Source: Alteromonadaceae bacterium
GTDB taxonomy: Bacteria > Pseudomonadota > Gammaproteobacteria > Pseudomonadales > Cellvibrionaceae
Assembly (NCBI GenBank): GCA_002746115.1
Contig: NVXL01000001.1
Location: 7,957-71,956 of the forward strand
Reading direction: 5' to 3'
Length of the DNA stretch: 64,000 nucleotides
The notes under the pieces are model-generated. The model was not told the origin of the DNA, did no database searches, and saw only the letters and a list, made by a program, of their open reading frames with translations. A program made the translations under genes and the position numbers. Each line of letters opens with the position of its first letter. The stretch's first letter is position 1. Below, piece by piece: positions 1 through 64,000 of the stretch.

Positions 1-192
1 CCTGAACCTTTAATGATGCTGCATAGCGCTATTCGTGACGCGAAACTAGGAGAGTGTGTCGAGCTGATTGCGACAGATGCTTCGACAGAGAGAGATGTTC
101 TGAAGTTCTGTCAGTTTTTGGGGCACGAGTTACTTGAGAATGTCGACTCCGGAGGTGCGAGCCGTTTTGTGGTGCGTAAAGCTTGCAAGTAG
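1..192 (+). CDS. TusA-family sulfurtransferase, 3' fragment
   Basis: The window opens inside this gene, in frame 1, with 63 codons before a TAG stop. The fragment starts with the PEPLM segment that follows the catalytic Cys in TusA proteins (CPxP motif; the Cys itself lies just outside the window). It continues with the family pattern GECVELIATDAST and a FCQFLGHELLE segment. TusA-type proteins accept persulfide sulfur and pass it to tRNA-thiolation, molybdenum-cofactor or sulfur-oxidation partners. Which role applies cannot be told from this fragment. The gene points towards the convergent minus-strand gene at 256-954. Confidence 0.8.
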   Translation, partial: PEPLMMLHSAIRDAKLGECVELIATDASTERDVLKFCQFLGHELLENVDSGGASRFVVRKACK

Positions 193-255
193 TTAGCCTA
201 CAAGTAGCAGTTGAGTTTGTGATGCAAGCCCAACTGTTAGGTCATTAGTGATGGC

Positions 256-954
256 TTAAGATTCTTCGACTAGTATGGATATTGCTTCCAGAGCTTCTGG
301 GTCTTCAGATTTGATTTTATTTGCAATGTTATGTTGGAAAAAATAGCGAAATTGGCGGTCTGTCTGTGCTTGATATAAGCTCACATCACCCGGTAATACC
401 GGTGTGCTGACCACTTTCTTCTCATCTGATAGCATGCCGCTAATGCTGCCATCGCCATGCAAGCGCCAGCTAATAACTTCGAGCAAAGTAATACTTCGAA
501 AGCCTTTGTCAGCAAGAACAGCGTGAGTGCCAATATTGTCTGGGATTTCTTGGATAGATTCGTGTGGGCTGTCGCTAATGTAGTCGTAATATTCAGCAGC
601 GGTTTCTAGCTCGACAACTTTGTGAATGGGGGGCTCGACAAATATTTCATCAATGCCCGGATCGTAATATCCTTCGAAAGTGCCATTTAGTGGATCTTGA
701 ATTTCGGGGCAGGTAATAATGTCGTCTAACCACGGGACTAAACCCATGACTTCTCCGTTTGCTTTTAGAGCCCAGCAGAGCACTTTTAAGCTGAAGAATT
801 TGCTATCGCTTGATTCGTTAGAGTAGAGCATTTCTAATCCATCAAGCTCAGGAGCTAGTCGGATGATACGCTCATCGTCCTCCGAACTATGTTTCCTCCC
901 GGTGAAAAGGTCTATAACATTATCCATGTTATGATCATCGTTCGAGGTCTTCAC
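256..954 (-). CDS. conserved hypothetical protein, 232 aa
   Basis: I do not recognise this family. The protein is soluble and acidic, with no signal peptide or membrane segment. Two segments share a pattern, SLKVLCWALKANGEVMGLVPW near residue 55 and TLLEVISWRLHGDGSISGML near 155, so the protein looks like an internal duplication of a domain of about 100 residues. The start is a GTG at 954-952, with GGAGG eight bases upstream on the minus strand, which fixes it well. It is divergent from pdxB and the two share the 955-1160 promoter region. No function is proposed. Confidence 0.75.
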   Translation of the reverse strand: MKTSNDDHNMDNVIDLFTGRKHSSEDDERIIRLAPELDGLEMLYSNESSDSKFFSLKVLCWALKANGEVMGLVPWLDDIITCPEIQDPLNGTFEGYYDPGIDEIFVEPPIHKVVELETAAEYYDYISDSPHESIQEIPDNIGTHAVLADKGFRSITLLEVISWRLHGDGSISGMLSDEKKVVSTPVLPGDVSLYQAQTDRQFRYFFQHNIANKIKSEDPEALEAISILVEES

Positions 955-1160
955 AGGACTTACCTCCGATATAGAAAGGTTGGCTACACGGTATCGACAA
1001 GAGTCGATTTAGTTGTGTGAGCAAATACTACGTTATAGGTAGTTGAGCAATAACACAATACCCGGGTGCTATAATTTGAAGCTTCGTCTTCTCTTCTTTC
1101 TTATTAATTGTAATACGTTTTAACCCTAATTGCTGGAAATCACAAAGATAACGAGTATTT

Positions 1161-2273
1161 ATGAAAATTGTTGCCGATGAGAACATCCCTAACGCACGCA
1201 CTTTATTCTCTCCCTTGGGGGAGGTGTCTTTGGTGCATGGCCGAAGGTTACAGGCCTCCGATTTAAGTGATGCTGACGCACTCATTGTGCGCTCAGTGAC
1301 TGAGGTAAACCCAGTATTGTTGGCGTCTGCACCGCGATTGGGTTTTGTCGGAACCTGCACAATTGGCACCGACCATTTGGACTTGAGTTACCTACAGTCG
1401 AGAGAGATTCGGGTGGCAAGCGCCCCAGGGTGTAACGCCAATGCTGTAGTGCAATATGTACTTAGTAGCTTAGTTACCTTGGAACGATTTGATCTAAGCT
1501 TGCGTGTTGCAATTGTCGGTTGTGGAAACGTTGGGGGGCGATTATATCGAGCTTTATCGTCGCTTGGGTTTGAGTGTATTTGTGTTGATCCATTTTTAAC
1601 TAAAGAGCAAAACCCAGATTTACATCCAATTGAAGCTATCTATAGTTGTGACATCATTTGCGTGCATACTCCGCTAACAAAAACCGGCTCTCACCCGACT
1701 TACCACATGTTTTCTTATGATCTTATTCAGCACTTGAAGCCTGGCGCGATACTGCTTAATGCGGGGCGTGGAGGTGCAATCGATAATCAAGCACTTAATC
1801 AATGCTTGGACGAAGGGCAGAATCTTCAAGTTGTTTTAGACGTTTGGGAGAATGAGCCCGCGATATTGGAGGCGCTTTATCAAAAAGTGAAGTTAGGAAC
1901 CCCTCATATCGCAGGTTATAGCTTTGAAGGCCGTGTTAACGGCGCTGTGATGATATTGGACGCTTTGGCTGATTTTTTAAACTGCGATGAACCTAAGAGA
2001 CAAGAGCTTGCTGAGTTGGTTGAGCAAGAGATCTTCGCCGGTAATCAACATATCGACGTGAGTAGTGTCGAGGAAGCGGTTATTCGCGCATACGATGTCT
2101 CGATTGACCACACAGCATTAGGTCAGGCTTTACCTTCACTTCCTCAGTCATTTGACCATCTTCGCAAGCATTATCGCAAGCGTAGAGATTTTGGTTTCTA
2201 TCGCTACAGTGCTAGCGGAACTCCAACAGACTCGAAGCTTCAGGCTTTGGGCTTTATCGAGGACGGGAAATAA
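1161..2273 (+). CDS. pdxB: erythronate-4-phosphate dehydrogenase
   Basis: PdxB oxidises 4-phosphoerythronate in the DXP-dependent pathway to pyridoxal phosphate, in the cytosol. The 370-aa protein has the D-2-hydroxyacid dehydrogenase layout. An N-terminal substrate domain opens with the PdxB signature MKIVADENIPNA, followed by a Rossmann domain with GCGNVGGRL near residue 120. The catalytic region includes NAGRGGAID and the GTPHIAGYSFEG segment carrying the active-site His. A C-terminal dimerisation domain typical of PdxB rather than SerA follows. Length matches the family (about 380 aa). It is followed after three bases by the kinase-like gene and then the methyltransferase, so the three are likely co-transcribed. 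Confidence 0.95.
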   Translation: MKIVADENIPNARTLFSPLGEVSLVHGRRLQASDLSDADALIVRSVTEVNPVLLASAPRLGFVGTCTIGTDHLDLSYLQSREIRVASAPGCNANAVVQYVLSSLVTLERFDLSLRVAIVGCGNVGGRLYRALSSLGFECICVDPFLTKEQNPDLHPIEAIYSCDIICVHTPLTKTGSHPTYHMFSYDLIQHLKPGAILLNAGRGGAIDNQALNQCLDEGQNLQVVLDVWENEPAILEALYQKVKLGTPHIAGYSFEGRVNGAVMILDALADFLNCDEPKRQELAELVEQEIFAGNQHIDVSSVEEAVIRAYDVSIDHTALGQALPSLPQSFDHLRKHYRKRRDFGFYRYSASGTPTDSKLQALGFIEDGK

Positions 2274-2276
2274 TCT

Positions 2277-3488
2277 ATGGCTGATGAGTTGTCAGTCGCG
2301 ACTGGCCTGCGAGTGGGCTTTATCATTAACCCGTTTGCTGGTGTCGGTGGACCTGCCGGGTTAAAAGGCAGTGATGATGATGATACAAGAAATGCCGCCT
2401 GGCTTGGGGAATTAGATTTAAGAGCTGGAACTAGAGCGAGTCAATTTCTTTCGGCTTTAGGCGCTAGCACTGAGTCTTTATCGTTTGTCACTGTTCCAGG
2501 CTCTATGGGGGCGGATACCTTAGGGCGGGTACTTACCTCAGGTTATGACCTTATCCCTTTTGAACCGGCTATACCGTCAAGTGCTGAGGATACAAAATCT
2601 GCGTGTAAAATGCTTCTTGATGAGAATGTCGATGTGATTGTTTTTGTCGGTGGAGATGGCACTGCGCGTGACATTTGCGCTGTGATTTCCTCGCAGACTT
2701 CGCTTGGGTCTCGTTGGGCGCCCGTGCTCGGTGTTCCTTCAGGGGTAAAAATGCATTCTGGTGTTTTTGCTATTACGCCCGACGCAGCTGCCGCTGTGAT
2801 TAAAGATATTATTGATGGCCGAATCGTCTCGTTTTCTTCGAGAGAGGTGCGCGATATCGACGAGGTAGCCTTTGCTAAAGGTCAGGTGAAGAGTACATAT
2901 TTTGGCGAATTGCACGTGCCCGAAGCGCTCTATTATATACAGAGCGTCAAGCACAGTGGTGTCGAGCAGGAGGTCTTGGTGCTTGCTGATATTGCTGCTG
3001 AGATTGCTGAGCGCGTTGAGGATATTGAAGATGATGATGAGCTAATGCTGATTTTTGCACCTGGTTCTACAACACAGTTTATTCAGCATGAGCTGGGCTG
3101 TGACGGAACGCTTTTGGGCGTTGACGTATACCAGAAGGGCGAATTAATTGCGCGAGATGTGAATGCCAATACGCTCTACTCCTTGGTGCAGGCTTTCTCC
3201 GGCGTTGTTCGTATCATATTGACACCTATTGGTGGGCAAGGGCATATCATTGGGCGAGGTAATCAGCAACTTTCGCCTCAATTGTTGAAGCATTTAGGGC
3301 GTGAAGCTTTATGGGTTGTCGCGTGTAAAGCCAAACTATCAGAGCTGCAAGCGCCCAGCTTGATTGTCGACAGTGGCGATAGCGAACTCGACCAGCTTTG
3401 GCAAGGCTTGGTGCCCGTGATTACTGGATATCACGATCAAGTGTTATTTGCGATCAACACAATGCCGGTATTGGAGCCTTCGGTATGA
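2277..3488 (+). CDS. ATP-NAD kinase family (AcoX-like) protein
   Basis: The protein (403 aa) has the NAD/diacylglycerol kinase fold. The early segment GFIINPFAGVGGPAGLKG is followed by the nucleotide-binding motif VGGDGTARD near residue 125 and PSGVKMHSGVFA near 155. A beta-rich C-terminal part contains PGSTTQFI and TPIGGQGHIIGRGNQQ. This subgroup is longer than housekeeping NadK (about 295 aa) and is often annotated as AcoX-like; its true substrate is not established, so NAD phosphorylation here is inference. Its stop overlaps the next gene start (ATGA at 3485-3488), indicating translational coupling. Confidence 0.85.
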   Translation: MADELSVATGLRVGFIINPFAGVGGPAGLKGSDDDDTRNAAWLGELDLRAGTRASQFLSALGASTESLSFVTVPGSMGADTLGRVLTSGYDLIPFEPAIPSSAEDTKSACKMLLDENVDVIVFVGGDGTARDICAVISSQTSLGSRWAPVLGVPSGVKMHSGVFAITPDAAAAVIKDIIDGRIVSFSSREVRDIDEVAFAKGQVKSTYFGELHVPEALYYIQSVKHSGVEQEVLVLADIAAEIAERVEDIEDDDELMLIFAPGSTTQFIQHELGCDGTLLGVDVYQKGELIARDVNANTLYSLVQAFSGVVRIILTPIGGQGHIIGRGNQQLSPQLLKHLGREALWVVACKAKLSELQAPSLIVDSGDSELDQLWQGLVPVITGYHDQVLFAINTMPVLEPSV

Positions 3489-4489
3489 ATTTATCAGCTA
3501 ACAACGCTACTTTGGACGTGGTTAAACAGTCAATAGCAAGATTCTTTGATAGCTCTGACTTACACCACGAACAGAACCCCCAAAATCATGAATTGGATGA
3601 TAGTCGACGCGTATTTCATGGGCGTGGACGCTGTTTCCCTGGGTTGCACTGGTGCAGTATTGATTACTTCTCGCCTATGTTGATCGTCACACTTTTTGAA
3701 GCGCCTCCGCAGGGCTGGTTGGATGAATTGGTGATGTACATTAAGTCGCTTATGCAGTCGTTAGAGCGGAAAAAGGCTCTGAGCGGAGTGCTCGTGCAGC
3801 GGCGTTTTATTCCGGGGGCGCCATTTGAGTTGGTCGCGGGTGACTCAGCAGATGAATGCTTTGCAAAGCGACAGAGTCTCAAGTTTAACTTGTCGTTTAG
3901 CCAACAAAACATTGGATACTTTCTCGATATAGAATCGGCACGTTGTTGGTTGGAAAAGCGCGCGAATAATGCCAGTATTTTAAATTTATTTGCATATACC
4001 TGCAGTTTTTCTGTAGTGGCAAGTCAAGCTGGCGCGGCAAGCATCGTCAACGTTGACTTGAGCCGCCGTTCTTTGGATGTGGGTAGAGATAATCACCGCT
4101 TAAATGCTCTTGATATACAGTCTGTGCGCTTTCTTGGGCACGATGTCTTTAAATCATGGGGCAAGCTGCGTAAGCTCGGCCCTTACGATATTGTGATTGT
4201 AGATCCTCCAAGTTATCAGCGTGGCAGCTTTGTCGCCTCAAAAGATTATCAGCGTGTGCTTCGACAAATTTCACGTTTGTTAAATGGCGGAGGGCGGTTG
4301 CTCGCGTGCTTAAATGCACCTGAAGTTTTACTGTCGGATTTTAAACATATGATTGATGATACCTGTGGTGATGACCTAGAGTTTGAACAGTTGTTAAGTG
4401 CCCATAGCGACTTCCCTGAAGCTGAGCCTGAGCGAGGCCTAAAAATGCTGGTGTACCGTAAAGCGTCTGACTCTAACTTGGTATCATAA
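3485..4489 (+). CDS. class I SAM-dependent RNA methyltransferase-like protein
   Basis: The 334-aa protein carries the SAM-binding motif I variant NLFAYTCSFSVVA near residue 160, an acidic ribose-binding strand (VNVDLSRRSLD) and motif IV VDPPSYQRGSF near 240. This is the pattern of the RlmI/RlmKL C-terminal methyltransferase family, which methylates 23S rRNA cytosine or guanine. A PUA domain as in RlmI is not evident, so the exact substrate is unknown. The ATG at 3485 overlaps the previous stop in ATGA. An open frame continues upstream, but a start there would bury a long overlap with the kinase gene. It ends 16 bp from the convergent GGDEF-EAL gene. Confidence 0.85.
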   Translation: MNLSANNATLDVVKQSIARFFDSSDLHHEQNPQNHELDDSRRVFHGRGRCFPGLHWCSIDYFSPMLIVTLFEAPPQGWLDELVMYIKSLMQSLERKKALSGVLVQRRFIPGAPFELVAGDSADECFAKRQSLKFNLSFSQQNIGYFLDIESARCWLEKRANNASILNLFAYTCSFSVVASQAGAASIVNVDLSRRSLDVGRDNHRLNALDIQSVRFLGHDVFKSWGKLRKLGPYDIVIVDPPSYQRGSFVASKDYQRVLRQISRLLNGGGRLLACLNAPEVLLSDFKHMIDDTCGDDLEFEQLLSAHSDFPEAEPERGLKMLVYRKASDSNLVS

Positions 4490-4505
4490 ACCTAAAACTG
4501 TAGGC

Positions 4506-6737
4506 TTAGTCGTCAAAGTGAATGCCGCGTTTTGCGTAAAACTCTTCAAGCCTGTTAATACTCATGGCACGCCCAACCGCATAACCCTGGGCATAATCGA
4601 TATTAACTTTCGACAAGGCTTCTAAAACGGCATCGGATTCAGCGTATTCTGCGATTGTCTTGATCCCCATCTCTCGGCCTATGGATGAAATGGCGCTGAC
4701 GATAGCCCAGTCGACCTTATCATCGACGATGTCTTTGACAAACGAGCCGTCGATTTTAATAAAGTCGACATCCAAGCTTTTGAGATAACCAAAGGATGAA
4801 AAGCCCGTACCGAAATCATCCAATGCAAAACGGCAGCCTAGACGCTTTAACTCCTTGATAAACGCGACGGCGTCATCGACGTTATGAATTGCGCTTGATT
4901 CGGTAATCTCGAAGCATATCTTCGACATCGGGAAATCGTAGCTTTGGATTAATTGAATGATTGCACTTCTGACTCTGGGGTTTGCTATGGATTGGCTTGA
5001 TAGGTTAATTGAGCAGCAGCTGAGCAGCCTTGTTTGCGCTGGGTGGCGGTGTAAATAATCGAGTGTTGTCGTGAGCACCCACAGGTCTATTTGGTCTGAA
5101 AAACCAAATCGGTCAGCTGCGGGGAGGAAATATCCCGGTGTGACTAAGCTCCCATCGTCATCGCAATAACGGATGAGTACCTCGTAATGAATATAGCTGT
5201 TGTTGCACTCTTTCGTTTTTTGAGATTCGGCCACTACAGGGATGATTGGTTGAAAAAATAATTCGAACTGCCCTTGTTGAATTGCCTTTTGAAGCCGGCT
5301 CACCCAGAGCATATCATGGCGGTTATCTTTTTCTTTTTCGATGCTCTCGCTATGAACGACAACGCGGTTCTTTCCGCTTTCTTTGGCTGCGTAGCAGGCA
5401 GCGTCTGCTGCGCCCATGAGTTCAATTGCGGAATGTATCTTGTCAGACGATAACGCTACACCGACACTGATACTCTGACGAAAACTATGGTTTTGCCAGG
5501 TGAATGTGAAATCTTCGGTGGCACAGCGTAGTCGTTCTGCAAGCTGGCGAGCTTCCTGGACATTGCTGTGTGCTTTGACGACTGCAAATTCATCGCCCCC
5601 AACACGCGCGAAGAAATCGTAATCAGCACTTGCTATTTTGATGATATCGACCAGCTGGCGCAAAAGCTTGTCGCCTGCCTGATGGCCGCATGTATCGTTA
5701 ACAACCTTGAGTTTGTCCACATCGAAGTACAGCAGAGCAATCGTAGTTGGCATCATATTTAATGCGTCAATAGCACCTGCGAGATAACTATCTAAGCCTC
5801 GGCGGTTATAGATCTGGGTGAGTTCGTCGTGTGTGGCGAGGTAGGAGAGCTTTCTCATGAGTTTTTTCTGCTCATCAATATCTTCACAAATAACCAGTAA
5901 GATTGGCTCATCGTCGCCAAAACTGAAATTACGTGCACTCGCTTTTACCCAAATTAAGTTGCGTTCATAGACGCGAAGGCGTATTTCAATATTGTGTAGC
6001 GGCGCAGGGGCGCTTATAGGGCTAGGGATTATTTTAGCTAACTTAGGGCGGTCGTCTTCTTGGAGGATGTCGGATAAACGGGTGCCGATTAATGCTTGCT
6101 CATCGCACCCCAGCATATTACAAACGAGCGTATTGACCCGTTTTATTGAGCTGTCTGCTCCGAGTAGAAATAGCAGCGAGGGGCTTTCATTGAAAAGTTT
6201 ATGAAATTTGTTTTCACTTTCCTTCAAAGCTAAGCGAGCGGTCTCCTTATCATGTCGCCTCTGCCTTGTCAAAGTACTAAACGTTGGCGTTTCTGAGCTT
6301 GTACTTTCTACGGGGGCTAGCTGTAGGTTTTCTGAGTGTTCTTGTTCAGTATTAGGCTCTTGCTCGTCATCATTTGCTGTTAGGGTTGATTCTCTAAGGG
6401 GTTGGCTCTCTATGTCGGAGTTGTCGATATGGATGTCGGAGAGCAGACGATACAAGCCAAACAAAATAATTGCGCTGTTTATGCCGCCCAACCACCACGC
6501 TAAGCTATGAGTGTTCTCTGTTGCGGTTTCATTTGTTGGGTTGACACTTGTAATGTTAGGAATGACTAACATATCAAACAGATGTAATAAGTGAGTTACC
6601 GACGTTAACGTAACGCCGATGAGTAACAGCCTGACACCCTGAGCAATACCCAAGTTCGCGAGCTTGTCAGCGCGCCGCCGGTACGTAGTGTAAACGAGAC
6701 CAGCTAGAATTATTGCGAGTGCATCAAAAATTACCAT
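4506..6737 (-). CDS. membrane PAS-GGDEF-EAL cyclic-di-GMP protein
   Basis: This 743-aa protein has three hydrophobic segments in its first 110 residues. A polar linker, a PAS domain (about 175-290), a GGDEF domain (about 300-455) and an EAL domain (about 475-735) follow. The GGDEF motif is intact (ARVGGDEFAVV), but the inhibitory RxxD site upstream reads ADYD and is lost. The EAL signature reads EVL (YEVLIRY). The other phosphodiesterase residues are present: NLSSQS, FEITESS, ALDDFGTGFSS, KIDGSF, TIAEYAES and the QGYAVGRA segment. It may therefore both make and break c-di-GMP, with the balance unknown. It is monocistronic, with about 280 bp upstream free of other genes. Confidence 0.92.
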   Translation of the reverse strand: MVIFDALAIILAGLVYTTYRRRADKLANLGIAQGVRLLLIGVTLTSVTHLLHLFDMLVIPNITSVNPTNETATENTHSLAWWLGGINSAIILFGLYRLLSDIHIDNSDIESQPLRESTLTANDDEQEPNTEQEHSENLQLAPVESTSSETPTFSTLTRQRRHDKETARLALKESENKFHKLFNESPSLLFLLGADSSIKRVNTLVCNMLGCDEQALIGTRLSDILQEDDRPKLAKIIPSPISAPAPLHNIEIRLRVYERNLIWVKASARNFSFGDDEPILLVICEDIDEQKKLMRKLSYLATHDELTQIYNRRGLDSYLAGAIDALNMMPTTIALLYFDVDKLKVVNDTCGHQAGDKLLRQLVDIIKIASADYDFFARVGGDEFAVVKAHSNVQEARQLAERLRCATEDFTFTWQNHSFRQSISVGVALSSDKIHSAIELMGAADAACYAAKESGKNRVVVHSESIEKEKDNRHDMLWVSRLQKAIQQGQFELFFQPIIPVVAESQKTKECNNSYIHYEVLIRYCDDDGSLVTPGYFLPAADRFGFSDQIDLWVLTTTLDYLHRHPAQTRLLSCCSINLSSQSIANPRVRSAIIQLIQSYDFPMSKICFEITESSAIHNVDDAVAFIKELKRLGCRFALDDFGTGFSSFGYLKSLDVDFIKIDGSFVKDIVDDKVDWAIVSAISSIGREMGIKTIAEYAESDAVLEALSKVNIDYAQGYAVGRAMSINRLEEFYAKRGIHFDD

Positions 6738-7014
6738 ATGAGGAACTTTCGGCTTTTGGTCGTATTGTTATAATTATTGGTTAAAAGCTGTAGTTTGCGA
6801 ACTTTATTGTTCAATGTTTTGAGATATATCGGTTTTATCTAAACGTTAGAGCTATAAGTAGCTGTTTGTTTCCTAACCACCAGAGTATGAAAGCATAGAA
6901 ACTGTGTATAGGAAAGCCCAGTCGACTAAATTTTATACTCTTAGTTGGCAGGGAGTGGCAGTATTGAGTTATAGCGCGATTAATACCGGGGAGGGGTTGA
7001 GAAAGCTCAGCCGG

Positions 7015-7491
7015 TTATTTGATGCCTGATGGCAAGCTTAATGAGTCTAAAATCAAGGTTTTTAACTGCTCGGAGCTGCCATGCTTCAATGTGTGTTTTA
7101 GGTGTTGAATGCGGGGGGCTGTAGATGTCACCGGGATGGTTTTGTCGCTGATATTTTTTTGTGCTGTAGTTACATGATTTTCAGAGCTACTTAAGAGAAT
7201 AAATGCTTTTTGGGTTAAGCAAGCCCCTTCAAGGGCTTCTTGGTTTACGGGCTGCTGATAGTACAAATAACCCGCCTCAGTTAGCCAAAGCATGGTGCTG
7301 AAACAAGCTTGAAACCGCGGGCTATGTAAACCAAACTCATCCGGTTCGTCAGCACCTGCGATGTCCTCAACATATAATGCGTTTTTTTGAGGAAAGCGCA
7401 TGTAAAGGTAGAGCCAAATTTTTGCAGTGTCTTTGCAAAAGTCATTAATATGTAAATCATTAATAGGAGTCAGTGTGTCGCTTGTAGTCAT
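7015..7491 (-). CDS. conserved hypothetical protein, 158 aa
   Basis: I do not recognise this family. The protein is soluble. Its N-terminal 100 residues (IWLYLYMRFPQKNALYVEDI ... FSTMLWLTEAGYLYY) look like a helical winged-helix-type domain: a helix pair followed by a short beta hairpin, with an AGYLYY pattern typical of a wing. The C-terminal 50 residues are low-complexity and polar. It starts eight bases after the stop of the aminotransferase gene and shares its direction, so it is the second gene of that operon. No function is proposed. Confidence 0.7.
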   Translation of the reverse strand: MTTSDTLTPINDLHINDFCKDTAKIWLYLYMRFPQKNALYVEDIAGADEPDEFGLHSPRFQACFSTMLWLTEAGYLYYQQPVNQEALEGACLTQKAFILLSSSENHVTTAQKNISDKTIPVTSTAPRIQHLKHTLKHGSSEQLKTLILDSLSLPSGIK

Positions 7492-7498
7492 GCCAGTA

Positions 7499-8713
7499 TT
7501 ATCTGCGAAATTTCGTTATGAAATTACCAAATTTTTCTATTGCGTGCTCGATTTCACCGACTGGCGGTAGAAATACAATCCTAAAGTGATAGCTGTCGCC
7601 CCAATTGAAGGCGCTGCCTTGAACTAAAAGAATCTTTTCTTGTATTAAGAAATCCAGCACGAGTTGTTGGTCGTCCTCTATTGCGTACATTTCAGGGTCT
7701 ATTTTGGGGAATAGGTATAGAGCCCCTTTCGGCACGACGCATGATAATCCGGGAATCTTATTGATACTGTTACAGGCGGCGTCGCGTTGTTCTTTTAGGC
7801 GTCCGCCAGGCAGTATTAGCTCGCCAATACTTTGATAGCCGCCAAGCGCCGTTTGAACGGCAAACATCGCGGGGACATTGGCGCACAGGCGCATTGATGA
7901 AAGCATTTCTATTCCTTTCATCAGCTCTTGAGCTGCGTGTTTGGCGCCGCTGCAAATTAACCAGCCAGAGCGAAACCCGGCTAAGCGATAGGATTTTGAT
8001 AAGCCGTTAAAACTGATACAAACCACATCGTGTGCAATTTTTCCGAGAGGAATAAACTCTGCATCGTCATAAACTATCTTGCTGTAAATCTCATCAGCGA
8101 AAATTACAAGTTCGTGATCTCTAGCGACTTGCACTAACTGCTCTAGAATTTCTTTGCTGTAAACGGCGCCAGTTGGGTTGTTAGGGTTGATGATTACGAT
8201 GGCTCGGGTGCGTTCGGTAATCTTACTGACGATGTCTTCAATATCTGGGAACCATTGTGATTGTTCGTCACACACGTAATGTACGGCATTACCCCCCGAT
8301 AGATTTACGGCTGCAGTCCATAATGGATAATCAGGCGAGGGGACTAACACTTCGTCACCGTCATTTAGCAAGGCTTGGTTTGCCATGACGATCAGTTCGC
8401 TCACGCCGTTGCCTAAAAAGATATCACCGATTTCTACATTGGGAATTTCTAGGCGTTGACATTCCTGCATAACGGCTTTGCGCGCGGCAAAAAGGCCTTT
8501 TGAGGCGGTATAACCTTGGGCGTTACGCAGGTTGCTAATTACATCAGCAATAAGCTCATCGGGGGCATCAAAACCGAAAGGGGCAGGGTTGCCGATATTG
8601 AGTTTTAATATGCGGTGCCCATCTTCCTCTAGGCGGGCTGCATGCTCTAATACGGGGCCACGAATATCGTAGCAAACGCCATCCAGTTTTTTTGATTTGC
8701 GAATCGGTTGCAT
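7499..8713 (-). CDS. alaA: alanine-forming PLP aminotransferase (AlaA type)
   Basis: This is a fold-type I class I/II aminotransferase of 404 aa, the usual AlaA length. AlaA transfers the amino group of glutamate to pyruvate to make alanine. Visible motifs are the N-terminal LKLNIGNPAPFGFDAPDE, the NPNNPTGAVYS segment that anchors PLP and the substrate carboxylate, FADEIYSKIVYD with the PLP-ring Asp, and GLSKSYRLAGFRSGW with the Schiff-base Lys. The C-terminal FRIVFLPPV contains the substrate-carboxylate Arg. It is divergent from msrB, as in Pseudomonas (established synteny as I recall it), and is followed by the 158-aa unknown gene. Confidence 0.9.
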   Translation of the reverse strand: MQPIRKSKKLDGVCYDIRGPVLEHAARLEEDGHRILKLNIGNPAPFGFDAPDELIADVISNLRNAQGYTASKGLFAARKAVMQECQRLEIPNVEIGDIFLGNGVSELIVMANQALLNDGDEVLVPSPDYPLWTAAVNLSGGNAVHYVCDEQSQWFPDIEDIVSKITERTRAIVIINPNNPTGAVYSKEILEQLVQVARDHELVIFADEIYSKIVYDDAEFIPLGKIAHDVVCISFNGLSKSYRLAGFRSGWLICSGAKHAAQELMKGIEMLSSMRLCANVPAMFAVQTALGGYQSIGELILPGGRLKEQRDAACNSINKIPGLSCVVPKGALYLFPKIDPEMYAIEDDQQLVLDFLIQEKILLVQGSAFNWGDSYHFRIVFLPPVGEIEHAIEKFGNFITKFRR

Positions 8714-8823
8714 TTTCGAGGTGATGCCTTTCTAATTTATAGCTATATTGGGATGTCAGTGAAAGTTATTTCTCATGGTATCGTTACTTGGGTAGAAACT
8801 ACTATTCATTGCTGGAGATAATT

Positions 8824-9249
8824 ATGTCAGATAACGAGTTAAAAGACGATGCATTTTGGCGCGGCAAATTAAGTGAGTCGGAATACCAAATTTGTCGTGA
8901 AAAAGGCACAGAGCGGCCATTTACCGGTGAGTATTGGGACAGTAAAGAGCGCGGCGTATATTTGTGTCGTTGCTGTGGGGCGCGCTTATTCCAATCGGAG
9001 GCTAAATATGATTCCGGCTCCGGCTGGCCTAGTTTTTACGCGTCGGTTGATGAGCAAACTGTCGAAAATGTTGAGGATTATTCTGGCGGTATGAGTCGAA
9101 CTGAAATCGTTTGTAGTCATTGTGATTCGCATTTGGGGCATGTTTTCCCTGACGGCCCACAGCCTACGGGCTTGCGATATTGTGTTAATTCTGCGTCAAT
9201 TTTACTTTCTTCTTCAGGTGAAAACACTGAAAAGGAAAAACCTTCGTGA
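8824..9249 (+). CDS. msrB: peptide-methionine (R)-S-oxide reductase
   Basis: MsrB reduces methionine-R-sulfoxide in proteins using thioredoxin. The 141-aa protein has both zinc-binding CxxC pairs (CRCCG near residue 47 and CSHC near 96), the substrate region YDSGSGWPSF, and the catalytic Cys in LRYCVNSAS near 120. I chose the ATG at 8824 because GGAG lies six bases upstream and the protein then begins MSDNELKDD, as in homologues. An in-frame upstream start at 8788 lacks such support. The stop overlaps the GTG of the next gene (GTGA at 9246-9249). Confidence 0.95.
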   Translation: MSDNELKDDAFWRGKLSESEYQICREKGTERPFTGEYWDSKERGVYLCRCCGARLFQSEAKYDSGSGWPSFYASVDEQTVENVEDYSGGMSRTEIVCSHCDSHLGHVFPDGPQPTGLRYCVNSASILLSSSGENTEKEKPS

Positions 9250-9914
9250 GGCTTTTTACCGAAATATATGCGCTTGCTTGTGAGCGTCATGGCGGTACGA
9301 GTGCCGTTGAAGATATGTTGCCGTGTCCGTTAAGCGATAAACAGCTGAAGGCTACGACGGATGATCGTTTTCTAGCGAATATGTCGCGACGGGTTTTTCA
9401 GGCGGGACTTAAGCATGAAATGGTGAATGAAAAGTGGCCTGCTTTTGAGCTTGCGTTTAGACGTTTTGATCCGCTTTATTGTTCGATGCTGAGTGATGAT
9501 GATATTGATCAGTTTATGAGGAGTGCTGAAATTATTCGGCATTTGAATAAAATTCGATCGGTACGCCATAATGCCGCCTATCTTCGTGAGCGCTCGCTAG
9601 AGCATAAGGGCTACGGGGCATTTATATCGCAATGGCCTGCCGATGACGTTGTGGGTTTATGGTGGGAGCTTAAAAAGCATGCCAAGCAACTTGGCGGTTT
9701 TTCGGGGGCTGCTTTTTTACGGATGGTCGGTAAGGATACTTTTTTGCTGACAACGGACGTGATCAAAGGGCTGCAGATGGAGGGGGTACTGCAAAAAGCG
9801 CCCACGTCGAAAAAAGACAGCGAACTAGCAAACCTTGCATTCCTACAGTGGCGTCAGGAAAGTAAGAGGAGTTTATGTCAGATCAGTAAAATTTTAGCGT
9901 TGTCATTGGTTTAG
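9246..9914 (+). CDS. DNA-3-methyladenine glycosylase I (Tag)-like protein
   Basis: The 222-aa protein resembles Tag-family base-excision glycosylases of the HhH superfamily. It has the segment RHLNKIRSVRHNAAYLRE, matching the I-RH-x-K-I helix of Tag, followed by FWW-like VVGLWWELKKHAKQLGGFSGAAFLRMVGKDTFLLTTDV. The last part is a degenerate helix-hairpin-helix with a candidate catalytic Asp in TTDV. The four zinc-binding residues of E. coli Tag are not visible, so this belongs to a divergent branch and its substrate is inferred only. It starts at a GTG overlapping the msrB stop, so translation is probably coupled. Confidence 0.7.
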   Translation: MRLFTEIYALACERHGGTSAVEDMLPCPLSDKQLKATTDDRFLANMSRRVFQAGLKHEMVNEKWPAFELAFRRFDPLYCSMLSDDDIDQFMRSAEIIRHLNKIRSVRHNAAYLRERSLEHKGYGAFISQWPADDVVGLWWELKKHAKQLGGFSGAAFLRMVGKDTFLLTTDVIKGLQMEGVLQKAPTSKKDSELANLAFLQWRQESKRSLCQISKILALSLV

Positions 9915-9933
9915 CTTGCGGCTTGAGCTTAAG

Positions 9934-10728
9934 TTAATCGTAAATGTTTTTCTTCTTCCAGCTACTGTCTGTTTCAGTGTAGTTTTCCCACTCGGATGAC
10001 ATTTCTTCGGGCTTTTCCTTGCTTGCGCTTGCTGTTGGGTTTTTTGCGTGCTGTTCTTTCGCTAGCTCTTGCTTTAACTGCTGCAGTATAGTTTTGAACT
10101 GAGATATCTGCGCATCATATCGACCTGCCGTACCCTCCCTAAGCATCAGGTTAAGTGCTAATTCGTAATAATGAGCCGCAAGGCGAGTTTTGCCGTGGTG
10201 CTTGGCCTTACTTCCCTGAAGCGCATAACTATCCACCGTCAACTTGAGCACCACGTCCTTGATTTGCTGGCGGTAGTGGGCGGATTGAGGAGGGCTAACA
10301 GTTTTTTTGGCTTCTAGGGTGTGAACAAACTTATTGAGCTCTTCTAGGCATTTTTTGACATCGTTAATTTGTTGAGGGTTCTCAAGCGGTGTCGACTTGG
10401 CTGGTTTCGCTTGTCGCTGTGACTCGGTCATCTTTGCCGAGACATGTTGATAGTCGTTCATATGAGAGGGGTCTTCAGGTTCTAACCGGGCTAAATGTTC
10501 GCACACGTCAGCTAGGCTGCGTTGCACTAACAGCGTCAGATCCCTCGGGAGAAAACCTTCGGGAAACCCACTTAACATAAATTTGAACGTGCGCGAGCGG
10601 TTCTTTAGTGCGCTGAGTAGGCGGTTGCGCTTCTCGCGCTTGTTCTTCAATGTCTGGACAACGAAGGCGTAACACACCAGCGCTCCAAGCATGACGACAA
10701 TGAATATTATGACGGATATCGTTTGCAT
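9934..10728 (-). CDS. membrane-anchored hypothetical protein, 264 aa
   Basis: I do not recognise a named family. One N-terminal membrane segment (residues 4-25, ISVIIFIVVMLGALVCYAFVV) is followed by a basic stretch (KNKREKRNR) that would keep the rest in the cytoplasm. The soluble part is helical and ends with a region that could form a tetratricopeptide-like pair of helices (HHGKTRLAAHYYELALNLML). The tail from residue 225 is charged and disordered. It is divergent from the tRNA cluster and convergent with the glycosylase-like gene. Confidence 0.75.
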   Translation of the reverse strand: MQTISVIIFIVVMLGALVCYAFVVQTLKNKREKRNRLLSALKNRSRTFKFMLSGFPEGFLPRDLTLLVQRSLADVCEHLARLEPEDPSHMNDYQHVSAKMTESQRQAKPAKSTPLENPQQINDVKKCLEELNKFVHTLEAKKTVSPPQSAHYRQQIKDVVLKLTVDSYALQGSKAKHHGKTRLAAHYYELALNLMLREGTAGRYDAQISQFKTILQQLKQELAKEQHAKNPTASASKEKPEEMSSEWENYTETDSSWKKKNIYD

Positions 10729-10929
10729 AGGGGGTTTCTAGTTAGACTTCCTTATACAAAGGCTAGTCATTTTGATCGCCAGTTGCAACTCAATCGGCGT
10801 GAAACTTGCTGATGAGAGCACTTACTTTGAGGTGTTGGAATTCTTTTAATCATTTGAACCGCAGGCGGGTCTCTGGGGAGATGTTTTTTTGATCACATGA
10901 AGAGTTTTAAATGTTTTTCAAATTAGCTG

Positions 10930-10958
10930 TTGACACATGGGGGGGATATCCCTAAAAT
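10930..10958 (+). promoter_or_regulatory. sigma70 promoter of the tRNA-Glu-Gly-Gly cluster
   Basis: A perfect TTGACA -35 box at 10930-10935 is separated by 17 bases from TAAAAT at 10953-10958. The first tRNA begins about 38 bases further on. A consensus -35, optimal spacing and a GC-rich region just after the -10 (GCGCAGC) fit a stable-RNA promoter under growth-rate or stringent control. The spacer holds a GGGGGGATATCCC run. Confidence 0.8.
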
Positions 10959-10995
10959 GCGCAGCTCCTCAAGGCAGCACGTTAGTCGGGTTTGC

Positions 10996-11071
10996 GTCCC
11001 CATCGTCTAGAGGCCTAGGACACCGCCCTTTCACGGCGGTAACAGGGGTTCGAATCCCCTTGGGGACGCCA
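10996..11071 (+). tRNA. tRNA-Glu (anticodon TTC)
   Basis: The 76-nt sequence folds as a cloverleaf. Acceptor arms GTCCCCA and TGGGGAC pair fully, the anticodon stem CCGCC/GGCGG encloses loop CTTTCAC with TTC, and the T arm is AGGGG-TTCGAAT-CCCCT. The 3' CCA is encoded. It is the first of three tRNAs behind one promoter. Confidence 0.95.
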
Positions 11072-11073
11072 TT

Positions 11074-11149
11074 GCGGGAATAGCTCAGTTGGTAGAGCAC
11101 AACCTTGCCAAGGTTGGGGTCGCGAGTTCGAATCTCGTTTCCCGCTCCA
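11074..11149 (+). tRNA. tRNA-Gly (anticodon GCC), copy 1
   Basis: The acceptor stem GCGGGAA pairs with TTCCCGC. The D arm is GCTC/GAGC, the anticodon stem CAACC/GGTTG encloses the loop with GCC, the T loop TTCGAAT is intact, and CCA is encoded. It begins only two bases after tRNA-Glu, so the two are processed from one transcript. It differs from the second copy by A instead of G at the base joining the D and anticodon stems. Confidence 0.95.
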
Positions 11150-11205
11150 TTTTAATGTGTAGTAAATGTCTGTAAGGTTTTATTTAGACCCCTATATTTC
11201 CCATT

Positions 11206-11281
11206 GCGGGAATAGCTCAGTTGGTAGAGCGCAACCTTGCCAAGGTTGGGGTCGCGAGTTCGAATCTCGTTTCCCGCTCCA
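11206..11281 (+). tRNA. tRNA-Gly (anticodon GCC), copy 2
   Basis: This is a second copy of the preceding tRNA-Gly, identical except for one base between the D and anticodon stems (G here, A in copy 1). It is separated from copy 1 by 56 bases. The repeat covers the tRNA and a few flanking bases (CATT or CCATT before it, CATT after it). It is probably part of the same transcript. All paired stems and the encoded CCA are intact. Confidence 0.95.
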
Positions 11282-11557
11282 TTGTATCCTCTTGCGCACA
11301 CTCTCCTTTAGTTAATCATTGTTTGAAACTATCTATACTTTTCTGTGTAAGTTTGCGTGAGCTCTTACGTATATTTCTGCGATAGCTTGCTTACAAATAT
11401 GCGTGTGAACAATGTTTGATCAATCCCCCATTGAAGCAACGGAGTGCGTCCTAATTTAGTTTGGCGTCGGTAGACTCCTCTTTGCTATCATGCTTGGCTT
11501 GGCATTTCGAATATATTGATTGCTTAGCAACAAACTTCTATTTAAAGGTGCTCTATT

Positions 11558-12493
11558 ATGACCGTTGCTCTAGATATTAAGGGCTTAAAAAAAACCTATA
11601 GCGATGGCTTTGAGGCCTTGAAGGGGATTGACCTTCAGGTGGCAAAGGGCGACTTTTTTGCTCTGCTTGGGCCAAATGGTGCCGGTAAGTCCACCACGAT
11701 AGGCGTTATATGCTCTTTGGTGAAAAAAACCGGGGGTAGTGTTTGTGTGTTTGGTAAAGATATCGATACTGATTTCAGTGCTGCCAAGCAATATATAGGC
11801 GTTGTTCCGCAAGAATTTAACTTCAATATGTTTGAAAAGGTAAAAGATATTGTTGTAAATCAAGCCGGTTACTATGGAATGCCCAAAAAATTGGCTTTGG
11901 CGCGTGCTGAGAAATATCTACGTCAGCTCGGGTTGTGGGACATGCGGGACAAGGTTTCTCGAGGGCTCTCCGGTGGGATGAAGCGGCGCCTGATGATTGC
12001 TCGTGCTTTGGTGCACGAACCTCAACTATTGATACTAGACGAACCTACAGCAGGCGTTGATATTGAGTTGAGGCGCTCCATGTGGGCTTTCCTGCAAGAG
12101 ATTAATACACAAGGCACCACGATTATTTTAACGACGCACTACTTAGAAGAGGCAGAGAGCCTGTGTCGCAACATTGCTATTATCGACCATGGTGAAATTG
12201 TTGAAAATACTAGTGTAAAAAGTTTGCTTAAGCAGCTAAGCAGTGAAGTATTTATTTTTGATTTGGCTCGAAGTCTCAGCGACTGCCCTGAGATGAATGG
12301 GTATTCTGTGAAGCAGATAGATGCAAGTACCTTAGAAGTTGCCGTTAACAAAGGTCAGTTACTTAATGAAGTGTTTGCGAAGCTATCTGCAATGTCTATT
12401 GATGTGGTGAGTATGCGAAATAAAAGTAACCGCTTAGAAGAGCTATTTATTTCATTGGTCAATTCAAACAAAGCCACCGTGGAGGTAAGATGA
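11558..12493 (+). CDS. ABC exporter ATP-binding protein (YadG type)
   Basis: The 311-aa ATPase has Walker A GPNGAGKST near residue 38, a Q-loop at VVPQEFNFNMFE, the ABC signature LSGGMKRRL near 143, Walker B LLILDEPTAGVD and a switch His in LTTHYLEEAE. A C-terminal extension of about 80 residues follows, as in the DrrA/YadG/NodI subgroup of ABC-2 exporters. The substrate is unknown. The ATG is preceded by AAAGGTG. The end overlaps the permease start by four bases (ATGA). Confidence 0.93.
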   Translation: MTVALDIKGLKKTYSDGFEALKGIDLQVAKGDFFALLGPNGAGKSTTIGVICSLVKKTGGSVCVFGKDIDTDFSAAKQYIGVVPQEFNFNMFEKVKDIVVNQAGYYGMPKKLALARAEKYLRQLGLWDMRDKVSRGLSGGMKRRLMIARALVHEPQLLILDEPTAGVDIELRRSMWAFLQEINTQGTTIILTTHYLEEAESLCRNIAIIDHGEIVENTSVKSLLKQLSSEVFIFDLARSLSDCPEMNGYSVKQIDASTLEVAVNKGQLLNEVFAKLSAMSIDVVSMRNKSNRLEELFISLVNSNKATVEVR

Positions 12494-13266
12494 TGGACAC
12501 ACGTTCTCAGTTAACGGCTTTCTCAACGATTATCCGGAAAGAGGTGACGCGCTTTCTCCGTATCTGGCCGCAAACACTCTTGCCCCCTGTCATCACAATG
12601 GCCTTATATTTTGTTATTTTTGGCCGTTTGATAGGTGAGCGTATTGGTCCTATGGGGGGGGTGGATTATATGTCCTTCGTTGTGCCAGGCCTAGTCATGA
12701 TGGCAGTGATTAATAGCTCCTATTCAAATGTAGTCTCTTCTTTTTATAGTGCTAAATTTACCAAGTGCATCGAAGAGATTTTAGTTAGTCCAACACCTAA
12801 CTATATTATTCTAGCTGGGTATATTGGTGGTGGTATGCTGAGGGGAGTACTCGTAGGTCTTATCGTCTTGCTGGTGTCGCTGTTTTTTAGTCCGCTTGAA
12901 ATACATAACCTATATATTACTGTACTGGTTGTCATGTTGACGTCCTTACTGTTCGCTGCTGCGGGGCTTGTGAACGCTATATATGCCAATTCTTTTGACG
13001 ACATATCGATCGTGCCAACCTTCGTGCTCACCCCTTTGACCTACTTAGGTGGCGTATTCTATTCGACGAGCTTGTTACCAGATTTTTGGCAAGGCGTTTC
13101 AATGCTTAATCCGATACTATATTTGGTGAGCACCTTCCGTTATGGGCTGTTAGGTTTTGAAGATGTGTCAGTATTTGCGTCGTTGATCGGTATTTTTATT
13201 CTTGCGCTGACTTTGTTGATGTTGTGTTTGGTTCTACTTGAGAAAAGTGTACGATTACGGAATTAG
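12490..13266 (+). CDS. ABC-2 type permease (YadH type)
   Basis: The 258-aa integral membrane protein has about six transmembrane helices and an amphipathic N-terminal region (AFSTIIRKEVTRFLRIWPQT) typical of ABC-2 permeases. It carries the family segments PVITMALYFVIFG and a YLGGVFYSTSLLPDFWQ loop near the C terminus. It pairs with the ATPase just upstream, with which it overlaps by four bases, to form an exporter of unknown substrate. The coding sequence holds an eight-G run (12654-12661), a possible slippage site. queF follows after 20 bases. Confidence 0.93.
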   Translation: MMDTRSQLTAFSTIIRKEVTRFLRIWPQTLLPPVITMALYFVIFGRLIGERIGPMGGVDYMSFVVPGLVMMAVINSSYSNVVSSFYSAKFTKCIEEILVSPTPNYIILAGYIGGGMLRGVLVGLIVLLVSLFFSPLEIHNLYITVLVVMLTSLLFAAAGLVNAIYANSFDDISIVPTFVLTPLTYLGGVFYSTSLLPDFWQGVSMLNPILYLVSTFRYGLLGFEDVSVFASLIGIFILALTLLMLCLVLLEKSVRLRN

Positions 13267-13286
13267 GTGCCCAAGGTGTTAACGAT

Positions 13287-14096
13287 ATGAATGAAAAGGT
13301 CGCGTTAGGTAAGTCTGCCTTATATAGGGATAGTTATGCTCCGGAATTACTTGAGCCGATTGGGCGAGACTTGTCCCGGTCGAATTTGTTTCAAGCGGCT
13401 TTACCCTTTACTGGCGTGGATATTTGGACTGCTTATGAGTTGTCTTGGTTGACCCCGCGAGGGAAGCCGCAGGTTGCTATTGCCGAATTTGAATTCCCCT
13501 TTGATTCTAAATCTATTGTTGAGTCTAAGTCGTTCAAGTACTACTTAAATTCCCTTAATCAAACAGTTTACTCGAGCTGGCTGGATGTAAGATCGTTATT
13601 GATTCGGGATTTAAGTCGGGCTTGTGGTGGCGAAGTCAATGTTCGTTTGTGTGGCTTGGATGACGCCTTACCGCTCGACAGGCTCTCAGGAAACTGTGTA
13701 GACGGTTTAGATGTCGAAATTGACGGCTATATGCCTTCTGCGAGCCTGCTGGCATTAGAGGGAGAGCAGAGCGTTTCTGATGTTCAGATGTATAGTCATT
13801 TGCTAAAGAGCAATTGTCCTGTGACTGGGCAGCCTGATTGGGCGAGCGTCTGGGTGGAGTATAGTGGGAAGAAGATTTGCCCTAGTTCGTTCTTGCGCTA
13901 TGTGATTTCCTACCGTCAGCATCAGGATTTCCATGAGAACTGCGTTGAAAAGTTTTTTAAAGATATTACCGATACTTGTCAGCCGGAGGCATTAAGTGTA
14001 TATGCCCGGTATACACGTAGAGGAGGTTTAGATATTAATCCGTTTAGAACCAATTGCGGCCGTGCCGTGCCAGCTCGTCGTTTGAGTCGGCAGTAA
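13287..14096 (+). CDS. queF: NADPH-dependent 7-cyano-7-deazaguanine reductase
   Basis: QueF reduces preQ0 to preQ1 in queuosine synthesis, the last soluble step before insertion into tRNA. The 269-aa protein is of the long, two-domain (YqcD-like) T-fold type. Its catalytic Cys is in LLKSNCPVTGQPDWASV near residue 175, with the proton-donor Asp in the same segment. The FHENCVEKFF segment near 215 holds the substrate-binding Glu, and an N-terminal FEFPFDSKSIVESKSFK region precedes them. It follows the ABC exporter genes closely, with AAGGTG about ten bases before the ATG. No preQ1 riboswitch was seen in the 20-bp gap, which is too short for one. Confidence 0.95.
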   Translation: MNEKVALGKSALYRDSYAPELLEPIGRDLSRSNLFQAALPFTGVDIWTAYELSWLTPRGKPQVAIAEFEFPFDSKSIVESKSFKYYLNSLNQTVYSSWLDVRSLLIRDLSRACGGEVNVRLCGLDDALPLDRLSGNCVDGLDVEIDGYMPSASLLALEGEQSVSDVQMYSHLLKSNCPVTGQPDWASVWVEYSGKKICPSSFLRYVISYRQHQDFHENCVEKFFKDITDTCQPEALSVYARYTRRGGLDINPFRTNCGRAVPARRLSRQ

Positions 14097-14129
14097 CTGT
14101 CTTGGTGTTAAAATTTTAGGCTCCTTCTG

Positions 14130-15608
14130 TCAGGAAATTACTTTGTCCCTTAGTCTGTCCGCCGCGACCTCTAGTGCTTCTATAACTTTCTCTTTTTCAT
14201 AATTACGTATGCTGTCGAGATCTAGATGCATCGAAAACCCTTGTGTATTCTCTTCGTAATAATTTTGGTTTTTACCTAGGTCTTTACGGAAGTTAATCAC
14301 TTGATAGACTTTAATGGGTTGGCTAAAGCCTTTCACCATGATGTCGTCCTTTTCGTGACACATAATGACATCTTTCACTAATGACCAAGTTTCGTGAGAG
14401 ATGAGTATCTCGCCGGCTTTAGAGGACGATTCGAGCCTGGCGGCTAAATTCACATTGGTTCCGAGTACGGTGTAATCCATATAGTGGCTCGTGCCAAAAG
14501 TACCTACTGTACAAAAACCTGTATGGATGCCCATGCGGATTTCCAGGGGCTTTTTGACGCCTTGGTTGTACCATTTTGACCAGAGCTCTTTCATTTTGTG
14601 GCGCATTTCAATCGCCATAGATACGCAACGGATGCAATCGTCTTTCATGCCGACGCTCTGTGAATCGCCAAATAAAATCAGTAGGCCATCGCCAATAAAT
14701 TTGTCGATAGTGCCGTTATATTTAGCCACGATGGTGGACATTTCCGTAAAGTAACCGTTCAGCAAGTCGGTAAGTGTTTCAGCTTCGAGCTCCTCTGAGA
14801 GCGAGCTGAAGCCCTTTATGTCGGAAAAGAACACCGTGATACATTTGCGTTCAGTTTTTAACGATTCTTCCCTGTCATTATTGATGGCTTTCCAAACTGT
14901 TGGTGTTAAATAGTTTGCCAGTTTGTACATACGTATCTTTTGTATGCGTACGGTGTCAATCAGTTTGGCATTGTCTGCTTTTAGCGCTGTGACTGAGTTG
15001 TGGGTATAAGCTGCGTAAGTGAAGAAATAACATAGTGTGGCGATAATGCTTATGCTGATTGCCGCAATGTTATCCAGAAAGACCCATTGTGACTGCCAGA
15101 TAGATATGGTTATGGCTAAGCCTATAAAAAAGGAGCCGCAATCTCGCGCCCATTGTTTGTAACCACTGGCAATTAGCCCGTTAAATTGCACAATTATGAA
15201 GAATAATAATGTAGGTAATAAGTTAATCTGTTCAGTGTTTAGTATAAAGGCAATTACTGCGGCATCGGCAGTTGCAATACGTGCGAATACACGCTCGTAG
15301 CTGTCTTTGGTTCCAGCATTTTTAATTAATAAATAGGATATTAATGTATAAAGGGCGGCGCCAATAACCACAATACCCTCTACTAAGGTGACATCTGGCC
15401 AGGAGACGTTGGTAGCTGATATCGCAATACCGGATAGACATAGTAAGGCTCGAATATGGTTGCGTCCGATTCGTTCGAGACTTAAAGCATCGTTTTGTTT
15501 AAGTGGGTAAGTTTTCTTACGTGTGGCTTTTTGTTGATAGTGACGTGAGCCACTACGTGTATTAGCTTTGCTTACCCTTCTTTTTGAAGACCCGTTTTGT
15601 AGTGACAT
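14130..15608 (-). CDS. membrane class III adenylate cyclase (CyaB-like)
   Basis: From the ATG at 15608 the protein has 492 aa: a basic N-terminal tail, about six hydrophobic helices (MASE2-like, roughly residues 50-210), then a class III cyclase domain at about 255-440. Both metal-binding Asp residues are present (FFSDIKGFSS and FIGDGLLILFGD). So are the adenine-selecting Lys and Asp (DKFIGD, MDYTVLG) and the transition-state NxxxAR (NVNLAARLE). It therefore should make cAMP. The reading frame stays open to a TTG at 15722, with another ATG at 15680. None of the starts has a clear ribosome site, so the start is uncertain. Confidence 0.88.
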   Translation of the reverse strand: MSLQNGSSKRRVSKANTRSGSRHYQQKATRKKTYPLKQNDALSLERIGRNHIRALLCLSGIAISATNVSWPDVTLVEGIVVIGAALYTLISYLLIKNAGTKDSYERVFARIATADAAVIAFILNTEQINLLPTLLFFIIVQFNGLIASGYKQWARDCGSFFIGLAITISIWQSQWVFLDNIAAISISIIATLCYFFTYAAYTHNSVTALKADNAKLIDTVRIQKIRMYKLANYLTPTVWKAINNDREESLKTERKCITVFFSDIKGFSSLSEELEAETLTDLLNGYFTEMSTIVAKYNGTIDKFIGDGLLILFGDSQSVGMKDDCIRCVSMAIEMRHKMKELWSKWYNQGVKKPLEIRMGIHTGFCTVGTFGTSHYMDYTVLGTNVNLAARLESSSKAGEILISHETWSLVKDVIMCHEKDDIMVKGFSQPIKVYQVINFRKDLGKNQNYYEENTQGFSMHLDLDSIRNYEKEKVIEALEVAADRLRDKVIS

Positions 15609-15789
15609 ATAAGGGTTGAATTTTGCTCGAAGATGCAGGTTTGTGAGCCGGCAGTCACAGTGCTCTAGGCTGGTCGGCATCGAAAGAATGGCAATTACGC
15701 CTGTTTTGTCGACTTTTGTCAAATGCTAGTAGCGGTATTTTTGGGTGCTTGAGTTTTATTTTTCGTAGTGTGAGCGTTTAAGACCGGAG

Positions 15790-17106
15790 TTATTGCTGAA
15801 TCTTTAAGTCGAGATATTTTTCTTCTAGCGCTGCGTACCTAGCTTCAAAGTCAATGAGCTCACGTTTTAGTTTCGTGCTTCGGCCATCATCCACCGGAGC
15901 TGCGGATCTTTCCTCTTTGAGCTTTTTGAGGAGTTTGCGGTTTTCTGAGGTGATCGCGTAGACTTTAAGCTCAAATTCGTCTTTTTGATTACCCAGCTCT
16001 TTAAGTTGCGTTTTCATAGCAGGAAGTGCTTTCAGTCGCGATCGTAATTGCTCGCCCTCTTTGTTGGCGCTACGTAGCTCATCCTCCATGAGTTGGATGC
16101 ATGTTTCAGATTCTTGAATGAAGCGCTGTTGTTTGTTGAGTTCAGTTTTAAGGTTGTCAATGAGGTTTGCTGAGATGTCGTTGTCGCTCGCTGCCGCCAG
16201 TTTAAGTTTGTTTTGAAGCTCAGAGATAATACGATGTTGATCTGCTGCAACGCTGCGAAGGTGTTTCAGTTCGCCAGAGGTAGCATCATTGAGCTTACCG
16301 CCTTCAACAATGTTCGAGGACTCGATGCCGCTTTCGATCATTTGGTTCACATCGGAATAGGCCGCATGGTAATCCATGAGTGCGCCTTCAAAGGCCTCTG
16401 AATCGTCAGTGTCCTCAATTTTAGATGCCATTTGACTGAGGTTGTCATAATGAGTCTGAGCTTCGGTTTTGCTCTCTGCCCATTTTTCCTCTAAATCAAA
16501 GTAGAGCGCTTTGAATTTTTCTAAGTTAGATATGCGTTTTTTGGCATTGGTTAATTCTTCGGCCAGCATGTCTAGCTCTTCTTGGCTGGCGCCGTTTTCA
16601 GGCTCGGTGGTATAGTCTTCGTAAAAGGAAAAAATTTGCTCGTACTTGAATTTCAGTAGTTCCCATTTGGGTTCACCGTCTTCGGTGTTGGTAAGTGCTT
16701 CCTTCTCGGCGAGCAACATGGCATAGCGTAATGCGGCGGCTCTACGAGGGAGTTCGCTATCAGGAGCTAAGTCGAGGACAATATCGCGATCCGAGCCCAA
16801 ACGTTTATGTTGATCTCTGGTTTTCTGGATCTGTTCGCTGATTTGATCCAAATACGAACGTACTTCGCTTGAAGCCGTATCGTCAGGGGCAGATACTTCT
16901 GATACGGACGGTGGCGTTGGTTCCTGTGTGGTTTGGGTGTTGTTTTGTAGGACTTTGAGATCCCCAACGATTTCCTGCATGCGTGCCTGAAGTTTTTTTA
17001 TGATGTTTTTTAAATTGCGGTTTTGTAGCGCTAGCACCACGCTTAGCAGCAGAAAAACAACGGCGACCTCTGCTGCAATGATAAATGCGAAGCTGTTAAT
17101 CTGCAT
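15790..17106 (-). CDS. membrane-anchored coiled-coil protein
   Basis: The 438-aa protein has one N-terminal transmembrane helix (about residues 5-27) and then a long, highly charged, mostly helical region with heptad patterns, especially about 20-50, 180-220 and 275-435. The rest should lie in the cytoplasm. I do not recognise a functional domain. It lies upstream of the cyclase on the same strand with a gap of about 180 bp, so co-expression is possible but not certain. The start ATG at 17106 is the only plausible one. A scaffold or polar-localisation role would be a guess. Confidence 0.78.
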   Translation of the reverse strand: MQINSFAFIIAAEVAVVFLLLSVVLALQNRNLKNIIKKLQARMQEIVGDLKVLQNNTQTTQEPTPPSVSEVSAPDDTASSEVRSYLDQISEQIQKTRDQHKRLGSDRDIVLDLAPDSELPRRAAALRYAMLLAEKEALTNTEDGEPKWELLKFKYEQIFSFYEDYTTEPENGASQEELDMLAEELTNAKKRISNLEKFKALYFDLEEKWAESKTEAQTHYDNLSQMASKIEDTDDSEAFEGALMDYHAAYSDVNQMIESGIESSNIVEGGKLNDATSGELKHLRSVAADQHRIISELQNKLKLAAASDNDISANLIDNLKTELNKQQRFIQESETCIQLMEDELRSANKEGEQLRSRLKALPAMKTQLKELGNQKDEFELKVYAITSENRKLLKKLKEERSAAPVDDGRSTKLKRELIDFEARYAALEEKYLDLKIQQ

Positions 17107-17391
17107 GCCAACATCAGCCTATAACTGTGGGCGAAAGTAAGCCAGTTTTTTGGTGGTACTGTAGTGGTACTCTCTGGCACATCACTTGATTATGGCCTAA
17201 AGTTTGCGTATTTGCGATGCTGTGGCGCGAAAAACATCACTTTATGACGTAGCTAAAAAAACACGTGAAAGGCCGCAGACAAGATCAATAGTGGCGTCGA
17301 CGGTTGAGCTTACTATTTGTTTTCCTTCTGTTCTCGCTTTTACTGCCTCTCGACCGTCTTTTGGTTGTTTTATCATCAGTTGAGTGGCTGA

Positions 17392-17802
17392 TTAATGATC
17401 GCGTTCATAGTTTTTTAAGGATCTTAAAAATAAGCCAAGGCCGCCAATTGCCAGAGTTAAAATTGTAAGCAGTTCAAAAGAGGTCATCGGACGCATTGAG
17501 AAATGGATGGACGATATGACGCCAAATATAAGTGCGGCGCTTGAACCCAATGTCAGTATCCAGCCTAATATGTTTCTGGCGTTATAAAAGATTAAACCGA
17601 TACCAAAGATGAACGGAATTAATATCATGCCGCTTGTTACACCGTAACCACCGCCCGCTGACACGCTAAACAAACGCATGCCCATGCCGAAATGCGACCT
17701 GACAATAATTGCGCTTAAAAGCATGTAAAACCCACTGCACATCATAATCAAGCCAATAAAGAACTGTCCTAGCCCGCCGCCGCTTCCGCCTGCCCCTCTC
17801 AT
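17392..17802 (-). CDS. small four-helix membrane protein, 136 aa
   Basis: A glycine-rich N terminus (MRGAGGSGGGLG) precedes four hydrophobic segments at about residues 12-32, 45-68, 75-97 and 110-127. The tail is short and charged. The family is not recognised. The gene stands alone between two long intergenic stretches. AGGAGTGG on the minus strand, about six bases before the ATG, is a good ribosome site and supports it as real. Confidence 0.75.
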   Translation of the reverse strand: MRGAGGSGGGLGQFFIGLIMMCSGFYMLLSAIIVRSHFGMGMRLFSVSAGGGYGVTSGMILIPFIFGIGLIFYNARNILGWILTLGSSAALIFGVISSIHFSMRPMTSFELLTILTLAIGGLGLFLRSLKNYERDH

Positions 17803-18130
17803 CTATCCACTCCTAAATTGCTGAACATCGTAAACACATGGCATTCTTCCTAGTATCTAAAGTCTAGGTGAGAAATAATGCTACTATTATTGACAAGCGA
17901 TAATAACTGACCTTGGCTACCTAGAGTAGCAGTCTATTAACCCGTTTAATTGTAACTGCTGATGCTTCCTTACTATCTTACCTATAGATATATAGACAGA
18001 GATAAGACGATACGGTAGTCTGGCATAATATGTCAAACCATTTTGATGTTAGAGGGGCAAGTCTGCCACTCTACATATTAATAATGAGCTAGGTTGAGAA
18101 TTCAATACCGCGGCAGCGGAAGGAGAGTTT
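17803..18130. promoter_or_regulatory. 328-bp divergent control region before the lipoprotein gene
   Basis: This region separates two divergent genes. It is AT-rich and holds short TATTAT/ATAATA inverted repeats at 17885-17905 and a TTGACA hexamer at 17890-17895 without a convincing -10 at normal spacing. A palindromic site at 18021-18035 is listed separately. The lipoprotein gene has a strong ribosome site (GGAAGGAGAG) directly before its ATG. No extra gene was seen. Confidence 0.5.
18021..18035. promoter_or_regulatory. candidate operator, copy A (before lipoprotein gene)
   Basis: TGGCATAATATGTCA is, on the opposite strand, TGACATATTATGCCA. It differs by one base from the perfect palindrome core at 21926-21940 (TGACATATTATGTCA). 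It lies 95 bases before the lipoprotein ATG, a distance similar to that of the copies before the DUF2170 gene. The regulator is unknown; a shared binding site is inferred from the match. Confidence 0.55.
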
Positions 18131-19165
18131 ATGACAAAAATGACTGTAGAATTTATACGCGGTTTACTAATTGTCTGGATGGCGATGGCATTGGTGGCAT
18201 GTAGTTCAAATGAGGCAAAACTTGAGCAAAGCTTGATACAAATTGACGATATTGCTAGACGTCAAGTTGACTTGTTAGCCCGTCACATCAGTAATGGTAG
18301 AGTGAAAAATGCCCTGCTGTTAGAGCGTTATGCTGCTAATGTTGCTAAAAATAAGCCTGATTATCGTGATATTGCAGACGCGTTGGCGCTTGATGCTGGT
18401 GTGGATGGCCCGATATTTACCTCGCTGAATGCACGACTTGACGACGCTAAAAACCAAATTAGCAAAGTTGCTAAACAAGGTGGGGAAGCTGCGCAGCTAT
18501 TACTGCAGGAATACGAGAGTATTAATACAGCTGCTAGCGTGAACAATTACAACATGATGCTGACTGACCCGATTAATGTGTTGGCTGACATGTCTGACGG
18601 GAAGCTGCCCCGGGTGGGGGCGATGGCGAAAAAGGCGAGTATTAGTTCCAATGGAGCCAAAGACCTGGGGCACGGAAGTCAATTGGTGGGTAACCCGAAT
18701 TACGGGCAGTGGAAACAAAGTAATAACGGCACCAGCTTTTGGGCGTTTTATGGTCAGTATGCTTTTTTTTCCAGCATGCTAAATAGTCGCTATAACTATG
18801 GCTACTGGTCTAATTCGCGAGATTATAGTTACTACCACGATGTTGGGCGGCGTCATTATTCCTCGCCAGCTCAAAAGACGGCGCAAGTTAAAACAGAAGA
18901 TCGTACGCGCAAGCACTTTCGCAGTCGCGGTAAATCATTTCAAAGTCCTTATGCTAAAGCGAAAAGCTCTGGCAGTAGCGCTACACGCAGTGTGCTAAAA
19001 GCCCCAAGTAAATTTAACTCCTCTGGTGGTGGCGGAAAATATTCTAGCCGATATGGCTCTTCGTCTAAATCGAGTAGTGGTTCAAACAATAGTAAATCTA
19101 GTTCAAAGTATTCTTCGCGTTCGTCCAAAAGTAGCTCAAGGAGTTACGGTGGGGGAGGGAAGTAA
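18131..19165 (+). CDS. lipoprotein of the PspA-family envelope locus
   Basis: The 344-aa protein has a lipoprotein signal peptide with lipobox LVAC and the acylated Cys at residue 24. Residues 25-150 are helical and charged. Residues 185-235 are rich in Tyr, Trp and Asn, and the last 110 residues are almost entirely Ser, Gly, Lys and Tyr (for example SSKYSSRSSKSSSRSYGGGG). Its place in the locus is that of YjfM (DUF1190) in the E. coli yjf operon, whose members also end in Ser/Gly-rich tails. I infer an analogue, not a proven homologue. It may sit in the outer membrane with a flexible tail in the periplasm. Confidence 0.8.
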   Translation: MTKMTVEFIRGLLIVWMAMALVACSSNEAKLEQSLIQIDDIARRQVDLLARHISNGRVKNALLLERYAANVAKNKPDYRDIADALALDAGVDGPIFTSLNARLDDAKNQISKVAKQGGEAAQLLLQEYESINTAASVNNYNMMLTDPINVLADMSDGKLPRVGAMAKKASISSNGAKDLGHGSQLVGNPNYGQWKQSNNGTSFWAFYGQYAFFSSMLNSRYNYGYWSNSRDYSYYHDVGRRHYSSPAQKTAQVKTEDRTRKHFRSRGKSFQSPYAKAKSSGSSATRSVLKAPSKFNSSGGGGKYSSRYGSSSKSSSGSNNSKSSSKYSSRSSKSSSRSYGGGGK

Positions 19166-19170
19166 CTTGC

Positions 19171-19215
19171 TATGTAGCTGTACTGAATAGCTTGTTATGT
19201 GTATGCACTGAATAG
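19171..19215 (+). repeat. imperfect 20-bp direct repeat
   Basis: TATGTAGCTGTACTGAATAG at 19171-19190 recurs with four mismatches at 19196-19215. The period is 25 bp, in the gap between the lipoprotein and DUF350 genes. Role unknown; it may be a local duplication. Confidence 0.6.
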
Positions 19216-19291
19216 AATGCCTGGTATTACGCCAAGATAAAAATAATTAAATAGATAAAATGCAAGACTTTGTAAAACACTGGAGACGAAA

Positions 19292-20176
19292 GTGGACAAT
19301 TTAACCTTATGGTATATCAGTATCTTTGCGGTTGACGTAGCCATCGCAGTGGCGGCACTTATTGGCCTGCGTTACGCAATGGCTTGGTTCACGGGAGTGC
19401 ACGTCAAAGATGAGTTAGACCGAAAAGACAACTTTGCTTTCGGTACCGTCATTGCGGCAGCGGTAGTTGCTTTGGCCTTGGTACTATCTGCGGCAGTATC
19501 CGGAGATGTGGCGACATCGATTGCGACTGAAGCGCTAAATGTTGTGCTGTATTGTGTTGTCGGCATTGTGCTTTTAAAGCTTGGTTTATTCTCCCAGGAA
19601 AAGCTCATGTTGACTGGGTTTTCGATTAAAGAGCAATTACAAAAACAAAACATGGCCGTTGCCGTAGTTGTTTCAGCCAACCTAATTGCGGTCGGCTTGA
19701 TTATCCGCAGCGGTATTTTATGGGTAGAAGCTGATGACTATACTGGTTTGCCTGCGCTTGCAGTCGTTTTCGTTGTGTCACAGCTTGTCTTGATGCTAGT
19801 AACGCTGCTGCGTTCGAAAGTTTATGCTAAAAGACATAATCAGAGCTCTTGGCAGCAAGCGATTGCGTCTGGTAATACGGCGTTGGCGATACGTTATTTT
19901 GGCCAAGTGGTAGCGACTGCATTAGTGCTTACGGCTATTGGTGGCTTGGTTGTCTACCTTCCAGGCCAGCTCCATTTAGTTGCTGTGACTTGGCTCGGTC
20001 TTGGTGTGGCGGCATTGTTGGTCTTGTGGGTCTTGTATCGTATTATTTTACCCGTCTTGCTTACCGGAGTAGACGTGGTTGCCGAAGTGGACGAGCAACA
20101 AAATATTGGTGTCGCTTGGATAGAGGCGGCAATATTTATGGCGATAGCCATTATTTTAATTGCCTTTTTACTCTAG
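19292..20176 (+). CDS. DUF350 (YjfL-like) membrane protein, duplicated
   Basis: The 294-aa protein is almost wholly membrane-embedded, with about eight helices. Four segments begin with a small polar residue followed by Ala-rich hydrophobic helix: DNFAFGTVIAAA, KQNMAVAVVVSAN, SGNTALAIRYFGQ and QNIGVAWIEAAIF. This is the DUF350 pattern, which appears twice in the about 130-aa E. coli YjfL, so this protein looks like a tandem double YjfL. The molecular function of DUF350 is unknown. It starts at a GTG with TGGAGACG upstream. The polyamine-synthase-like gene follows nine bases after the stop. Confidence 0.85.
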   Translation: MDNLTLWYISIFAVDVAIAVAALIGLRYAMAWFTGVHVKDELDRKDNFAFGTVIAAAVVALALVLSAAVSGDVATSIATEALNVVLYCVVGIVLLKLGLFSQEKLMLTGFSIKEQLQKQNMAVAVVVSANLIAVGLIIRSGILWVEADDYTGLPALAVVFVVSQLVLMLVTLLRSKVYAKRHNQSSWQQAIASGNTALAIRYFGQVVATALVLTAIGGLVVYLPGQLHLVAVTWLGLGVAALLVLWVLYRIILPVLLTGVDVVAEVDEQQNIGVAWIEAAIFMAIAIILIAFLL

Positions 20177-20185
20177 ACTAAACCC

Positions 20186-21898
20186 TTGGCCAGTCTCCAA
20201 AAAAGGCTTCGTTATCACGACGCCCTTCTCATCACCGTTATGGCCTTATTGGCTGCCTGCGGGTTAATATACGAATACCTCTTGGCGCATTACGCTGGGC
20301 GTATTTTAGGTTCGGTTGATACTACGCTTTATGGCATGATCGGGTTAATGATCGTAGCAATGGGCATAGGTGCGTTTTATGCTCGTACAATCACCTGCCC
20401 CTACACCGGGTTTGCTTGGCTAGAAACCGGTATCGCGATACTTGGTGGCGTCTCGGTCTTGTTGATGGCGGGGCTGTTCTCTTTTGCTTATATTCTTCCG
20501 TCTCAACTCCAGCAGGTTTACCACTCACACGAAACCCAAGGTATTTATGGTGGTGGCGTATTTCTGTTTCAGCAGTTAGCAGAAGTCTTCCCCTATTTGA
20601 TTGGCCTACTGTTAGGCGCAATGGTAGGAATGGAAATTCCCCTTATTGCGCGTATCCGAGAAGATATTCATCAAAAACACTTGCAGCATAATACCGGCAC
20701 CATCTATGGGGCGGATTATATTGGTGCGGGGTTTGGCGCCGCAGTTTGGGTCGTCGTGTGTATTAAATTACCAATTATTGTATCGGCTGTTGCAACGGCG
20801 GGTGTGAATCTCGTTGTTGGTTGGTTTTTCTTGGCGCACTATTTTCGGCGTGTTAAAGGGTTAATGTTCTTGTTAGGCGTGAACGTACTTATTGCATTAG
20901 TGCTTGTTGTGATCGCAATAAACGGGCAGTCCTGGATGAGCAAGATGAATAACATGCTCTTTCAAGACGCTGTGGTATTTTCAGAAAATACCCGCTATCA
21001 AAACATTGTGATTACGCAAAGAGCGTTAAAAAATCAGAATAAAACCATTACGCGCTTATATATAAACGGGCATTTACAGCTGGCCAGTAACGATGAGGCC
21101 ATATACCACGCGATGTTAGTTGTGCCGCCTTTAATGGCTTCAGCGCGCCATGAAAAGGTACTGGTAATTGGTGGTGGCGATGGCATGGCTGTGCGGGATA
21201 TTCTATCTTGGCAGCCCAAGAGCGTCACTCTAATTGATCTTGACCCGAGTATGATTCAGTTGTTTCAAGGGGCGCATCCGTCGGCGCCTGCGTGGCTGAG
21301 TCAGACGCTAATAGGCTTAAATCGAAATGCATTGAACGACCCTAGGGTGGAAATAAAATATGGTGACGCGTTCAAAGTTGTTGAGACACTTGCTGAATCT
21401 GGGAACTATTACGATGTAATTATTGTCGATTTACCTGACCCTAATCACCCCGACCTGAATAAGCTTTACAGTGATTATTTTTACGGGAAATTACAGCAGA
21501 TACTTGCCGCCGATGGTGCGATTTCGGTTCAGTCGACTTCGCCTTATTTCGCGCAGAAAGCGTTTATGGCCGTAGGCAAGACGATGGCTTCTGTCGGGTT
21601 TAATACGCGTCAGTACCATACCAATGTGCCAAGCTTTGGTGAGTGGGGGTGGACTATTGCAACCTTGGCAGGCCCATCCCCAGCTGAGCGTATTCAGCGC
21701 CTAGGGCAGATACCGGTCAAGCACCCATGGCTTAGCTATCAGCAAGTGATGGCGGCTTTTGTATTTTCTGATAACTACTTTGATGATCTTGAATCCATTG
21801 ACGTAAATCGTTTGAACTCACCAACCCTGTATCGGTATCACGCTGAGGGTTGGCAAGACGGTGATGGCGTTTATTTTTCATCGGGTCTTGACTTGTGA
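20186..21898 (+). CDS. membrane spermidine synthase-like protein
   Basis: The 570-aa protein has about seven hydrophobic helices in residues 10-255, then a spermidine/spermine synthase Rossmann domain. Motifs are the aminopropyl-donor site VIGGGDGMAVRDI near 330, LIDLDPSM, VEIKYGDAF and IIVDLPDPNHPDLNKLYS, where the first Asp of DxxDP is the expected catalytic base. It may transfer an aminopropyl group to a polyamine at the membrane; the substrate is unknown. The start used is a TTG nine bases after the DUF350 stop, without a clear ribosome site, so translation may be coupled. An ATG at 20240 would cut the first helix. Confidence 0.85.
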   Translation: MASLQKRLRYHDALLITVMALLAACGLIYEYLLAHYAGRILGSVDTTLYGMIGLMIVAMGIGAFYARTITCPYTGFAWLETGIAILGGVSVLLMAGLFSFAYILPSQLQQVYHSHETQGIYGGGVFLFQQLAEVFPYLIGLLLGAMVGMEIPLIARIREDIHQKHLQHNTGTIYGADYIGAGFGAAVWVVVCIKLPIIVSAVATAGVNLVVGWFFLAHYFRRVKGLMFLLGVNVLIALVLVVIAINGQSWMSKMNNMLFQDAVVFSENTRYQNIVITQRALKNQNKTITRLYINGHLQLASNDEAIYHAMLVVPPLMASARHEKVLVIGGGDGMAVRDILSWQPKSVTLIDLDPSMIQLFQGAHPSAPAWLSQTLIGLNRNALNDPRVEIKYGDAFKVVETLAESGNYYDVIIVDLPDPNHPDLNKLYSDYFYGKLQQILAADGAISVQSTSPYFAQKAFMAVGKTMASVGFNTRQYHTNVPSFGEWGWTIATLAGPSPAERIQRLGQIPVKHPWLSYQQVMAAFVFSDNYFDDLESIDVNRLNSPTLYRYHAEGWQDGDGVYFSSGLDL

Positions 21899-21911
21899 CA
21901 TATTATGACAT
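21895..21911. promoter_or_regulatory. candidate operator, copy B
   Basis: GTGACATATTATGACAT starts at the last codons of the polyamine-synthase-like gene. It matches the perfect palindrome 30 bp downstream in all but two positions. The left half-site is complete; the right half differs by one central base. Spacing of 30 bp, about three helical turns, places both copies on one face of DNA. Confidence 0.55.
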
Positions 21912-21924
21912 AGTCTAGAGTCGG

Positions 21925-21941
21925 ATGACATATTATGTCAT
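21925..21941. promoter_or_regulatory. candidate operator, copy C (perfect palindrome)
   Basis: ATGACATATTATGTCAT is an exact inverted repeat with 8-base arms around one central base. It lies 108 bp before the DUF2170 ATG. Together with copies A and B it suggests a dimeric regulator acting on both halves of the locus. No sigma54 -24/-12 element like that of the E. coli psp operon was found nearby. Confidence 0.65.
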
Positions 21942-21979
21942 CTGGTAAGGCTGGGTATCTCATATGGCGCGAGATCTAC

Positions 21980-22001
21980 TTATTAACGATTTATTAACGA
22001 T
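21980..22001 (+). repeat. tandem 11-bp repeat in the pspA-operon leader
   Basis: TTATTAACGAT occurs twice with no gap (21980-21990 and 21991-22001), about one helical turn apart, roughly 50 bp before the DUF2170 start. It could be a second protein-binding site or part of the promoter; the sequence alone cannot say. Confidence 0.6.
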
Positions 22002-22048
22002 CGGCATTGCTTTAGATATACCCCACTTTAAACGGAGACGTAAGGTCA

Positions 22049-22477
22049 ATGAACTTAGAAGAACTCGCTTTTAAACTGAACACATTTAACTCAACTACTG
22101 GCGTAACTTATGCTGCAACGCTATTGGATGACAATAGTGCACTTGAAGTTGTATGCAGTGTGAACCCCGATGCAAGTATTTTTGTGGTCGTTTCAGACCA
22201 ACAGATATTATCGGTAACGCCGTTATTCGCAACGACTGACGTACAAGCACCTTTGCGCGATGAACTTAACAAAACTTTGTTGACCTTATCGCCAGTGATT
22301 CCGCTGTCATCTATTGGCTTGCAAGAAGATAACTATGTTCTCTTCGGGGCAATGCCGGTGACAACAGTATTTGAAAACATCGCACACGAGTTGGAGGTGC
22401 AGGCGGATAATACGACAGATGTTTTAGTGGCGCTTGAAAGCTATTTTGAACAAACTGAATTAACGGAAGAGGTATAA
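22049..22477 (+). CDS. DUF2170 (YjfI-like) protein
   Basis: The 142-aa acidic, soluble protein has the layout of YjfI: an N-terminal amphipathic helix (NLEELAFKLNTF), a beta-rich middle with VCSVNPDASIFVVVSDQQ, and a closing helix (VLVALESYFEQ) with an acidic end. In E. coli and relatives yjfI directly precedes the PspA homologue yjfJ, as here (gap of four bases). Its biochemical role is unknown; a chaperone-like or PspA-regulating role is inference. TAAGGT precedes the ATG. Confidence 0.82.
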   Translation: MNLEELAFKLNTFNSTTGVTYAATLLDDNSALEVVCSVNPDASIFVVVSDQQILSVTPLFATTDVQAPLRDELNKTLLTLSPVIPLSSIGLQEDNYVLFGAMPVTTVFENIAHELEVQADNTTDVLVALESYFEQTELTEEV

Positions 22478-22481
22478 CATC

Positions 22482-23180
22482 ATGGCACTAGGAAATATTT
22501 TTAAAGATTTAGTTACAGCTATTCGCGGTGGCGTAAGCGATGTTGGTGAATCGATTGTCGATTCACAAGCCCTTCGAATTTTGGAGCAAGAAATTCGTGA
22601 TGCGGAAGACGGAATTGCCACCGCAAAACAAAGTTTATCTAAACTAAAGGCTCAAGAAATAAAGCTTTCTCGGCAGTTAGGTGATTTAAACACCGACATT
22701 GAAGACTATACCGGTAAAGCGCGAGCGGCCTTAGAGCAGGGCAACGAAGCCTTGGCTCGTAAAATTGCTGAAAAAATCGCTGAGCTTAGCGACTCCAAAA
22801 ATGAAATTGCTTCACACCAAGGTGAGTTGTCTTCGCAAGTAGATAAAATCTACTCAATTATTCAGCAGCGTGAAAAGCAAATCGAGAAAAACAAAATCGA
22901 GTTGCAAAAAGCGAAAACAATAGAAGACTTGCAGAAAACTAAAAGAGCGGTTGCCTCGGCCATGCCGACCAATAACAGCAGTGCTAAACGTGTTAAACGA
23001 GCGATGGATCGAGTTAAGAAGCGTCAAGAAGACTTTGATAACGAGTCAGATGCTGACCAATGGATGGCCGATATGGAAACCGGCGCAGACCTAGATGCGC
23101 AGATTGCTTCAGCCGGCCTGGGTGGTTCAGGGAAGTCCGCAGCTGATGATATTCTTGCGAGCTTAAAGGCCGGTAAGTAA
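22482..23180 (+). CDS. PspA/IM30 family protein (YjfJ type)
   Basis: PspA/IM30 proteins bind stressed inner membranes and polymerise through long coiled coils (ESCRT-III-like fold). The 232-aa protein begins with an amphipathic helix (GNIFKDLVTAIRGGVSDVGE) that would insert into lipid. A helical hairpin of about residues 25-160 follows, rich in Lys, Glu and Gln heptads. A helical tail ends with the conserved LDAQIASAGLGGSG and ADDILASLK segments. It is the core of the locus. A strong terminator hairpin lies 37 bases after the stop, so part of the transcripts should end here. Confidence 0.92.
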   Translation: MALGNIFKDLVTAIRGGVSDVGESIVDSQALRILEQEIRDAEDGIATAKQSLSKLKAQEIKLSRQLGDLNTDIEDYTGKARAALEQGNEALARKIAEKIAELSDSKNEIASHQGELSSQVDKIYSIIQQREKQIEKNKIELQKAKTIEDLQKTKRAVASAMPTNNSSAKRVKRAMDRVKKRQEDFDNESDADQWMADMETGADLDAQIASAGLGGSGKSAADDILASLKAGK

Positions 23181-23216
23181 TTAGACTGGTGATATTCATA
23201 AAGACTGTTGTAAGAT

Positions 23217-23242
23217 AAATGGCCCTATTTGGGCCATTTTTT
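23217..23242 (+). terminator. intrinsic terminator after the pspA-like gene
   Basis: AAATGGCCC, a five-base loop TATTT, then GGGCCATTTTTT forms a 9-bp stem running into a T tract. The next gene of the locus starts 29 bases later on the same strand with its own ribosome site. The hairpin could therefore be a partial terminator that lowers expression of the DUF2491, small-protein and channel genes, unless a second promoter exists. Confidence 0.8.
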
Positions 23243-23270
23243 CGTCTTTACACTGTTAGCCGGAGAGATC

Positions 23271-23906
23271 ATGTTAGGTAAATTTTTTAATAAAAAGAAA
23301 GAGCGTGCACGTAGGCTTGAGCACCCGCGAGATCTACGTGTTGGCGACATATTAGAGCTGAAACCACGCTCAATATTACCAGAGGAGCTGCAAGGGGCGT
23401 CGTTAACGGTAAAAAGTGTATGCGCCTATGAGTATAGCGATGGTTTGGTGACAGAATTCGCATTGATAGCTGAAAGTGCTAAGCAATACTCAATGTCCTT
23501 CGAGAGCGGTGATGATGGAGATGAGCTGTGCTTTTCACATAAACTGAGCCATCAGCAAGTCTTACAGTGCTTTGATGAAGATTCCTTTGGCGGGCTCTGG
23601 TCGGATGAACATGTTAGCTTTGACTCTCGCCAACCGGAAGGCGCCTTAGGCGATTGGATCGCAAAGGGCTACCGGCAGACAGTGAAAGAGGCAACAGCGT
23701 ATTTCTATGATAAAGATAAGCGTGGAAGTGCCGTATCCGAATATCTAGATAAAGATGCGCAGGAACTACGGTACCACGAGTGCGAAGGGGAGCCGGATCA
23801 GTTCTCGCTCAATGTTGAGATTTGGGAAGATGGTGAGACCGATGTTTTTGCTCTAGTCAGTGTTCCGTTAAACGTGATTGAAGAGATGTGGCCGAATGGC
23901 GATTGA
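23271..23906 (+). CDS. DUF2491 (YjfK-like) protein
   Basis: The protein has 211 aa from the ATG at 23271, preceded by CGGAGAG. An earlier in-frame start (23229) would lie on the terminator hairpin and is unlikely. After a basic N terminus (GKFFNKKKERARRLEHPRDLRVGDILELKP) it is a soluble beta-rich acidic protein, with no membrane segment. YjfK accompanies the PspA homologue YjfJ in E. coli. Molecular function is unknown. Its stop overlaps the next gene by 11 bases. Confidence 0.85.
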   Translation: MLGKFFNKKKERARRLEHPRDLRVGDILELKPRSILPEELQGASLTVKSVCAYEYSDGLVTEFALIAESAKQYSMSFESGDDGDELCFSHKLSHQQVLQCFDEDSFGGLWSDEHVSFDSRQPEGALGDWIAKGYRQTVKEATAYFYDKDKRGSAVSEYLDKDAQELRYHECEGEPDQFSLNVEIWEDGETDVFALVSVPLNVIEEMWPNGD

Positions 23907-24234
23907 TGTAAAGCAAAATGAAAAATGGGCTAAAGAGGCGGCTCAGCTAAAAAAGTTGCAAGTGAATTTTAGTTTTGTGCCTCAGGTGGATCGTGCTTTG
24001 CGGCACGAAGCCGTCGATTTAGATATGACACCAAGTAATTTGCTACGCGAAAAGCTAGGTTTAACCTCATCTAAAACTGTGCGTCAACGTCTTGGTGTGT
24101 CACTTGACGAGGGGGATTTTCATTGCTTGGCTGAACGTTATGAACTTGACCCCAATGATCGTAATGCCATTAAACGACGGGCTACCGAGGAGATCCAAAA
24201 ACAATATCAATCCTCCTTAGATCAAAAGGCTTAG
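23896..24234 (+). CDS. small basic/acidic helical protein, 112 aa
   Basis: I do not recognise the family. The protein is helical; residues 20-60 (NFSFVPQVDRALRHEAVDLD, MTPSNLLREKLGL) resemble a ribbon-helix-helix pattern: a short strand, a helix of 14 residues, a turn and a second helix. A DNA-binding or regulatory role within this locus is thus possible but not shown. The ATG at 23896 lies inside the end of the DUF2491 gene. An earlier TTG at 23878 is less likely. The channel gene follows six bases after the stop. Confidence 0.7.
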   Translation: MAIDVKQNEKWAKEAAQLKKLQVNFSFVPQVDRALRHEAVDLDMTPSNLLREKLGLTSSKTVRQRLGVSLDEGDFHCLAERYELDPNDRNAIKRRATEEIQKQYQSSLDQKA

Positions 24235-24240
24235 GTTCCG

Positions 24241-25335
24241 GTGAAACGATATATATTTCTTTTCTCAATCTTAAAGCGACATCGGGCAACTCGACACCTT
24301 TCTGGTAACTTGGCTCAGCGCATTGTTAAGCTGCTAATTTTTTTACTGATTCTAGTATGCGTTAATTCTTTAGCGCTTGTTGTGTTTGACGGGATGGCAG
24401 TAGGCGACGCCTTCTGGCTTTCGTCGACTACCGTGACAACGGTTGGTTATGGCGATTTGTCGCCCTCAAGTTGGCAAGCGCGCGCTGTGACTGTTGTCTG
24501 TATGTATTTACTTGCAATCACAGTCTTATCGTTATTAATTGCTGAAACAGTCGATTGGCGCGTGTTTGTCGCAGAAAAAAAACGTAAAGGTCAATGGGAG
24601 TGGAAGTCTATGCCCGAACATATACAAATAATTAATACCCCAAATGAAGATGCTGAGCGTTATTTGGTGCGCTTAGTTAAGCAAATTCAAATTACGCCGG
24701 AATTGGCGGGTTTACCTGTGCAGGTGTTAACCCGAAAATATCCCGATGGTTTGCCTGAGTCTTTAACTCGTTTGCATGTTTTGCACCGAAGCGGGATAGC
24801 AGAAGACGCGGATGTGTTAAAAAACATTGGCTTGGATAGCGCCAAATACGTGATTATCTTGGCGCGTGATGCAAACTCACCCGCCTCCGATAGTTCGACG
24901 TTCGATATTCTTTGTCGGATAAGGGAGAGCAACGAGAGCGCAATCATCATTGCTGAGAGTGTTAGTGATGAAAATAAAGCGCGGTTTGTACGCTACGGGG
25001 CAAACGTCGTGATGCGCCCAGTACGAGCTTACCCAGAAATGATTGTACGCTTCCTTGCTCACCCAGGTACTGAAGCTGTGTTGGAGAATCTGTTTGAATA
25101 CAATCAGGATTTTCTCAGTCGTATTGAGTACTCTTTTGAAAATATTTACTGGAAGGACATTGTTGCGCGCAGTGTTGCTGGCGGAGCTGGCACACCCTTG
25201 GCGTACATTAATGCTCAGGGCGTTCAAACGAACCCAGACCCCAGCTCACTCTGCAGCGGTAGTGCGGTGATCTCTATGGTGAGCGAGAAGCAAGCGGTAG
25301 ATGCGGATCTGCTATCGAAATGCCTGAAGGTTTAA
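24241..25335 (+). CDS. two-helix potassium channel with TrkA-like domain
   Basis: The 364-aa protein has a first helix (about residues 28-50, LLIFLLILVCVNSLALVVF), a pore helix with the potassium filter TVGYGD near residue 71 (TTVTTVGYGDLSP), and a second helix (AVTVVCMYLLAITVLSLLIAE). A cytoplasmic RCK/TrkA-N-like domain follows at about 120-300. The first nucleotide-binding turn (HIQIINTPNEDAERYL) lacks the GxGxxG of NAD-binding RCKs, while the later ILARDANSPASD region is kept. The start is a GTG six bases after the previous stop. Presence in the PspA locus suggests a link between membrane stress and ion flow. Confidence 0.9.
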   Translation: MKRYIFLFSILKRHRATRHLSGNLAQRIVKLLIFLLILVCVNSLALVVFDGMAVGDAFWLSSTTVTTVGYGDLSPSSWQARAVTVVCMYLLAITVLSLLIAETVDWRVFVAEKKRKGQWEWKSMPEHIQIINTPNEDAERYLVRLVKQIQITPELAGLPVQVLTRKYPDGLPESLTRLHVLHRSGIAEDADVLKNIGLDSAKYVIILARDANSPASDSSTFDILCRIRESNESAIIIAESVSDENKARFVRYGANVVMRPVRAYPEMIVRFLAHPGTEAVLENLFEYNQDFLSRIEYSFENIYWKDIVARSVAGGAGTPLAYINAQGVQTNPDPSSLCSGSAVISMVSEKQAVDADLLSKCLKV

Positions 25336-25442
25336 GTTGAAATATTTTTTTCCGGGGGGGGCTAGCTTTGCAGGTACTAGCGAGCGCGTAGTTGATATAG
25401 CTCGCAATTATAAATATGTAACTCTATGGTCAAAATGTTTAT

Positions 25443-25475
25443 ATCGCAGAACTTGCGATTACTTTTTATATTACT
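25443..25475 (+). terminator. weak candidate terminator after the channel gene
   Basis: ATCGCA and TGCGAT pair around a five-base loop (25443-25459) and are followed by a T-rich stretch (TACTTTTTATATTACTTT). The stem is only six base pairs, so termination would be modest. It lies 107 bases after the channel stop. Confidence 0.35.
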
Positions 25476-25510
25476 TTCTTATGTGGCGTTAAGAATAAAA
25501 TAGCTGTTCA

Positions 25511-25599
25511 AAATATCTACGTGCGGGAGATCCTTCACTATACTTAGCATGACCTTTTATATCATGACTTTTATATGATGGACTTGCGCGTAGATATTT
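25511..25599. repeat. inverted repeat and tandem repeat before the histidine kinase gene
   Basis: AAATATCTACGTGC (25511-25524) and GCGCGTAGATATTT (25586-25599) pair in 13 of 14 positions around a 61-bp loop. The loop holds two adjacent near-copies, CATGACCTTTTATAT (25548-25562) and CATGACTTTTATAT (25563-25576). The right arm ends one base before the kinase ATG at 25601, so as RNA it would occlude the start region; as DNA it may be an operator. Confidence 0.6.
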
Positions 25600-25600
25600 G

Positions 25601-28453
25601 ATGATTTCCGTGGCAGCTAGATTAATGCTCTTTTGGAGTGTAATGCTAATAGGGCAATATCTATTAGCCTCCGAACCCTCTTCTGTCCATTATGTGACAG
25701 CTCACCAAGGCTCAGAGGATATATCCTCCCGGGTTCAAGTCTTCACGGATATACATAATCTAGCTGATTTAGACGCTATTGTCGCAGGTGAATATGACCA
25801 GCGTTTTGGGGCTGTGTCTGGTGATTTCTATCGCTCTCGTGAACGTCAGGCGCGACACTGGTTTAAGGTAGCCCTTAAAGCACGAAGCGCGATCGATAGC
25901 GGAGAGTATGTTCTGCATGTTGATTCTCACCCCTCAAGAATTCCGCACCTTGGCCTAGCTTTAGTGTCGTTAGGGAGCGTTAAACAAGTGTTTGAAACAG
26001 GAAGCCATCTTCCTTTTGACTCAAGGGATATTGATGAGAGTAAACCCTACGCCTTTCGCTTGCAGTTGAATGCAGAACAGCCCCTAGAAATAGTTGGCTG
26101 GATTGACGCTAAAGCAATGCCGGGAGCAGTATTGTTACCATTAAAAGTGCATTCTGTGCAGAATTTCAATGCAGTAAAACATCAGAGTGATTTGTTGCAA
26201 ACGGCATTCTATGCAGCTCTTGCCGTACTCTTGCTTTACAATTTGTTTTTGTATATTTCGCTACGACAAAAGCTATACGCATTTTATGTGATTTTTTTAA
26301 CGACTTCTATCGGTGTGTGTATGGCCATCGATGGGAGTATTTACCATGTGTTCCCTAATTACCCAGCGGGGGTTTCGTTGGGTAAAAGTATGGGCGTGGT
26401 GCTTGCGATATTGGCTTACACTGCATTTTTATTTTATTCCCTAGATAAGTTTCAATATTACCCTCGTTACCGGTTTTACTATTTAATTGCCTTTGTTTTG
26501 GGTGGAATATTACTCCTGTCGTTGCCGTTAGTAGATACTTATTATCAAGTTGTTGGCTCACGAGTCTATGCCGTTACGCTGTTAATACTAAACGCGGGAG
26601 TTATTCTTCACGGCGTTATACGAAAAGTTTACGGGGCAGTAAGCTTGTTGTTTGCTGACGTTGCGTTCGTGCTTGGCGGATCTGTTTATATGTTAACAGT
26701 CAGTGGTTTTTTTCCTCCAAGCGCGTGGAGTATGTGGAGTTTGCATATCGGGTTTCTTTGTGAAACGCTCTTGCTTTCACTTGTGCTAGCGAACCTTACC
26801 CGACGGGTACAAAACGAAAACATTACTAATCTTGAGAAATATAGGGTCTTATATAACAATGCAATCGAAGGGCTTTTTCAGTATTCATTCGTTGATGGCA
26901 GCGTTACCTGTAATCGCTCGATGGCTGAATTATTTGGTTATACCGATGTTGATGTTTTTTTACGTACAGAGAAAATCATAGAGCTAGTAAAGGGAGCCGT
27001 TGACCATGAGATGAATACAAGGTTAATGCGCGAAGGTTTTGTGAGTGATTATGAATTAACGCTAAAAATAAAGCCCCCCGAAGGCTCAAAAACGGCAGCT
27101 CGTAAGCGCTGTTCTATCTCTATGAACCTCACTCGCAATAACACCTCAGGGGGTGCCAAGCATGTTGAAGGTTCGATTGTCGATATTACTCAGCGGTATT
27201 TTATGGCTGAGGTTCAGAGGCGTACTCTGCGAGCTCAGAATGAGGCAATCGATAATTTAAAAAAGTCAGAACAATTAAAAAGTGATTTTCTATCAATGTT
27301 AAGTCATGAGTTACGTACCCCGATGACGGGTGTGTCAGGATACATTGAGTTGTTAATCGATGAGGACCTAACGGACGATCAAGAAGATGTTGTCGGTGGG
27401 GCTCGGCGCTGTACCAAAGAGATGATGCGTTTACTTGATCGAGTATTGGAGTTTGCGCAGTTACACGCGGGTGCGCGGCGTAGGGTGCATACGCCTTTTA
27501 GTTTGGCCGAGCTGCTTGAGCCTATTCGCATAGATATTGCCGAGCGTTGCCGTAGTAAACGCTTAGTATTTAATTGGCATATTGATGACGGCATCGCGAA
27601 AGCCTTGATGGGGGATAAAAATAAGATCGCTTATGTACTTAAAGACTTGCTTGATAACGCAGCAAAATTTACTAATGCAGGCTACGTGGCTTTAAGTGCC
27701 TTCCAACATGAGTCGGTTGATAAGGGGCGAGTGGATGAGCGAAGTGTTGACCGTGATAATGATGATTGTGATGAAGAGACAAAAAAAGGGGTTTGTGGGG
27801 TTACTTTTAGAATCGAAGACTCGGGTGATGGCATTGATGAGGAAATGCGGAGCCACTTATTTGATAGCTTTAATCTCGGTGACGCCTCGTTTAGCCGAAA
27901 ATTTGGTGGTATGGGATTGGGGCTAGCTATTTGCCGACAATATGTAGAATTGCTCGGTGGGAATTTAACCTACCGGCCTGGTTGTCGAGGTAAAGGCAGT
28001 TGCTTCGAATTCACGATTGATCTTGAACGTACGAGCGCTACGAGCTTAATTGAAGAGCATTTTATTGCAAGCTCCAGGGGTAAAAGTGCGAATATTTTGA
28101 TTGTCGAAGATAACTTAACTAATCAAATGATATTGGAAAGCTTGATCAAAAAAATTGGCCATCGCACCACCACAGCAGAAAATGGTAGCGTTGCTTTGGA
28201 AAAATTAGAAAAGGAACATTTCGACTTAATTCTTATGGATTGTCAAATGCCGGTTATGGACGGGTTTGAAGCGACCGAACGTATTCGGCAGTCAGAGTTA
28301 AAATTTAATCACCTTCCAATTATTGCAGTGACTGCAAACGTTATGGAAAACGATAAGGACCGTTGTTTTAGCGCAGGGATGAATGATTTTTTGCCGAAGC
28401 CAATATCTAAAGATATATTGTCACACGCAATTTCAAAATGGTTGGTCGCTTAA
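25601..28453 (+). CDS. 7TM-DISM hybrid sensor histidine kinase
   Basis: The protein has 950 aa. An N-terminal signal peptide precedes a periplasmic 7TMR-DISMED2-type beta-sandwich (about 30-190). Seven transmembrane helices (about 200-400), a PAS-like domain (about 420-530), a HisKA domain with the phospho-His in SMLSHELRTPMTG near 570, and a HATPase with N box LKDLLDNAAKFT and G boxes DSGDGID and GMGLGLAIC follow. The C-terminal receiver has its phospho-Asp in LILMDCQMPVMDG near 885. DISM domains bind sugars or other small molecules in known cases. No response regulator gene is adjacent. The ATG lacks a clear ribosome site and directly follows an inverted repeat. Confidence 0.93.
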   Translation: MISVAARLMLFWSVMLIGQYLLASEPSSVHYVTAHQGSEDISSRVQVFTDIHNLADLDAIVAGEYDQRFGAVSGDFYRSRERQARHWFKVALKARSAIDSGEYVLHVDSHPSRIPHLGLALVSLGSVKQVFETGSHLPFDSRDIDESKPYAFRLQLNAEQPLEIVGWIDAKAMPGAVLLPLKVHSVQNFNAVKHQSDLLQTAFYAALAVLLLYNLFLYISLRQKLYAFYVIFLTTSIGVCMAIDGSIYHVFPNYPAGVSLGKSMGVVLAILAYTAFLFYSLDKFQYYPRYRFYYLIAFVLGGILLLSLPLVDTYYQVVGSRVYAVTLLILNAGVILHGVIRKVYGAVSLLFADVAFVLGGSVYMLTVSGFFPPSAWSMWSLHIGFLCETLLLSLVLANLTRRVQNENITNLEKYRVLYNNAIEGLFQYSFVDGSVTCNRSMAELFGYTDVDVFLRTEKIIELVKGAVDHEMNTRLMREGFVSDYELTLKIKPPEGSKTAARKRCSISMNLTRNNTSGGAKHVEGSIVDITQRYFMAEVQRRTLRAQNEAIDNLKKSEQLKSDFLSMLSHELRTPMTGVSGYIELLIDEDLTDDQEDVVGGARRCTKEMMRLLDRVLEFAQLHAGARRRVHTPFSLAELLEPIRIDIAERCRSKRLVFNWHIDDGIAKALMGDKNKIAYVLKDLLDNAAKFTNAGYVALSAFQHESVDKGRVDERSVDRDNDDCDEETKKGVCGVTFRIEDSGDGIDEEMRSHLFDSFNLGDASFSRKFGGMGLGLAICRQYVELLGGNLTYRPGCRGKGSCFEFTIDLERTSATSLIEEHFIASSRGKSANILIVEDNLTNQMILESLIKKIGHRTTTAENGSVALEKLEKEHFDLILMDCQMPVMDGFEATERIRQSELKFNHLPIIAVTANVMENDKDRCFSAGMNDFLPKPISKDILSHAISKWLVA

Positions 28454-28484
28454 AACCCCATTAACTGCTTGGTCTCGTTGTAGC

Positions 28485-30302
28485 TTATATCCAATCTAAG
28501 GGGTTTTCCGAATGCGAAGGAATCACGCCTGGCTTGTCGATAAATAAGGTATGCCAAATGGCGAATTGCATTAAACACCATATTTCTCTTGAATAATTAC
28601 GCCCAGCTTTATGTTGAGCGAAGAGTGTGCGGATTCCTTTATCGATAAACCAATGTTGAATGGCTCTGTTGTTTAACAGCTTCTGTTCTAATTGTTTTAG
28701 AAACTCACCGCCTAACCATTCTTTTACTGGGACGTAAAATCCGCGCTTTGGCTGGGCTAAATGCGCTGCGGGCAGATATTTTTTAGCCCACTCACGTAAC
28801 AGCCACTTTCCACGCCCTTGCTGATACTTTACTTCCGGCGGCAAGCTTAGGCCAAACTCTATTAACCTGTGGTCAGAGAAGGGTACTCGGCCTTCTAGGC
28901 CGAAGGCCATCAACATGCGGTCCGTCTTGATAAACAGGTTGTCTGGCAAAGCTGATTTGATATCGACATATTGTCGACGCTGCATTAAGTCCAGCGATTT
29001 CGCTTGGCGCCACAAGTCTTTGTGATAATTCTTTGTTGGCGCTTGCCTTAGTGTTTGTGAAAAAACACTATTACTTGCTTTTGGGTGCCACTGGTTGCGT
29101 ACCCGAATATCTTGGCCGAGTACTTGGTGATAAAGCCATTTAGCCGGGTTTGGAGAGTAACGGCGATAACCTGCAAATGCCTCATCTCCGCCTTCGCCGG
29201 AAAAAACGACTTTAAGGTCACGCCCTGCGGTCTCTGCCAGCATGTGAGTGGGGAGACTGGCGTAATCACGCATTAAGTCATCGGCGGCCCATATGCTGTG
29301 AACAATGCGGTTGAATAGCATGTCTCGGTCGACACGTAAGGCTTGGTGCTCAGTGCCAAAATGTTTGGCCAACGCAGTGGCGGCGTCTAACTCATCCGCC
29401 ATCTTCGTGCCGGAAAACCCTAATGAATAGGTTTTTAGTGGGTGCGAGTATTGTTCAGATAATTTGGCGAGTAATATCGACGAGTCAATCCCACCGGAGA
29501 GGAACAAACCGACGGGGACGTCCGCACGCAAATGCTCTTGCATAACCTGTTCAAATAAAGGCTCGAAGGCTTCTTTCGCTTGAATTACCGTACATTGCTG
29601 CGTTTTAATAGCACTAATATCCCAGTAGGATTTAGTGCGAACTTCGGGAGATTCATCTAATAAATTAAGGGTTAAGTATTCACCCGGTAAAACCCGTTTA
29701 ATCTTTGCGAAAATCGTATCGCTGCCAGTGTGGTATTGGTGTTGAAGAAATTGCGCCATACCGCTGGGGTCAATTGGGTTTTCATCCTCAATGAGCGGTA
29801 ACAGTGCTTTTATTTCAGAGGCAAAAAACAACCCTTTGTGACTTTGATAATAAAATAAAGGCTTAATGCCGAGCCGGTCGCGGACGAGTATAAACTGGCT
29901 TGTTTGTTGATCATACAATGCAAAAGCATACATGCCATTGAGTTGCTGAAAGCCATCTACGCCTGCGGCCTGATAGGCTTGAAATATACCTTCGCAATCG
30001 GAATGGCTGAGGGCTTGTTGGCTTAACTGCGGATGGTCTTTGGCAATTTCAACATAGTTATATATTTCACCATTAGCGACCAAATGTAGATTGCCGTCGG
30101 CGCTGTTGAGTGGTTGTTTCCCACCTTCCAAGTCGATGATTGAAAGACGAACATGACCTAGTGCAACACTATGATTGCTCGTTTGATGTAATTGAAGAGC
30201 GCTTGAATCAGGTCCGCGGTGGGATAGTCGAGACAGTGCGGTTTGTAATGCGCTTTCGTTTGCCTGCGAATTGAAATAAACCCCGCCTAATATACCGCAC
30301 AT
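28485..30302 (-). CDS. glutamine-dependent asparagine synthetase-like amidotransferase
   Basis: The 605-aa protein has the N-terminal glutaminase nucleophile Cys2 (MCGILGGVYF), SHRGPDS, LVANGEIYNY and the C-terminal ATP-pyrophosphatase motif SGGIDSS near residue 270. These are the AsnB hallmarks. AsnB makes asparagine, but many AsnB-like proteins next to glycosyltransferases amidate sugar acids in surface glycans (the WbpS type). The operon partners here, a GT4 glycosyltransferase four bases upstream and a GNAT gene, favour a glycan role; this is inference. It ends 31 bp from the convergent kinase gene. Confidence 0.88.
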   Translation of the reverse strand: MCGILGGVYFNSQANESALQTALSRLSHRGPDSSALQLHQTSNHSVALGHVRLSIIDLEGGKQPLNSADGNLHLVANGEIYNYVEIAKDHPQLSQQALSHSDCEGIFQAYQAAGVDGFQQLNGMYAFALYDQQTSQFILVRDRLGIKPLFYYQSHKGLFFASEIKALLPLIEDENPIDPSGMAQFLQHQYHTGSDTIFAKIKRVLPGEYLTLNLLDESPEVRTKSYWDISAIKTQQCTVIQAKEAFEPLFEQVMQEHLRADVPVGLFLSGGIDSSILLAKLSEQYSHPLKTYSLGFSGTKMADELDAATALAKHFGTEHQALRVDRDMLFNRIVHSIWAADDLMRDYASLPTHMLAETAGRDLKVVFSGEGGDEAFAGYRRYSPNPAKWLYHQVLGQDIRVRNQWHPKASNSVFSQTLRQAPTKNYHKDLWRQAKSLDLMQRRQYVDIKSALPDNLFIKTDRMLMAFGLEGRVPFSDHRLIEFGLSLPPEVKYQQGRGKWLLREWAKKYLPAAHLAQPKRGFYVPVKEWLGGEFLKQLEQKLLNNRAIQHWFIDKGIRTLFAQHKAGRNYSREIWCLMQFAIWHTLFIDKPGVIPSHSENPLDWI

Positions 30303-30306
30303 AAGT

Positions 30307-31419
30307 CTACTCCTGCGTGTCTTGTATTTGTGGCGACAAAATCTTAAGGTAGGCTAGGGCGCTAGTTTTTGCGCGATATTCATCGACGGCCGAGCGTAAT
30401 ACGTCCGAGGGTAAGGGGTTGTTTAGCGTGTCATCCATGGCTTCGGTTAAACCATCGGCATCACCAACTGCGACAAGAGGTCCAAAGCGTCCTTCATCGA
30501 GCGTTTCGTTGGGGCCGCTCGGGCAGCGCATGGATACGGAGGCCGTTCCCACTGCGAGGGCTTCCGTTAGTGCGTTGGGTGAGCCTTCCCAGCGTGAGGA
30601 CAGGACAAATAAGTCTGCCGCTTTCACCCAGCACATGGGGTTATCTTGAAATCCTGGCAGTGCGACTTGCTCATTAAGGCCTAGGCGAGTAATTTGCGCC
30701 TCCAAATCTTGCCGTAAAGCGCCATCGCCCAAAATAATTAAACGACATGGGCGTCGCTCAAGAAGTTTGGCGAACGCGTTAATTAACGTGGCGAAGTCTT
30801 TTTGCTCACTTAAGCGGCCAACGCCAATGACGACGGGGCATGTTTTTTTATTTAACCAAGGGTGATCAAACGGAGCTTGCGCTTTGCTGTCAAAATCGTC
30901 TGTGATGACGGGGTTACGAATCACTGAGATTCTATCTTTGTCGAGCCCGGTAATTTTGTGCACATCGTCAGCCACGCCTTGGCTAACCGCTACCACCTGG
31001 TCAACCTTGGCGTAAATTCTACGCATCGGAGCGGTACGCCACCATGCGCTGATTCTAGAGCGGTGTGCAAGTGCGGTCGATAAGTTTGTTCCTAGTCGTA
31101 CCACGATACGTGTCTTGGCTCCGGCGAGGCTTTTTGCTATGACCGCCGCTCTGCCCGCTCGATCTTTCGCTACGAGCATGGCGTCCGGACGTGAGTCTTT
31201 AAAATAACGCATTAGCTCAGGGATAGCGGTTAAGGTATGACTGCTGCGCAGTTTAATAATGCTGACGTTGTCTGGGATATTGGCGAAGTGAGGGCCGCGT
31301 GCGCGGATCACTAATAGGTCAAGCTGCTCATACTGTTGAGCGAACTCGCGTACCAAGTTCATCACCATGCGTTCGACGCCACCTGCGCCTGAAAAAGAAA
31401 TTAGCACCGCAAGTTTCAT
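30307..31419 (-). CDS. GT4-family glycosyltransferase
   Basis: The 370-aa protein has the GT-B layout: an N-terminal acceptor domain beginning AVLISFSGAGGVERMVMNLV, and a donor domain with VIGVGRLSEQKDF near residue 195 and the nucleotide-sugar motif SSRWEGSPNALTEALAVGTASV near 275, which carries the conserved Glu. It resembles retaining glycosyltransferases that build capsule or lipopolysaccharide. Donor and acceptor are unknown. It lies between the GNAT gene and the AsnB-like gene in one minus-strand operon. Confidence 0.9.
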   Translation of the reverse strand: MKLAVLISFSGAGGVERMVMNLVREFAQQYEQLDLLVIRARGPHFANIPDNVSIIKLRSSHTLTAIPELMRYFKDSRPDAMLVAKDRAGRAAVIAKSLAGAKTRIVVRLGTNLSTALAHRSRISAWWRTAPMRRIYAKVDQVVAVSQGVADDVHKITGLDKDRISVIRNPVITDDFDSKAQAPFDHPWLNKKTCPVVIGVGRLSEQKDFATLINAFAKLLERRPCRLIILGDGALRQDLEAQITRLGLNEQVALPGFQDNPMCWVKAADLFVLSSRWEGSPNALTEALAVGTASVSMRCPSGPNETLDEGRFGPLVAVGDADGLTEAMDDTLNNPLPSDVLRSAVDEYRAKTSALAYLKILSPQIQDTQE

Positions 31420-31494
31420 AGCGATTTAAAGCCTGTAATTAATAAACGGCAAGGATAAACAGGCTCTGGCGCAAAATCAAACCCGTAAAGCTCC

Positions 31495-31989
31495 CTAGAG
31501 CTTTTTTTGCCAAAATAAGGCATTGCCTGTGTCTGGGTCGAGCGAAAAACCGTCAAAGCCGAATTTTTGATAAATTTTGCGAGCACGCTTGTTTCCCTCA
31601 AGGACTTCAAGCGTTATTTTACAGGCGTTCTGTTGGCGAGCGAAGCCTTCAATGCTTTGCAGTAACCTTTGAGATAAGCCTTTGTTGCGATGTTCGGGGA
31701 CTACAGCTAAGTCATGAATATTGATGACAACTTCGGCTGAAAAGGTTGAGAGTGCTTCTAAGCAGTTAGCGAAGCCTACCGGAGTATCCTCTTGATAGCA
31801 AAGGAAGCTAAAAGCATAGGGTTTGGACGCCAGTAGTTCGATACTGCGTTTGGTGAGCGATTTACTCAGAGCTTTTCCTCCGCCCATCTCGTCCTCAGAA
31901 TAAGCGATCAGCATTTGCTCCAGATGCTGGCGTTGAATACTTTGACTAAAATCTACTTGTTGTACGTAATAAGAGGCTTGGCTGGTCAT
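31495..31989 (-). CDS. GNAT-family N-acetyltransferase
   Basis: The 164-aa protein has the GNAT core: NIHDLAVVPEHRNKGLSQRLLQSIE near residue 95 holds the acetyl-CoA pyrophosphate-binding RNKG loop, followed by LEVLEGNKRARKIYQKFGF. The acetyl acceptor is unknown. In this operon it could modify a sugar precursor, an amino acid or a protein. The intergenic distance to the glycosyltransferase gene is 75 bp. The upstream side is the long chemotaxis control region. Confidence 0.88.
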   Translation of the reverse strand: MTSQASYYVQQVDFSQSIQRQHLEQMLIAYSEDEMGGGKALSKSLTKRSIELLASKPYAFSFLCYQEDTPVGFANCLEALSTFSAEVVINIHDLAVVPEHRNKGLSQRLLQSIEGFARQQNACKITLEVLEGNKRARKIYQKFGFDGFSLDPDTGNALFWQKKL

Positions 31990-32360
31990 GGGTCAGTATT
32001 TTCAGTGAAATTAAAGGTATTTTGGGCGTCACACAAGCATCTGTAAACTAGGGATTGATCAAATTATTCAAATCCTTGTGTTAAAAACTGGATGACTGCC
32101 GACAAGCGACTAGACTTGTAAACAAGATGAGATTGATTTAGACAAGTTCTGTTTAGACTCAATGGTTTTAAACTGCGGATACTTAGAGTTTTAGTTTTCC
32201 GGTGACAGTTTTAAAATTTAGGTTTTTGGTTGGTCGGGTTGTCCTTATCTTAGAGCGTAAAATTGTTCTGAGATAAGTTAACTTAGTATATAGGCAGCAG
32301 ATTCTTGCCGTTTTATAGGCATAATTCTAAACCCTCGAAGCCGGACTATTGGAGGTTGCG
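31990..32360. promoter_or_regulatory. 371-bp control region before cheY
   Basis: This region divides the GNAT operon from the chemotaxis operon. It holds a hairpin at 32244-32277 (CTTATCTTAGA and TCTGAGATAAG, 11-base arms with one G-U pair, 12-base loop). A candidate sigma70 promoter has TTGTTC at 32263-32268 and TATATA at 32287-32292, spacing 18. GCCGACAA at 32098-32105 resembles the -10 of flagellar sigma28, but no -35 is at the right distance. No gene was seen. Confidence 0.45.
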
Positions 32361-32747
32361 TTGGACAAAAACATGAAAATTTTGATTGTTGATGACTTTT
32401 CGACCATGCGTCGGATAATCAAGAATCTTTTAAGAGACTTGGGGTTTACCAATACGCACGAGGCTGATGACGGTTCTACCGCGATGCCTATGTTGCGAAG
32501 TGGTGATTTTGACTTTTTAGTAACGGATTGGAACATGCCTGGCATGTCCGGTATTGACCTCCTTAAAGAGGTGCGTGCCGATGGCAAGTTGGTGTCGCTT
32601 CCCGTGCTGATGGTGACCGCTGAAGCCAAGCGAGACCAAATTATTGAGGCAGCTCAAGCTGGTGTTAATGGTTATGTGGTCAAGCCTTTCACAGCACAGG
32701 TGCTTAAAGAAAAAATCGATAAAATATTTGAGCGTGTAGAAGGTTAA
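32361..32747 (+). CDS. cheY: chemotaxis response regulator CheY
   Basis: Phospho-CheY binds FliM in the flagellar switch and changes rotation. This single receiver domain (128 aa) has the acidic pair DD (11-12), the phospho-acceptor Asp56 in VTDWNMPG, the Thr in VTAEAK and the Lys in [14 protein letters not shown] at 32351-32355 sits five bases before a TTG at 32361 and 17 before the ATG at 32373. The TTG is therefore the likely start, giving a four-residue longer N terminus than the ATG. It is the first gene of the cheYZAB-motCD cluster. Confidence 0.95.
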
Positions 32748-32772
32748 AATCATACTAATTTAAGGCCGCTTC

Positions 32773-33576
32773 ATGGATACCTCTGAACCTATTCACGACG
32801 ACGAAGAGTTTAATGCGCAGCTGCGGCAGTGCGCGAATCATCTAGCTGATAAGCTGCAAAATGGTCAGTTAGATGAGGCTACTGAGATAATTTATAGTCT
32901 AACTGACGCACGCAATACCCCAATTTTCAATTCGGTTGGCCAGCTGACTCGGGGCTTGCATGACGCTATCGTTAATTTCCACGTCGATGCTGACTTGAGT
33001 GCCGATCCGCCCGAAGTGAAAAGCTCGGAAATTCACGACGCTACCAATCGCTTGCAATGGGTTATTGAGATGACTCAGGGTGCTGCGGATAAAACCATGG
33101 ACAAGGTTGAAGCTGTTGCTCCAATAGCTATGAGCCTTGGGCAAGAGTCCATGCGCCTCAAGGAAGATTGGGAGCGACTTAAACGCCGTGAAATTACCAA
33201 AGAAGAATTCAAAACCCTCTATTCCCGGATTGATGAATTTCTTAATCAAATGGGTGAGGGGACTCAGATATTAAATGCTAGCTTACAAGATATAATCCTC
33301 GAACAGGGTTATCAAGACTTGACTGGCCAAGTATTGAATAAAGTAATTACACTAGTAACTGATGTTGAAAGAGAGTTGGTTAACCTCATGCGCATCGCCG
33401 GTCAAGTGGAGAAAATGACGGGCATTGCCAGCGGGGAAGCCGAGGGCGCGAAAGCTGTTGAGGCTCCCGCATTGAACTCTGAGGCCGAAGGGCCACAAAT
33501 CCACGCCGAAAAACGAAATGACGTGGTGAATGGGCAGGATGAGGTGGACGACCTTTTATCGAGCCTGGGGTTCTAG
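32773..33576 (+). CDS. cheZ: CheY-P phosphatase CheZ
   Basis: CheZ dephosphorylates CheY-P. The 267-aa protein is a long helical hairpin with the conserved segment IILEQGYQDLTGQVLNKV near residue 175, which holds the catalytic Gln and Asp region. A disordered linker and a C-terminal peptide DEVDDLLSSLGF follow. That peptide is the CheY-docking helix typical of CheZ. It is 25 bases after cheY and shares its transcript. Confidence 0.95.
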   Translation: MDTSEPIHDDEEFNAQLRQCANHLADKLQNGQLDEATEIIYSLTDARNTPIFNSVGQLTRGLHDAIVNFHVDADLSADPPEVKSSEIHDATNRLQWVIEMTQGAADKTMDKVEAVAPIAMSLGQESMRLKEDWERLKRREITKEEFKTLYSRIDEFLNQMGEGTQILNASLQDIILEQGYQDLTGQVLNKVITLVTDVERELVNLMRIAGQVEKMTGIASGEAEGAKAVEAPALNSEAEGPQIHAEKRNDVVNGQDEVDDLLSSLGF

Positions 33577-33635
33577 ATGTACAATTCTGCGCGACTTAAC
33601 AGGCTAAATATCGATATGTTTAGTAGGGGATGCGA

Positions 33636-35981
33636 ATGAGTTTTGGCGAAGATGAAGAGATACTCCAGGACTTCCTTGTGGAAGCTGGGGAAATTATCGA
33701 ACATCTATCTGAGCAGCTGGTCGATCTGGAGCAACGCCCCGATGACAAAGACTTGCTCAATGCAATATTCCGAGGTTTTCACACGGTAAAAGGCGGCGCT
33801 GGTTTTTTGCAGCTAAATGCCATGGTGGATTGTTGCCATGTGACGGAAAATCTGTTCGATAATTTGCGCAATGGTCAGATCGCAGTGACCTCGGACTTGA
33901 TGGATGTCGTACTGCAAGCGCTTGATGCTGTTAATGATCAATTTACTCAAATATCAAATGGCGAGGATCCAGTTCCCGCAACGCCAGAATTAATTGCCAA
34001 GCTCGAGAAGTTAGTCCTTGGTGAGAGTGTTGCTGACGCCCCAGCGGCGCCAGTCCAAGCCGCACGAGCTTCAGTGTCTGCACCAGTAGAAGATGATAAT
34101 GGCATCTCTTTGTTTATAGATGATGCTAAAAGTACCCACACAGCCGGCAAAGACATCGATATTACCGATGATGAGTTTGAAGACTTTCTTGATGCGATTA
34201 GTGAGACTGGAGATCAACCCAAAGTTCAAGCTCCAGCTGCTGCCCCTGCAGCGAGTGTAAGCAACGATGGCGACGAAATTACCGACGACGAATTTGAGTC
34301 ACTGCTAGATTCCTTGCATGGATCTGGTAATGGTCCCGGTGCAAACGAGCCAAGTGCGCCCCCCGTGGTTGCAGCTAAAGCGAGCAGCCCCGCAGCAAGT
34401 GTTGTAAGTGAGGACGAAATATCCGGCAATGAATTTGAAAACTTATTAGATCAATTACATGGTGTAGGTAAGGGGCCAGGAAAGGACGACCCTGCCGCCA
34501 GAGTTGCCCCTAAAAAAGTTGCTGTAGCGCCTGCCGTAAAAGCTGACGGTACTCTAATTTCTGATGATGAGTTTGAAAATCTGCTCGACCAGTTACACGG
34601 CAAAGGCAAAGCACCGAATGAGTTGATTGCGACACCGGCAGTTGATACGCGCGTAGCCGACATGAGTGCCAAAGAAGCCCCTATCAGTACTAAGCCTGCG
34701 TTAAAAGCGGCACCTTCTGCAAATGACACCCTGCAAGTGGACTCCCCACGTGCTGCGGCACCTGCAAAGGCGAATTCAGCTGCTCAGCAAGGTTCGCCTA
34801 GTGCAGTGGCCGAGACGACTGTTCGTGTAGATACCCAGCGGCTTGACGATATTATGAATATGGTTGGAGAGTTGGTGTTGGTGCGTAATCGCTTAGTGAG
34901 ATTGGGTATTGAGAGCTCCGATGAAGCCATGCAAAAAGCGGTGGCGAATCTCGATGTTGTGACCGGTGATTTACAGACCTCCGTGATGAAAACGCGGATG
35001 CAGCCAATTAAAAAGGTCTTTGGTCGTTTCCCTCGTGTTGTACGTGATTTAGCCCGAAACCTTAAAAAAGAAATCAACCTTGAGTTACAAGGTGAGGAAA
35101 CAGATCTCGATAAAAACTTAGTTGAAGCACTGGCCGACCCTTTGGTGCATTTGGTTCGAAACTCGGTAGATCATGGCATTGAACTGCCGGATGTTCGGGA
35201 GTCCAAGAAAAAACCACGTACGGGTAAGATTATCTTGGCGGCAGAGCAAGAAGGGGATCATATTTTATTGTCTATCACCGATGACGGTGGCGGCATGGAT
35301 CCTAACATGTTGCGTAGTAAAGCCGTTGAAAAGGGGCTTTATGACGCCGATGCCGCAAGTCGATTAACCGATCCGGAAGCTTTTAATCTGATCTTTGCGC
35401 CAGGCTTCTCGACTAAAACGGAGATTTCAGACGTGTCTGGCCGCGGTGTTGGCATGGACGTGGTGAAAACCAAGATCAACCAGTTAAACGGTACTATCGA
35501 AATCAATTCGATAGTTGATGAAGGCACCAAAATTATTATCAAGGTGCCGCTAACGCTAGCGATTATGCCGACCTTAATGATCGGTGTGGCGGCGCAAACG
35601 TTTGCGTTGCCATTGGCAAGTGTTAATGAAATATTTCATATGGATCTGGCCAAGAGTAACGTTGTTGATGGCCAAGAGTGCATCACTATTCGTGAAAAAG
35701 CCATTCCCATCTTTTATCTCAAACGTTGGCTGATTCGTGGTTACTATGAGGACGAAGAGCCTGGCGAAGGTCATGTGGTTATCGTATCGGTCGGCACTCA
35801 ACGCGTCGGCTTTGTTGTTGATCAGCTAATCGGTCAAGAAGAAGTGGTGATTAAACCCTTGGGCAAAATGTTACAAGGTACGCCGGGTATGGCAGGGGCT
35901 ACGATTACTGGCGACGGCACCATTGCACTCATTCTCGATATCCCTAGCATGCTTAAAAATTATGTCGGGCACGCAGCCTAA
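33636..35981 (+). CDS. cheA: chemotaxis histidine kinase CheA
   Basis: From the ATG at 33636 the kinase has 781 aa. AGGGG lies six bases before this ATG, but abuts the alternative ATG at 33630. The P1 domain has its phospho-His49 in FRGFHTVKGGAGF. A linker of about 250 residues (150-395) has no recognisable P2 domain but holds four acidic repeats at about 176, 215, 262 and 308 (such as ISDDEFENLLDQLHG). Then come the P3 dimer helices (VGELVLVRNRL), the P4 ATPase (LVRNSVDHGIE, TDDGGGMDP, GRGVGMDVV) and the P5 CheW-like domain. It phosphorylates CheY and CheB. Confidence 0.96.
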   Translation: MSFGEDEEILQDFLVEAGEIIEHLSEQLVDLEQRPDDKDLLNAIFRGFHTVKGGAGFLQLNAMVDCCHVTENLFDNLRNGQIAVTSDLMDVVLQALDAVNDQFTQISNGEDPVPATPELIAKLEKLVLGESVADAPAAPVQAARASVSAPVEDDNGISLFIDDAKSTHTAGKDIDITDDEFEDFLDAISETGDQPKVQAPAAAPAASVSNDGDEITDDEFESLLDSLHGSGNGPGANEPSAPPVVAAKASSPAASVVSEDEISGNEFENLLDQLHGVGKGPGKDDPAARVAPKKVAVAPAVKADGTLISDDEFENLLDQLHGKGKAPNELIATPAVDTRVADMSAKEAPISTKPALKAAPSANDTLQVDSPRAAAPAKANSAAQQGSPSAVAETTVRVDTQRLDDIMNMVGELVLVRNRLVRLGIESSDEAMQKAVANLDVVTGDLQTSVMKTRMQPIKKVFGRFPRVVRDLARNLKKEINLELQGEETDLDKNLVEALADPLVHLVRNSVDHGIELPDVRESKKKPRTGKIILAAEQEGDHILLSITDDGGGMDPNMLRSKAVEKGLYDADAASRLTDPEAFNLIFAPGFSTKTEISDVSGRGVGMDVVKTKINQLNGTIEINSIVDEGTKIIIKVPLTLAIMPTLMIGVAAQTFALPLASVNEIFHMDLAKSNVVDGQECITIREKAIPIFYLKRWLIRGYYEDEEPGEGHVVIVSVGTQRVGFVVDQLIGQEEVVIKPLGKMLQGTPGMAGATITGDGTIALILDIPSMLKNYVGHAA

Positions 35982-36040
35982 CGCTTTGGTATCGGCACGG
36001 CCTGATGAATTAATGTGCTTATTTACCTTTTGGAGGTGTT

Positions 36041-37264
36041 GTGCAATACCGAGTGTTAATTGCGGAAGATTCAAATTTTTTTCAAATGCGATTGAAAGAA
36101 ATTATTGATGAGCATCCCCAGCTAAACGTCATCGGTATTGCTGCCAATGGTCAGGAAGCCATTGATATGGCGGCTAAGTTAAAGCCTGACATTATCTCGA
36201 TGGATTATGAGATGCCCTTTCTTGATGGCGTTACTGCGGTGCGCGCTATCATGGCCGCGAACCCTGTTCCTATTGTTATGTTCTCCTCCATGACCTATGA
36301 GGGGGCTAAGATTACGCTCGACGCGCTGGAAGCGGGCGCAGTCGACTTCATGAATAAAAACTTTGCTGAAGTCGCTGGCAATGCCAGAACCTTTAAGGAA
36401 AAACTTCACGAAAAATTATTATTATTCGCCGGTAATGCAAAGCCGAGAAGTGCTCGTAGCTTTACAGATAGCACTCCCGCTGCAAGTAGCGCTCTGTCAA
36501 ACAATAAGCTTGATAGTAATAGTCGTAATACGACGCATAGACGAGTTGCCCATACAAATACTCCGGATTCTCGCGAGCGAATTTCGGGTCGATATACGCC
36601 ACCATCTTCAAGCGCTGATGCGGCACTCCGTAACAATGCTGCACGCGATCGACAGGCGGAGACTCCTCCCGCTCGAGCGATGCCTACCCGCCGACTCAAA
36701 GGCAAGGTAAAGTTGTTAGTTATTGGAGCCTCCACTGGTGGGCCGGTTGCCGTGGCGGAGGTGATTTGCCGCTTACCCGCGAACTTTCCGGTGCCTATTT
36801 TAATTGCACAGCATATGCCTGAAAATTTCACACAGGCCTTTGCTGAACGCATGAACCGTCAATCCGCATTAACGGTGGCGCAGGCAGAAAGCGGGTCTCG
36901 GGTTGAGCAAGGTTTTGTGTGGGTCGCACCAGGCGGTAAGCAGATGATGCTTGAGCGTGGAGGGCGTAGCGTTAAGGTTATTGATGGCGATGACCGGGTG
37001 AATTACAAACCTAGCGTGGATATTACGTTTGCATCGGCGGCGTCTATTTACGGTGACGGCGTGCTTGGTATTATGTTGACTGGTATGGGGTCTGACGGTT
37101 GCGATGGGGCGCGATTAATTAAAGAAAAAGGCGGCACGATATGGAGTCAGGATCGTGCCACCAGTGTGGTATATGGCATGCCTGCCTCGGTTGAGAAGCA
37201 TAATATTACTAGTTGCATCCTGCCTATCAAGGATATTGCCCGCAAGTTAATGAGCGAACTTTAA
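36041..37264 (+). CDS. cheB: chemotaxis methylesterase/glutamine deamidase CheB
   Basis: CheB removes methyl groups from receptors in adaptation. The 407-aa protein has an N-terminal receiver (IAEDSNFF, phospho-Asp in SMDYEMPFLDG), an unusually long, Ser/Arg-rich linker of about 75 residues, and a C-terminal esterase. The esterase carries the catalytic Ser in IGASTGGP, the His in AQHMPENFT and the Asp in MLTGMGSDG. The start is a GTG with GGAGG four bases upstream. It follows cheA by 59 bases. Confidence 0.95.
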   Translation: MQYRVLIAEDSNFFQMRLKEIIDEHPQLNVIGIAANGQEAIDMAAKLKPDIISMDYEMPFLDGVTAVRAIMAANPVPIVMFSSMTYEGAKITLDALEAGAVDFMNKNFAEVAGNARTFKEKLHEKLLLFAGNAKPRSARSFTDSTPAASSALSNNKLDSNSRNTTHRRVAHTNTPDSRERISGRYTPPSSSADAALRNNAARDRQAETPPARAMPTRRLKGKVKLLVIGASTGGPVAVAEVICRLPANFPVPILIAQHMPENFTQAFAERMNRQSALTVAQAESGSRVEQGFVWVAPGGKQMMLERGGRSVKVIDGDDRVNYKPSVDITFASAASIYGDGVLGIMLTGMGSDGCDGARLIKEKGGTIWSQDRATSVVYGMPASVEKHNITSCILPIKDIARKLMSEL

Positions 37265-37316
37265 GTGAGGTATGGGTGATACAGTATTATTCGACAACAC
37301 TTAGGCTGCCGGTATT

Positions 37317-38057
37317 ATGGATGTTTTAACCATCCTTGGTGTCATCATAGGCTTTGCCGCATTGATCGGAGGTAACTTCCTCGAAGGCGGTAGTTGGTCT
37401 TCTTTAATCAATGGTTCTGCTGCCTTGATCGTGGTGGGAGGTACTTTGGGTGCCGCCATGCTGCAAACGCCTATGAATAGTTTCCGTCGTGCGGGTTTGT
37501 TATTTCGGTGGATCTTTTGGTCACCTGCGAAGTCGTGTCAAAGCGGTATCAAGCTTGTGGTTTCTTGGTCTATGGCAGCACGTAAAGAAGGCCTGCTAGG
37601 GCTTGAAAACGCGTCAGAACATGAACCAGACAAATTTGCCCAGAAAGGATTACAGCTCTTAGTGGACGGCAGTGAGCCGGAAGTGATTCGGCGTGTTATG
37701 GAGACGGATTTGATTGTCAAAGAGCAACGCGATCTTGAGGCTGTGCAGTTTTACGAATGCATGGGCGGTTATGCCCCGACCATTGGTATTATTGGTGCCG
37801 TCATTGGCTTGATTCATGTTATGCAGCACCTGTCCGAGCCCGATCAGTTAGGCCCTGGTATTGCGGTAGCGTTTGTTGCCACGATCTATGGTGTAGTGCT
37901 TGCCAATCTTTTGTTTTTACCAGTAGCGAATAAGCTTAAAGGTTGCATTAAAGAACAGTCTCATTATCGTGAGTTGATTATTGAGGGTATTATTTCCATT
38001 GCGGAGGGAGAGAATCCCAAAGCGATTGAGATGAAACTCAGCGGCTTTTTAGGTTAG
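37317..38057 (+). CDS. motC: flagellar stator protein MotC (MotA family)
   Basis: MotC with MotD forms a second flagellar stator that conducts ions. The 246-aa protein has the MotA pattern: four transmembrane helices, with the two C-terminal ones at YAPTIGIIGAVIGLIHVM and GIAVAFVATIYGVVLANLLF, and a cytoplasmic loop of about 100 residues carrying charged residues that contact the rotor. Its place after cheB and before motD matches Pseudomonas (established cluster order). Confidence 0.93.
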   Translation: MDVLTILGVIIGFAALIGGNFLEGGSWSSLINGSAALIVVGGTLGAAMLQTPMNSFRRAGLLFRWIFWSPAKSCQSGIKLVVSWSMAARKEGLLGLENASEHEPDKFAQKGLQLLVDGSEPEVIRRVMETDLIVKEQRDLEAVQFYECMGGYAPTIGIIGAVIGLIHVMQHLSEPDQLGPGIAVAFVATIYGVVLANLLFLPVANKLKGCIKEQSHYRELIIEGIISIAEGENPKAIEMKLSGFLG

Positions 38058-38106
38058 TACTGTTTAGTATCTAGATCCCGTTCCGTTCAAATGTTATTAG
38101 AATTCT

Positions 38107-39036
38107 ATGATTCGCAGAGAGCCCATAAAAAGCAGTATAAGCCACGAGCGATGGTTGGTTTCCTATGCCGATTTCATCACCTTGTTGTTTGCGTTTTTCG
38201 TGGTGATGTATTCCGTCTCTCAAGTCAACGAACAAAAATATAAAGTGCTCTCGGATACGCTGTCACAAGTATTTGCGCCTTCAGGTATTAAGAATACTTC
38301 GGTGCCCGGTGACACGAATGCAGCGAACACCAATACCGTAGATATCGAGCAGTTTGCACAACAGCTCCAGTCGGTGTTAGCCCCCTTACTGGATCAGCAG
38401 TTAGTGGATATTGATCTGCGTGAGCAGTGGGTTGATATTAGCTTGCCTTCTCAGATTTTATTTGAATCGGGCAGCGCAAAAATCCAACGTGATGCGCGGA
38501 GCCTTTTCTCGCAATTAGCTGACCTGCTCGCACCCATAGACAACGCGATTGGCGTGCATGGTCATACGGATGATGTCGCGATCAGCACGTCACAGTTCGC
38601 TGATAATTGGGCGCTGTCTTCGGCGCGCGCGGTTTCGATTGTTAGCTTGTTGGCTTACCAAGGCGTTAATCCCCGGCAACTTACTGCCGTTGCTTGGGGT
38701 GAGTATCAACCGGTTGCCGATAATGCGACGGCTGAGGGCCGCGCTAGAAACCGACGGGTGGTGCTACGAATATCTCGTCAGATGGTACCTATGTCTGAGC
38801 AAGAGACTATAGGGCCTGCACCAGAGCCAGCGTCGGTAGGCAACGCTGGCTCAGTGGCTGCAGAAATGCAAGCTCCGACGACTTCCGTCGCGCCCATTAC
38901 GCCCTTGGAAGCCCCGGGGCGCATAGATAATTCCAGCCCTTCGGCATTAAAACCGCTAAAATTACAAGGTGGGGGATTACTCTTTACGAGTGACCCCGAT
39001 TTACCTCGACTAAATAAAGTAATCGAATCACCTTAG
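38107..39036 (+). CDS. motD: flagellar stator protein MotD (MotB family)
   Basis: The 309-aa protein has one transmembrane helix with the ion-binding Asp in SYADFITLLFAFFVVMYSVS near residue 20. A plug region and an OmpA-like peptidoglycan-binding domain follow at about 120-225 (GHTDDVAISTSQFADNWALS, ARNRRVVLRI). The C-terminal 80 residues are Pro/Ala-rich and disordered. It pairs with MotC just upstream (49-bp gap). Absence of a large hydrophilic N terminus beyond the MKR-like basic start fits the MotB family. Confidence 0.93.
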   Translation: MIRREPIKSSISHERWLVSYADFITLLFAFFVVMYSVSQVNEQKYKVLSDTLSQVFAPSGIKNTSVPGDTNAANTNTVDIEQFAQQLQSVLAPLLDQQLVDIDLREQWVDISLPSQILFESGSAKIQRDARSLFSQLADLLAPIDNAIGVHGHTDDVAISTSQFADNWALSSARAVSIVSLLAYQGVNPRQLTAVAWGEYQPVADNATAEGRARNRRVVLRISRQMVPMSEQETIGPAPEPASVGNAGSVAAEMQAPTTSVAPITPLEAPGRIDNSSPSALKPLKLQGGGLLFTSDPDLPRLNKVIESP

Positions 39037-39130
39037 AGCATTAAAGCGGCAGATCGGCGTGTTATTTGCAGTGCTTTATGTAATCGGAGGGGGTTCCCCT
39101 TGTGAGTCACAATTAAGGTAGGTAAGTACA

Positions 39131-39925
39131 TTGCAAATCTGGACCGTTGCCAATCAAAAAGGAGGCGTGGGTAAAACCACCACGGCGGTAGCTGTGGGCG
39201 GAATTGCGGCTTCCACTGATCGTCGTGTGCTCTTGGTCGACCTTGATCCGCATGGCTCCTTGAGTGCGTACTTTAAAATTGATCAGGATCGAGTAGAGGG
39301 CAATGCGTTTACGATATTCGAAAATAAGAAACGCTTGTCGTCCCAATTAATTCTCGATGCAATTACACCGACACCTTACGAGGACATCCATGTTTTGTCT
39401 GCTTCTATGGCCTTAGCGACTTTAGAGCGCCAAGGCATCGGAGACGGCATGGGATTAGTGTTGGGTAAAGCCCTCGGTCTAATAGCGGACGATTTTGATT
39501 TGTGTTTAATTGATTGCCCGCCGATTCTGGGGGTGTTGATGGTCAACGCGCTAGCGGCGTGTCAACAGTTGCTAATTCCTGTACAGACTGAATTCTTAGC
39601 GCTTAACGGGCTTGAGCGTATCTTGCATACTTTGGAGATGTTGGGACGATCACGTAAGCAGCCCCTGGCTAGAATTATTATTCCGACAATGTTTGATCGA
39701 CGTACACAAGCTTCTGTGGGAAGTTTACGAACAATACGAAATACCTGGGGTGATATGGTATGGCCGGGGAGAATTCCAATTGATACTCGGCTTAGGGATG
39801 CGAGTAAAGCTGGGGTGCCGCCCGATATTTTTGACCCGCGCGGCCGAGGCGTAGAAGCGTACCAGTCACTATTCAATCATTTAATGCGTGAAGCGTGCGC
39901 GCCTGTGCGTAAGTTAGGGACTTAA
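39131..39925 (+). CDS. parC: ParA-family ATPase ParC, chemoreceptor-array positioning
   Basis: The 264-aa protein has a deviant Walker A motif NQKGGVGKTTT, LLVDLDPHGSLS and CLIDCPPILGVLMVNALAA. These define a ParA/MinD-type ATPase that can form ATP-bound dimers. In Vibrio and Pseudomonas the gene at this place, parC, directs chemotaxis arrays to the cell pole. The predicted start is a TTG (MQIWTVANQKGG), as in homologues that begin at the same residue. The partner ParP is encoded 9 bases downstream. Confidence 0.88.
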   Translation: MQIWTVANQKGGVGKTTTAVAVGGIAASTDRRVLLVDLDPHGSLSAYFKIDQDRVEGNAFTIFENKKRLSSQLILDAITPTPYEDIHVLSASMALATLERQGIGDGMGLVLGKALGLIADDFDLCLIDCPPILGVLMVNALAACQQLLIPVQTEFLALNGLERILHTLEMLGRSRKQPLARIIIPTMFDRRTQASVGSLRTIRNTWGDMVWPGRIPIDTRLRDASKAGVPPDIFDPRGRGVEAYQSLFNHLMREACAPVRKLGT

Positions 39926-39934
39926 GGGGCGGGT

Positions 39935-41233
39935 ATGGCGGATTCAGAACCACACAGCAAAAATCATCGTCAGATCCAAGTATTGCAAAACTATTTAGAT
40001 GATCTGTTGTTTGATACGGACTCCGACTTAGGCGCTGATTCAGGTGTTGAACCGGGTATTGATATCAATGTTGTCAACAAAACGAAACCCGCAGTCGAGA
40101 CGGAGCCTCTCAAGAAAAATCCCGATAATGCTCATGCCGGCACTAATACTGAAAGTAATACCGCCAGTAATACCAAAAATTATGCAAACCAGTCTGCCCC
40201 TGAAATTCCTGTATCAGCGCTGCCAAAACGGAAGCCGGCTAAGCTCATTTCTAAAGCGGCTGCACCTGCTATTTCTCAGCGCATACAAGTTCAGTCTGAA
40301 TCGTTACCGAAACCTACGCTTAGAGTCAAGCAAGAGCCTAAGCCGGAATTCAAGCGAAACCTAAGGTCAGAGCTAAAACAAGAGCCCAGACCTGAGCCTA
40401 AACCCGAACCGAGGGTAGCGCCTAAACTCGAAACTAAAAGTCAGCCCAGAACTTCGCCTCGTGCTTTTGTAAGCGCCGAGCAAGAGTTGAGTGTTCTTGA
40501 AGAGCAGAAGCGTCAAAGATTACAGTCCATGCTGTCTCAGCCCTTGGCTAAAAAAGTACTGAATAGTCCGCTAAGTAGACCAACGGTGGTCGACAAAAAA
40601 GCGTTAAAACAGAAAACCGCTGAAAGTGTCACTGTTGTTCCTGTGGTCAAAGAGGCGGTAGTTCAGTCTGAACAAAAAGCGCATGCTGATTCAGAGTCAG
40701 ATCCCGCCGCAAGAACGAGTCAAAATACCGACGAGAAAGTTTCAACTTTTCTCAAGTGGCAAAAAAATGGCAGGCCGGTATGGGCTCAGCGAGAATTTGA
40801 AGTACTGATGTTCGAAGTCAGTGGTTTGACACTTGCCGTGCCCTTGGTCGCCTTAGGGCAAATCGTACCGCTGACAGATAAACTGGCACCAGTATTTGGA
40901 CAGTCGGATTGGTTTATGGGCTTGCTTCCAAGCAAACTCGGTGATATTCGAGTCGTTAATACCGCACTCTTGGTCATGCCGGAAAAGTATGACCCTGCAT
41001 TTACCTCAGAAGCAGGTTACGTTATTACCATTGACGGTCACCCTTGGGGATTAGCTGTAGACTGCGTCAAACAAGCACTTAAGCTTGAACCTGACGCTGT
41101 GAAATGGCGTGGTGAACGCAGCAAGCGCGCGTGGTTAGCGGGCACGGTAAAAACTGAAATGTGCGTACTGATTGATATCCCTCAGATGGCGATTCAGCTT
41201 GATGGCGCCGATAAGAATCTACATTCCAATTAA
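39935..41233 (+). CDS. parP: CheW-domain protein ParP
   Basis: The 432-aa protein has a long charged N-terminal region (1-280). It is rich in Lys, Pro and Glu, with degenerate repeats of the form KxEPxPEP near residues 130-170. A C-terminal CheW-like domain follows (about 285-425: EFEVLMFEVSGLTLAVPLVALGQ). ParP links the ParC ATPase to CheA and receptors and stabilises polar arrays (established in Vibrio). The position between parC and cheW matches that cluster. AAGGGGCGGG precedes the ATG. Confidence 0.88.
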   Translation: MADSEPHSKNHRQIQVLQNYLDDLLFDTDSDLGADSGVEPGIDINVVNKTKPAVETEPLKKNPDNAHAGTNTESNTASNTKNYANQSAPEIPVSALPKRKPAKLISKAAAPAISQRIQVQSESLPKPTLRVKQEPKPEFKRNLRSELKQEPRPEPKPEPRVAPKLETKSQPRTSPRAFVSAEQELSVLEEQKRQRLQSMLSQPLAKKVLNSPLSRPTVVDKKALKQKTAESVTVVPVVKEAVVQSEQKAHADSESDPAARTSQNTDEKVSTFLKWQKNGRPVWAQREFEVLMFEVSGLTLAVPLVALGQIVPLTDKLAPVFGQSDWFMGLLPSKLGDIRVVNTALLVMPEKYDPAFTSEAGYVITIDGHPWGLAVDCVKQALKLEPDAVKWRGERSKRAWLAGTVKTEMCVLIDIPQMAIQLDGADKNLHSN

Positions 41234-41362
41234 TCCACTGCTTAATGCTGGCATAGAAGCTGCTATTAACTATATTAAGAAGGTAATCATCATAAAAGTG
41301 GCTGAATTTTGACTCAGTCCTTGAGTGCTGGTCCCTTTCTTTATACAGGCAGGAACATGGCC

Positions 41363-41848
41363 ATGGCTGTCAATATTCGTAAAAAAGAAGAAAATGCCGA
41401 TCCTGAATTGCAGTGGGTCACTTTTAAATTAGCCGGTGAAAAATACGGCATTAACGTGATGCAAGTGCAAGAAGTGTTGCGCTACAACGAGATTGCTGCG
41501 GTGCCGGGAGCGCCAAGCTATGTGATTGGCATTATCAACCTGCGTGGCACCGTCGTATCAGTGATCGATACCCGTAGCCGCTTTGGTTTGCCCTCGGACG
41601 AGGTGACGGACAGTTCGCGCATAGTGATCATTGAGGCCGAGACACATGTGACCGGAATCTTGGTCGATAGTGTTGCTGAAGTGGTGTACTTACGCCAATC
41701 AGAGATTGAAACGGCACCGAGTGTCGGTAACGATGAGAGCGCCAAATTTATTCAAGGCGTGAGTCATAAAAATAACGAGTTGTTGATTTTGGTGGATCTT
41801 GAGAAGCTGCTTACCGAAGATGAATGGGTCGAGATGTCGATGTTCTAA
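41363..41848 (+). CDS. cheW: chemotaxis coupling protein CheW
   Basis: CheW links CheA to receptors. The 161-aa protein has the CheW beta-barrel pattern LQWVTFKLAGEKYGINVMQVQEVLRY, APSYVIGIINLRGTVVSVIDTRSRFGL and LILVDLEKLL. The ATG at 41363 has AGGA eight bases upstream and gives a protein beginning MAVNIRKKEENADPELQW, similar to homologues. Another ATG six bases earlier has poor spacing. Upstream in-frame codons (from 41309) are unlikely to be used. Confidence 0.95.
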   Translation: MAVNIRKKEENADPELQWVTFKLAGEKYGINVMQVQEVLRYNEIAAVPGAPSYVIGIINLRGTVVSVIDTRSRFGLPSDEVTDSSRIVIIEAETHVTGILVDSVAEVVYLRQSEIETAPSVGNDESAKFIQGVSHKNNELLILVDLEKLLTEDEWVEMSMF

Positions 41849-41906
41849 ACGTGCACCCTTAAAAACCCCGCTTTTTATGTGCTGCACAAGATAATTGAGG
41901 TAGATT

Positions 41907-42338
41907 ATGGAGTACATAAATCAGATCGTGAGCTCTGCGCTAATATTAGCGTTGGCAGTGACTTTGAGTGTGTTGATATCGACTGTGGTCACGCTTTGTT
42001 ATATTTCAGCTATGCAAAAAAAGCATCATCTCGAAGTAGGTAAGCTACAACGTCGGTTCAAAATGTTAAATGCTGGCGCGATTGGTATGGGAGAAAAAAT
42101 TCTTAGGCTAGAAGCGCGTGCGCGGAGTTTGCACAAAGCACAGGAAGAGATGAGAACGAACGACTTGGACTTCTCTTATGCGCAGGCACAAAAACTCATC
42201 GAGCGTGGCATTGATAGTGATCAAGTTGCCGTCAATAGCGGTTTGTCTTCTTCAGAAATCCAGTTAATGCAATTACTTCACCAGCAAGATACGCCTGTTA
42301 AGCAAGCGCGTCCGAAGAAGGTTGCCGTCAGTGCTTAG
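41907..42338 (+). CDS. DUF2802 family membrane protein of the chemotaxis cluster
   Basis: The 143-aa protein has one N-terminal transmembrane helix (about 8-32), then a coiled-coil segment of about 40 residues. The C-terminal DUF2802 pattern is YAQAQKLIERGIDSDQVAVN followed by GLSSSEIQLMQLLH. The same gene follows cheW in Pseudomonas. Function unknown; the C-terminal part resembles small helix-turn-helix-like modules. It follows cheW by 58 bases and overlaps the next gene. Confidence 0.85.
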   Translation: MEYINQIVSSALILALAVTLSVLISTVVTLCYISAMQKKHHLEVGKLQRRFKMLNAGAIGMGEKILRLEARARSLHKAQEEMRTNDLDFSYAQAQKLIERGIDSDQVAVNSGLSSSEIQLMQLLHQQDTPVKQARPKKVAVSA

Positions 42339-43161
42339 TTTAATTGGCAATTATATCTCAAGGCTCGCACTTTTCTGTTTAGCCGCTTGTGCTGTATTTA
42401 TCTTGGAGAGTTGCTCCATCTCTGATCGTATCGCTTATGAAGATAACGAAGGCGCGGTTCCGGAGCAGTTCTTTAAGCAGATTCGTCGTGACCGGAGTGA
42501 AAAATCTTGGGTCGTAGCCAATCTAGGTGATCCTTATCGTATCCAGCAGCGTTTACCTGGGCAGGAAATTTACACTTACCGCATGACGCGATCACAGTAT
42601 CGCAATGGTCAGTTCTTGCTGTTACTGCATTACGGAAAAATGGATGAAGAGGTGCGTTATTTACACATTGCTCTCCAAGACGACATTGTTAAAAGCCACT
42701 GGTTTGATAGCTTGGTTCATGTGCAAACCTATCCAGGCGCTATTGCTGGGTATAGAGAGCTCGCGCCACCGGCAACGCCAATACCCATGCCGGCGCCTGT
42801 CGTTCGGGAGCCGGCACGAGTTTACTACAGCGACCAAAATAGAGATAATGTGGGTAGTGCGAATTCGCCACAACAAGCAGGAGCAACAAAAATTCAGCCA
42901 ATGGGAGCTGGGCAAGTTGCCACGGTTGAGCCCAAGAAAAGTCGCTTAAAAACGGCGTTAGATGCGATCCGTAAAACATTTCAAAGTCGAGCAAAGGCTA
43001 AAAAAATGCAGAAGGAGCGGAAGACGGCAGAGAAGCCTGTTATACGGTCAGCGCCTTCTGCTCGGGCTTCAATGGCTGTAGACCCCAAACCTGTTGATTC
43101 TGAGCCAATGGGCTCACCACCGACCCAATCACCTGGTAGTGAATCAGCGGATATGCAGTAA
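42331..43161 (+). CDS. predicted lipoprotein, 276 aa
   Basis: The GTG at 42331 overlaps the end of the DUF2802 gene, which suggests coupling. The N terminus is a signal sequence with two possible lipobox cysteines, LAAC (Cys20) and LESC (Cys28). Residues 30-125 hold the pattern WVVANLGDPYRIQQRL, which is weakly like the BamE/SmpA fold, where the motif V-x-x-x-LG-x-P is common. The last 130 residues are Pro/Lys-rich and disordered. I do not recognise the family; an outer-membrane role is inferred from the lipobox. It ends the cheY operon. Confidence 0.72.
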   Translation: MLSLIGNYISRLALFCLAACAVFILESCSISDRIAYEDNEGAVPEQFFKQIRRDRSEKSWVVANLGDPYRIQQRLPGQEIYTYRMTRSQYRNGQFLLLLHYGKMDEEVRYLHIALQDDIVKSHWFDSLVHVQTYPGAIAGYRELAPPATPIPMPAPVVREPARVYYSDQNRDNVGSANSPQQAGATKIQPMGAGQVATVEPKKSRLKTALDAIRKTFQSRAKAKKMQKERKTAEKPVIRSAPSARASMAVDPKPVDSEPMGSPPTQSPGSESADMQ

Positions 43162-43211
43162 GTGTCTTATCTTTACGTTCAGGGGTTAGTATTAAGTATT
43201 AAGACCTAAGG

Positions 43212-43970
43212 TTACTCTTGAGCGTTAATATGTTCGCCGTTAAGGCTCTTACTGTCTTCACCCATCAAATATAAATACGTCGGCATAACAGCTTCTGGCA
43301 GTGCAACTGTTGCAGGGTCTTCCGCTGGGTAGGCTTTAGCGCGTAAACCGGTACGTACTGGCCCCGGGTTAATTGAGTTCACTCGAACCGAACTGCCATC
43401 AAGCTCATCAGCAAGTACTTGCACAAAATTCTCGCCGGCGGCTTTGGACACGGCATAAGCACCCCAGTAGGCTTTACCTTGATGACCGACAGAGGATGAA
43501 GTGTATAAAATACTAGCGTTATCAGCCTTTGATAGTAGAGGGAGCAAGGCTTTTGTGATCATAAACGGCGCAGTTATGTTGACCTGAAGTAGTTTATTCC
43601 AAGTCTCCAAGGCGTAATTGCTGATTGGGGTTTGAGCGCCAAGTTCTGCGGCATTATGGAGAATGCCGTCTAAGCGGCCAAACTCTTCGGAGATGGCGTC
43701 GTGCAAACTCACAATGTCTTGTTCAGCCGCGCCTTCAAAGTTCATCGGGAATATAGCGGGTTGACGGTTGCCTTGGTTTTCAATTTCATCATATACCGCT
43801 TCGAGCTTTTTTAAGGTGCGGCCAAGAAGAATGACGGTGGCTCCAAAGCTTGCATAATACAACGCAGCGACTCTGCCAATACCGTCACCTGCGCCGGTAA
43901 CGAGAATGATTTTATCGTCTAATAAGCCTTTAGGCGCCTGGTATTTCTGAAATGTAGAGGGGGTAGTCAT
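43212..43970 (-). CDS. yciK: YciK-family short-chain dehydrogenase
   Basis: The 252-aa protein has the SDR motif GAGDGIG near residue 25, NAAELG, and the catalytic Ser with YxxxK (SSVGHQGKAYWGAYAVSKAA). The substrate is unknown. It matches YciK of E. coli and the gene next to mupP in Pseudomonas. The ATG at 43970 begins MTTPSTFQKY; a GTG at 43994 is also possible but lies in a hairpin. It is the last gene of the minus-strand hydrolase-ubiG-mupP-yciK operon. Confidence 0.9.
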   Translation of the reverse strand: MTTPSTFQKYQAPKGLLDDKIILVTGAGDGIGRVAALYYASFGATVILLGRTLKKLEAVYDEIENQGNRQPAIFPMNFEGAAEQDIVSLHDAISEEFGRLDGILHNAAELGAQTPISNYALETWNKLLQVNITAPFMITKALLPLLSKADNASILYTSSSVGHQGKAYWGAYAVSKAAGENFVQVLADELDGSSVRVNSINPGPVRTGLRAKAYPAEDPATVALPEAVMPTYLYLMGEDSKSLNGEHINAQE

Positions 43971-43991
43971 TGCCGTCACTTGTATGTTTTT

Positions 43992-44013
43992 CACCGCTTA
44001 GCGGTGGTTTTTG
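43992..44013 (+). terminator. hairpin in the yciK leader
   Basis: CACCGC (43992-43997) pairs with GCGGTG (44001-44006) around TTA and is followed on the plus strand by GTTTTTG, so it looks like a terminator for plus-strand transcription. On the minus strand, the direction of the genes here, it is a hairpin directly before the yciK start and may affect its translation. Confidence 0.45.
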
Positions 44014-44047
44014 TGGGGATTGGTATATATGTAGGGAAGATTCGGGT

Positions 44048-44707
44048 TTACAGTGTTTTTAATATCGGCCAAATCTCATCAGCACTACTTACACAATAGT
44101 CTGCGCCCCATTGTAATACCAAATTTTTATCTGCTATATAGCCATAGCTTGCGGCTATAGTTGTCATCTCGGCGCGTTGGCCGCATTGAATATCCCGCTC
44201 GTGATCGCCAATATAAACGGCTTCAGCAATTGAGCATCCGGCTTGTTCACAAGCTAAATAGAGTGATTCAGGGTCAGGCTTACGTGTTTTGACATGCTCA
44301 GGGCAAATTACACATTGTGGCTCACTTGCGAATTGAAAATGCTTGAGTAATGGCTCTGTGTAGACCCAAGGCTTATTTGTTGCGATACCCCAAAGAATAT
44401 TCTCACTCGCTAGCTTTTCAATGAGGTTTTTTATACCCGGAAATGCGGTGGTGAGCACGGCAATATTGGCGGTATAAATATCGAGTAATTCTTGGCGCAA
44501 AGCTTCGGTTTTCTGGTCGCCAATTTTAGCGCCAAAGCCGAGCTCAATTAATGCGTAAGCCCCATTGGAAACCTCGTTCCTGACGATGTCGTCGGCAATG
44601 CGGGTTTTGCCTTTAACGTCGAGTAAACGATTCAGCGCACCTCCTAAATCTGGAGCGGTATCGAGTAGCGTTCCGTCAAGGTCAAAAAACACAGCGCGTA
44701 AACTCAT
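44048..44707 (-). CDS. mupP: HAD phosphatase, MupP/Gph type
   Basis: The 219-aa protein has the HAD motif I FFDLDGTLLDTAPDLGGAL, a cap domain, WGIATNKPWVYTEP (motif II) and YIGDHERDIQCG (motif IV). It resembles phosphoglycolate phosphatase. In Pseudomonas the gene between ubiG and yciK is MupP, the N-acetylmuramate-6-phosphate phosphatase of peptidoglycan recycling. That identity is inferred from synteny, so Gph activity is an alternative. The ATG at 44707 gives the usual N terminus. A longer frame from 44776 overlaps ubiG. Confidence 0.82.
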   Translation of the reverse strand: MSLRAVFFDLDGTLLDTAPDLGGALNRLLDVKGKTRIADDIVRNEVSNGAYALIELGFGAKIGDQKTEALRQELLDIYTANIAVLTTAFPGIKNLIEKLASENILWGIATNKPWVYTEPLLKHFQFASEPQCVICPEHVKTRKPDPESLYLACEQAGCSIAEAVYIGDHERDIQCGQRAEMTTIAASYGYIADKNLVLQWGADYCVSSADEIWPILKTL

Positions 44708-44753
44708 AAAAATACCGGTTGTTGTAGGCTGATTGTTGATGGGGCTATGGGGC

Positions 44754-45470
44754 TTAGGATAATGGTTTTTTAACATGCATCATGTAATTGACGCTAATGT
44801 CACTTTGGCTAATTGAGTAGTGTTGAGTGAATGGATTGTAGACTAGGCCACAGGTATCAACCAGTTCCAAATTAGCGTCACGTAACCAAGTGGCAAGTTC
44901 ACTTGGGCGAATAAACTTCTTGTGATCGTGGGTGCCTTTGGGCAAAAGCTTTAAAATGTATTCTGCGCCGACGATGGCGAAAGCCCAAGATTTTGCGGTA
45001 CGGTTGAGGGTGGAGAAAAACAAATCGCCGCCAGGTCGAACAAGGTCTGCGCATGCCGCAATAGTTTGCTTTGGGTCTGGCACGTGCTCTAGCATTTCCA
45101 TACAGGTTAATACATCAAACCGTTCTGGGTGCGCTTGAGCGTAGTCTTCAGCGGTGCTTTTTTCATAACAGACTTCAACGCCCGATTCCAAGCTATGTAG
45201 CTTGGCAACTTCAAGTGGCGCCTCGCCCATATCGACACCGGTCACAAGGGCGTCGTTTTGAGCCATTGATTCACATAAAATACCGCCTCCACAACCGACG
45301 TCGATTAGCTTCTTGCCAGATAGCTCGGCCTTGCTAGCAATATAGTTGGCGCGCAGAGGATTGATTTCATGTAGAGGTTTAAATTCCCCCTCTTTATCCC
45401 ACCAACGGCTTGCGAGGCGTTCAAACTTTGCGATTTCTTCTGGGTCGACGTTCTGATGCACTGTGTTCAT
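44754..45470 (-). CDS. ubiG: ubiquinone biosynthesis O-methyltransferase UbiG
   Basis: UbiG catalyses both O-methylations of the ubiquinone ring and associates with the membrane. The 238-aa protein starts with [24 protein letters not shown]-like UbiG residues and has motif [14 protein letters not shown] near residue 58, [11 protein letters not shown], and [13 protein letters not shown]. The ATG overlaps the stop of the hydrolase gene upstream by four bases (ATGA), so the two are translationally coupled. Confidence 0.95.
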
Positions 45471-46834
45471 TTTGTGATTACCGAAGGCGAAGTGGGAGAT
45501 AAAAGTTGCTGCCAGTATTGTACCCGCTGGCGCAATTTACGCTCATCAATTGTGGTTAATTGATGATTTTGCAGCAGGCATCGGCCTTTCACCCATACAT
45601 GGGAGGCTTTGAGCCCGCTGGTATTGCTTGTTAGCGTGTTAATGGGGTCATGCTGCGGAATATGGTTTAACCCGTCGAGGGCAATGGCGCAGAGGTCGGC
45701 TTGCTTGCCTACCTCAATTGAGCCAAGTGTTTCTTCTCGTCCGAGTGCTCGGGCTCCATTGATAGTGGCCATTTCTAGGCTTGTGATAGCGTTTTTGCGG
45801 CCAGCGCTAACGGTGCTGCCGTCATCGCAAGCAGGCTTATTCAGCAGCGTCGCTAATTGTACTTCATTGAGTATGTCGAGGTTTTTGCTGGTGGTGCCAT
45901 CGCCAGTGCTGATACAAGCGTTAATGTCGGCGTCTATTAAACGTTGAGCCGAGTGCTGGTACTTTGTGTTCGCACTTGGGCAAACGACAACGTGGCTGCC
46001 CCCGAGTTGGAGTAGGGCGATGTCACCGTCATCGATGTGAGCCATGTTTAGGCACTGAGTGTGTGGCGTTAACAGGCCGAAATCTGCAAGTCGCTGACTA
46101 GGACGTTTACCGCTTAGCGCCATGGACTGCTGTATTTCAGCCACGGTCTCGTGCAAGCGAATTTGGAGGTTAGCTTGTAGCTCGTTGGTGTAAGTGGCAA
46201 TTTTATTTAAGGTTTGATCACTAACACTGCTAGCCGAATATGGGCCAAAGGCGATGTTGATTAAAGGGTGTGCGCCATAATGATCGTATAAGCTGAGGCC
46301 TTTGCTGATATGGTCGTCGGCGTCACTTGCCCAAGCGTTACTAGCGTCCAATATCGGAAAGCTGATCTGAGCACGCATGCCGACTTCGTGTACTGCGCTA
46401 GCGGCGACCTTGGGGAAAAAATACATATCGCTGAAATAGGTGGTGCCGGAGCTCAGCATTTTTGCCATAGCTAACTGGAGGCCGTCATGAATAAAAGCTT
46501 CATCGCACCAGGTTTGCTCGATTGGCCAAAGGTGTTGTTCGAGAGATGTTTTAGCCGTGCTGTTGTTAGTCGTGACAAGTGACATCGCGCCGTGAGCCTG
46601 AGTGTTGATTAAGCCTGGTAGCACGACATACTCGTCGAGGGTGATCAGCTCTTTGGTTTGATAGCGTAGTGTAGATTCACCTTGGTTACAAATATCAATG
46701 ATGTTGCCATTGTCTACAACGATAGCTTGATTCTGTAAAACGGTATCACGCGGAATTATTGGAATCATCCACGTCGCATGAATGATTAAATCGACATTTT
46801 GCACTGGCTTCTCGGTATAGGCGTTGTGTTGCAT
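45467..46834 (-). CDS. TRZ/ATZ-type amidohydrolase with altered metal site
   Basis: The 455-aa protein belongs to the amidohydrolase superfamily (MtaD/SAH deaminase-like TRZ/ATZ group, as in Pseudomonas next to ubiG). It keeps the GLINT segment, LHETVAE with its His and the [12 protein letters not shown] Asp. The first His of the HxH pair is Gln ([10 protein letters not shown], Gln79), the ligand His of AVHM is Asn (CLNMAH, Asn263), and CPESN reads CPSAN. These sites normally bind the metal and substrate. The enzyme may be inactive or act differently. The ATG at 46834 was preferred to a TTG six codons upstream. Confidence 0.85.
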
Positions 46835-47278
46835 GCTTGTAGGCTTACCCAAAAAGGTCTGCGGCTAAATACCTGTGCTTTAGCCATGATGCATCGACAT
46901 TTGTCGATACCACCTTACTGCCGTGATGCTATTACCGCATAGCGGGGAGCAAAGAGCAGGGAGATTGTCTAATTGGTTAAGGATTGACCTAACTTTTGGC
47001 GCCAAGGAAAGCGCTTAGGTTAACGGCGTAAAGTATACTATTAAAAGCGGTCAAAAGCGCAAATCCTTAGCATACCGAAGGCCAGTTTATGGTACTATTC
47101 ACCGCTTAAAATCACGTCAGTTGCCGCGGCACATATGCTTGCGGATAGCGAATTCATCATACTGAATACTGCGCGTGGGGATAATAAAAATCCAGGTTGC
47201 TGCCGCTTACGCTACAGTTTGCTTTAGCGCGGTTTTATTGTTTGTTGTAAGTGAAAGACGTGAGGACCATCGAATTAT
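46835..47278. promoter_or_regulatory. 444-bp divergent control region before gyrA
   Basis: The region separates the hydrolase operon from gyrA. It holds a perfect inverted repeat ATCGACA-TT-TGTCGAT at 46893-46908. A nested pair follows: ACCTAA at 46987-46992 with TTAGGT at 47015-47020 flank the palindrome TTGGCGCCAA at 46996-47005. No gene was seen. gyrA expression often responds to supercoiling; no element proves it here. Confidence 0.5.
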
Positions 47279-49966
47279 ATGGGCGATCTAGCTAAAGAAA
47301 TTATTCCCGTAAATATTGAAGATGAATTGAAGCAGTCCTATTTGGACTATGCCATGAGCGTCATTGTTGGTCGGGCCTTGCCTGATGCGCGCGACGGCCT
47401 CAAGCCTGTACATCGACGTGTTTTATTCGCCATGAACGAGCTTAATAACGACTGGAACAAGCCTTATAAAAAGTCCGCTCGTGTTGTTGGTGATGTTATT
47501 GGTAAGTATCACCCTCATGGTGATTCCGCAGTATACGATACAATCGTAAGGATGGCGCAGCCATTCTCCTTGCGCTACATGCTGGTGGATGGTCAGGGGA
47601 ACTTTGGTTCTGTTGATGGTGATAACGCTGCAGCGATGCGATATACCGAAATCCGTATGTCCAAGATCGCTCATGAACTTCTCGCTGACCTCGACAAAGA
47701 AACCGTCGACTTCGTGCCGAACTACGACGGCACAGAACATATCCCAGAAGTATTGCCTTCACGTGTACCTAACTTATTGGTTAACGGCTCCTCCGGTATT
47801 GCGGTGGGCATGGCGACTAATATCCCGCCTCACAACCTGCGTGAAGTGGTTAGTGCCTGTATTCATATGGTCGACAATCCCCATGCAAGCCTTGAGGATT
47901 TAATGGAGATTATACCTGGTCCTGACTTCCCAACTGGTGCAATCATAAATGGTCGTGCGGGAATTTTGGAGGCCTATCGTACCGGTCGTGGCCGTATATA
48001 TGTGCGCGCAAAAGCGGAAGTGGTTACCAACGAAAAGACTAATCGTGAGTCCATTATTGTTCACGAGATTCCCTACCAAGTTAACAAAGCACGTCTAATT
48101 GAAAAGATTGCTGAACTTGTAAAAGATAAAAAGCTTGAAGGTATTTCTGAGATTCGCGACGAGTCGGACAAAGACGGCTTGCGCATAGCGATTGAGATCA
48201 AACGCACTGATATGGCTGAGGTGGTGCTTAACAATCTCTATACTCAGACGCAATTACAAAACGTATTCGGTATCAATATCGTTGCGCTTATTGATGGTCA
48301 GCCAAAGATACTTAACTTAATAGATTTGCTTGAGTGCTTTATTAAACACCGTCGCGAGGTGGTGACACGTCGTACGATATATCTATTGAGAAAAGCCCGG
48401 GAGCGTGGACATGTCTTAGAAGGTTTGGCTGTTGCTATCGCAAATATCGACGAAGTTATCTCCTTGATTAAAGCGTCAGCGTCACCTTCAGAAGCGAAAG
48501 AGCAGTTGTTGGCGCGTGGGTGGTCAATTTCAGCGATAGGTCAATTCTTAGAGCGTGCGGGCGATGATGCTTGTAAGCCGGATGACTTAGGGTCTGAATT
48601 TGGTATGCGAGAAGACGGTAGCTATTACCTTTCTCCCGCACAGGTTAGTGCCATCTTGGAGTTACGTCTCCATCGTTTGACTGGTATGGAGCATGATAAG
48701 TTACTTAGCGAGTACAGCGAAAAGTTAATCCTTATCGGGGAATACCTCGAAATTTTAGGTGACAGCACACGCTTAATGGCGGTTATTCGTGAAGAGCTCG
48801 AAAATATTCTTGCTGAATATGGAGATGATCGTCGTACTGAGATTCATAATTCCCAGTTAGATCTGAATGAAGAAGACCTTATTACCGAAGAGGATCGTGT
48901 TGTTACGATTTCTCACGGTGGCTATGCTAAAAGCCAGCCATTGGATGCTTACCAGGCGCAGCGCCGGGGCGGGCAAGGTAAAGCGGCGACCTCGGTAAAA
49001 GATGAAGATTTTGTCGAGCAGCTTCTGATTGCGAGTACGCATGATTATATTTTGTGCTTCACCAATGCAGGTAAGGTTTATTGGTTAAAAGTTTTCCAGA
49101 TTCCGGTTGCTGGACGTCAGGCTCGCGGTCGACCTATGGTGAATTTATTACCACTGGAAGAGGGGGAGCGTATTACCTCAATGCTGCCGGTTAAGCAATT
49201 TGATGAAGATCGTTTTGTCTTTATGGCGACTGCCAACGGTACTGTTAAGAAGACGCCATTAGACGCGTTTTCACGACCCCGCTCGGTTGGTTTGCGTGCG
49301 ATCGATCTTGTTGAGGGCGATCACTTGGTCGGTACCTCCATTACTGATGGCGCGCAGGATATTATTTTGTTTTCTTCTAGTGGTAAAGCTGCACGCTTTG
49401 CAGAAGAAAAAGTTCGCTCGATGGGGCGCACCTCTCGAGGTGTCCGGGGTATACGGCTTGCGGAAGATTGTCGCGTCATTTCAATGGTTGTGCCTGTAGA
49501 GAATGGCTGTGTGCTAACCTTAAGTGAGAACGGGTTTGGAAAGCGCACAAGCGTTGAAGATTTCCCAACTAAAGGTCGTGCGTCACAAGGGGTTATTGGG
49601 ATGCAGACATCAGAGCGAAACGGTGCTTTGGTGGGAGCTGTGCAAGTATTTAATGGTGATGAGATCATGCTGATCTCGGATCAGGGTACCTTAGTACGTA
49701 CACGTGTTGATGAGGTTTCGGTCTTGGGTCGAAACACACAGGGTGTGCGTCTGATTCGGGTTAAGTCGGGCGAGCATATTGTTAGCCTTGAACGAATCGC
49801 AGAGAACCTCGGTGACGAAGAAAGTGAAGAGAATAATGTTGAGTCAGTGGGTGAAGACTCTGGTGATTCACCCGCACAAGTAGTTGATGGCGCAGAAGCT
49901 AGTTCTGATACGCCGGCCGACGAGGCTGAAGGTGAGTCAGAGGAAGGCGGCGACGATCAGGAATAA
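47279..49966 (+). CDS. gyrA: DNA gyrase subunit A
   Basis: GyrA cuts and rejoins DNA in the gyrase tetramer. The 895-aa protein has the catalytic Tyr in [10 protein letters not shown] near residue 123 and the quinolone-determining segment [17 protein letters not shown], with the Ser and Asp that are typical of quinolone-susceptible enzymes. A long arm and six C-terminal beta-pinwheel repeats follow (GxxxR patterns such as [28 protein letters not shown]). The last 60 residues are strongly acidic (Glu/Asp/Ser). gyrA is followed by pheA, with 37 bp between. Confidence 0.97.
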
Positions 49967-50003
49967 TTTATAGCTGAGTGGTATTAAATTAAAAGGTGCT
50001 TAA

Positions 50004-51179
50004 GTGTCTAACGAGACTAATAAAACCGATTCAGAAAACAACTCTAACCCATCAGAAGTTCCTTCGCAGGATGCGGCGCCCGATACTGAGGCGTCGATGC
50101 TTGGCGTCTTGCGAGATAAAATCGATCATATTGATAAAACTATTGGAGACTTGATTAGCGCGCGTGCAAATTGCGCGCTCGAAGTCGCCGAGGTTAAGTC
50201 ACGCTTTTCCGGCGGTAAAGAGGTGATGTTTTATCGCCCCGATCGTGAGGCGAAAGTACTGCGCAAGGCGATGGGACGTAACAAGGGTCCCCTCAAAGAT
50301 GAGGAAATGGCACGGCTATTTCGCGAAATAATGTCGGCCTGTCTTGCCCTTGAAAAGCCTATTGATGTTGCCTATCTCGGCCCTGAGGGAACCTTTACGC
50401 AAGCCGCAGCACTTAAACATTTTGGCCATTCGGCTGTGACCCATTCATTTGGCGCTATTGATGCCGTATTCCGTGAGGTTGCATCGGGAGCCTGTGAGTA
50501 TGGTGTTGTTCCGGTAGAAAATTCTACAGAAGGCGTCGTTACTCATACGCTTGATAACTTTATCGGGAGCAGTGGCGTTAGAATTTGCGGTGAAGTTGTG
50601 CTGAGGATTCATCAGCACCTGCTTGTTTCTGATGTCACGAATAAGAAAAGTATCTCTCGCGTGTATTCTCATGCCCAGTCTTTGGCGCAATGTCGCAAGT
50701 GGTTGGATGAGCATTATCCGAATGTTGAGCGTGTTGCTGTAAGTAGTAACTCTGAGGCAGCTCGTTTGATTAAGGGGGAGTGGAATGCGGCGGCTATTGC
50801 GGGTGAAGCAGCAGCTCGCTTATACGGCCTTGATACTTTCGAGAGCAATATTGAAGATCAACCCGATAACTCCACCCGCTTTCTCATTATCGGTAGGGAG
50901 GAGGTTGATGCGAGCGGAGACGATAAAACCTCTGTTGTCGCTTCTACTAAAAATGAACCGGGTGCGTTACATACTTTGTTGAAACCTTTTGGGCACCACG
51001 GTGTTGATTTGACCCGCGTTGAAACGCGACCATCGACTTCCGGTACATGGAATTACGTATTTTTTATCGATTTTATAGGACACGTAGACGATCCACTTAT
51101 TAGTGCTATGCTGAAGGAAGTAGCGCAACAGGTATCCGATCTTCGGGTCTTGGGCTCATATCCGATAGGCGTGCTTTAA
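50004..51179 (+). CDS. pheA: bifunctional chorismate mutase/prephenate dehydratase
   Basis: The P-protein converts chorismate to phenylpyruvate. The 391-aa protein has an AroQ chorismate mutase at about 30-120 (LRDKIDHIDKTIGDLISARA), a prephenate dehydratase (AYLGPEGTFTQAA, PVENSTEGVV, NSTRFLII) and an ACT regulatory domain (PGALHTLLKPF, LTRVETRPS). The last replaces the usual ESRPS with ETRPS. The start is a GTG, with AAAAGGTG upstream. In Pseudomonas serC lies between gyrA and pheA; here it does not. Confidence 0.96.
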   Translation: MSNETNKTDSENNSNPSEVPSQDAAPDTEASMLGVLRDKIDHIDKTIGDLISARANCALEVAEVKSRFSGGKEVMFYRPDREAKVLRKAMGRNKGPLKDEEMARLFREIMSACLALEKPIDVAYLGPEGTFTQAAALKHFGHSAVTHSFGAIDAVFREVASGACEYGVVPVENSTEGVVTHTLDNFIGSSGVRICGEVVLRIHQHLLVSDVTNKKSISRVYSHAQSLAQCRKWLDEHYPNVERVAVSSNSEAARLIKGEWNAAAIAGEAAARLYGLDTFESNIEDQPDNSTRFLIIGREEVDASGDDKTSVVASTKNEPGALHTLLKPFGHHGVDLTRVETRPSTSGTWNYVFFIDFIGHVDDPLISAMLKEVAQQVSDLRVLGSYPIGVL

Positions 51180-51258
51180 CGCGAAAATGCCCAGTATCCA
51201 TCTTTGGTTGTTGGGCAGCTATCACAAACTACGGCTCTAATTCGGTAGGTAAATAACG

Positions 51259-53493
51259 GTGGTAGACAGCCCTTTGGTGATTAATAAACTCGTTGTAATT
51301 GGAATTGGTCTCATCGGCGGTAGCTTAGCGCTCGCATTGAAAAAAAATCGGGCATGCGCAGAAGTTATCGGAATAGCGCGTAGTCAGACAACTGCGGAGA
51401 AAGCTTTAGAGCTTGGTGTTGTTGATAGGGTTTACAGAAGTGTTGCTGAGATTGCGGGCGAGCTCGGTGAAGGAGATTTAATCTTCGTGGCGGTGCCAAC
51501 CTTAACCATGCGGACGGTGCTTAAAGACCTTAAAAAGTATGTGCCCAGCAGTGTCACCATTACGGATGGTGCTAGCGTCAAGGGCAGTGTTCTAGCGGAT
51601 GTTAACGCTATTTACGGCGACGCTCACGAAAATATTGTACTTGGGCACCCTATTGCCGGTGCTGAGAAAAGCGGCGTTACCGCAGCAATAGCGGATCTAT
51701 ACGAGGCGCACCGCGTCATCGTCACTCCAATGCCAAATAATACCGAGGCACATATTGAGCGAGTGCGAGCCACATGGCGAGCCGCTGGAGCCCAAGTGCT
51801 CGATATGGATGTTGAAGATCACGATGTGGTATTAGCTGCCACGAGTCACTTGCCTCACGTCATCGCTTTTTCCTTGGTTGATACGCTAGCTAACGATAGC
51901 AACAATAAAAATATCTTTCGTTACGCGGCTGGTGGATTTCGAGATTTTACTCGTATCGCTTCTAGCGATGCGATTATGTGGCGGGATATCGTATTGGCGA
52001 ATAAGGCTGCGGTATTGGACTCGATCGATATGTTTACGGCCAATATGGCGCGCTTAAAAGAAGCAATCAGCACTGAGAATGTTGATGATATTACCCAGGT
52101 ATTCAAGCGGGCCAAAGTCGCTCGCGATCAATTTGTTACCTATTTTAATCAAAGCGTGGATGATGCCGCTGCAGGTTCTGAGGGTAAAGTGGTTTACCGA
52201 GTAGCACCGGGTGGAGCGGCTCAAGGTGTACTTCGCGTGCCAGGCGATAAGTCTATCTCGCACCGAGCCATCATGTTGGGTTCGCTAGCCGAGGGGGTGA
52301 CGCAGGTTACAGGCTTTCTTGAGGGCGAGGATACGCTGGCAACATTGGAGTCTTTTCGTAGCCTAGGCGTGCATATTGAAGGTCCCGATAATGGTCGAGT
52401 GAGTATTCACGGAGTTGGATTACACGGCTTAAAAAAACCAGAAAAGCCACTGTGTGTGGGCAATTCTGGTACGTCGATGCGTTTACTTTGCGGTATCTTG
52501 GCGGGACAAAATTTTGAAAGCGAGCTAACGGGTGATGAGTCACTCAGTAAGCGACCAATGAGTCGTGTCGCGAGCCCTTTGCAGGAGATGGGGGCGACCG
52601 TGTACGCATCAGAAGGTGGTCGACCACCGGTTAATGTTGTTGGTGGTGCAAAGCTTAAAGGCATTGATTATACGATGCCGATGGCGAGCGCCCAGGTGAA
52701 ATCCTGCCTGCTTTTGGCGGGCTTGTATGCGGAAGGGCGCACTCGTGTTACCGAGCCTGCGCCGACGCGTGATCATACCGAGCGTATGTTGCGGGGGTTT
52801 GGGTATGAGGTCGTGCGTAATGGCGCTACAGCTGAAGTTGCGTCTGGCGGCAAATTAACGGCAACGAATATAGATGTGCCTGCAGATATATCTTCGGCAG
52901 CATTTTTCATGGTTGCCGCTGCGATTACACCGGGTTCAGATATTACCTTGCAGCACGTGGGTGTTAATCCTACGCGTATCGGTGTGATTAACATTTTGCG
53001 AGAGATGGGAGCCGATTTACAGTTGAAAAATGAGCGAGAAATCGGTGGTGAGCCAGTTGCTGATATCCGGGTGACGTATGCACCGTTGATCGGAATTGAT
53101 ATTCCTCAAGCACAAGTGCCTTTAGCGATCGACGAATTTCCGGTATTATTTATTGCTGCTGCCTGCGCAGAAGGTGTTACTAGGTTAACTGGAGCCGAAG
53201 AGCTTCGCGTCAAAGAAACCGACCGTATTCAATCGATGGCTGATGGTCTGAGTGTTCTTGGTATTCAGTGCGAAACCACGGAAGACGGTATTGTTATTCA
53301 TGGAGGTCAGCTACAAGGCGGTGAGGTTGAGAGTTGCGGAGATCATCGTATTGCAATGGCCTTCACGATTGCCGCTTTACGCGCTGATGCTGAAATTGTC
53401 GTCAATAATTGCGCGAATGTGGCAACTTCATTTCCTAACTTTACTTGCTTAGCAAAAGCCGTGGGTATTCAGTTAGAGCTTAGTCCTGCTTAA
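51259..53493 (+). CDS. prephenate dehydrogenase fused to EPSP synthase
   Basis: This 744-aa fusion has an N-terminal TyrA (about 1-300) with the NAD motif GIGLIGGSLA and the catalytic-site sequence GHPIAGAEKSG. The C-terminal AroA (about 315-744) has GDKSISHRAIML, GNSGTSMRLL, KETDRI and DHRIAMAF. TyrA makes 4-hydroxyphenylpyruvate and AroA makes 5-enolpyruvylshikimate-3-phosphate. The fusion is known in Pseudomonas (tyrA/aroA). The start is a GTG at 51259. It follows pheA by 79 bases, so the aromatic genes form a likely operon. Confidence 0.95.
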   Translation: MVDSPLVINKLVVIGIGLIGGSLALALKKNRACAEVIGIARSQTTAEKALELGVVDRVYRSVAEIAGELGEGDLIFVAVPTLTMRTVLKDLKKYVPSSVTITDGASVKGSVLADVNAIYGDAHENIVLGHPIAGAEKSGVTAAIADLYEAHRVIVTPMPNNTEAHIERVRATWRAAGAQVLDMDVEDHDVVLAATSHLPHVIAFSLVDTLANDSNNKNIFRYAAGGFRDFTRIASSDAIMWRDIVLANKAAVLDSIDMFTANMARLKEAISTENVDDITQVFKRAKVARDQFVTYFNQSVDDAAAGSEGKVVYRVAPGGAAQGVLRVPGDKSISHRAIMLGSLAEGVTQVTGFLEGEDTLATLESFRSLGVHIEGPDNGRVSIHGVGLHGLKKPEKPLCVGNSGTSMRLLCGILAGQNFESELTGDESLSKRPMSRVASPLQEMGATVYASEGGRPPVNVVGGAKLKGIDYTMPMASAQVKSCLLLAGLYAEGRTRVTEPAPTRDHTERMLRGFGYEVVRNGATAEVASGGKLTATNIDVPADISSAAFFMVAAAITPGSDITLQHVGVNPTRIGVINILREMGADLQLKNEREIGGEPVADIRVTYAPLIGIDIPQAQVPLAIDEFPVLFIAAACAEGVTRLTGAEELRVKETDRIQSMADGLSVLGIQCETTEDGIVIHGGQLQGGEVESCGDHRIAMAFTIAALRADAEIVVNNCANVATSFPNFTCLAKAVGIQLELSPA

Positions 53494-53679
53494 AACGCAC
53501 TTTCTCAAGCGCAAAGTTCGGTAACTGGTTATAATCGCGGCAGCATTTTAGGGTGCGCTGCGATTTTTTGTTGTTATCGCTTGCTTTTTAAGCATCTATG
53601 TCGCCCTCCCGCAATGCAATAGCGCTTTTGCGGTCTAATCAGTCTATTTTTAAGTCACAACTAAAGAGCTACAGCTTAC

Positions 53680-54591
53680 ATGAGTACAGAATACAAGATG
53701 ACCCACTTGAAGCAACTAGAAGCTGAGAGTATCCATATCATCCGAGAAGTTGCTGCAGAGTTTGATAACCCTGTAATGTTATATTCCGTAGGTAAAGATT
53801 CCGCAGTGATGTTGCATTTGGCGCTCAAAGCATTTGCTCCTGGTAAGCTGCCTTTCCCTTTGATGCACGTAGACACGACTTGGAAATTTAAGGAAATGAT
53901 CTCCTTTCGTGAAAAGATGGCCAAAAAGTACGGCTTTGATCTGATTGTGCATAAAAACCAAGAAGGCATTGATGCTGGCGTTGGGCCGTTTACTCATGGT
54001 AGTGCAAAGCATACCGATATTATGAAAACGGCTGGCCTCAAGCAGGCACTTAATAAATACGGCTTTGACGCAGCCTTTGGTGGTGCGCGACGTGATGAAG
54101 AGAAGTCACGAGCGAAAGAGCGAGTTTATTCTTTTCGAGATGAAAATCACCGTTGGGATCCTAAAAATCAGCGTCCAGAGTTGTGGAATATCTATAACGG
54201 GATGGTAAATAAGGGGGAGAGCATTCGTGTCTTCCCATTATCCAATTGGACAGAGTTGGACATTTGGCAATACATTCACCTTGAAGGCATTCCAATCGTT
54301 CCCTTATACTTTGCCGCAAAACGTCCAGTTGTAAATAAAGATGGCGTACTGATTATGGTAGACGATGACCGTATGCCTATTGGCGAAGATGAAGTGGTTG
54401 AAGAGAAAATGGTGCGGTTCCGTACCTTAGGTTGTTATCCGCTAACCGGGGCAGTAGAGTCGGAAGCAACAACGCTTCCTGAAATCATTCAAGAAATGTT
54501 ATTAACGACAACTTCTGAGCGTCAGGGGCGAGTGATCGACAATGATAGCTCAGGCTCAATGGAAAAGAAAAAACAAGAAGGTTATTTTTAA
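53680..54591 (+). CDS. cysD: sulfate adenylyltransferase subunit 2
   Basis: CysD with CysN makes APS from sulfate and ATP. The 303-aa protein has the PP-loop [10 protein letters not shown] near residue 30, [22 protein letters not shown] near 145 and [21 protein letters not shown] near 245, all conserved in CysD. It begins 187 bp after the AroA stop and is probably independently expressed. cysN follows after 169 bp. Confidence 0.96.
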
Positions 54592-54760
54592 TCGCGAAAT
54601 TAAACGAGAAGCTAAGCGCAAAACATAGATCTTTTTCGTCGTATGGTCGATGTAGTAGCAATAAGTAGTAGTAATAAACAGTATTGCTCACCATACGAGA
54701 TTAAGCACAGCGTAATTGCAGTCAAGATGTTAAAGAATTGCTAAGGGTATTGAGGAAACA

Positions 54761-56191
54761 ATGAGTCACCAATCCGAACTGATAGAAACAGATATTGACG
54801 CCTACTTGGCTCAGCATGAACAAAAAGAATTACTGCGCTTGTTAACGTGTGGCAGTGTTGATGACGGTAAATCCACCTTAATTGGGCGTTTACTGCATGA
54901 CTCAAAAATGATTTATGAAGATCAGCTACAAGCGGTACAATCGGACACCGCTAAACACGGTACAACCGGTGAGAAAATCGATTTGGCGCTCTTAGTGGAC
55001 GGCTTGCAGGCTGAGCGGGAGCAGGGGATTACTATTGATGTCGCTTACCGTTACTTTTCGACTGCCAAGCGTAAATTTATTATTGCTGATACCCCCGGGC
55101 ACGAGCAGTACACGCGTAATATGGCCACTGGCGCATCCACGTGTGACCTTGCGGTCATCTTAATTGATGCGCGTTATGGTGTTCAGACTCAGACTCGGCG
55201 TCATTCTTATATTGCATCTTTGCTGGGTATTAAGCGCATTGTAGTAGCTATTAATAAGATGGATCTTGTCGATTTTGACGAAAAAGTCTTCAACCAAATC
55301 CAGCAGGACTATATGGGCTTGGCCGAAGTTCTGGGGCAAAAAGCCTCAGCACAAAGTAGTTTGTATTTTGTCCCTATGTCCGCACTTAATGGCGACAATG
55401 TTGTTGACCATAGCGATAAAACTCCGTGGTACGCGGGGCAGACCTTGATGGAAATTTTTGAAACGGTGCCAATTGCTGCTGATAAGAATGTCGATGATTT
55501 TCGTTTCCCTGTGCAGTATGTGAACCGGCCGAATCTTGATTTTCGTGGTTTCTGCGGTACAGTCGCTTCCGGCTGTGTCAATGTCGGCGACAGTATTAAG
55601 GTTTTACCTTCAGGTAAAGTCAGTACCGTGAAAGCGATTGTTACCGCTGATGGTGATCTTGAGAAAGCTTTTGTAGGGCAGGCTGTAACGCTGACTATGA
55701 ATGATGAGATAGATATCAGTCGTGGTGATGTGCTCGTGCACGAGCAGGATGAAATAAGTGTCTCCAATCAGCTGCGTGCTCATCTAGTCTGGATGGCAGA
55801 AGCGCCTATGCGGGCGGGGAAGGATTACTGGTTTAAATTTGCCAGCAAGCGTACCACAGGTAGAGTCTCTGAGATTGTATATCGTATTGACGTCAATACC
55901 TTCGCAGAGTCAAAGGTTGACGCGGTTGAGTTGAATGATATTGCGGTAGTTGAGGTGCAGCTTGAAGAGGGGGTAACCCTCGATCCATATCTAAAAAATC
56001 GTGCTACCGGTGCATTTATTGTTGTTGACCGCATTAGTAACATCACTGTTGGTGCCGGTATGGTTGTAAGTGCAAAAGACGGGAAAGTTGCAGAGAAAAG
56101 CGAATTTTCTGACTTTGAGCTTGAATTAAATGCTTTAGTTCGGAGGCACTTCCCTCATTGGGATTCTCGTGATCTAAGCAAATTACTCTAA
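54761..56191 (+). CDS. cysN: sulfate adenylyltransferase subunit 1 (GTPase)
   Basis: CysN is a GTPase that drives APS formation by CysD. The 476-aa protein has G1 [15 protein letters not shown] near residue 35, G3 [18 protein letters not shown]4 INKMDLVDF, and two EF-Tu-like beta-barrel domains. The length corresponds to CysN alone: unlike Pseudomonas CysNC, no CysC kinase domain is attached, so APS kinase must be encoded elsewhere or be absent. AGGAAAC precedes the ATG. Confidence 0.96.
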
Positions 56192-56202
56192 GCGGGTAAA
56201 CT

Positions 56203-56772
56203 ATGAAGACATTATTTCTGAAAATATCGACGCTTGTCGCACTGTCATTTTTGACTTTCTCTGCCTTGGCCACTGAGGACAAAGGGTTTTATTTCGGGGC
56301 TGGGTTAGAGATTGTGAATGTGGGAGCCGAAGACTTTTTCAGTAATGATGTCAATTTTCCCGTTGGGCAAATCAGTGTAGGTTACAAACACCACAGCTTT
56401 TTAGGCCTAGAACTGCGCGCTGGCGGGGGATTGTCTGAAGAGGTGGTAGCCTTTGATCAAAACACCGACTCTGGTCGCCCTGTCTCGGCGGATGCTAGCA
56501 TTACTAGCTTTTACTCTATTTATTATCGCGCTGAGTTGGCGAATGAAATTGCAAAGTTGTATTTACTTGTTGGCCAGACTTCTGTGGAGACCGAAACTAA
56601 TTTTGATGGGGATTTGATTTTTAGTCGTTCTGAATCTGGCTTGTCCTACGGATTGGGTTTTGGCTTATGGATTAACGAGGATGTGAATCTTAACTTTGAG
56701 TACAAAGTGTTTGTTGATTACGGAGATGGTGTTTTCAACAGTGTGGGGCTCAACGCTGATTATCGTTTCTAG
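56203..56772 (+). CDS. outer-membrane beta-barrel family protein
   Basis: The 189-aa protein has a signal peptide (cleavage near ALATEDKG, about residue 24) and alternating hydrophobic strands ending in an aromatic residue (LNADYRF), as in eight-stranded outer-membrane barrels. The segment GFYFGAGLEIVNV and the closing NLNFEYKVFVDYG resemble the OMP beta-barrel (OmpA/OmpX-like) domain. Function unknown. It starts 11 bases after the cysN stop, on the same strand, so it may be part of that transcript; a sulfur-related role is speculation. Confidence 0.75.
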   Translation: MKTLFLKISTLVALSFLTFSALATEDKGFYFGAGLEIVNVGAEDFFSNDVNFPVGQISVGYKHHSFLGLELRAGGGLSEEVVAFDQNTDSGRPVSADASITSFYSIYYRAELANEIAKLYLLVGQTSVETETNFDGDLIFSRSESGLSYGLGFGLWINEDVNLNFEYKVFVDYGDGVFNSVGLNADYRF

Positions 56773-56810
56773 TGTTTAGGGGCGCCTATCTGGTGGCCCT
56801 GATTTGAAAT

Positions 56811-56846
56811 AGTGGTCAATGTCCCACAAAAGTAATGGTCAATATC
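56811..56846. repeat. imperfect 13-bp direct repeat
   Basis: AGTGGTCAATGTC at 56811-56823 recurs as AATGGTCAATATC at 56834-56846 (11 of 13 bases). The intervening CCCACAAAAGT and the repeat layout look a little like the multiple terminal repeats of IS21-family elements. No transposase is present, so this could be a relic or chance. Confidence 0.3.
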
Positions 56847-56931
56847 GGATATCTCGGTTATTCACTTGTGGTTACTATTTGTACTCCCCGCAAGGGAGCA
56901 TGCAAACACTATTAATTAAATAACTAAACGG

Positions 56932-57342
56932 ATGTCACTTATGAACTCACTTCAAATTTCAAGCAGAGCCTCTTCTTCTCGTATCTCTTCAAGCAACCCT
57001 TCATCAGCAAGCTTCTCTTCAGTTGATCGCCCTAGCACATTATTTCGCTTCGCTTCATTTGTTATCTTGCTCGTATTGTCGCTTAGTCCGGCGGCGTTTG
57101 CTGCTGAAGATGTAGATCTTGGTAGTGAGGAGTCGGTAGCGGTTGCGGCAGTGCTAAATATTAACGAAGCGAGTGTTGAGCAATTGGCGCTCGTCTTGAG
57201 CGGCGTTGGAGAGGTGAAGGCACAAGCGATTGTTGAATGGCGTAATACTCACGGCGAGTTCACAAGCATTGAGCAGCTGCTAGAGGTTAAAGGTGTTGGC
57301 GCCGCTACCCTCTCAAAAAACAGTCATAAAATCAGTATCTAA
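56932..57342 (+). CDS. ComEA-like helix-hairpin-helix protein
   Basis: The 136-aa protein has a long Ser-rich N terminus, a hydrophobic signal segment (FASFVILLVLSLSPAAFA, near residue 50) and a C-terminal pair of HhH motifs: NINEASVEQLALVLSGVGEVKAQAIVEWR and SIEQLLEVKGVGAATL. ComEA-type proteins bind DNA in the periplasm during natural transformation. Whether this one does is not shown, and no other com gene is near. Another ATG at 56941 is possible. A strong terminator follows. Confidence 0.85.
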   Translation: MSLMNSLQISSRASSSRISSSNPSSASFSSVDRPSTLFRFASFVILLVLSLSPAAFAAEDVDLGSEESVAVAAVLNINEASVEQLALVLSGVGEVKAQAIVEWRNTHGEFTSIEQLLEVKGVGAATLSKNSHKISI

Positions 57343-57369
57343 ACGCGCGAAGCGATACTTTTCCAACAG

Positions 57370-57401
57370 AAAAAAGCCCGAGCTACGTATCGGGCTTTTT
57401 T
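57370..57401. terminator. bidirectional-looking intrinsic terminator
   Basis: AAAAAAGCCCGA, loop GCTACGTA, TCGGGCTTTTTT form a 12-bp stem flanked by A and T tracts on both sides. It ends transcription of the ComEA-like gene, and the A run could act in reverse. It separates that unit from pyrF. Confidence 0.9.
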
Positions 57402-57480
57402 CTGTGTATCTGTTTATGTTACCTTGTCGTCAATTGCCATGAGTTGACATCTATCTGTTAAATATCCCCCCGGAATCCTT

Positions 57481-58203
57481 ATGCCTTCAGACGATACTAG
57501 TCTAATTATCGCACTTGATTATGATGACCGAAGCACCTGTATGGCGATGGTAAAACAGCTTTCGCCAAAGTCCTGTCGTCTCAAAGTCGGTAAAGAATTG
57601 TTTACGCTATTTGGCCCCTCAATAGTGGAGGATTTGCAGGCTTTAGGTTTCGATGTTTTTCTTGATTTAAAATTCCATGATATTCCAAATACTGTGGCTA
57701 AGGCCGTTGCTGCCGCAGCAAGTATGGGGGTTTGGATGGTGAATGTGCATGCTAGTGGGGGTCAGCGCATGCTGGAAGCCGCTAACAATGCTTTGCAAGC
57801 TTTTCAGCAGTCGCCATTATTGATTGCGGTAACCGTGTTAACCAGTATGGATCAGCAAGATTTGGCTGGAATTGGCATTGAGTGTGAGGCAAGAACACAG
57901 GTATTACGATTGGCTCAGATGACAAAACAGGCAGGGCTTGCAGGTGTTGTTTGTTCTGCATGGGAGGTCGCTGAGCTAAAGCAAGCTATGGGGGCGGAAT
58001 TTCAGTGCGTGACCCCGGGTATTCGCTTGGCGGCTAAGCTGAATGCCGCCAGCTCGCAAGATGATCAGCGGCGCATTATGACACCAGAACAGGCTAAGCG
58101 AGAGGGGAGTGACTTTCTTGTAGTTGGCCGCCCTGTTACGCAAGCGGCCGACCCTGGTGCAGTTGCAGAGTCTATTCATCTATCACTGCAATCCCTTTTG
58201 TAA
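57481..58203 (+). CDS. pyrF: orotidine 5'-phosphate decarboxylase
   Basis: PyrF makes UMP, the last step of pyrimidine synthesis. The 240-aa protein has the signature DLKFHDIPNTV near residue 65, with the catalytic Asp and Lys, the conserved TPGIR segment near 180 and VVGRPVTQA near 215. It has the length of bacterial monofunctional PyrF. It has its own promoter region after the terminator at 57401. cmk follows after 54 bp. Confidence 0.96.
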   Translation: MPSDDTSLIIALDYDDRSTCMAMVKQLSPKSCRLKVGKELFTLFGPSIVEDLQALGFDVFLDLKFHDIPNTVAKAVAAAASMGVWMVNVHASGGQRMLEAANNALQAFQQSPLLIAVTVLTSMDQQDLAGIGIECEARTQVLRLAQMTKQAGLAGVVCSAWEVAELKQAMGAEFQCVTPGIRLAAKLNAASSQDDQRRIMTPEQAKREGSDFLVVGRPVTQAADPGAVAESIHLSLQSLL

Positions 58204-58213
58204 TTTGTACCTT

Positions 58214-58247
58214 TAATAAACCGAAAGAAGTAATAAACCTAAAGAAG
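58214..58247 (+). repeat. 17-bp tandem duplication in the cmk leader
   Basis: TAATAAACCGAAAGAAG (58214-58230) is followed directly by TAATAAACCTAAAGAAG (58231-58247), one mismatch in 17. The second copy ends 10 bases before the cmk ATG, so each copy carries a purine-rich AAGAAG that could act as ribosome site. It looks like a recent slippage duplication. Confidence 0.8.
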
Positions 58248-58257
58248 TAACCTATAT

Positions 58258-58950
58258 ATGAACTTAGACGCTCATTCAGTACCGGTATTAACCATTGATG
58301 GTCCAAGTGGTGCAGGTAAAGGCACGATTTGCCGAATGGTGGCGCAGGCGACGGGTTTTAGTTTGCTTGATAGTGGCGCACTTTACCGCCTTACCGCATT
58401 GGCTTGTTTGAACGGTAACATTGATTTGATGAGTGAGGTCTTAGCGGCAGAACAAGCGGAGTGCTTGGATGTGGCTTTTAAGGTGGTAGGCGATGGTACG
58501 CAGGTGTTGCTGTCGGGTGAGGATGTCGGTTCGATAATTCGTGAAGAGAGGGTTGGGATGGCAGCGTCAAAGATTGCTGCCTACCCAAAATTGCGTGCAG
58601 CCTTGCTTGATCGTCAGCGTGCCTTTCGTGCTGAGCCAGGATTGGTTGCGGATGGTCGTGATATGGGTACCGTGGTTTTCCCCGATGCGACGAGCAAAAT
58701 ATTCTTAACGGCGAGTGCGGATGCGCGTGCTCACCGTCGTGTTAGTCAGTTGGTTTCGTTGGGGCAGGCGGCGGATTTCGAAAAGATCCTGGCGGATATT
58801 GTCGCCCGTGATAAGCAGGATACCTCTAGAGCTTCTGCTCCGTTAATTGCTGCGGATGACGCTTTAATTGTCGATTGCACCAGTTTGTCAATACAGCAGG
58901 TTTTTGATGCGGTAATGGAAACATTGCCAAGCTGCCAGCCTTGTCTATAG
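58258..58950 (+). CDS. cmk: cytidylate kinase
   Basis: Cmk phosphorylates CMP and dCMP. The 230-aa protein has the P-loop IDGPSGAGKGTI near residue 14, DSGALYRL, and the catalytic DGRDMGTVVFPDA near 135. Its position before rpsA (with a LapA-like gene between) matches the conserved cmk-rpsA pair of gammaproteobacteria. The protein is of normal length. Confidence 0.95.
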   Translation: MNLDAHSVPVLTIDGPSGAGKGTICRMVAQATGFSLLDSGALYRLTALACLNGNIDLMSEVLAAEQAECLDVAFKVVGDGTQVLLSGEDVGSIIREERVGMAASKIAAYPKLRAALLDRQRAFRAEPGLVADGRDMGTVVFPDATSKIFLTASADARAHRRVSQLVSLGQAADFEKILADIVARDKQDTSRASAPLIAADDALIVDCTSLSIQQVFDAVMETLPSCQPCL

Positions 58951-58968
58951 TGTTGGGTGCTGAATTGT

Positions 58969-59289
58969 ATGAATAAATTCCGTAAGTTGATGTTTTGGAG
59001 TAAGTGGCTCCTGTTTCTTGTTTGGTGCTTGTTGCTGATACTTGCGGGTTTTTGGTTCGCGTCTGAAAATAGTGCCGAAGTTGTGTTGAACTTGTTCGGT
59101 ATGCTTGGGGTCTCGCGACCGCTAGGTGTGGTGGTGGTGGTTTGTTTGCTTATTGGTTTTGTTTTGGGGCTGTTAACGCTACTCTTGCCTCTTGGCTTCA
59201 AATCCTTCTTTAGGGCAAAAAAAATTGCCAAAATGGAGTGTGAAATTCAGGCGCTTAAAGCTTCGCTGCAGGCTCGTGACCGAGGCTAA
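58969..59289 (+). CDS. LapA-like (DUF1049) membrane protein
   Basis: The 106-aa protein has two transmembrane helices (about 12-34 and 50-75) separated by a short loop WFASENSAEVVLNLFG, then a charged helix (AKKIAKMECEIQALKASLQ). This is the LapA/YciS pattern, which works with LapB to control LpxC and lipopolysaccharide levels in E. coli. No lapB gene is next to it here. The ATG at 58969 has no good ribosome site; a GTG at 58957 is possible. Confidence 0.8.
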   Translation: MNKFRKLMFWSKWLLFLVWCLLLILAGFWFASENSAEVVLNLFGMLGVSRPLGVVVVVCLLIGFVLGLLTLLLPLGFKSFFRAKKIAKMECEIQALKASLQARDRG

Positions 59290-59584
59290 AATTCAATACT
59301 CTTAGCTTGGGCGTTCCAGTATTACTCAGTTGTGCTTAGGTCATGCTTTTCTGCTTGCATAAGTTTCCATTTTTTGATATGGTCGCGAACCATTGTTAAT
59401 GGTCGGGTTTAATCTTTGATAAAGTCGGCCAAATTTTTCAGGTGATGTCGCACCAGTCAACGCTCATCTGAATTTTATGAACTGAACCGTGCACTGGTCC
59501 GTGCGGCTGACAGCTTCGATCACCCCTATCTAATATCACATCTATTATGGGTTCGAATCTGTTTTCATCTCTTTAGGTAACTCC
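59290..59584 (+). promoter_or_regulatory. rpsA leader region, 295 bp
   Basis: This gene-free stretch contains a perfect hairpin ACCATT-GTT-AATGGT (59389-59403). Nearer the gene there is a GCAC-TGGTCC-GTGC hairpin (59491-59504) with a possible long-range pair ACCAGT/ACTGGT (59452-59457 with 59493-59498). rpsA is autoregulated through its leader in enterobacteria. Whether these hairpins act the same way is unknown. Confidence 0.45.
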
Positions 59585-61264
59585 ATGAGCGAAAGTTTCG
59601 CAGAACTCTTTGAAGAAAGTTTAAAAACCGTTGATATGGTACCAGGCACAATTGTCACTGGTGTTGTAATCGATATTGATTCCGACTGGGTGACTGTTCA
59701 CGCCGGTCTGAAATCTGAAGGTGTCATCCCAGCTGTTCAGTTTTTGAATGATAATGGTGAGCTCACTCTCAGCATTGGTGATGAGGTTCAGGTTGCATTG
59801 GAAACTGTCGAAGATGGTTTCGGTGAAACGCGTCTGTCACGCGAAAAAGCCAAGCGCTCAGAGTCTTGGAAAGTGCTTGAAGCAGCTCATCAGGCTGAAG
59901 AAGTTATTACGGGTGTTATTAACGGTAAGGTCAAAGGTGGTTTCACTGTTGATGTGGCTGGTATCCGTGCCTTCCTACCTGGTTCCTTGGTGGATGTTCG
60001 TCCTGTACGCGAGACGAATCACCTAGAAGGTAAAGAGCTCGAATTTAAAGTTATCAAGCTTGATCAGAAGCGCAACAACGTTGTTGTTTCTCGTCGTGCT
60101 GTTATGGAGCAAGCGAACTCAAAAGAGCGCGAAGAATTGTTGGCCAACCTGCAAGAAGGCATGGCTGTTAAGGGTATCGTTAAAAACCTTACTGACTACG
60201 GTTCATTTGTTGATCTTGGTGGTGTTGACGGCTTGTTGCACATTACTGATATGGCTTGGAAGCGTATTAAGCATCCGAGTGAGGTTGTTGCTGTTGGTGA
60301 TGAGATTGAAGTTAAAGTACTTAAGTTCGATCGCGAGCGTAACCGCGTATCTCTTGGCTTGAAGCAATTGGGTGAAGATCCTTGGGCTGCTATCACTAGC
60401 CGCTACCCAGAAGGCGCTAAAGTTAAAGCGAAAGTTACTAACCTTACTGATTACGGTTGTTTTGCTGAGATTCAAGAAGGCGTTGAAGGTTTGGTTCACG
60501 TTTCAGAAATGGATTGGACTAACAAAAATATCCACCCATCTAAGGTTGTTAACTTAGGTGATGAAGTTGAAGTGATGATTCTTGATATTGATGAAGAGCG
60601 TCGTCGTATTTCTTTGGGCATCAAGCAGTGTCAAGAAAACCCATGGGATGCCTTCTCTGGTCGTTATGAGAAAAGCGATAAAATCAGTGGTAAGATCAAG
60701 TCAATCACTGATTTTGGTATCTTCATCGGTCTTGAAGGCGGAATTGACGGCCTTGTTCACTTGTCTGATATTTCTTGGAATGAGCCGGGTGAAGAAGCCG
60801 TTCGTAAGTTCAAAAAGGGCGATGAGCTTGAGACCGTTGTCTTAGCTATCGATCCAGAGCGCGAGCGTATTTCTTTGGGTATCAAGCAGCTGGATGAAGA
60901 TCCGTTCTCCTCTTACGTTGCTGAAAACGACAAAGGTACCATCGTTAAGGGTATCGTTAAGTCTGTTGATGCCAAAGAAGCTATCATTACTTTAGCTGAT
61001 GACGTTGAAGCAACTTTGAAAGCTTCTGAGATTAGTCGCGATAAGATTGAAGATGCGCGTAACGTTCTTAAAGAGGGTGAGGAGGTTGAAGCTAAAATCA
61101 CCAATGTTGATCGTAAGAATCGCACTATGATGTTAAGTGTTAAAGCGAAAGACGTTGCTGATGAGAAAGAGGCTGTTAAAGATCATAGCACTAAGCAGGC
61201 TAGTGCGCCTGCGACTATTGGTGATCTTATTAAGGCTCAAATCAAAAGTCAGGACGGTAAGTAA
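59585..61264 (+). CDS. rpsA: 30S ribosomal protein S1
   Basis: S1 binds mRNA and helps translation start. The 559-aa protein has six S1 beta-barrel domains. Repeats 3-5 show the typical [24 protein letters not shown] pattern near residues 197, 284 and 371, and the first two domains bind the ribosome. Length equals that of E. coli S1 (557). It is followed by a strong terminator, so ihfB has its own promoter. Confidence 0.97.
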
Positions 61265-61289
61265 GTCGATACTGATTGTTTTGGTTTGT

Positions 61290-61318
61290 AAAAGGCGACC
61301 CTCGGGTCGCCTTTTTTT
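61290..61318 (+). terminator. intrinsic terminator after rpsA
   Basis: AAAAGGCGACC, a short loop CTC and GGGTCGCCTTTTTTT form a GC-rich stem of about 10 bp with a T tract. It starts 26 bases after the rpsA stop. Confidence 0.93.
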
Positions 61319-61396
61319 GTGGGTGGGTTATGGTTTTGGTTTATTTGTGGTTTTGGTTGGCCGATAAGGCTTTTCATGCTAATAAAATTGTTGCAT

Positions 61397-61450
61397 AACA
61401 AACTCTTATCGCAATAAGATGATGTTTGTTAAGCATTATTGGGATAAGAG
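61397..61450. repeat. overlapping inverted repeats before ihfB
   Basis: AACAAAC (61397-61403) pairs with GTTTGTT (61424-61430), and CTCTTATC (61403-61410) pairs with GATAAGAG (61443-61450). The two pairs interlock, so they could form only one at a time or a pseudoknot-like structure. ihfB starts 75 bp downstream. IHF autoregulates its own genes in E. coli, but I see no clear IHF consensus site here. Confidence 0.4.
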
Positions 61451-61524
61451 TATGATTACTAACAGTTTTTATACTATCATCACTGTTGATATGTCACCCA
61501 TCGATTCTGTGTGAGTAGGGCTTT

Positions 61525-61809
61525 ATGACAAAATCTGAGCTAATTGAATGTATTACAGAGAAACAAGATCAGCTATCGGCCAAAGATGTAGAGCTTGCTG
61601 TCAAGCTTATGTTGGAATATATGTCGCAATGCCTTGCGTCTGGCGAGCGGATAGAGATTCGAGGTTTTGGTAGCTTCTCTCTCCATTATCGCGCTTCTCG
61701 TACGGGCCGGAACCCTAAGACGGGAGAGTCCGTTGAGTTGGAGGGGAAGTATGTCCCCCACTTTAAACCGGGTAAGGAAATGCGAGATCGGGTGAACGAA
61801 GGCTTGTAA
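61525..61809 (+). CDS. ihfB: integration host factor subunit beta
   Basis: IhfB with IhfA bends DNA at specific sites. The 94-aa protein has [20 protein letters not shown] and the arm region [23 protein letters not shown], then [14 protein letters not shown], which are diagnostic of IhfB rather than HU. Its ATG is preceded by TAGGGC. An unusually long hairpin terminator follows the stop. Confidence 0.96.
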
Positions 61810-61865
61810 GGCAAATAACCAGAAAAGTCCCCATTATTCCTTTTTATTCTTTGCTTTTTCCCATG

Positions 61866-61906
61866 AACAAGTGAAATAAAGCTTTCGTCTTTATTTCACT
61901 TGTTTT
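61866..61906 (+). terminator. intrinsic terminator after ihfB
   Basis: A 16-bp AT-rich stem (ACAAGTGAAATAAAG-type left arm, 61866-61881; right arm 61889-61904) with a seven-base loop CTTTCGT ends in TTTT. It separates ihfB from the mannose-nucleotide gene and indicates that manC has its own promoter. Confidence 0.88.
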
Positions 61907-61992
61907 ACAAATTTATACAACAATTCTATTTTTCTATCCGCTATAATCTTGCGCAGAAATTAGCATCCGTCCGCATTATACTGGATATTCAA

Positions 61993-63414
61993 ATGCCCAA
62001 TGCTGTACCAACTGTAATCCCTGTAATTCTCTCCGGCGGTAGTGGAACACGCCTCTGGCCCAAGTCTCGAAAGGCCTATCCTAAGCAGCTTCATAAGCTC
62101 TACGGCAATGTTTCGATGTTGCAGCATACCGTCCAGCGCGTATCCAAATACGGTGCACCTGTTGTCGTTTGTAACGAATCTCAGCGCTTTATGGTTGCGG
62201 ATCAGCTTTCGGATGTTTGTGTGCAAAAGCCTAAAATACTCCTTGAGCCTGCGGCGCGTAATACAGCACCAGCCATCGCTGTAGCGGCATTGGAGGTGTT
62301 TGAGGCTGACGAGTCCGCAGTGATCGCAGTTTTGGCGGCAGACCACCTTATTAAAGATGTAGAAGCGTTTCAGGCTTCCTTGGATATAGCGGTGATGCAA
62401 GCGAGTCAGGGTAAGCTTGTAGCGTTTGGTGTTGTTCCTACTCATCCTGAAACAGGGTACGGTTACATTAACTCTGAAGTTGGAGGCGATAGCGCTTTAG
62501 GCGGCAAAGTTAATAAATTTGTTGAAAAGCCGGATGCTCCAACAGCGCAAGAGTATCTAGATTCTGGCAATTACTATTGGAATAGCGGCATGTTCGTTTT
62601 TTCTGCTCGCCAATATTTAGAAGAGTTAGCGCTTTATGAGCCGGAAATGCTAGAGCACTGTCGGCAGTCGCTTAGCAACGCGACCAAAGATCTCGACTTT
62701 GTTCGACTAGAAGAGAAAAGTTTTTCTGCCTGTAAAGATATCTCTGTGGATTATGCGCTAATGGAGCGGACTGGGAGTGCTTGGTGCGTCCCTCTCTCTG
62801 CCGGCTGGAGTGATTTGGGAAGTTGGCAGTCTCTTTGGGAGGCGTCTGAAAAGGACGCACAAGGCAATGTTTCCATAGGTGATGTGCTTATAGATGACTG
62901 CGAAGGCTCTTTATTTCATAGTGAGACTCGCTTAATTGCGGGAATTGGTCTAAAAGATATAGTGGTTGTTGATACTGATGATGCCATTCTGGTTGTCGAT
63001 AAAAATCAGACGCAAAAGGTGAAGGCGGTTGTTGATCGTCTTAAAGCAAATGACCGAACTGAGTTTAATCATCACCGCAAGGTTCATCGTCCGTGGGGTA
63101 ATTATGACTCGATTGATCATGGTGATCGCTATCAGGTGAAGTGTATTGAGGTTAAGCCTGGGGCGAGTTTGTCGTTACAGATGCATTACCATCGCGCTGA
63201 GCATTGGATCGTGGTTTCTGGTACTGCTCTTGTGCAGCGAGGTGAAGAAGAGATTCTGCTTAGCGAAAATCAGTCGATTTATATTCCCTTGGGGGAAAAA
63301 CACCGCTTGACGAATCCCGGGAAGTTTATGCTCCAGCTGATCGAAGTGCAGAGTGGGAGCTACTTGGGTGAGGATGATATTGTCAGGTTTGAGGATAAGT
63401 TCGGGCGGACGTAG
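61993..63414 (+). CDS. manC: mannose-1-phosphate guanylyltransferase/mannose-6-phosphate isomerase
   Basis: This bifunctional enzyme (473 aa; AlgA/WbpW/ManC type) supplies GDP-mannose for surface polysaccharides. The GMP domain has ILSGGSGTRLWPKSR near residue 12 and FVEKPDAP near 175. The C-terminal type II isomerase has RPWGNYDSIDHG and the zinc site QMHYHRAEHW near 395. The open frame continues upstream to 61900, but those codons lie on the ihfB terminator, so the ATG at 61993 was chosen; no strong ribosome site marks it. The gene begins a nucleotide-sugar region and is followed by the wecA-like gene. Confidence 0.93.
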   Translation: MPNAVPTVIPVILSGGSGTRLWPKSRKAYPKQLHKLYGNVSMLQHTVQRVSKYGAPVVVCNESQRFMVADQLSDVCVQKPKILLEPAARNTAPAIAVAALEVFEADESAVIAVLAADHLIKDVEAFQASLDIAVMQASQGKLVAFGVVPTHPETGYGYINSEVGGDSALGGKVNKFVEKPDAPTAQEYLDSGNYYWNSGMFVFSARQYLEELALYEPEMLEHCRQSLSNATKDLDFVRLEEKSFSACKDISVDYALMERTGSAWCVPLSAGWSDLGSWQSLWEASEKDAQGNVSIGDVLIDDCEGSLFHSETRLIAGIGLKDIVVVDTDDAILVVDKNQTQKVKAVVDRLKANDRTEFNHHRKVHRPWGNYDSIDHGDRYQVKCIEVKPGASLSLQMHYHRAEHWIVVSGTALVQRGEEEILLSENQSIYIPLGEKHRLTNPGKFMLQLIEVQSGSYLGEDDIVRFEDKFGRT

Positions 63415-63487
63415 CTTTCGTGGCAGTTTAAAGTACAGCGCGGGTCGATGATTTATATAACAGGAATTTAGATTCATCAGTTCATAC

Positions 63488-63510
63488 TGCTGGCGAATAA
63501 CTTGCCAGCA
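63488..63510 (+). repeat. hairpin between manC and the wecA-like gene
   Basis: TGCTGGC (63488-63494) pairs with GCCAGCA (63504-63510) around a nine-base loop. No T tract directly follows, though TTTTTATTT lies 10 bases further on. It may be a weak terminator or a leader structure. Confidence 0.45.
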
Positions 63511-63548
63511 AATTAAAGCATTTTTATTTCAGGTAACAGGGTTTGGTT

Positions 63549-64000
63549 ATGGGGAATGGTTTAGAGATATTAGTCATCTCGTTTGTGTTGGCCTTTGTTG
63601 TTGTTAAGCTGCTCAAGCCTGTCGCGTATTGGGCTGATTTGGTGGATAAGCCAGGAGGTCGCAAGACCCATGATGGCCTCATTCCGCTGATTGGTGGGGT
63701 TTCGATTTACGTTAGTGTTTTCCTTTCTTCGCTCTGGTTTCTTGAACAGCCTATATTTATACGTTTATTTCTGTTGTCTGGCGGCCTCATTGTTTTTATG
63801 GGGGTACTTGATGATCGCTATGATTTGAGTGCTCGAGTTAGGTTGTTGGCTCAGATATTAATTTGCAGCATTTTTGTTTATGGCCTGGACGTACATTTGA
63901 CTAGCTTCGGAAATTTATTTGGCCTAGGTGAGGTTAATGTCGGAATCTTTGGTTACCCTCTGGCTTTGCTGTCCTTGATGGGGGCTATGAATGCGTTCAA
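63549..64000 (+). CDS. WecA/MraY-family glycosyl-1-phosphate transferase, 5' part
   Basis: The gene runs out of the window after about 150 codons with no stop. The visible part is highly hydrophobic, with several helices. It has the family segments DKPGGRKTHDGLIPLIGG near residue 35 and the metal-binding VLDDRYDLSARVRLLAQ near 90, as in WecA-type enzymes that transfer a sugar-1-phosphate to undecaprenyl phosphate. This is the first step of O-antigen or enterobacterial common antigen synthesis. It follows manC in the same direction. Confidence 0.93.
   Translation, partial: MGNGLEILVISFVLAFVVVKLLKPVAYWADLVDKPGGRKTHDGLIPLIGGVSIYVSVFLSSLWFLEQPIFIRLFLLSGGLIVFMGVLDDRYDLSARVRLLAQILICSIFVYGLDVHLTSFGNLFGLGEVNVGIFGYPLALLSLMGAMNAF

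Follow-up and report, generated by a model that had tools for sequence, protein, structure and literature searches.

The closest described relatives of the locus considered here are the PspA operons of Ravi et al. 2024 (PMC11237479), whose second major group (AAN56744-AAN56747, carried by Shewanella oneidensis) combines a CesT/Tir–PspA dyad with a 7TM-fused spermidine-synthase-like protein, an 8TM DUF350 protein, a Ctha_1186 lipoprotein, a DUF4178 protein, and an RHH regulator. In the available part of that study, polyamines or the aminopropylation of other substrates are suggested to be tied to membrane dynamics, and earlier work cited there had linked the fusions, DUF350, and SpeD and proposed the aminopropylation of an unidentified substrate; in the same part, neither an operator nor a C-terminal motif, a topology, or a substrate is reported. 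A related chemistry is found in Escherichia coli, where YgiC acts as a peptide–spermidine ligase (PMC12568646, citing Pederick et al. 2023), with YgiB as a possible substrate.

The window—the whole stretch of 64,000 nucleotides that was analyzed—carries eight neighboring ORFs at 18131-25335, all on the + strand according to its ORF list, as the first-pass annotation of this DNA had claimed. Their features and those of the surrounding DNA are as follows.

18021..18035, - strand: operator TGACATATTATGCCA, before the lipoprotein gene (sequence scan)
18131..19165, + strand: lipoprotein, 344 aa, Ctha_1186-type by gene order; lipobox LVAC-S, helical domain, Ser/Arg/Gly-rich tail -SSRSYGGGGK
19157..19162, + strand: codons of the invariant C-terminal Gly-Lys, the proposed acceptor site (GK in 35/35 homologues)
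19292..20176, + strand: duplicated DUF350 membrane protein; GTG start, two stretches of PF03994 (1.5e-33)
20186..21898, + strand: 7TM domain fused to a spermidine-synthase-like, predicted aminopropyltransferase; TTG start (profile searches, hydropathy)
21170..21184, + strand: GGGDG motif, residues 329-333, with the invariant, predicted dcSAM-binding Asp332 (alignment to B. subtilis SpeE 1iy9)
21428..21439, + strand: DLPD motif, residues 415-418, predicted catalytic region with invariant Asp415 and Asp418 (alignment to 1iy9)
21896..21910, + strand: operator copy 1, TGACATATTATGACA, before DUF2170 (sequence scan)
21926..21940, + strand: operator copy 2, TGACATATTATGTCA, lying 30 bp further downstream than copy 1 (sequence scan)
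22049..22477, + strand: DUF2170 protein, YjfI/BacA-type CesT/Tir-like chaperone (PF09938 8e-22)
22482..23180, + strand: PspA/IM30 family protein (PF04012 1.9e-34)
23217..23246, + strand: terminator-like hairpin (23217-23239 plus T tail) between pspA and the DUF4178 gene
23271..23906, + strand: DUF4178-family protein, gene 6 (8/15 orthologues match PF13785, best 1e-5)
23896..24234, + strand: predicted tandem RHH regulator, gene 7, 112 aa (weak RHH_1 and NikA-like matches in orthologues)
24241..25335, + strand: potassium channel of two TM helices, followed by a TrkA_N-like domain on the cytoplasmic side; GTG start (PF07885, PF02254; two hydrophobic peaks)

Most of these genes are what they had first been taken for: the lipoprotein carries its lipobox, the duplicated DUF350 protein, the DUF2170 protein, and PspA are matched by their families, a Spermine_synth domain lies behind seven hydrophobic segments, and the two-helix potassium channel bears the selectivity filter TVGYGD. 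The two DUF350 stretches agree with an 8TM DUF350 protein, the TM count being approximate. Gene 6 had been called DUF2491, a family that gave no match; the window copy, which likely starts at 23271 rather than 23229, has no significant Pfam match, and 8/15 of its orthologues match DUF4178. Gene 7, listed before as a small protein, does exist but was misnamed, as its predicted role is that of a regulator. What the first pass had overlooked are the conserved operators, the hairpin of terminator type that follows pspA, and the -GK end of the lipoprotein.

The first-pass expectation of a conserved gene unit holds: of 369 class-level genomes, 12 encode the enzyme and 13 the lipoprotein, with 11 encoding the two together, which is far above chance (Fisher 2.5e-18, ignoring relatedness). 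The K+ channel is the eighth gene in over a dozen relatives. A scan of genome contigs with a single enzyme sequence matched only two Thalassotalea loci, and the plasmid records held no lipoprotein homologue. A view of the locus as undescribed is not supported, its gene set being that of the six-to-seven-gene operon of Ravi et al. 2024 (PMC11237479). The operon is already known as a PspA operon class of unexplained function; the operator, the predicted topology, and the lysine-ending partner go beyond what the available part of that study gives.

The enzyme scores 587 bits against NCBIfam PRK03612 (cut-off 472). Aligned to solved spermidine synthases, GGGDG, Asp353, Asp394, Asp415, and Asp418 are unchanged in 17/17 orthologues, and both hallmarks of a spermidine synthase—the GxG(D/E)G motif and the catalytic Asp region—are kept. 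The enzyme hence retains aminopropyltransferase active-site residues, and its activity is predicted. Its loops differ strongly in charge, with a mean K+R of 11.2 in even versus 2.7 in odd loops (35/35 sequences), and the same holds for a second clade of membrane enzymes that is ~33% identical to the first (10.6 versus 1.5; 18/18 sequences). Because of this charge distribution, an N-in, C-out topology with a periplasmic catalytic domain is predicted for both clades—a topology that is based on hydropathy and charge only and that one missed or extra helix would reverse.

The lipoprotein has no Pfam match; it occupies the Ctha_1186 position in the operon, and this identity comes from gene order alone. 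A model of its domain is helical (pLDDT 89), with no significant structural match. Its -GK end recurs in all 35 lipoproteins, which represent 18 clusters at 50% identity, against a background of 2/474 ORFs. Near second-clade enzymes, an anchored or lipoprotein ORF ending in lysine is present at 20/20 loci (13 GK, 6 HK, 1 VK; the HK and VK ends were looked for after the GK pattern had been noticed). These partners lie within 1.5 kb in 17/20 cases and nearly always directly upstream of the enzyme, two Burkholderia partners being ~3 kb off on the opposite strand; they are unrelated, and several are inner-membrane single-pass proteins. GK is the commonest terminal dipeptide near the second-clade enzyme (12 loci versus 4 for the next), and soluble-SpeE control loci, only eight in number, show GK in 0/8 and K in 1/8. 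Some second-clade operons have polyamine oxidase-like neighbors. Since the enzyme is always encoded beside a lysine-ending exported protein, it is suggested to decorate the lysine of this protein on the periplasmic side of the inner membrane.

SpeD is present in 14/14 system-carrying genomes versus 203/369 overall (p 2e-4); several relatives carry its gene inside the operon, and the source genome has it at another place (C267). In the source genome, no clear soluble spermidine synthase SpeE was found, and NspC, an alternative spermidine route, is above its cut-off. The first-pass link of PspA to polyamine chemistry and ion flow stands insofar as genes for aminopropyl chemistry and a K+ channel are attached, but the enzyme is unlikely to serve bulk polyamine synthesis because an NspC-type route is present and the enzyme is predicted to face the periplasm. 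Li et al. 2019 reportedly described the linkage of membrane-fused SpdSyn with DUF350 and AdoMetDC and proposed a substrate other than putrescine, and such fusions are said to have failed to replace spermidine synthase; to our knowledge, that work names no specific substrate and does not mention a terminal-Lys partner.

A palindromic operator, GACATAWTATGTC, stands singly ahead of the lipoprotein gene, forms a tandem pair ahead of DUF2170, and is kept across relatives; within the 6.28 Mb genome, exact operators are confined to this operon. Upstream of DUF2170, 12.3 kb of sequence hold 39 operator cores, and 14.8 kb preceding the lipoprotein hold 8, versus 5 in 520 kb elsewhere, these five being upstream of speD or within over-extended ORF starts. 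The operator is found in 23/23 gene-7 loci and in 5/6 split-locus or distant gene-7 loci, and the exact core is missing from the 5 loci whose genomes are without gene 7; one split locus (L171) has a degenerate operator only. As the conserved operator tracks gene 7, autoregulation of the operon appears well supported at the sequence level. For gene 7 itself, an AlphaFold2 model (pLDDT 76) shows strand–helix–helix twice and Foldseek returned nothing significant, with the RHH proteins NikA, ParG, AvtR, and TraY among the weak matches; it is predicted to be a tandem RHH regulator. In ~11 relatives, the operator overlaps a sigma-70-like promoter (TTGACA-N16-TAAATT or TATCTT). The promoter in the window matches less well than those of the relatives do, and a sigma-70 scan of the window region showed no surplus of promoter-like sites. 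A sigma-54 promoter like that of the bac operon was rejected: -24/-12 matches were no more than chance, with none in the region. Hairpins similar to that after pspA occur in only 8/26 relatives checked, so that this hairpin is not a general feature.

We give an even chance to a reading in which this is an autoregulated envelope-stress operon of two modules, whose enzyme aminopropylates a C-terminal lysine in the periplasm and is induced together with PspA. One module would comprise the lipoprotein, DUF350, and the membrane aminopropyltransferase, fed by SpeD, and the other DUF2170, PspA, DUF4178, the RHH regulator, and the K+ channel. Gene 7 would bind the operators and repress the promoter. 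The C-terminal lysine would be the acceptor, and the modified tail might bind an anionic surface—lipid, LPS, or peptidoglycan; PspA would patch the membrane while the channel resets the potential. Passage of dcSAM to the periplasm might be by way of the 7TM domain or DUF350; we know of no source of periplasmic dcSAM, which counts against aminopropylation in this compartment.

The terminal lysine of the partner could also have another purpose. In the Braun lipoprotein Lpp, the C-terminal Lys is covalently joined to peptidoglycan, and the lipoprotein here might be a similar anchor linked by an L,D-transpeptidase, with the enzyme acting elsewhere or tuning the link. It does carry its C-terminal Lys on what appears to be an outer-membrane lipoprotein, as judged from +2 residues of the outer-membrane type (Ser or Gly in 21/26 readable lipoboxes), and a flexible Ser-rich spacer precedes this Lys, as in Lpp. 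Such an anchor, however, leaves unexplained the Lys ends beside the second-clade enzyme, whose partners are unrelated and in several cases inner-membrane single-pass proteins, and we regard it as improbable.

The intact spermidine-synthase residues would equally suit an enzyme that makes a small aminopropylated polyamine or a lipid-linked amine, which the lipoprotein tail merely binds or senses—a reading close to the proposal of Ravi et al. (PMC11237479) that polyamines, or the aminopropylation of other substrates, are monitored by the system. The polyamine oxidase-like genes near some second-clade enzymes point in the same direction. Yet an invariant terminal Lys is not predicted by a small product, the NspC route already provides polyamines, and the fusions were reportedly unable to replace spermidine synthase (Li et al. 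2019); we consider this reading unlikely, though worth keeping in mind. The 7TM protein might instead be a methyltransferase like fungal NHMT, with which it shares an identical architecture—7TM and then a SpeE-like domain—and which has secreted protein targets (PMC10349129). It seems highly improbable given that NHMT bears Ile at the acidic GxG(D/E)G position (PMC10349129), where Asp332 is found in 17/17 sequences here, and that SpeD always accompanies the system. An ordinary cytoplasm-facing spermidine synthase in a stress operon would fit the NCBIfam name, polyamine aminopropyltransferase, but is barely credible against a positive-inside analysis that is contrary in 35/35 sequences and a genome with an alternative spermidine route.

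Periplasmic aminopropylation of a lysine-ending partner might extend beyond this operon. Tentatively, and with somewhat less than even confidence, all membrane-embedded SpeE proteins may be periplasm-facing aminopropyltransferases acting on the C-terminal Lys of a dedicated exported partner, with the E. coli Ygi/Yjf ligases doing the matching job on Gly-Gly-ending partners. We know of no protein modification by C-terminal lysine aminopropylation; if true, it would be a new one of the bacterial envelope, parallel to YgiC/YjfC peptide–spermidine ligation, and PspA systems would gain a chemical arm. The lysine-ending exported partner of two enzyme clades is a candidate acceptor for membrane-fused spermidine synthases, and the conserved operator offers a handle for finding the trigger of the operon.

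Compared with group 2 of Ravi et al., the window shares the DUF2170–PspA dyad, the 7TM–SpeE fusion, the 8TM DUF350 protein, a lipoprotein in the same position, DUF4178, and a predicted RHH protein as the late gene that some operons of the group have, and adds the K+ channel. The likeness to E. coli yjfIJKLMC (group 3 there) that the first-pass annotation had drawn is real: DUF2170, PspA, DUF350, and a Ser/Arg/Gly-tailed lipoprotein are shared, and group-3 operons include a K+ channel. In contrast, yjfIJKLMC has DUF2491 for DUF4178, a 4TM DUF350 protein, the ATP-grasp YjfC for SpeE, and a lipoprotein ending in -GG (SARGHWGG) rather than -GK. The group-3 markers DUF2491, DUF1190, and a GspS-like ATP-grasp ligase were not found at the window locus; the missing ATP-grasp gene had been pointed out before, and this glutathionylspermidine-synthase-like family has no member in the whole genome.

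The Pseudomonas aeruginosa bacABCDEF operon (PMC10948618) shares the DUF2170–PspA dyad, BacA having a chaperone-like structure, but is without a spermidine synthase and has a sigma-54 promoter, for which the window has no site. Fungal NHMT (PMC10349129) shares the 7TM plus SpeE-like architecture and acts on exported proteins; it is, however, a methyltransferase in which Ile takes the place of the acidic residue that binds dcSAM, and its 7TM part is unrelated by its authors' search. E. coli YgiB–YgiC resembles the window in that a DUF1190 lipoprotein ending in SSRSMGG adjoins an enzyme joining polyamine to a peptide C-terminus. YgiC, however, is a ligase that attaches spermidine, already made, to a carboxyl end, whereas the window pairs a predicted aminopropyltransferase with the amine of a terminal Lys.

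The operon was proposed in the first-pass annotation as eight adjacent same-strand genes, which the ORF map of the window confirms as eight neighbouring ORFs.

18131-25335 (+): the operon, with genes for a lipoprotein, DUF350, the enzyme, DUF2170, PspA, gene 6, gene 7 and a potassium channel
25598-28453: directly downstream, a hybrid histidine kinase whose sensor is 7TM receptor-like and which also has a response-regulator domain, not kept with the operon in mapped relatives
14130-15722 (-): in the divergent region upstream of the operon, an adenylate-cyclase-like membrane protein adjoining a coiled-coil protein without family assignment

Pfam and NCBIfam bear out the duplicated DUF350 (two DUF350 stretches), DUF2170, PspA/IM30 and spermidine synthase-like genes—the spermidine-synthase domain matching PRK03612 at 587 bits (NCBIfam)—as well as the channel, which has two TM segments and a TrkA_N-like domain. 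Gene 6 had been annotated as DUF2491, a candidate now ruled out, with 0/15 orthologues matching it versus 8/15 for DUF4178. For gene 7, orthologues give weak RHH_1 and NikA-like profile matches, and the AlphaFold2 model from a 12-sequence alignment displays strand-helix-helix twice. Gene 7 is likely a single-chain RHH pair, an identity that stands as a prediction since Foldseek with this model returned no significant match.

The catalytic and dcSAM-binding residues of the enzyme are invariant in 17/17 orthologues and alignable with solved spermidine synthases. The fungal NHMT, a 7TM-SpeE-like protein that methylates secreted proteins, carries Ile at the acidic-residue position (PMC10349129), whereas the operon enzyme retains Asp. 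Seven TM segments emerge from hydropathy averaged across 35 sequences; Lys+Arg averages 11.2 in loops N, 2, 4 and 6 versus 2.7 in loops 1, 3 and 5, with the same direction in 35/35 sequences, and the second clade of membrane SpeE enzymes (~33% identity) shows 10.6 versus 1.5 (18/18). Because of this bias, the positive-inside rule—applied to composition only—predicts a cytoplasmic amino end and a periplasmic SpeE domain. In the window's genome, NspC exceeds its curated cut-off, and no clear soluble SpeE was found, with one marginal 24-bit match beyond two membrane enzymes. The second of these (contig C240, L065:1310-3505; 513 aa, GGGDG retained) is encoded directly 3' of a different 193-aa lipoprotein ending in -GSHSSGK.

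The tail of the operon's lipoprotein is one third serine and unalignable, and Gly-Lys forms the C-terminal end in 35/35 homologues (18 clusters at 50% identity), against a background of 2/474 other ORFs. Second-clade enzymes have partners with unrelated anchors: ~200 aa lipoproteins, 46-84 aa single-pass proteins and larger proteins. A Lys-ending partner occurs at 20/20 loci examined—13 GK, 6 HK and 1 VK, the HK and VK ends having been admitted only after the GK pattern was noticed, and some partner start codons having been picked by eye. The partner gene lies within 1.5 kb of the enzyme gene in 17/20, nearly always directly upstream; two Burkholderia partners are ~3 kb off on the opposite strand. 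The commonest terminal dipeptide around these enzymes is GK (12 loci), followed by HK (4 loci), while eight soluble-SpeE control loci gave 0 GK and one K.

Enzyme orthologues (45-59% identity) occur in 7/97 relatives, a set of 98 genomes once the window's own is counted. Among 369 class-level genomes, the enzyme is present in 12, the lipoprotein in 13 and both in 11 (Fisher 2.5e-18, a statistic that ignores relatedness); SpeD is found in all fourteen genomes with the system versus 203/369 overall. Gene order across loci resolves into two modules, [speD]-lipoprotein-DUF350-enzyme and DUF2170-PspA-DUF4178-RHH-channel, joined as one operon in either order in most loci and placed at different loci in some genomes. 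The speD gene lies within the operon in several relatives and on a different contig in the window's genome. The variant operon L094 (G339), speD-lipoprotein-DUF350-enzyme-DUF4178-channel, bears no DUF2170-PspA dyad, RHH gene or operator. On the Novosphingobium sp. ES2-1 plasmid p1 (L184), the order is SPFH-DUF4178-DUF4178-48-aa protein-DUF350-enzyme-FAD oxidoreductase-speD, without PspA; the 48-aa protein is single-pass and ends in SHK. A Band_7/SPFH gene between PspA and DUF4178 (L103:9371-10837) links this operon class to band-7 PspA systems.

The motif TGACATATTATG[A/T/C]CA has three sites, one upstream of the lipoprotein gene and a pair ahead of DUF2170, and the 6.28 Mb genome contains no other exact match. 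Relatives carry tandem copies of the palindrome GACATAWTATGTC upstream of DUF2170 and frequently a copy upstream of the first gene as well; some copies show symmetric changes (e.g., GGC..GCC or GCC..GGC). Of the GNCATAWTATGNC occurrences counted, 39 fall in the 12.3 kb upstream of DUF2170 and 8 in the 14.8 kb preceding the lipoprotein gene; 520 kb of other sequence contains 5, all of them upstream of speD or within over-extended ORF starts. The operator core is present in 23/23 loci showing both gene 7 and the DUF2170 promoter. Where gene 7 is located elsewhere (six genomes), the core accompanies it in five and a degenerate copy in one; in five genomes without gene 7, the exact core was not found, one having a one-mismatch variant. 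In ~11 relatives, the upstream sequences show the first copy overlapping a TTGACA that has TAAATT, TATCTT or TACATT 16-17 nt further on; the second copy sits just downstream of this promoter-like element. As read from sequence, the layout matches that of repression through promoter occlusion, and the gene 7 protein would bind the operator. Two further operator palindromes with one mismatch (C109:10830-10844 and C120:6847-6861 of the window's genome), one following an aspartokinase-like gene and one preceding a queA-like gene, reflect either chance or a wider regulon.

Among CesT/Tir-PspA operons, Ravi et al. 2024 (PMC11237479) describe this gene set as their second major group, including DUF4178 and, sometimes, an RHH gene. 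There, the potassium channel is listed for the third group only, that of the ATP-grasp ligase. Hence, the window operon is a known kind with a channel added—a channel common to >12 relatives besides the window, with a short version in Thalassotalea. For the operator and the lysine-tail pairing, the literature searched yielded no prior description, as far as that search can tell. The window's genome bears a second PspA locus resembling Ravi group 1 (C159, L067:3607-7777), in which PspA stands with a 219-aa neighbour and with a flotillin-like and a small membrane protein, and a third homologue, its best PspA match (C286, L066:1557-3045; 5.3e-43), followed by a small PspC-like protein.

In the simplest reading, the enzyme would move aminopropyl from dcSAM—presumably supplied outside the cytoplasm—onto the terminal lysine of its exported partner, and PspA, DUF2170, the channel and the regulator would tie this tail modification to membrane stress. 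E. coli YgiB and YjfM, which adjoin the peptide-spermidine ligases YgiC and YjfC, each carry a Ser/Arg/Gly tail resembling that of the lipoprotein but end in -GG. The proposed transfer would parallel the way in which these ligases join spermidine to the carboxyl ends of peptides, and either reaction would leave an envelope protein with a polycationic end.
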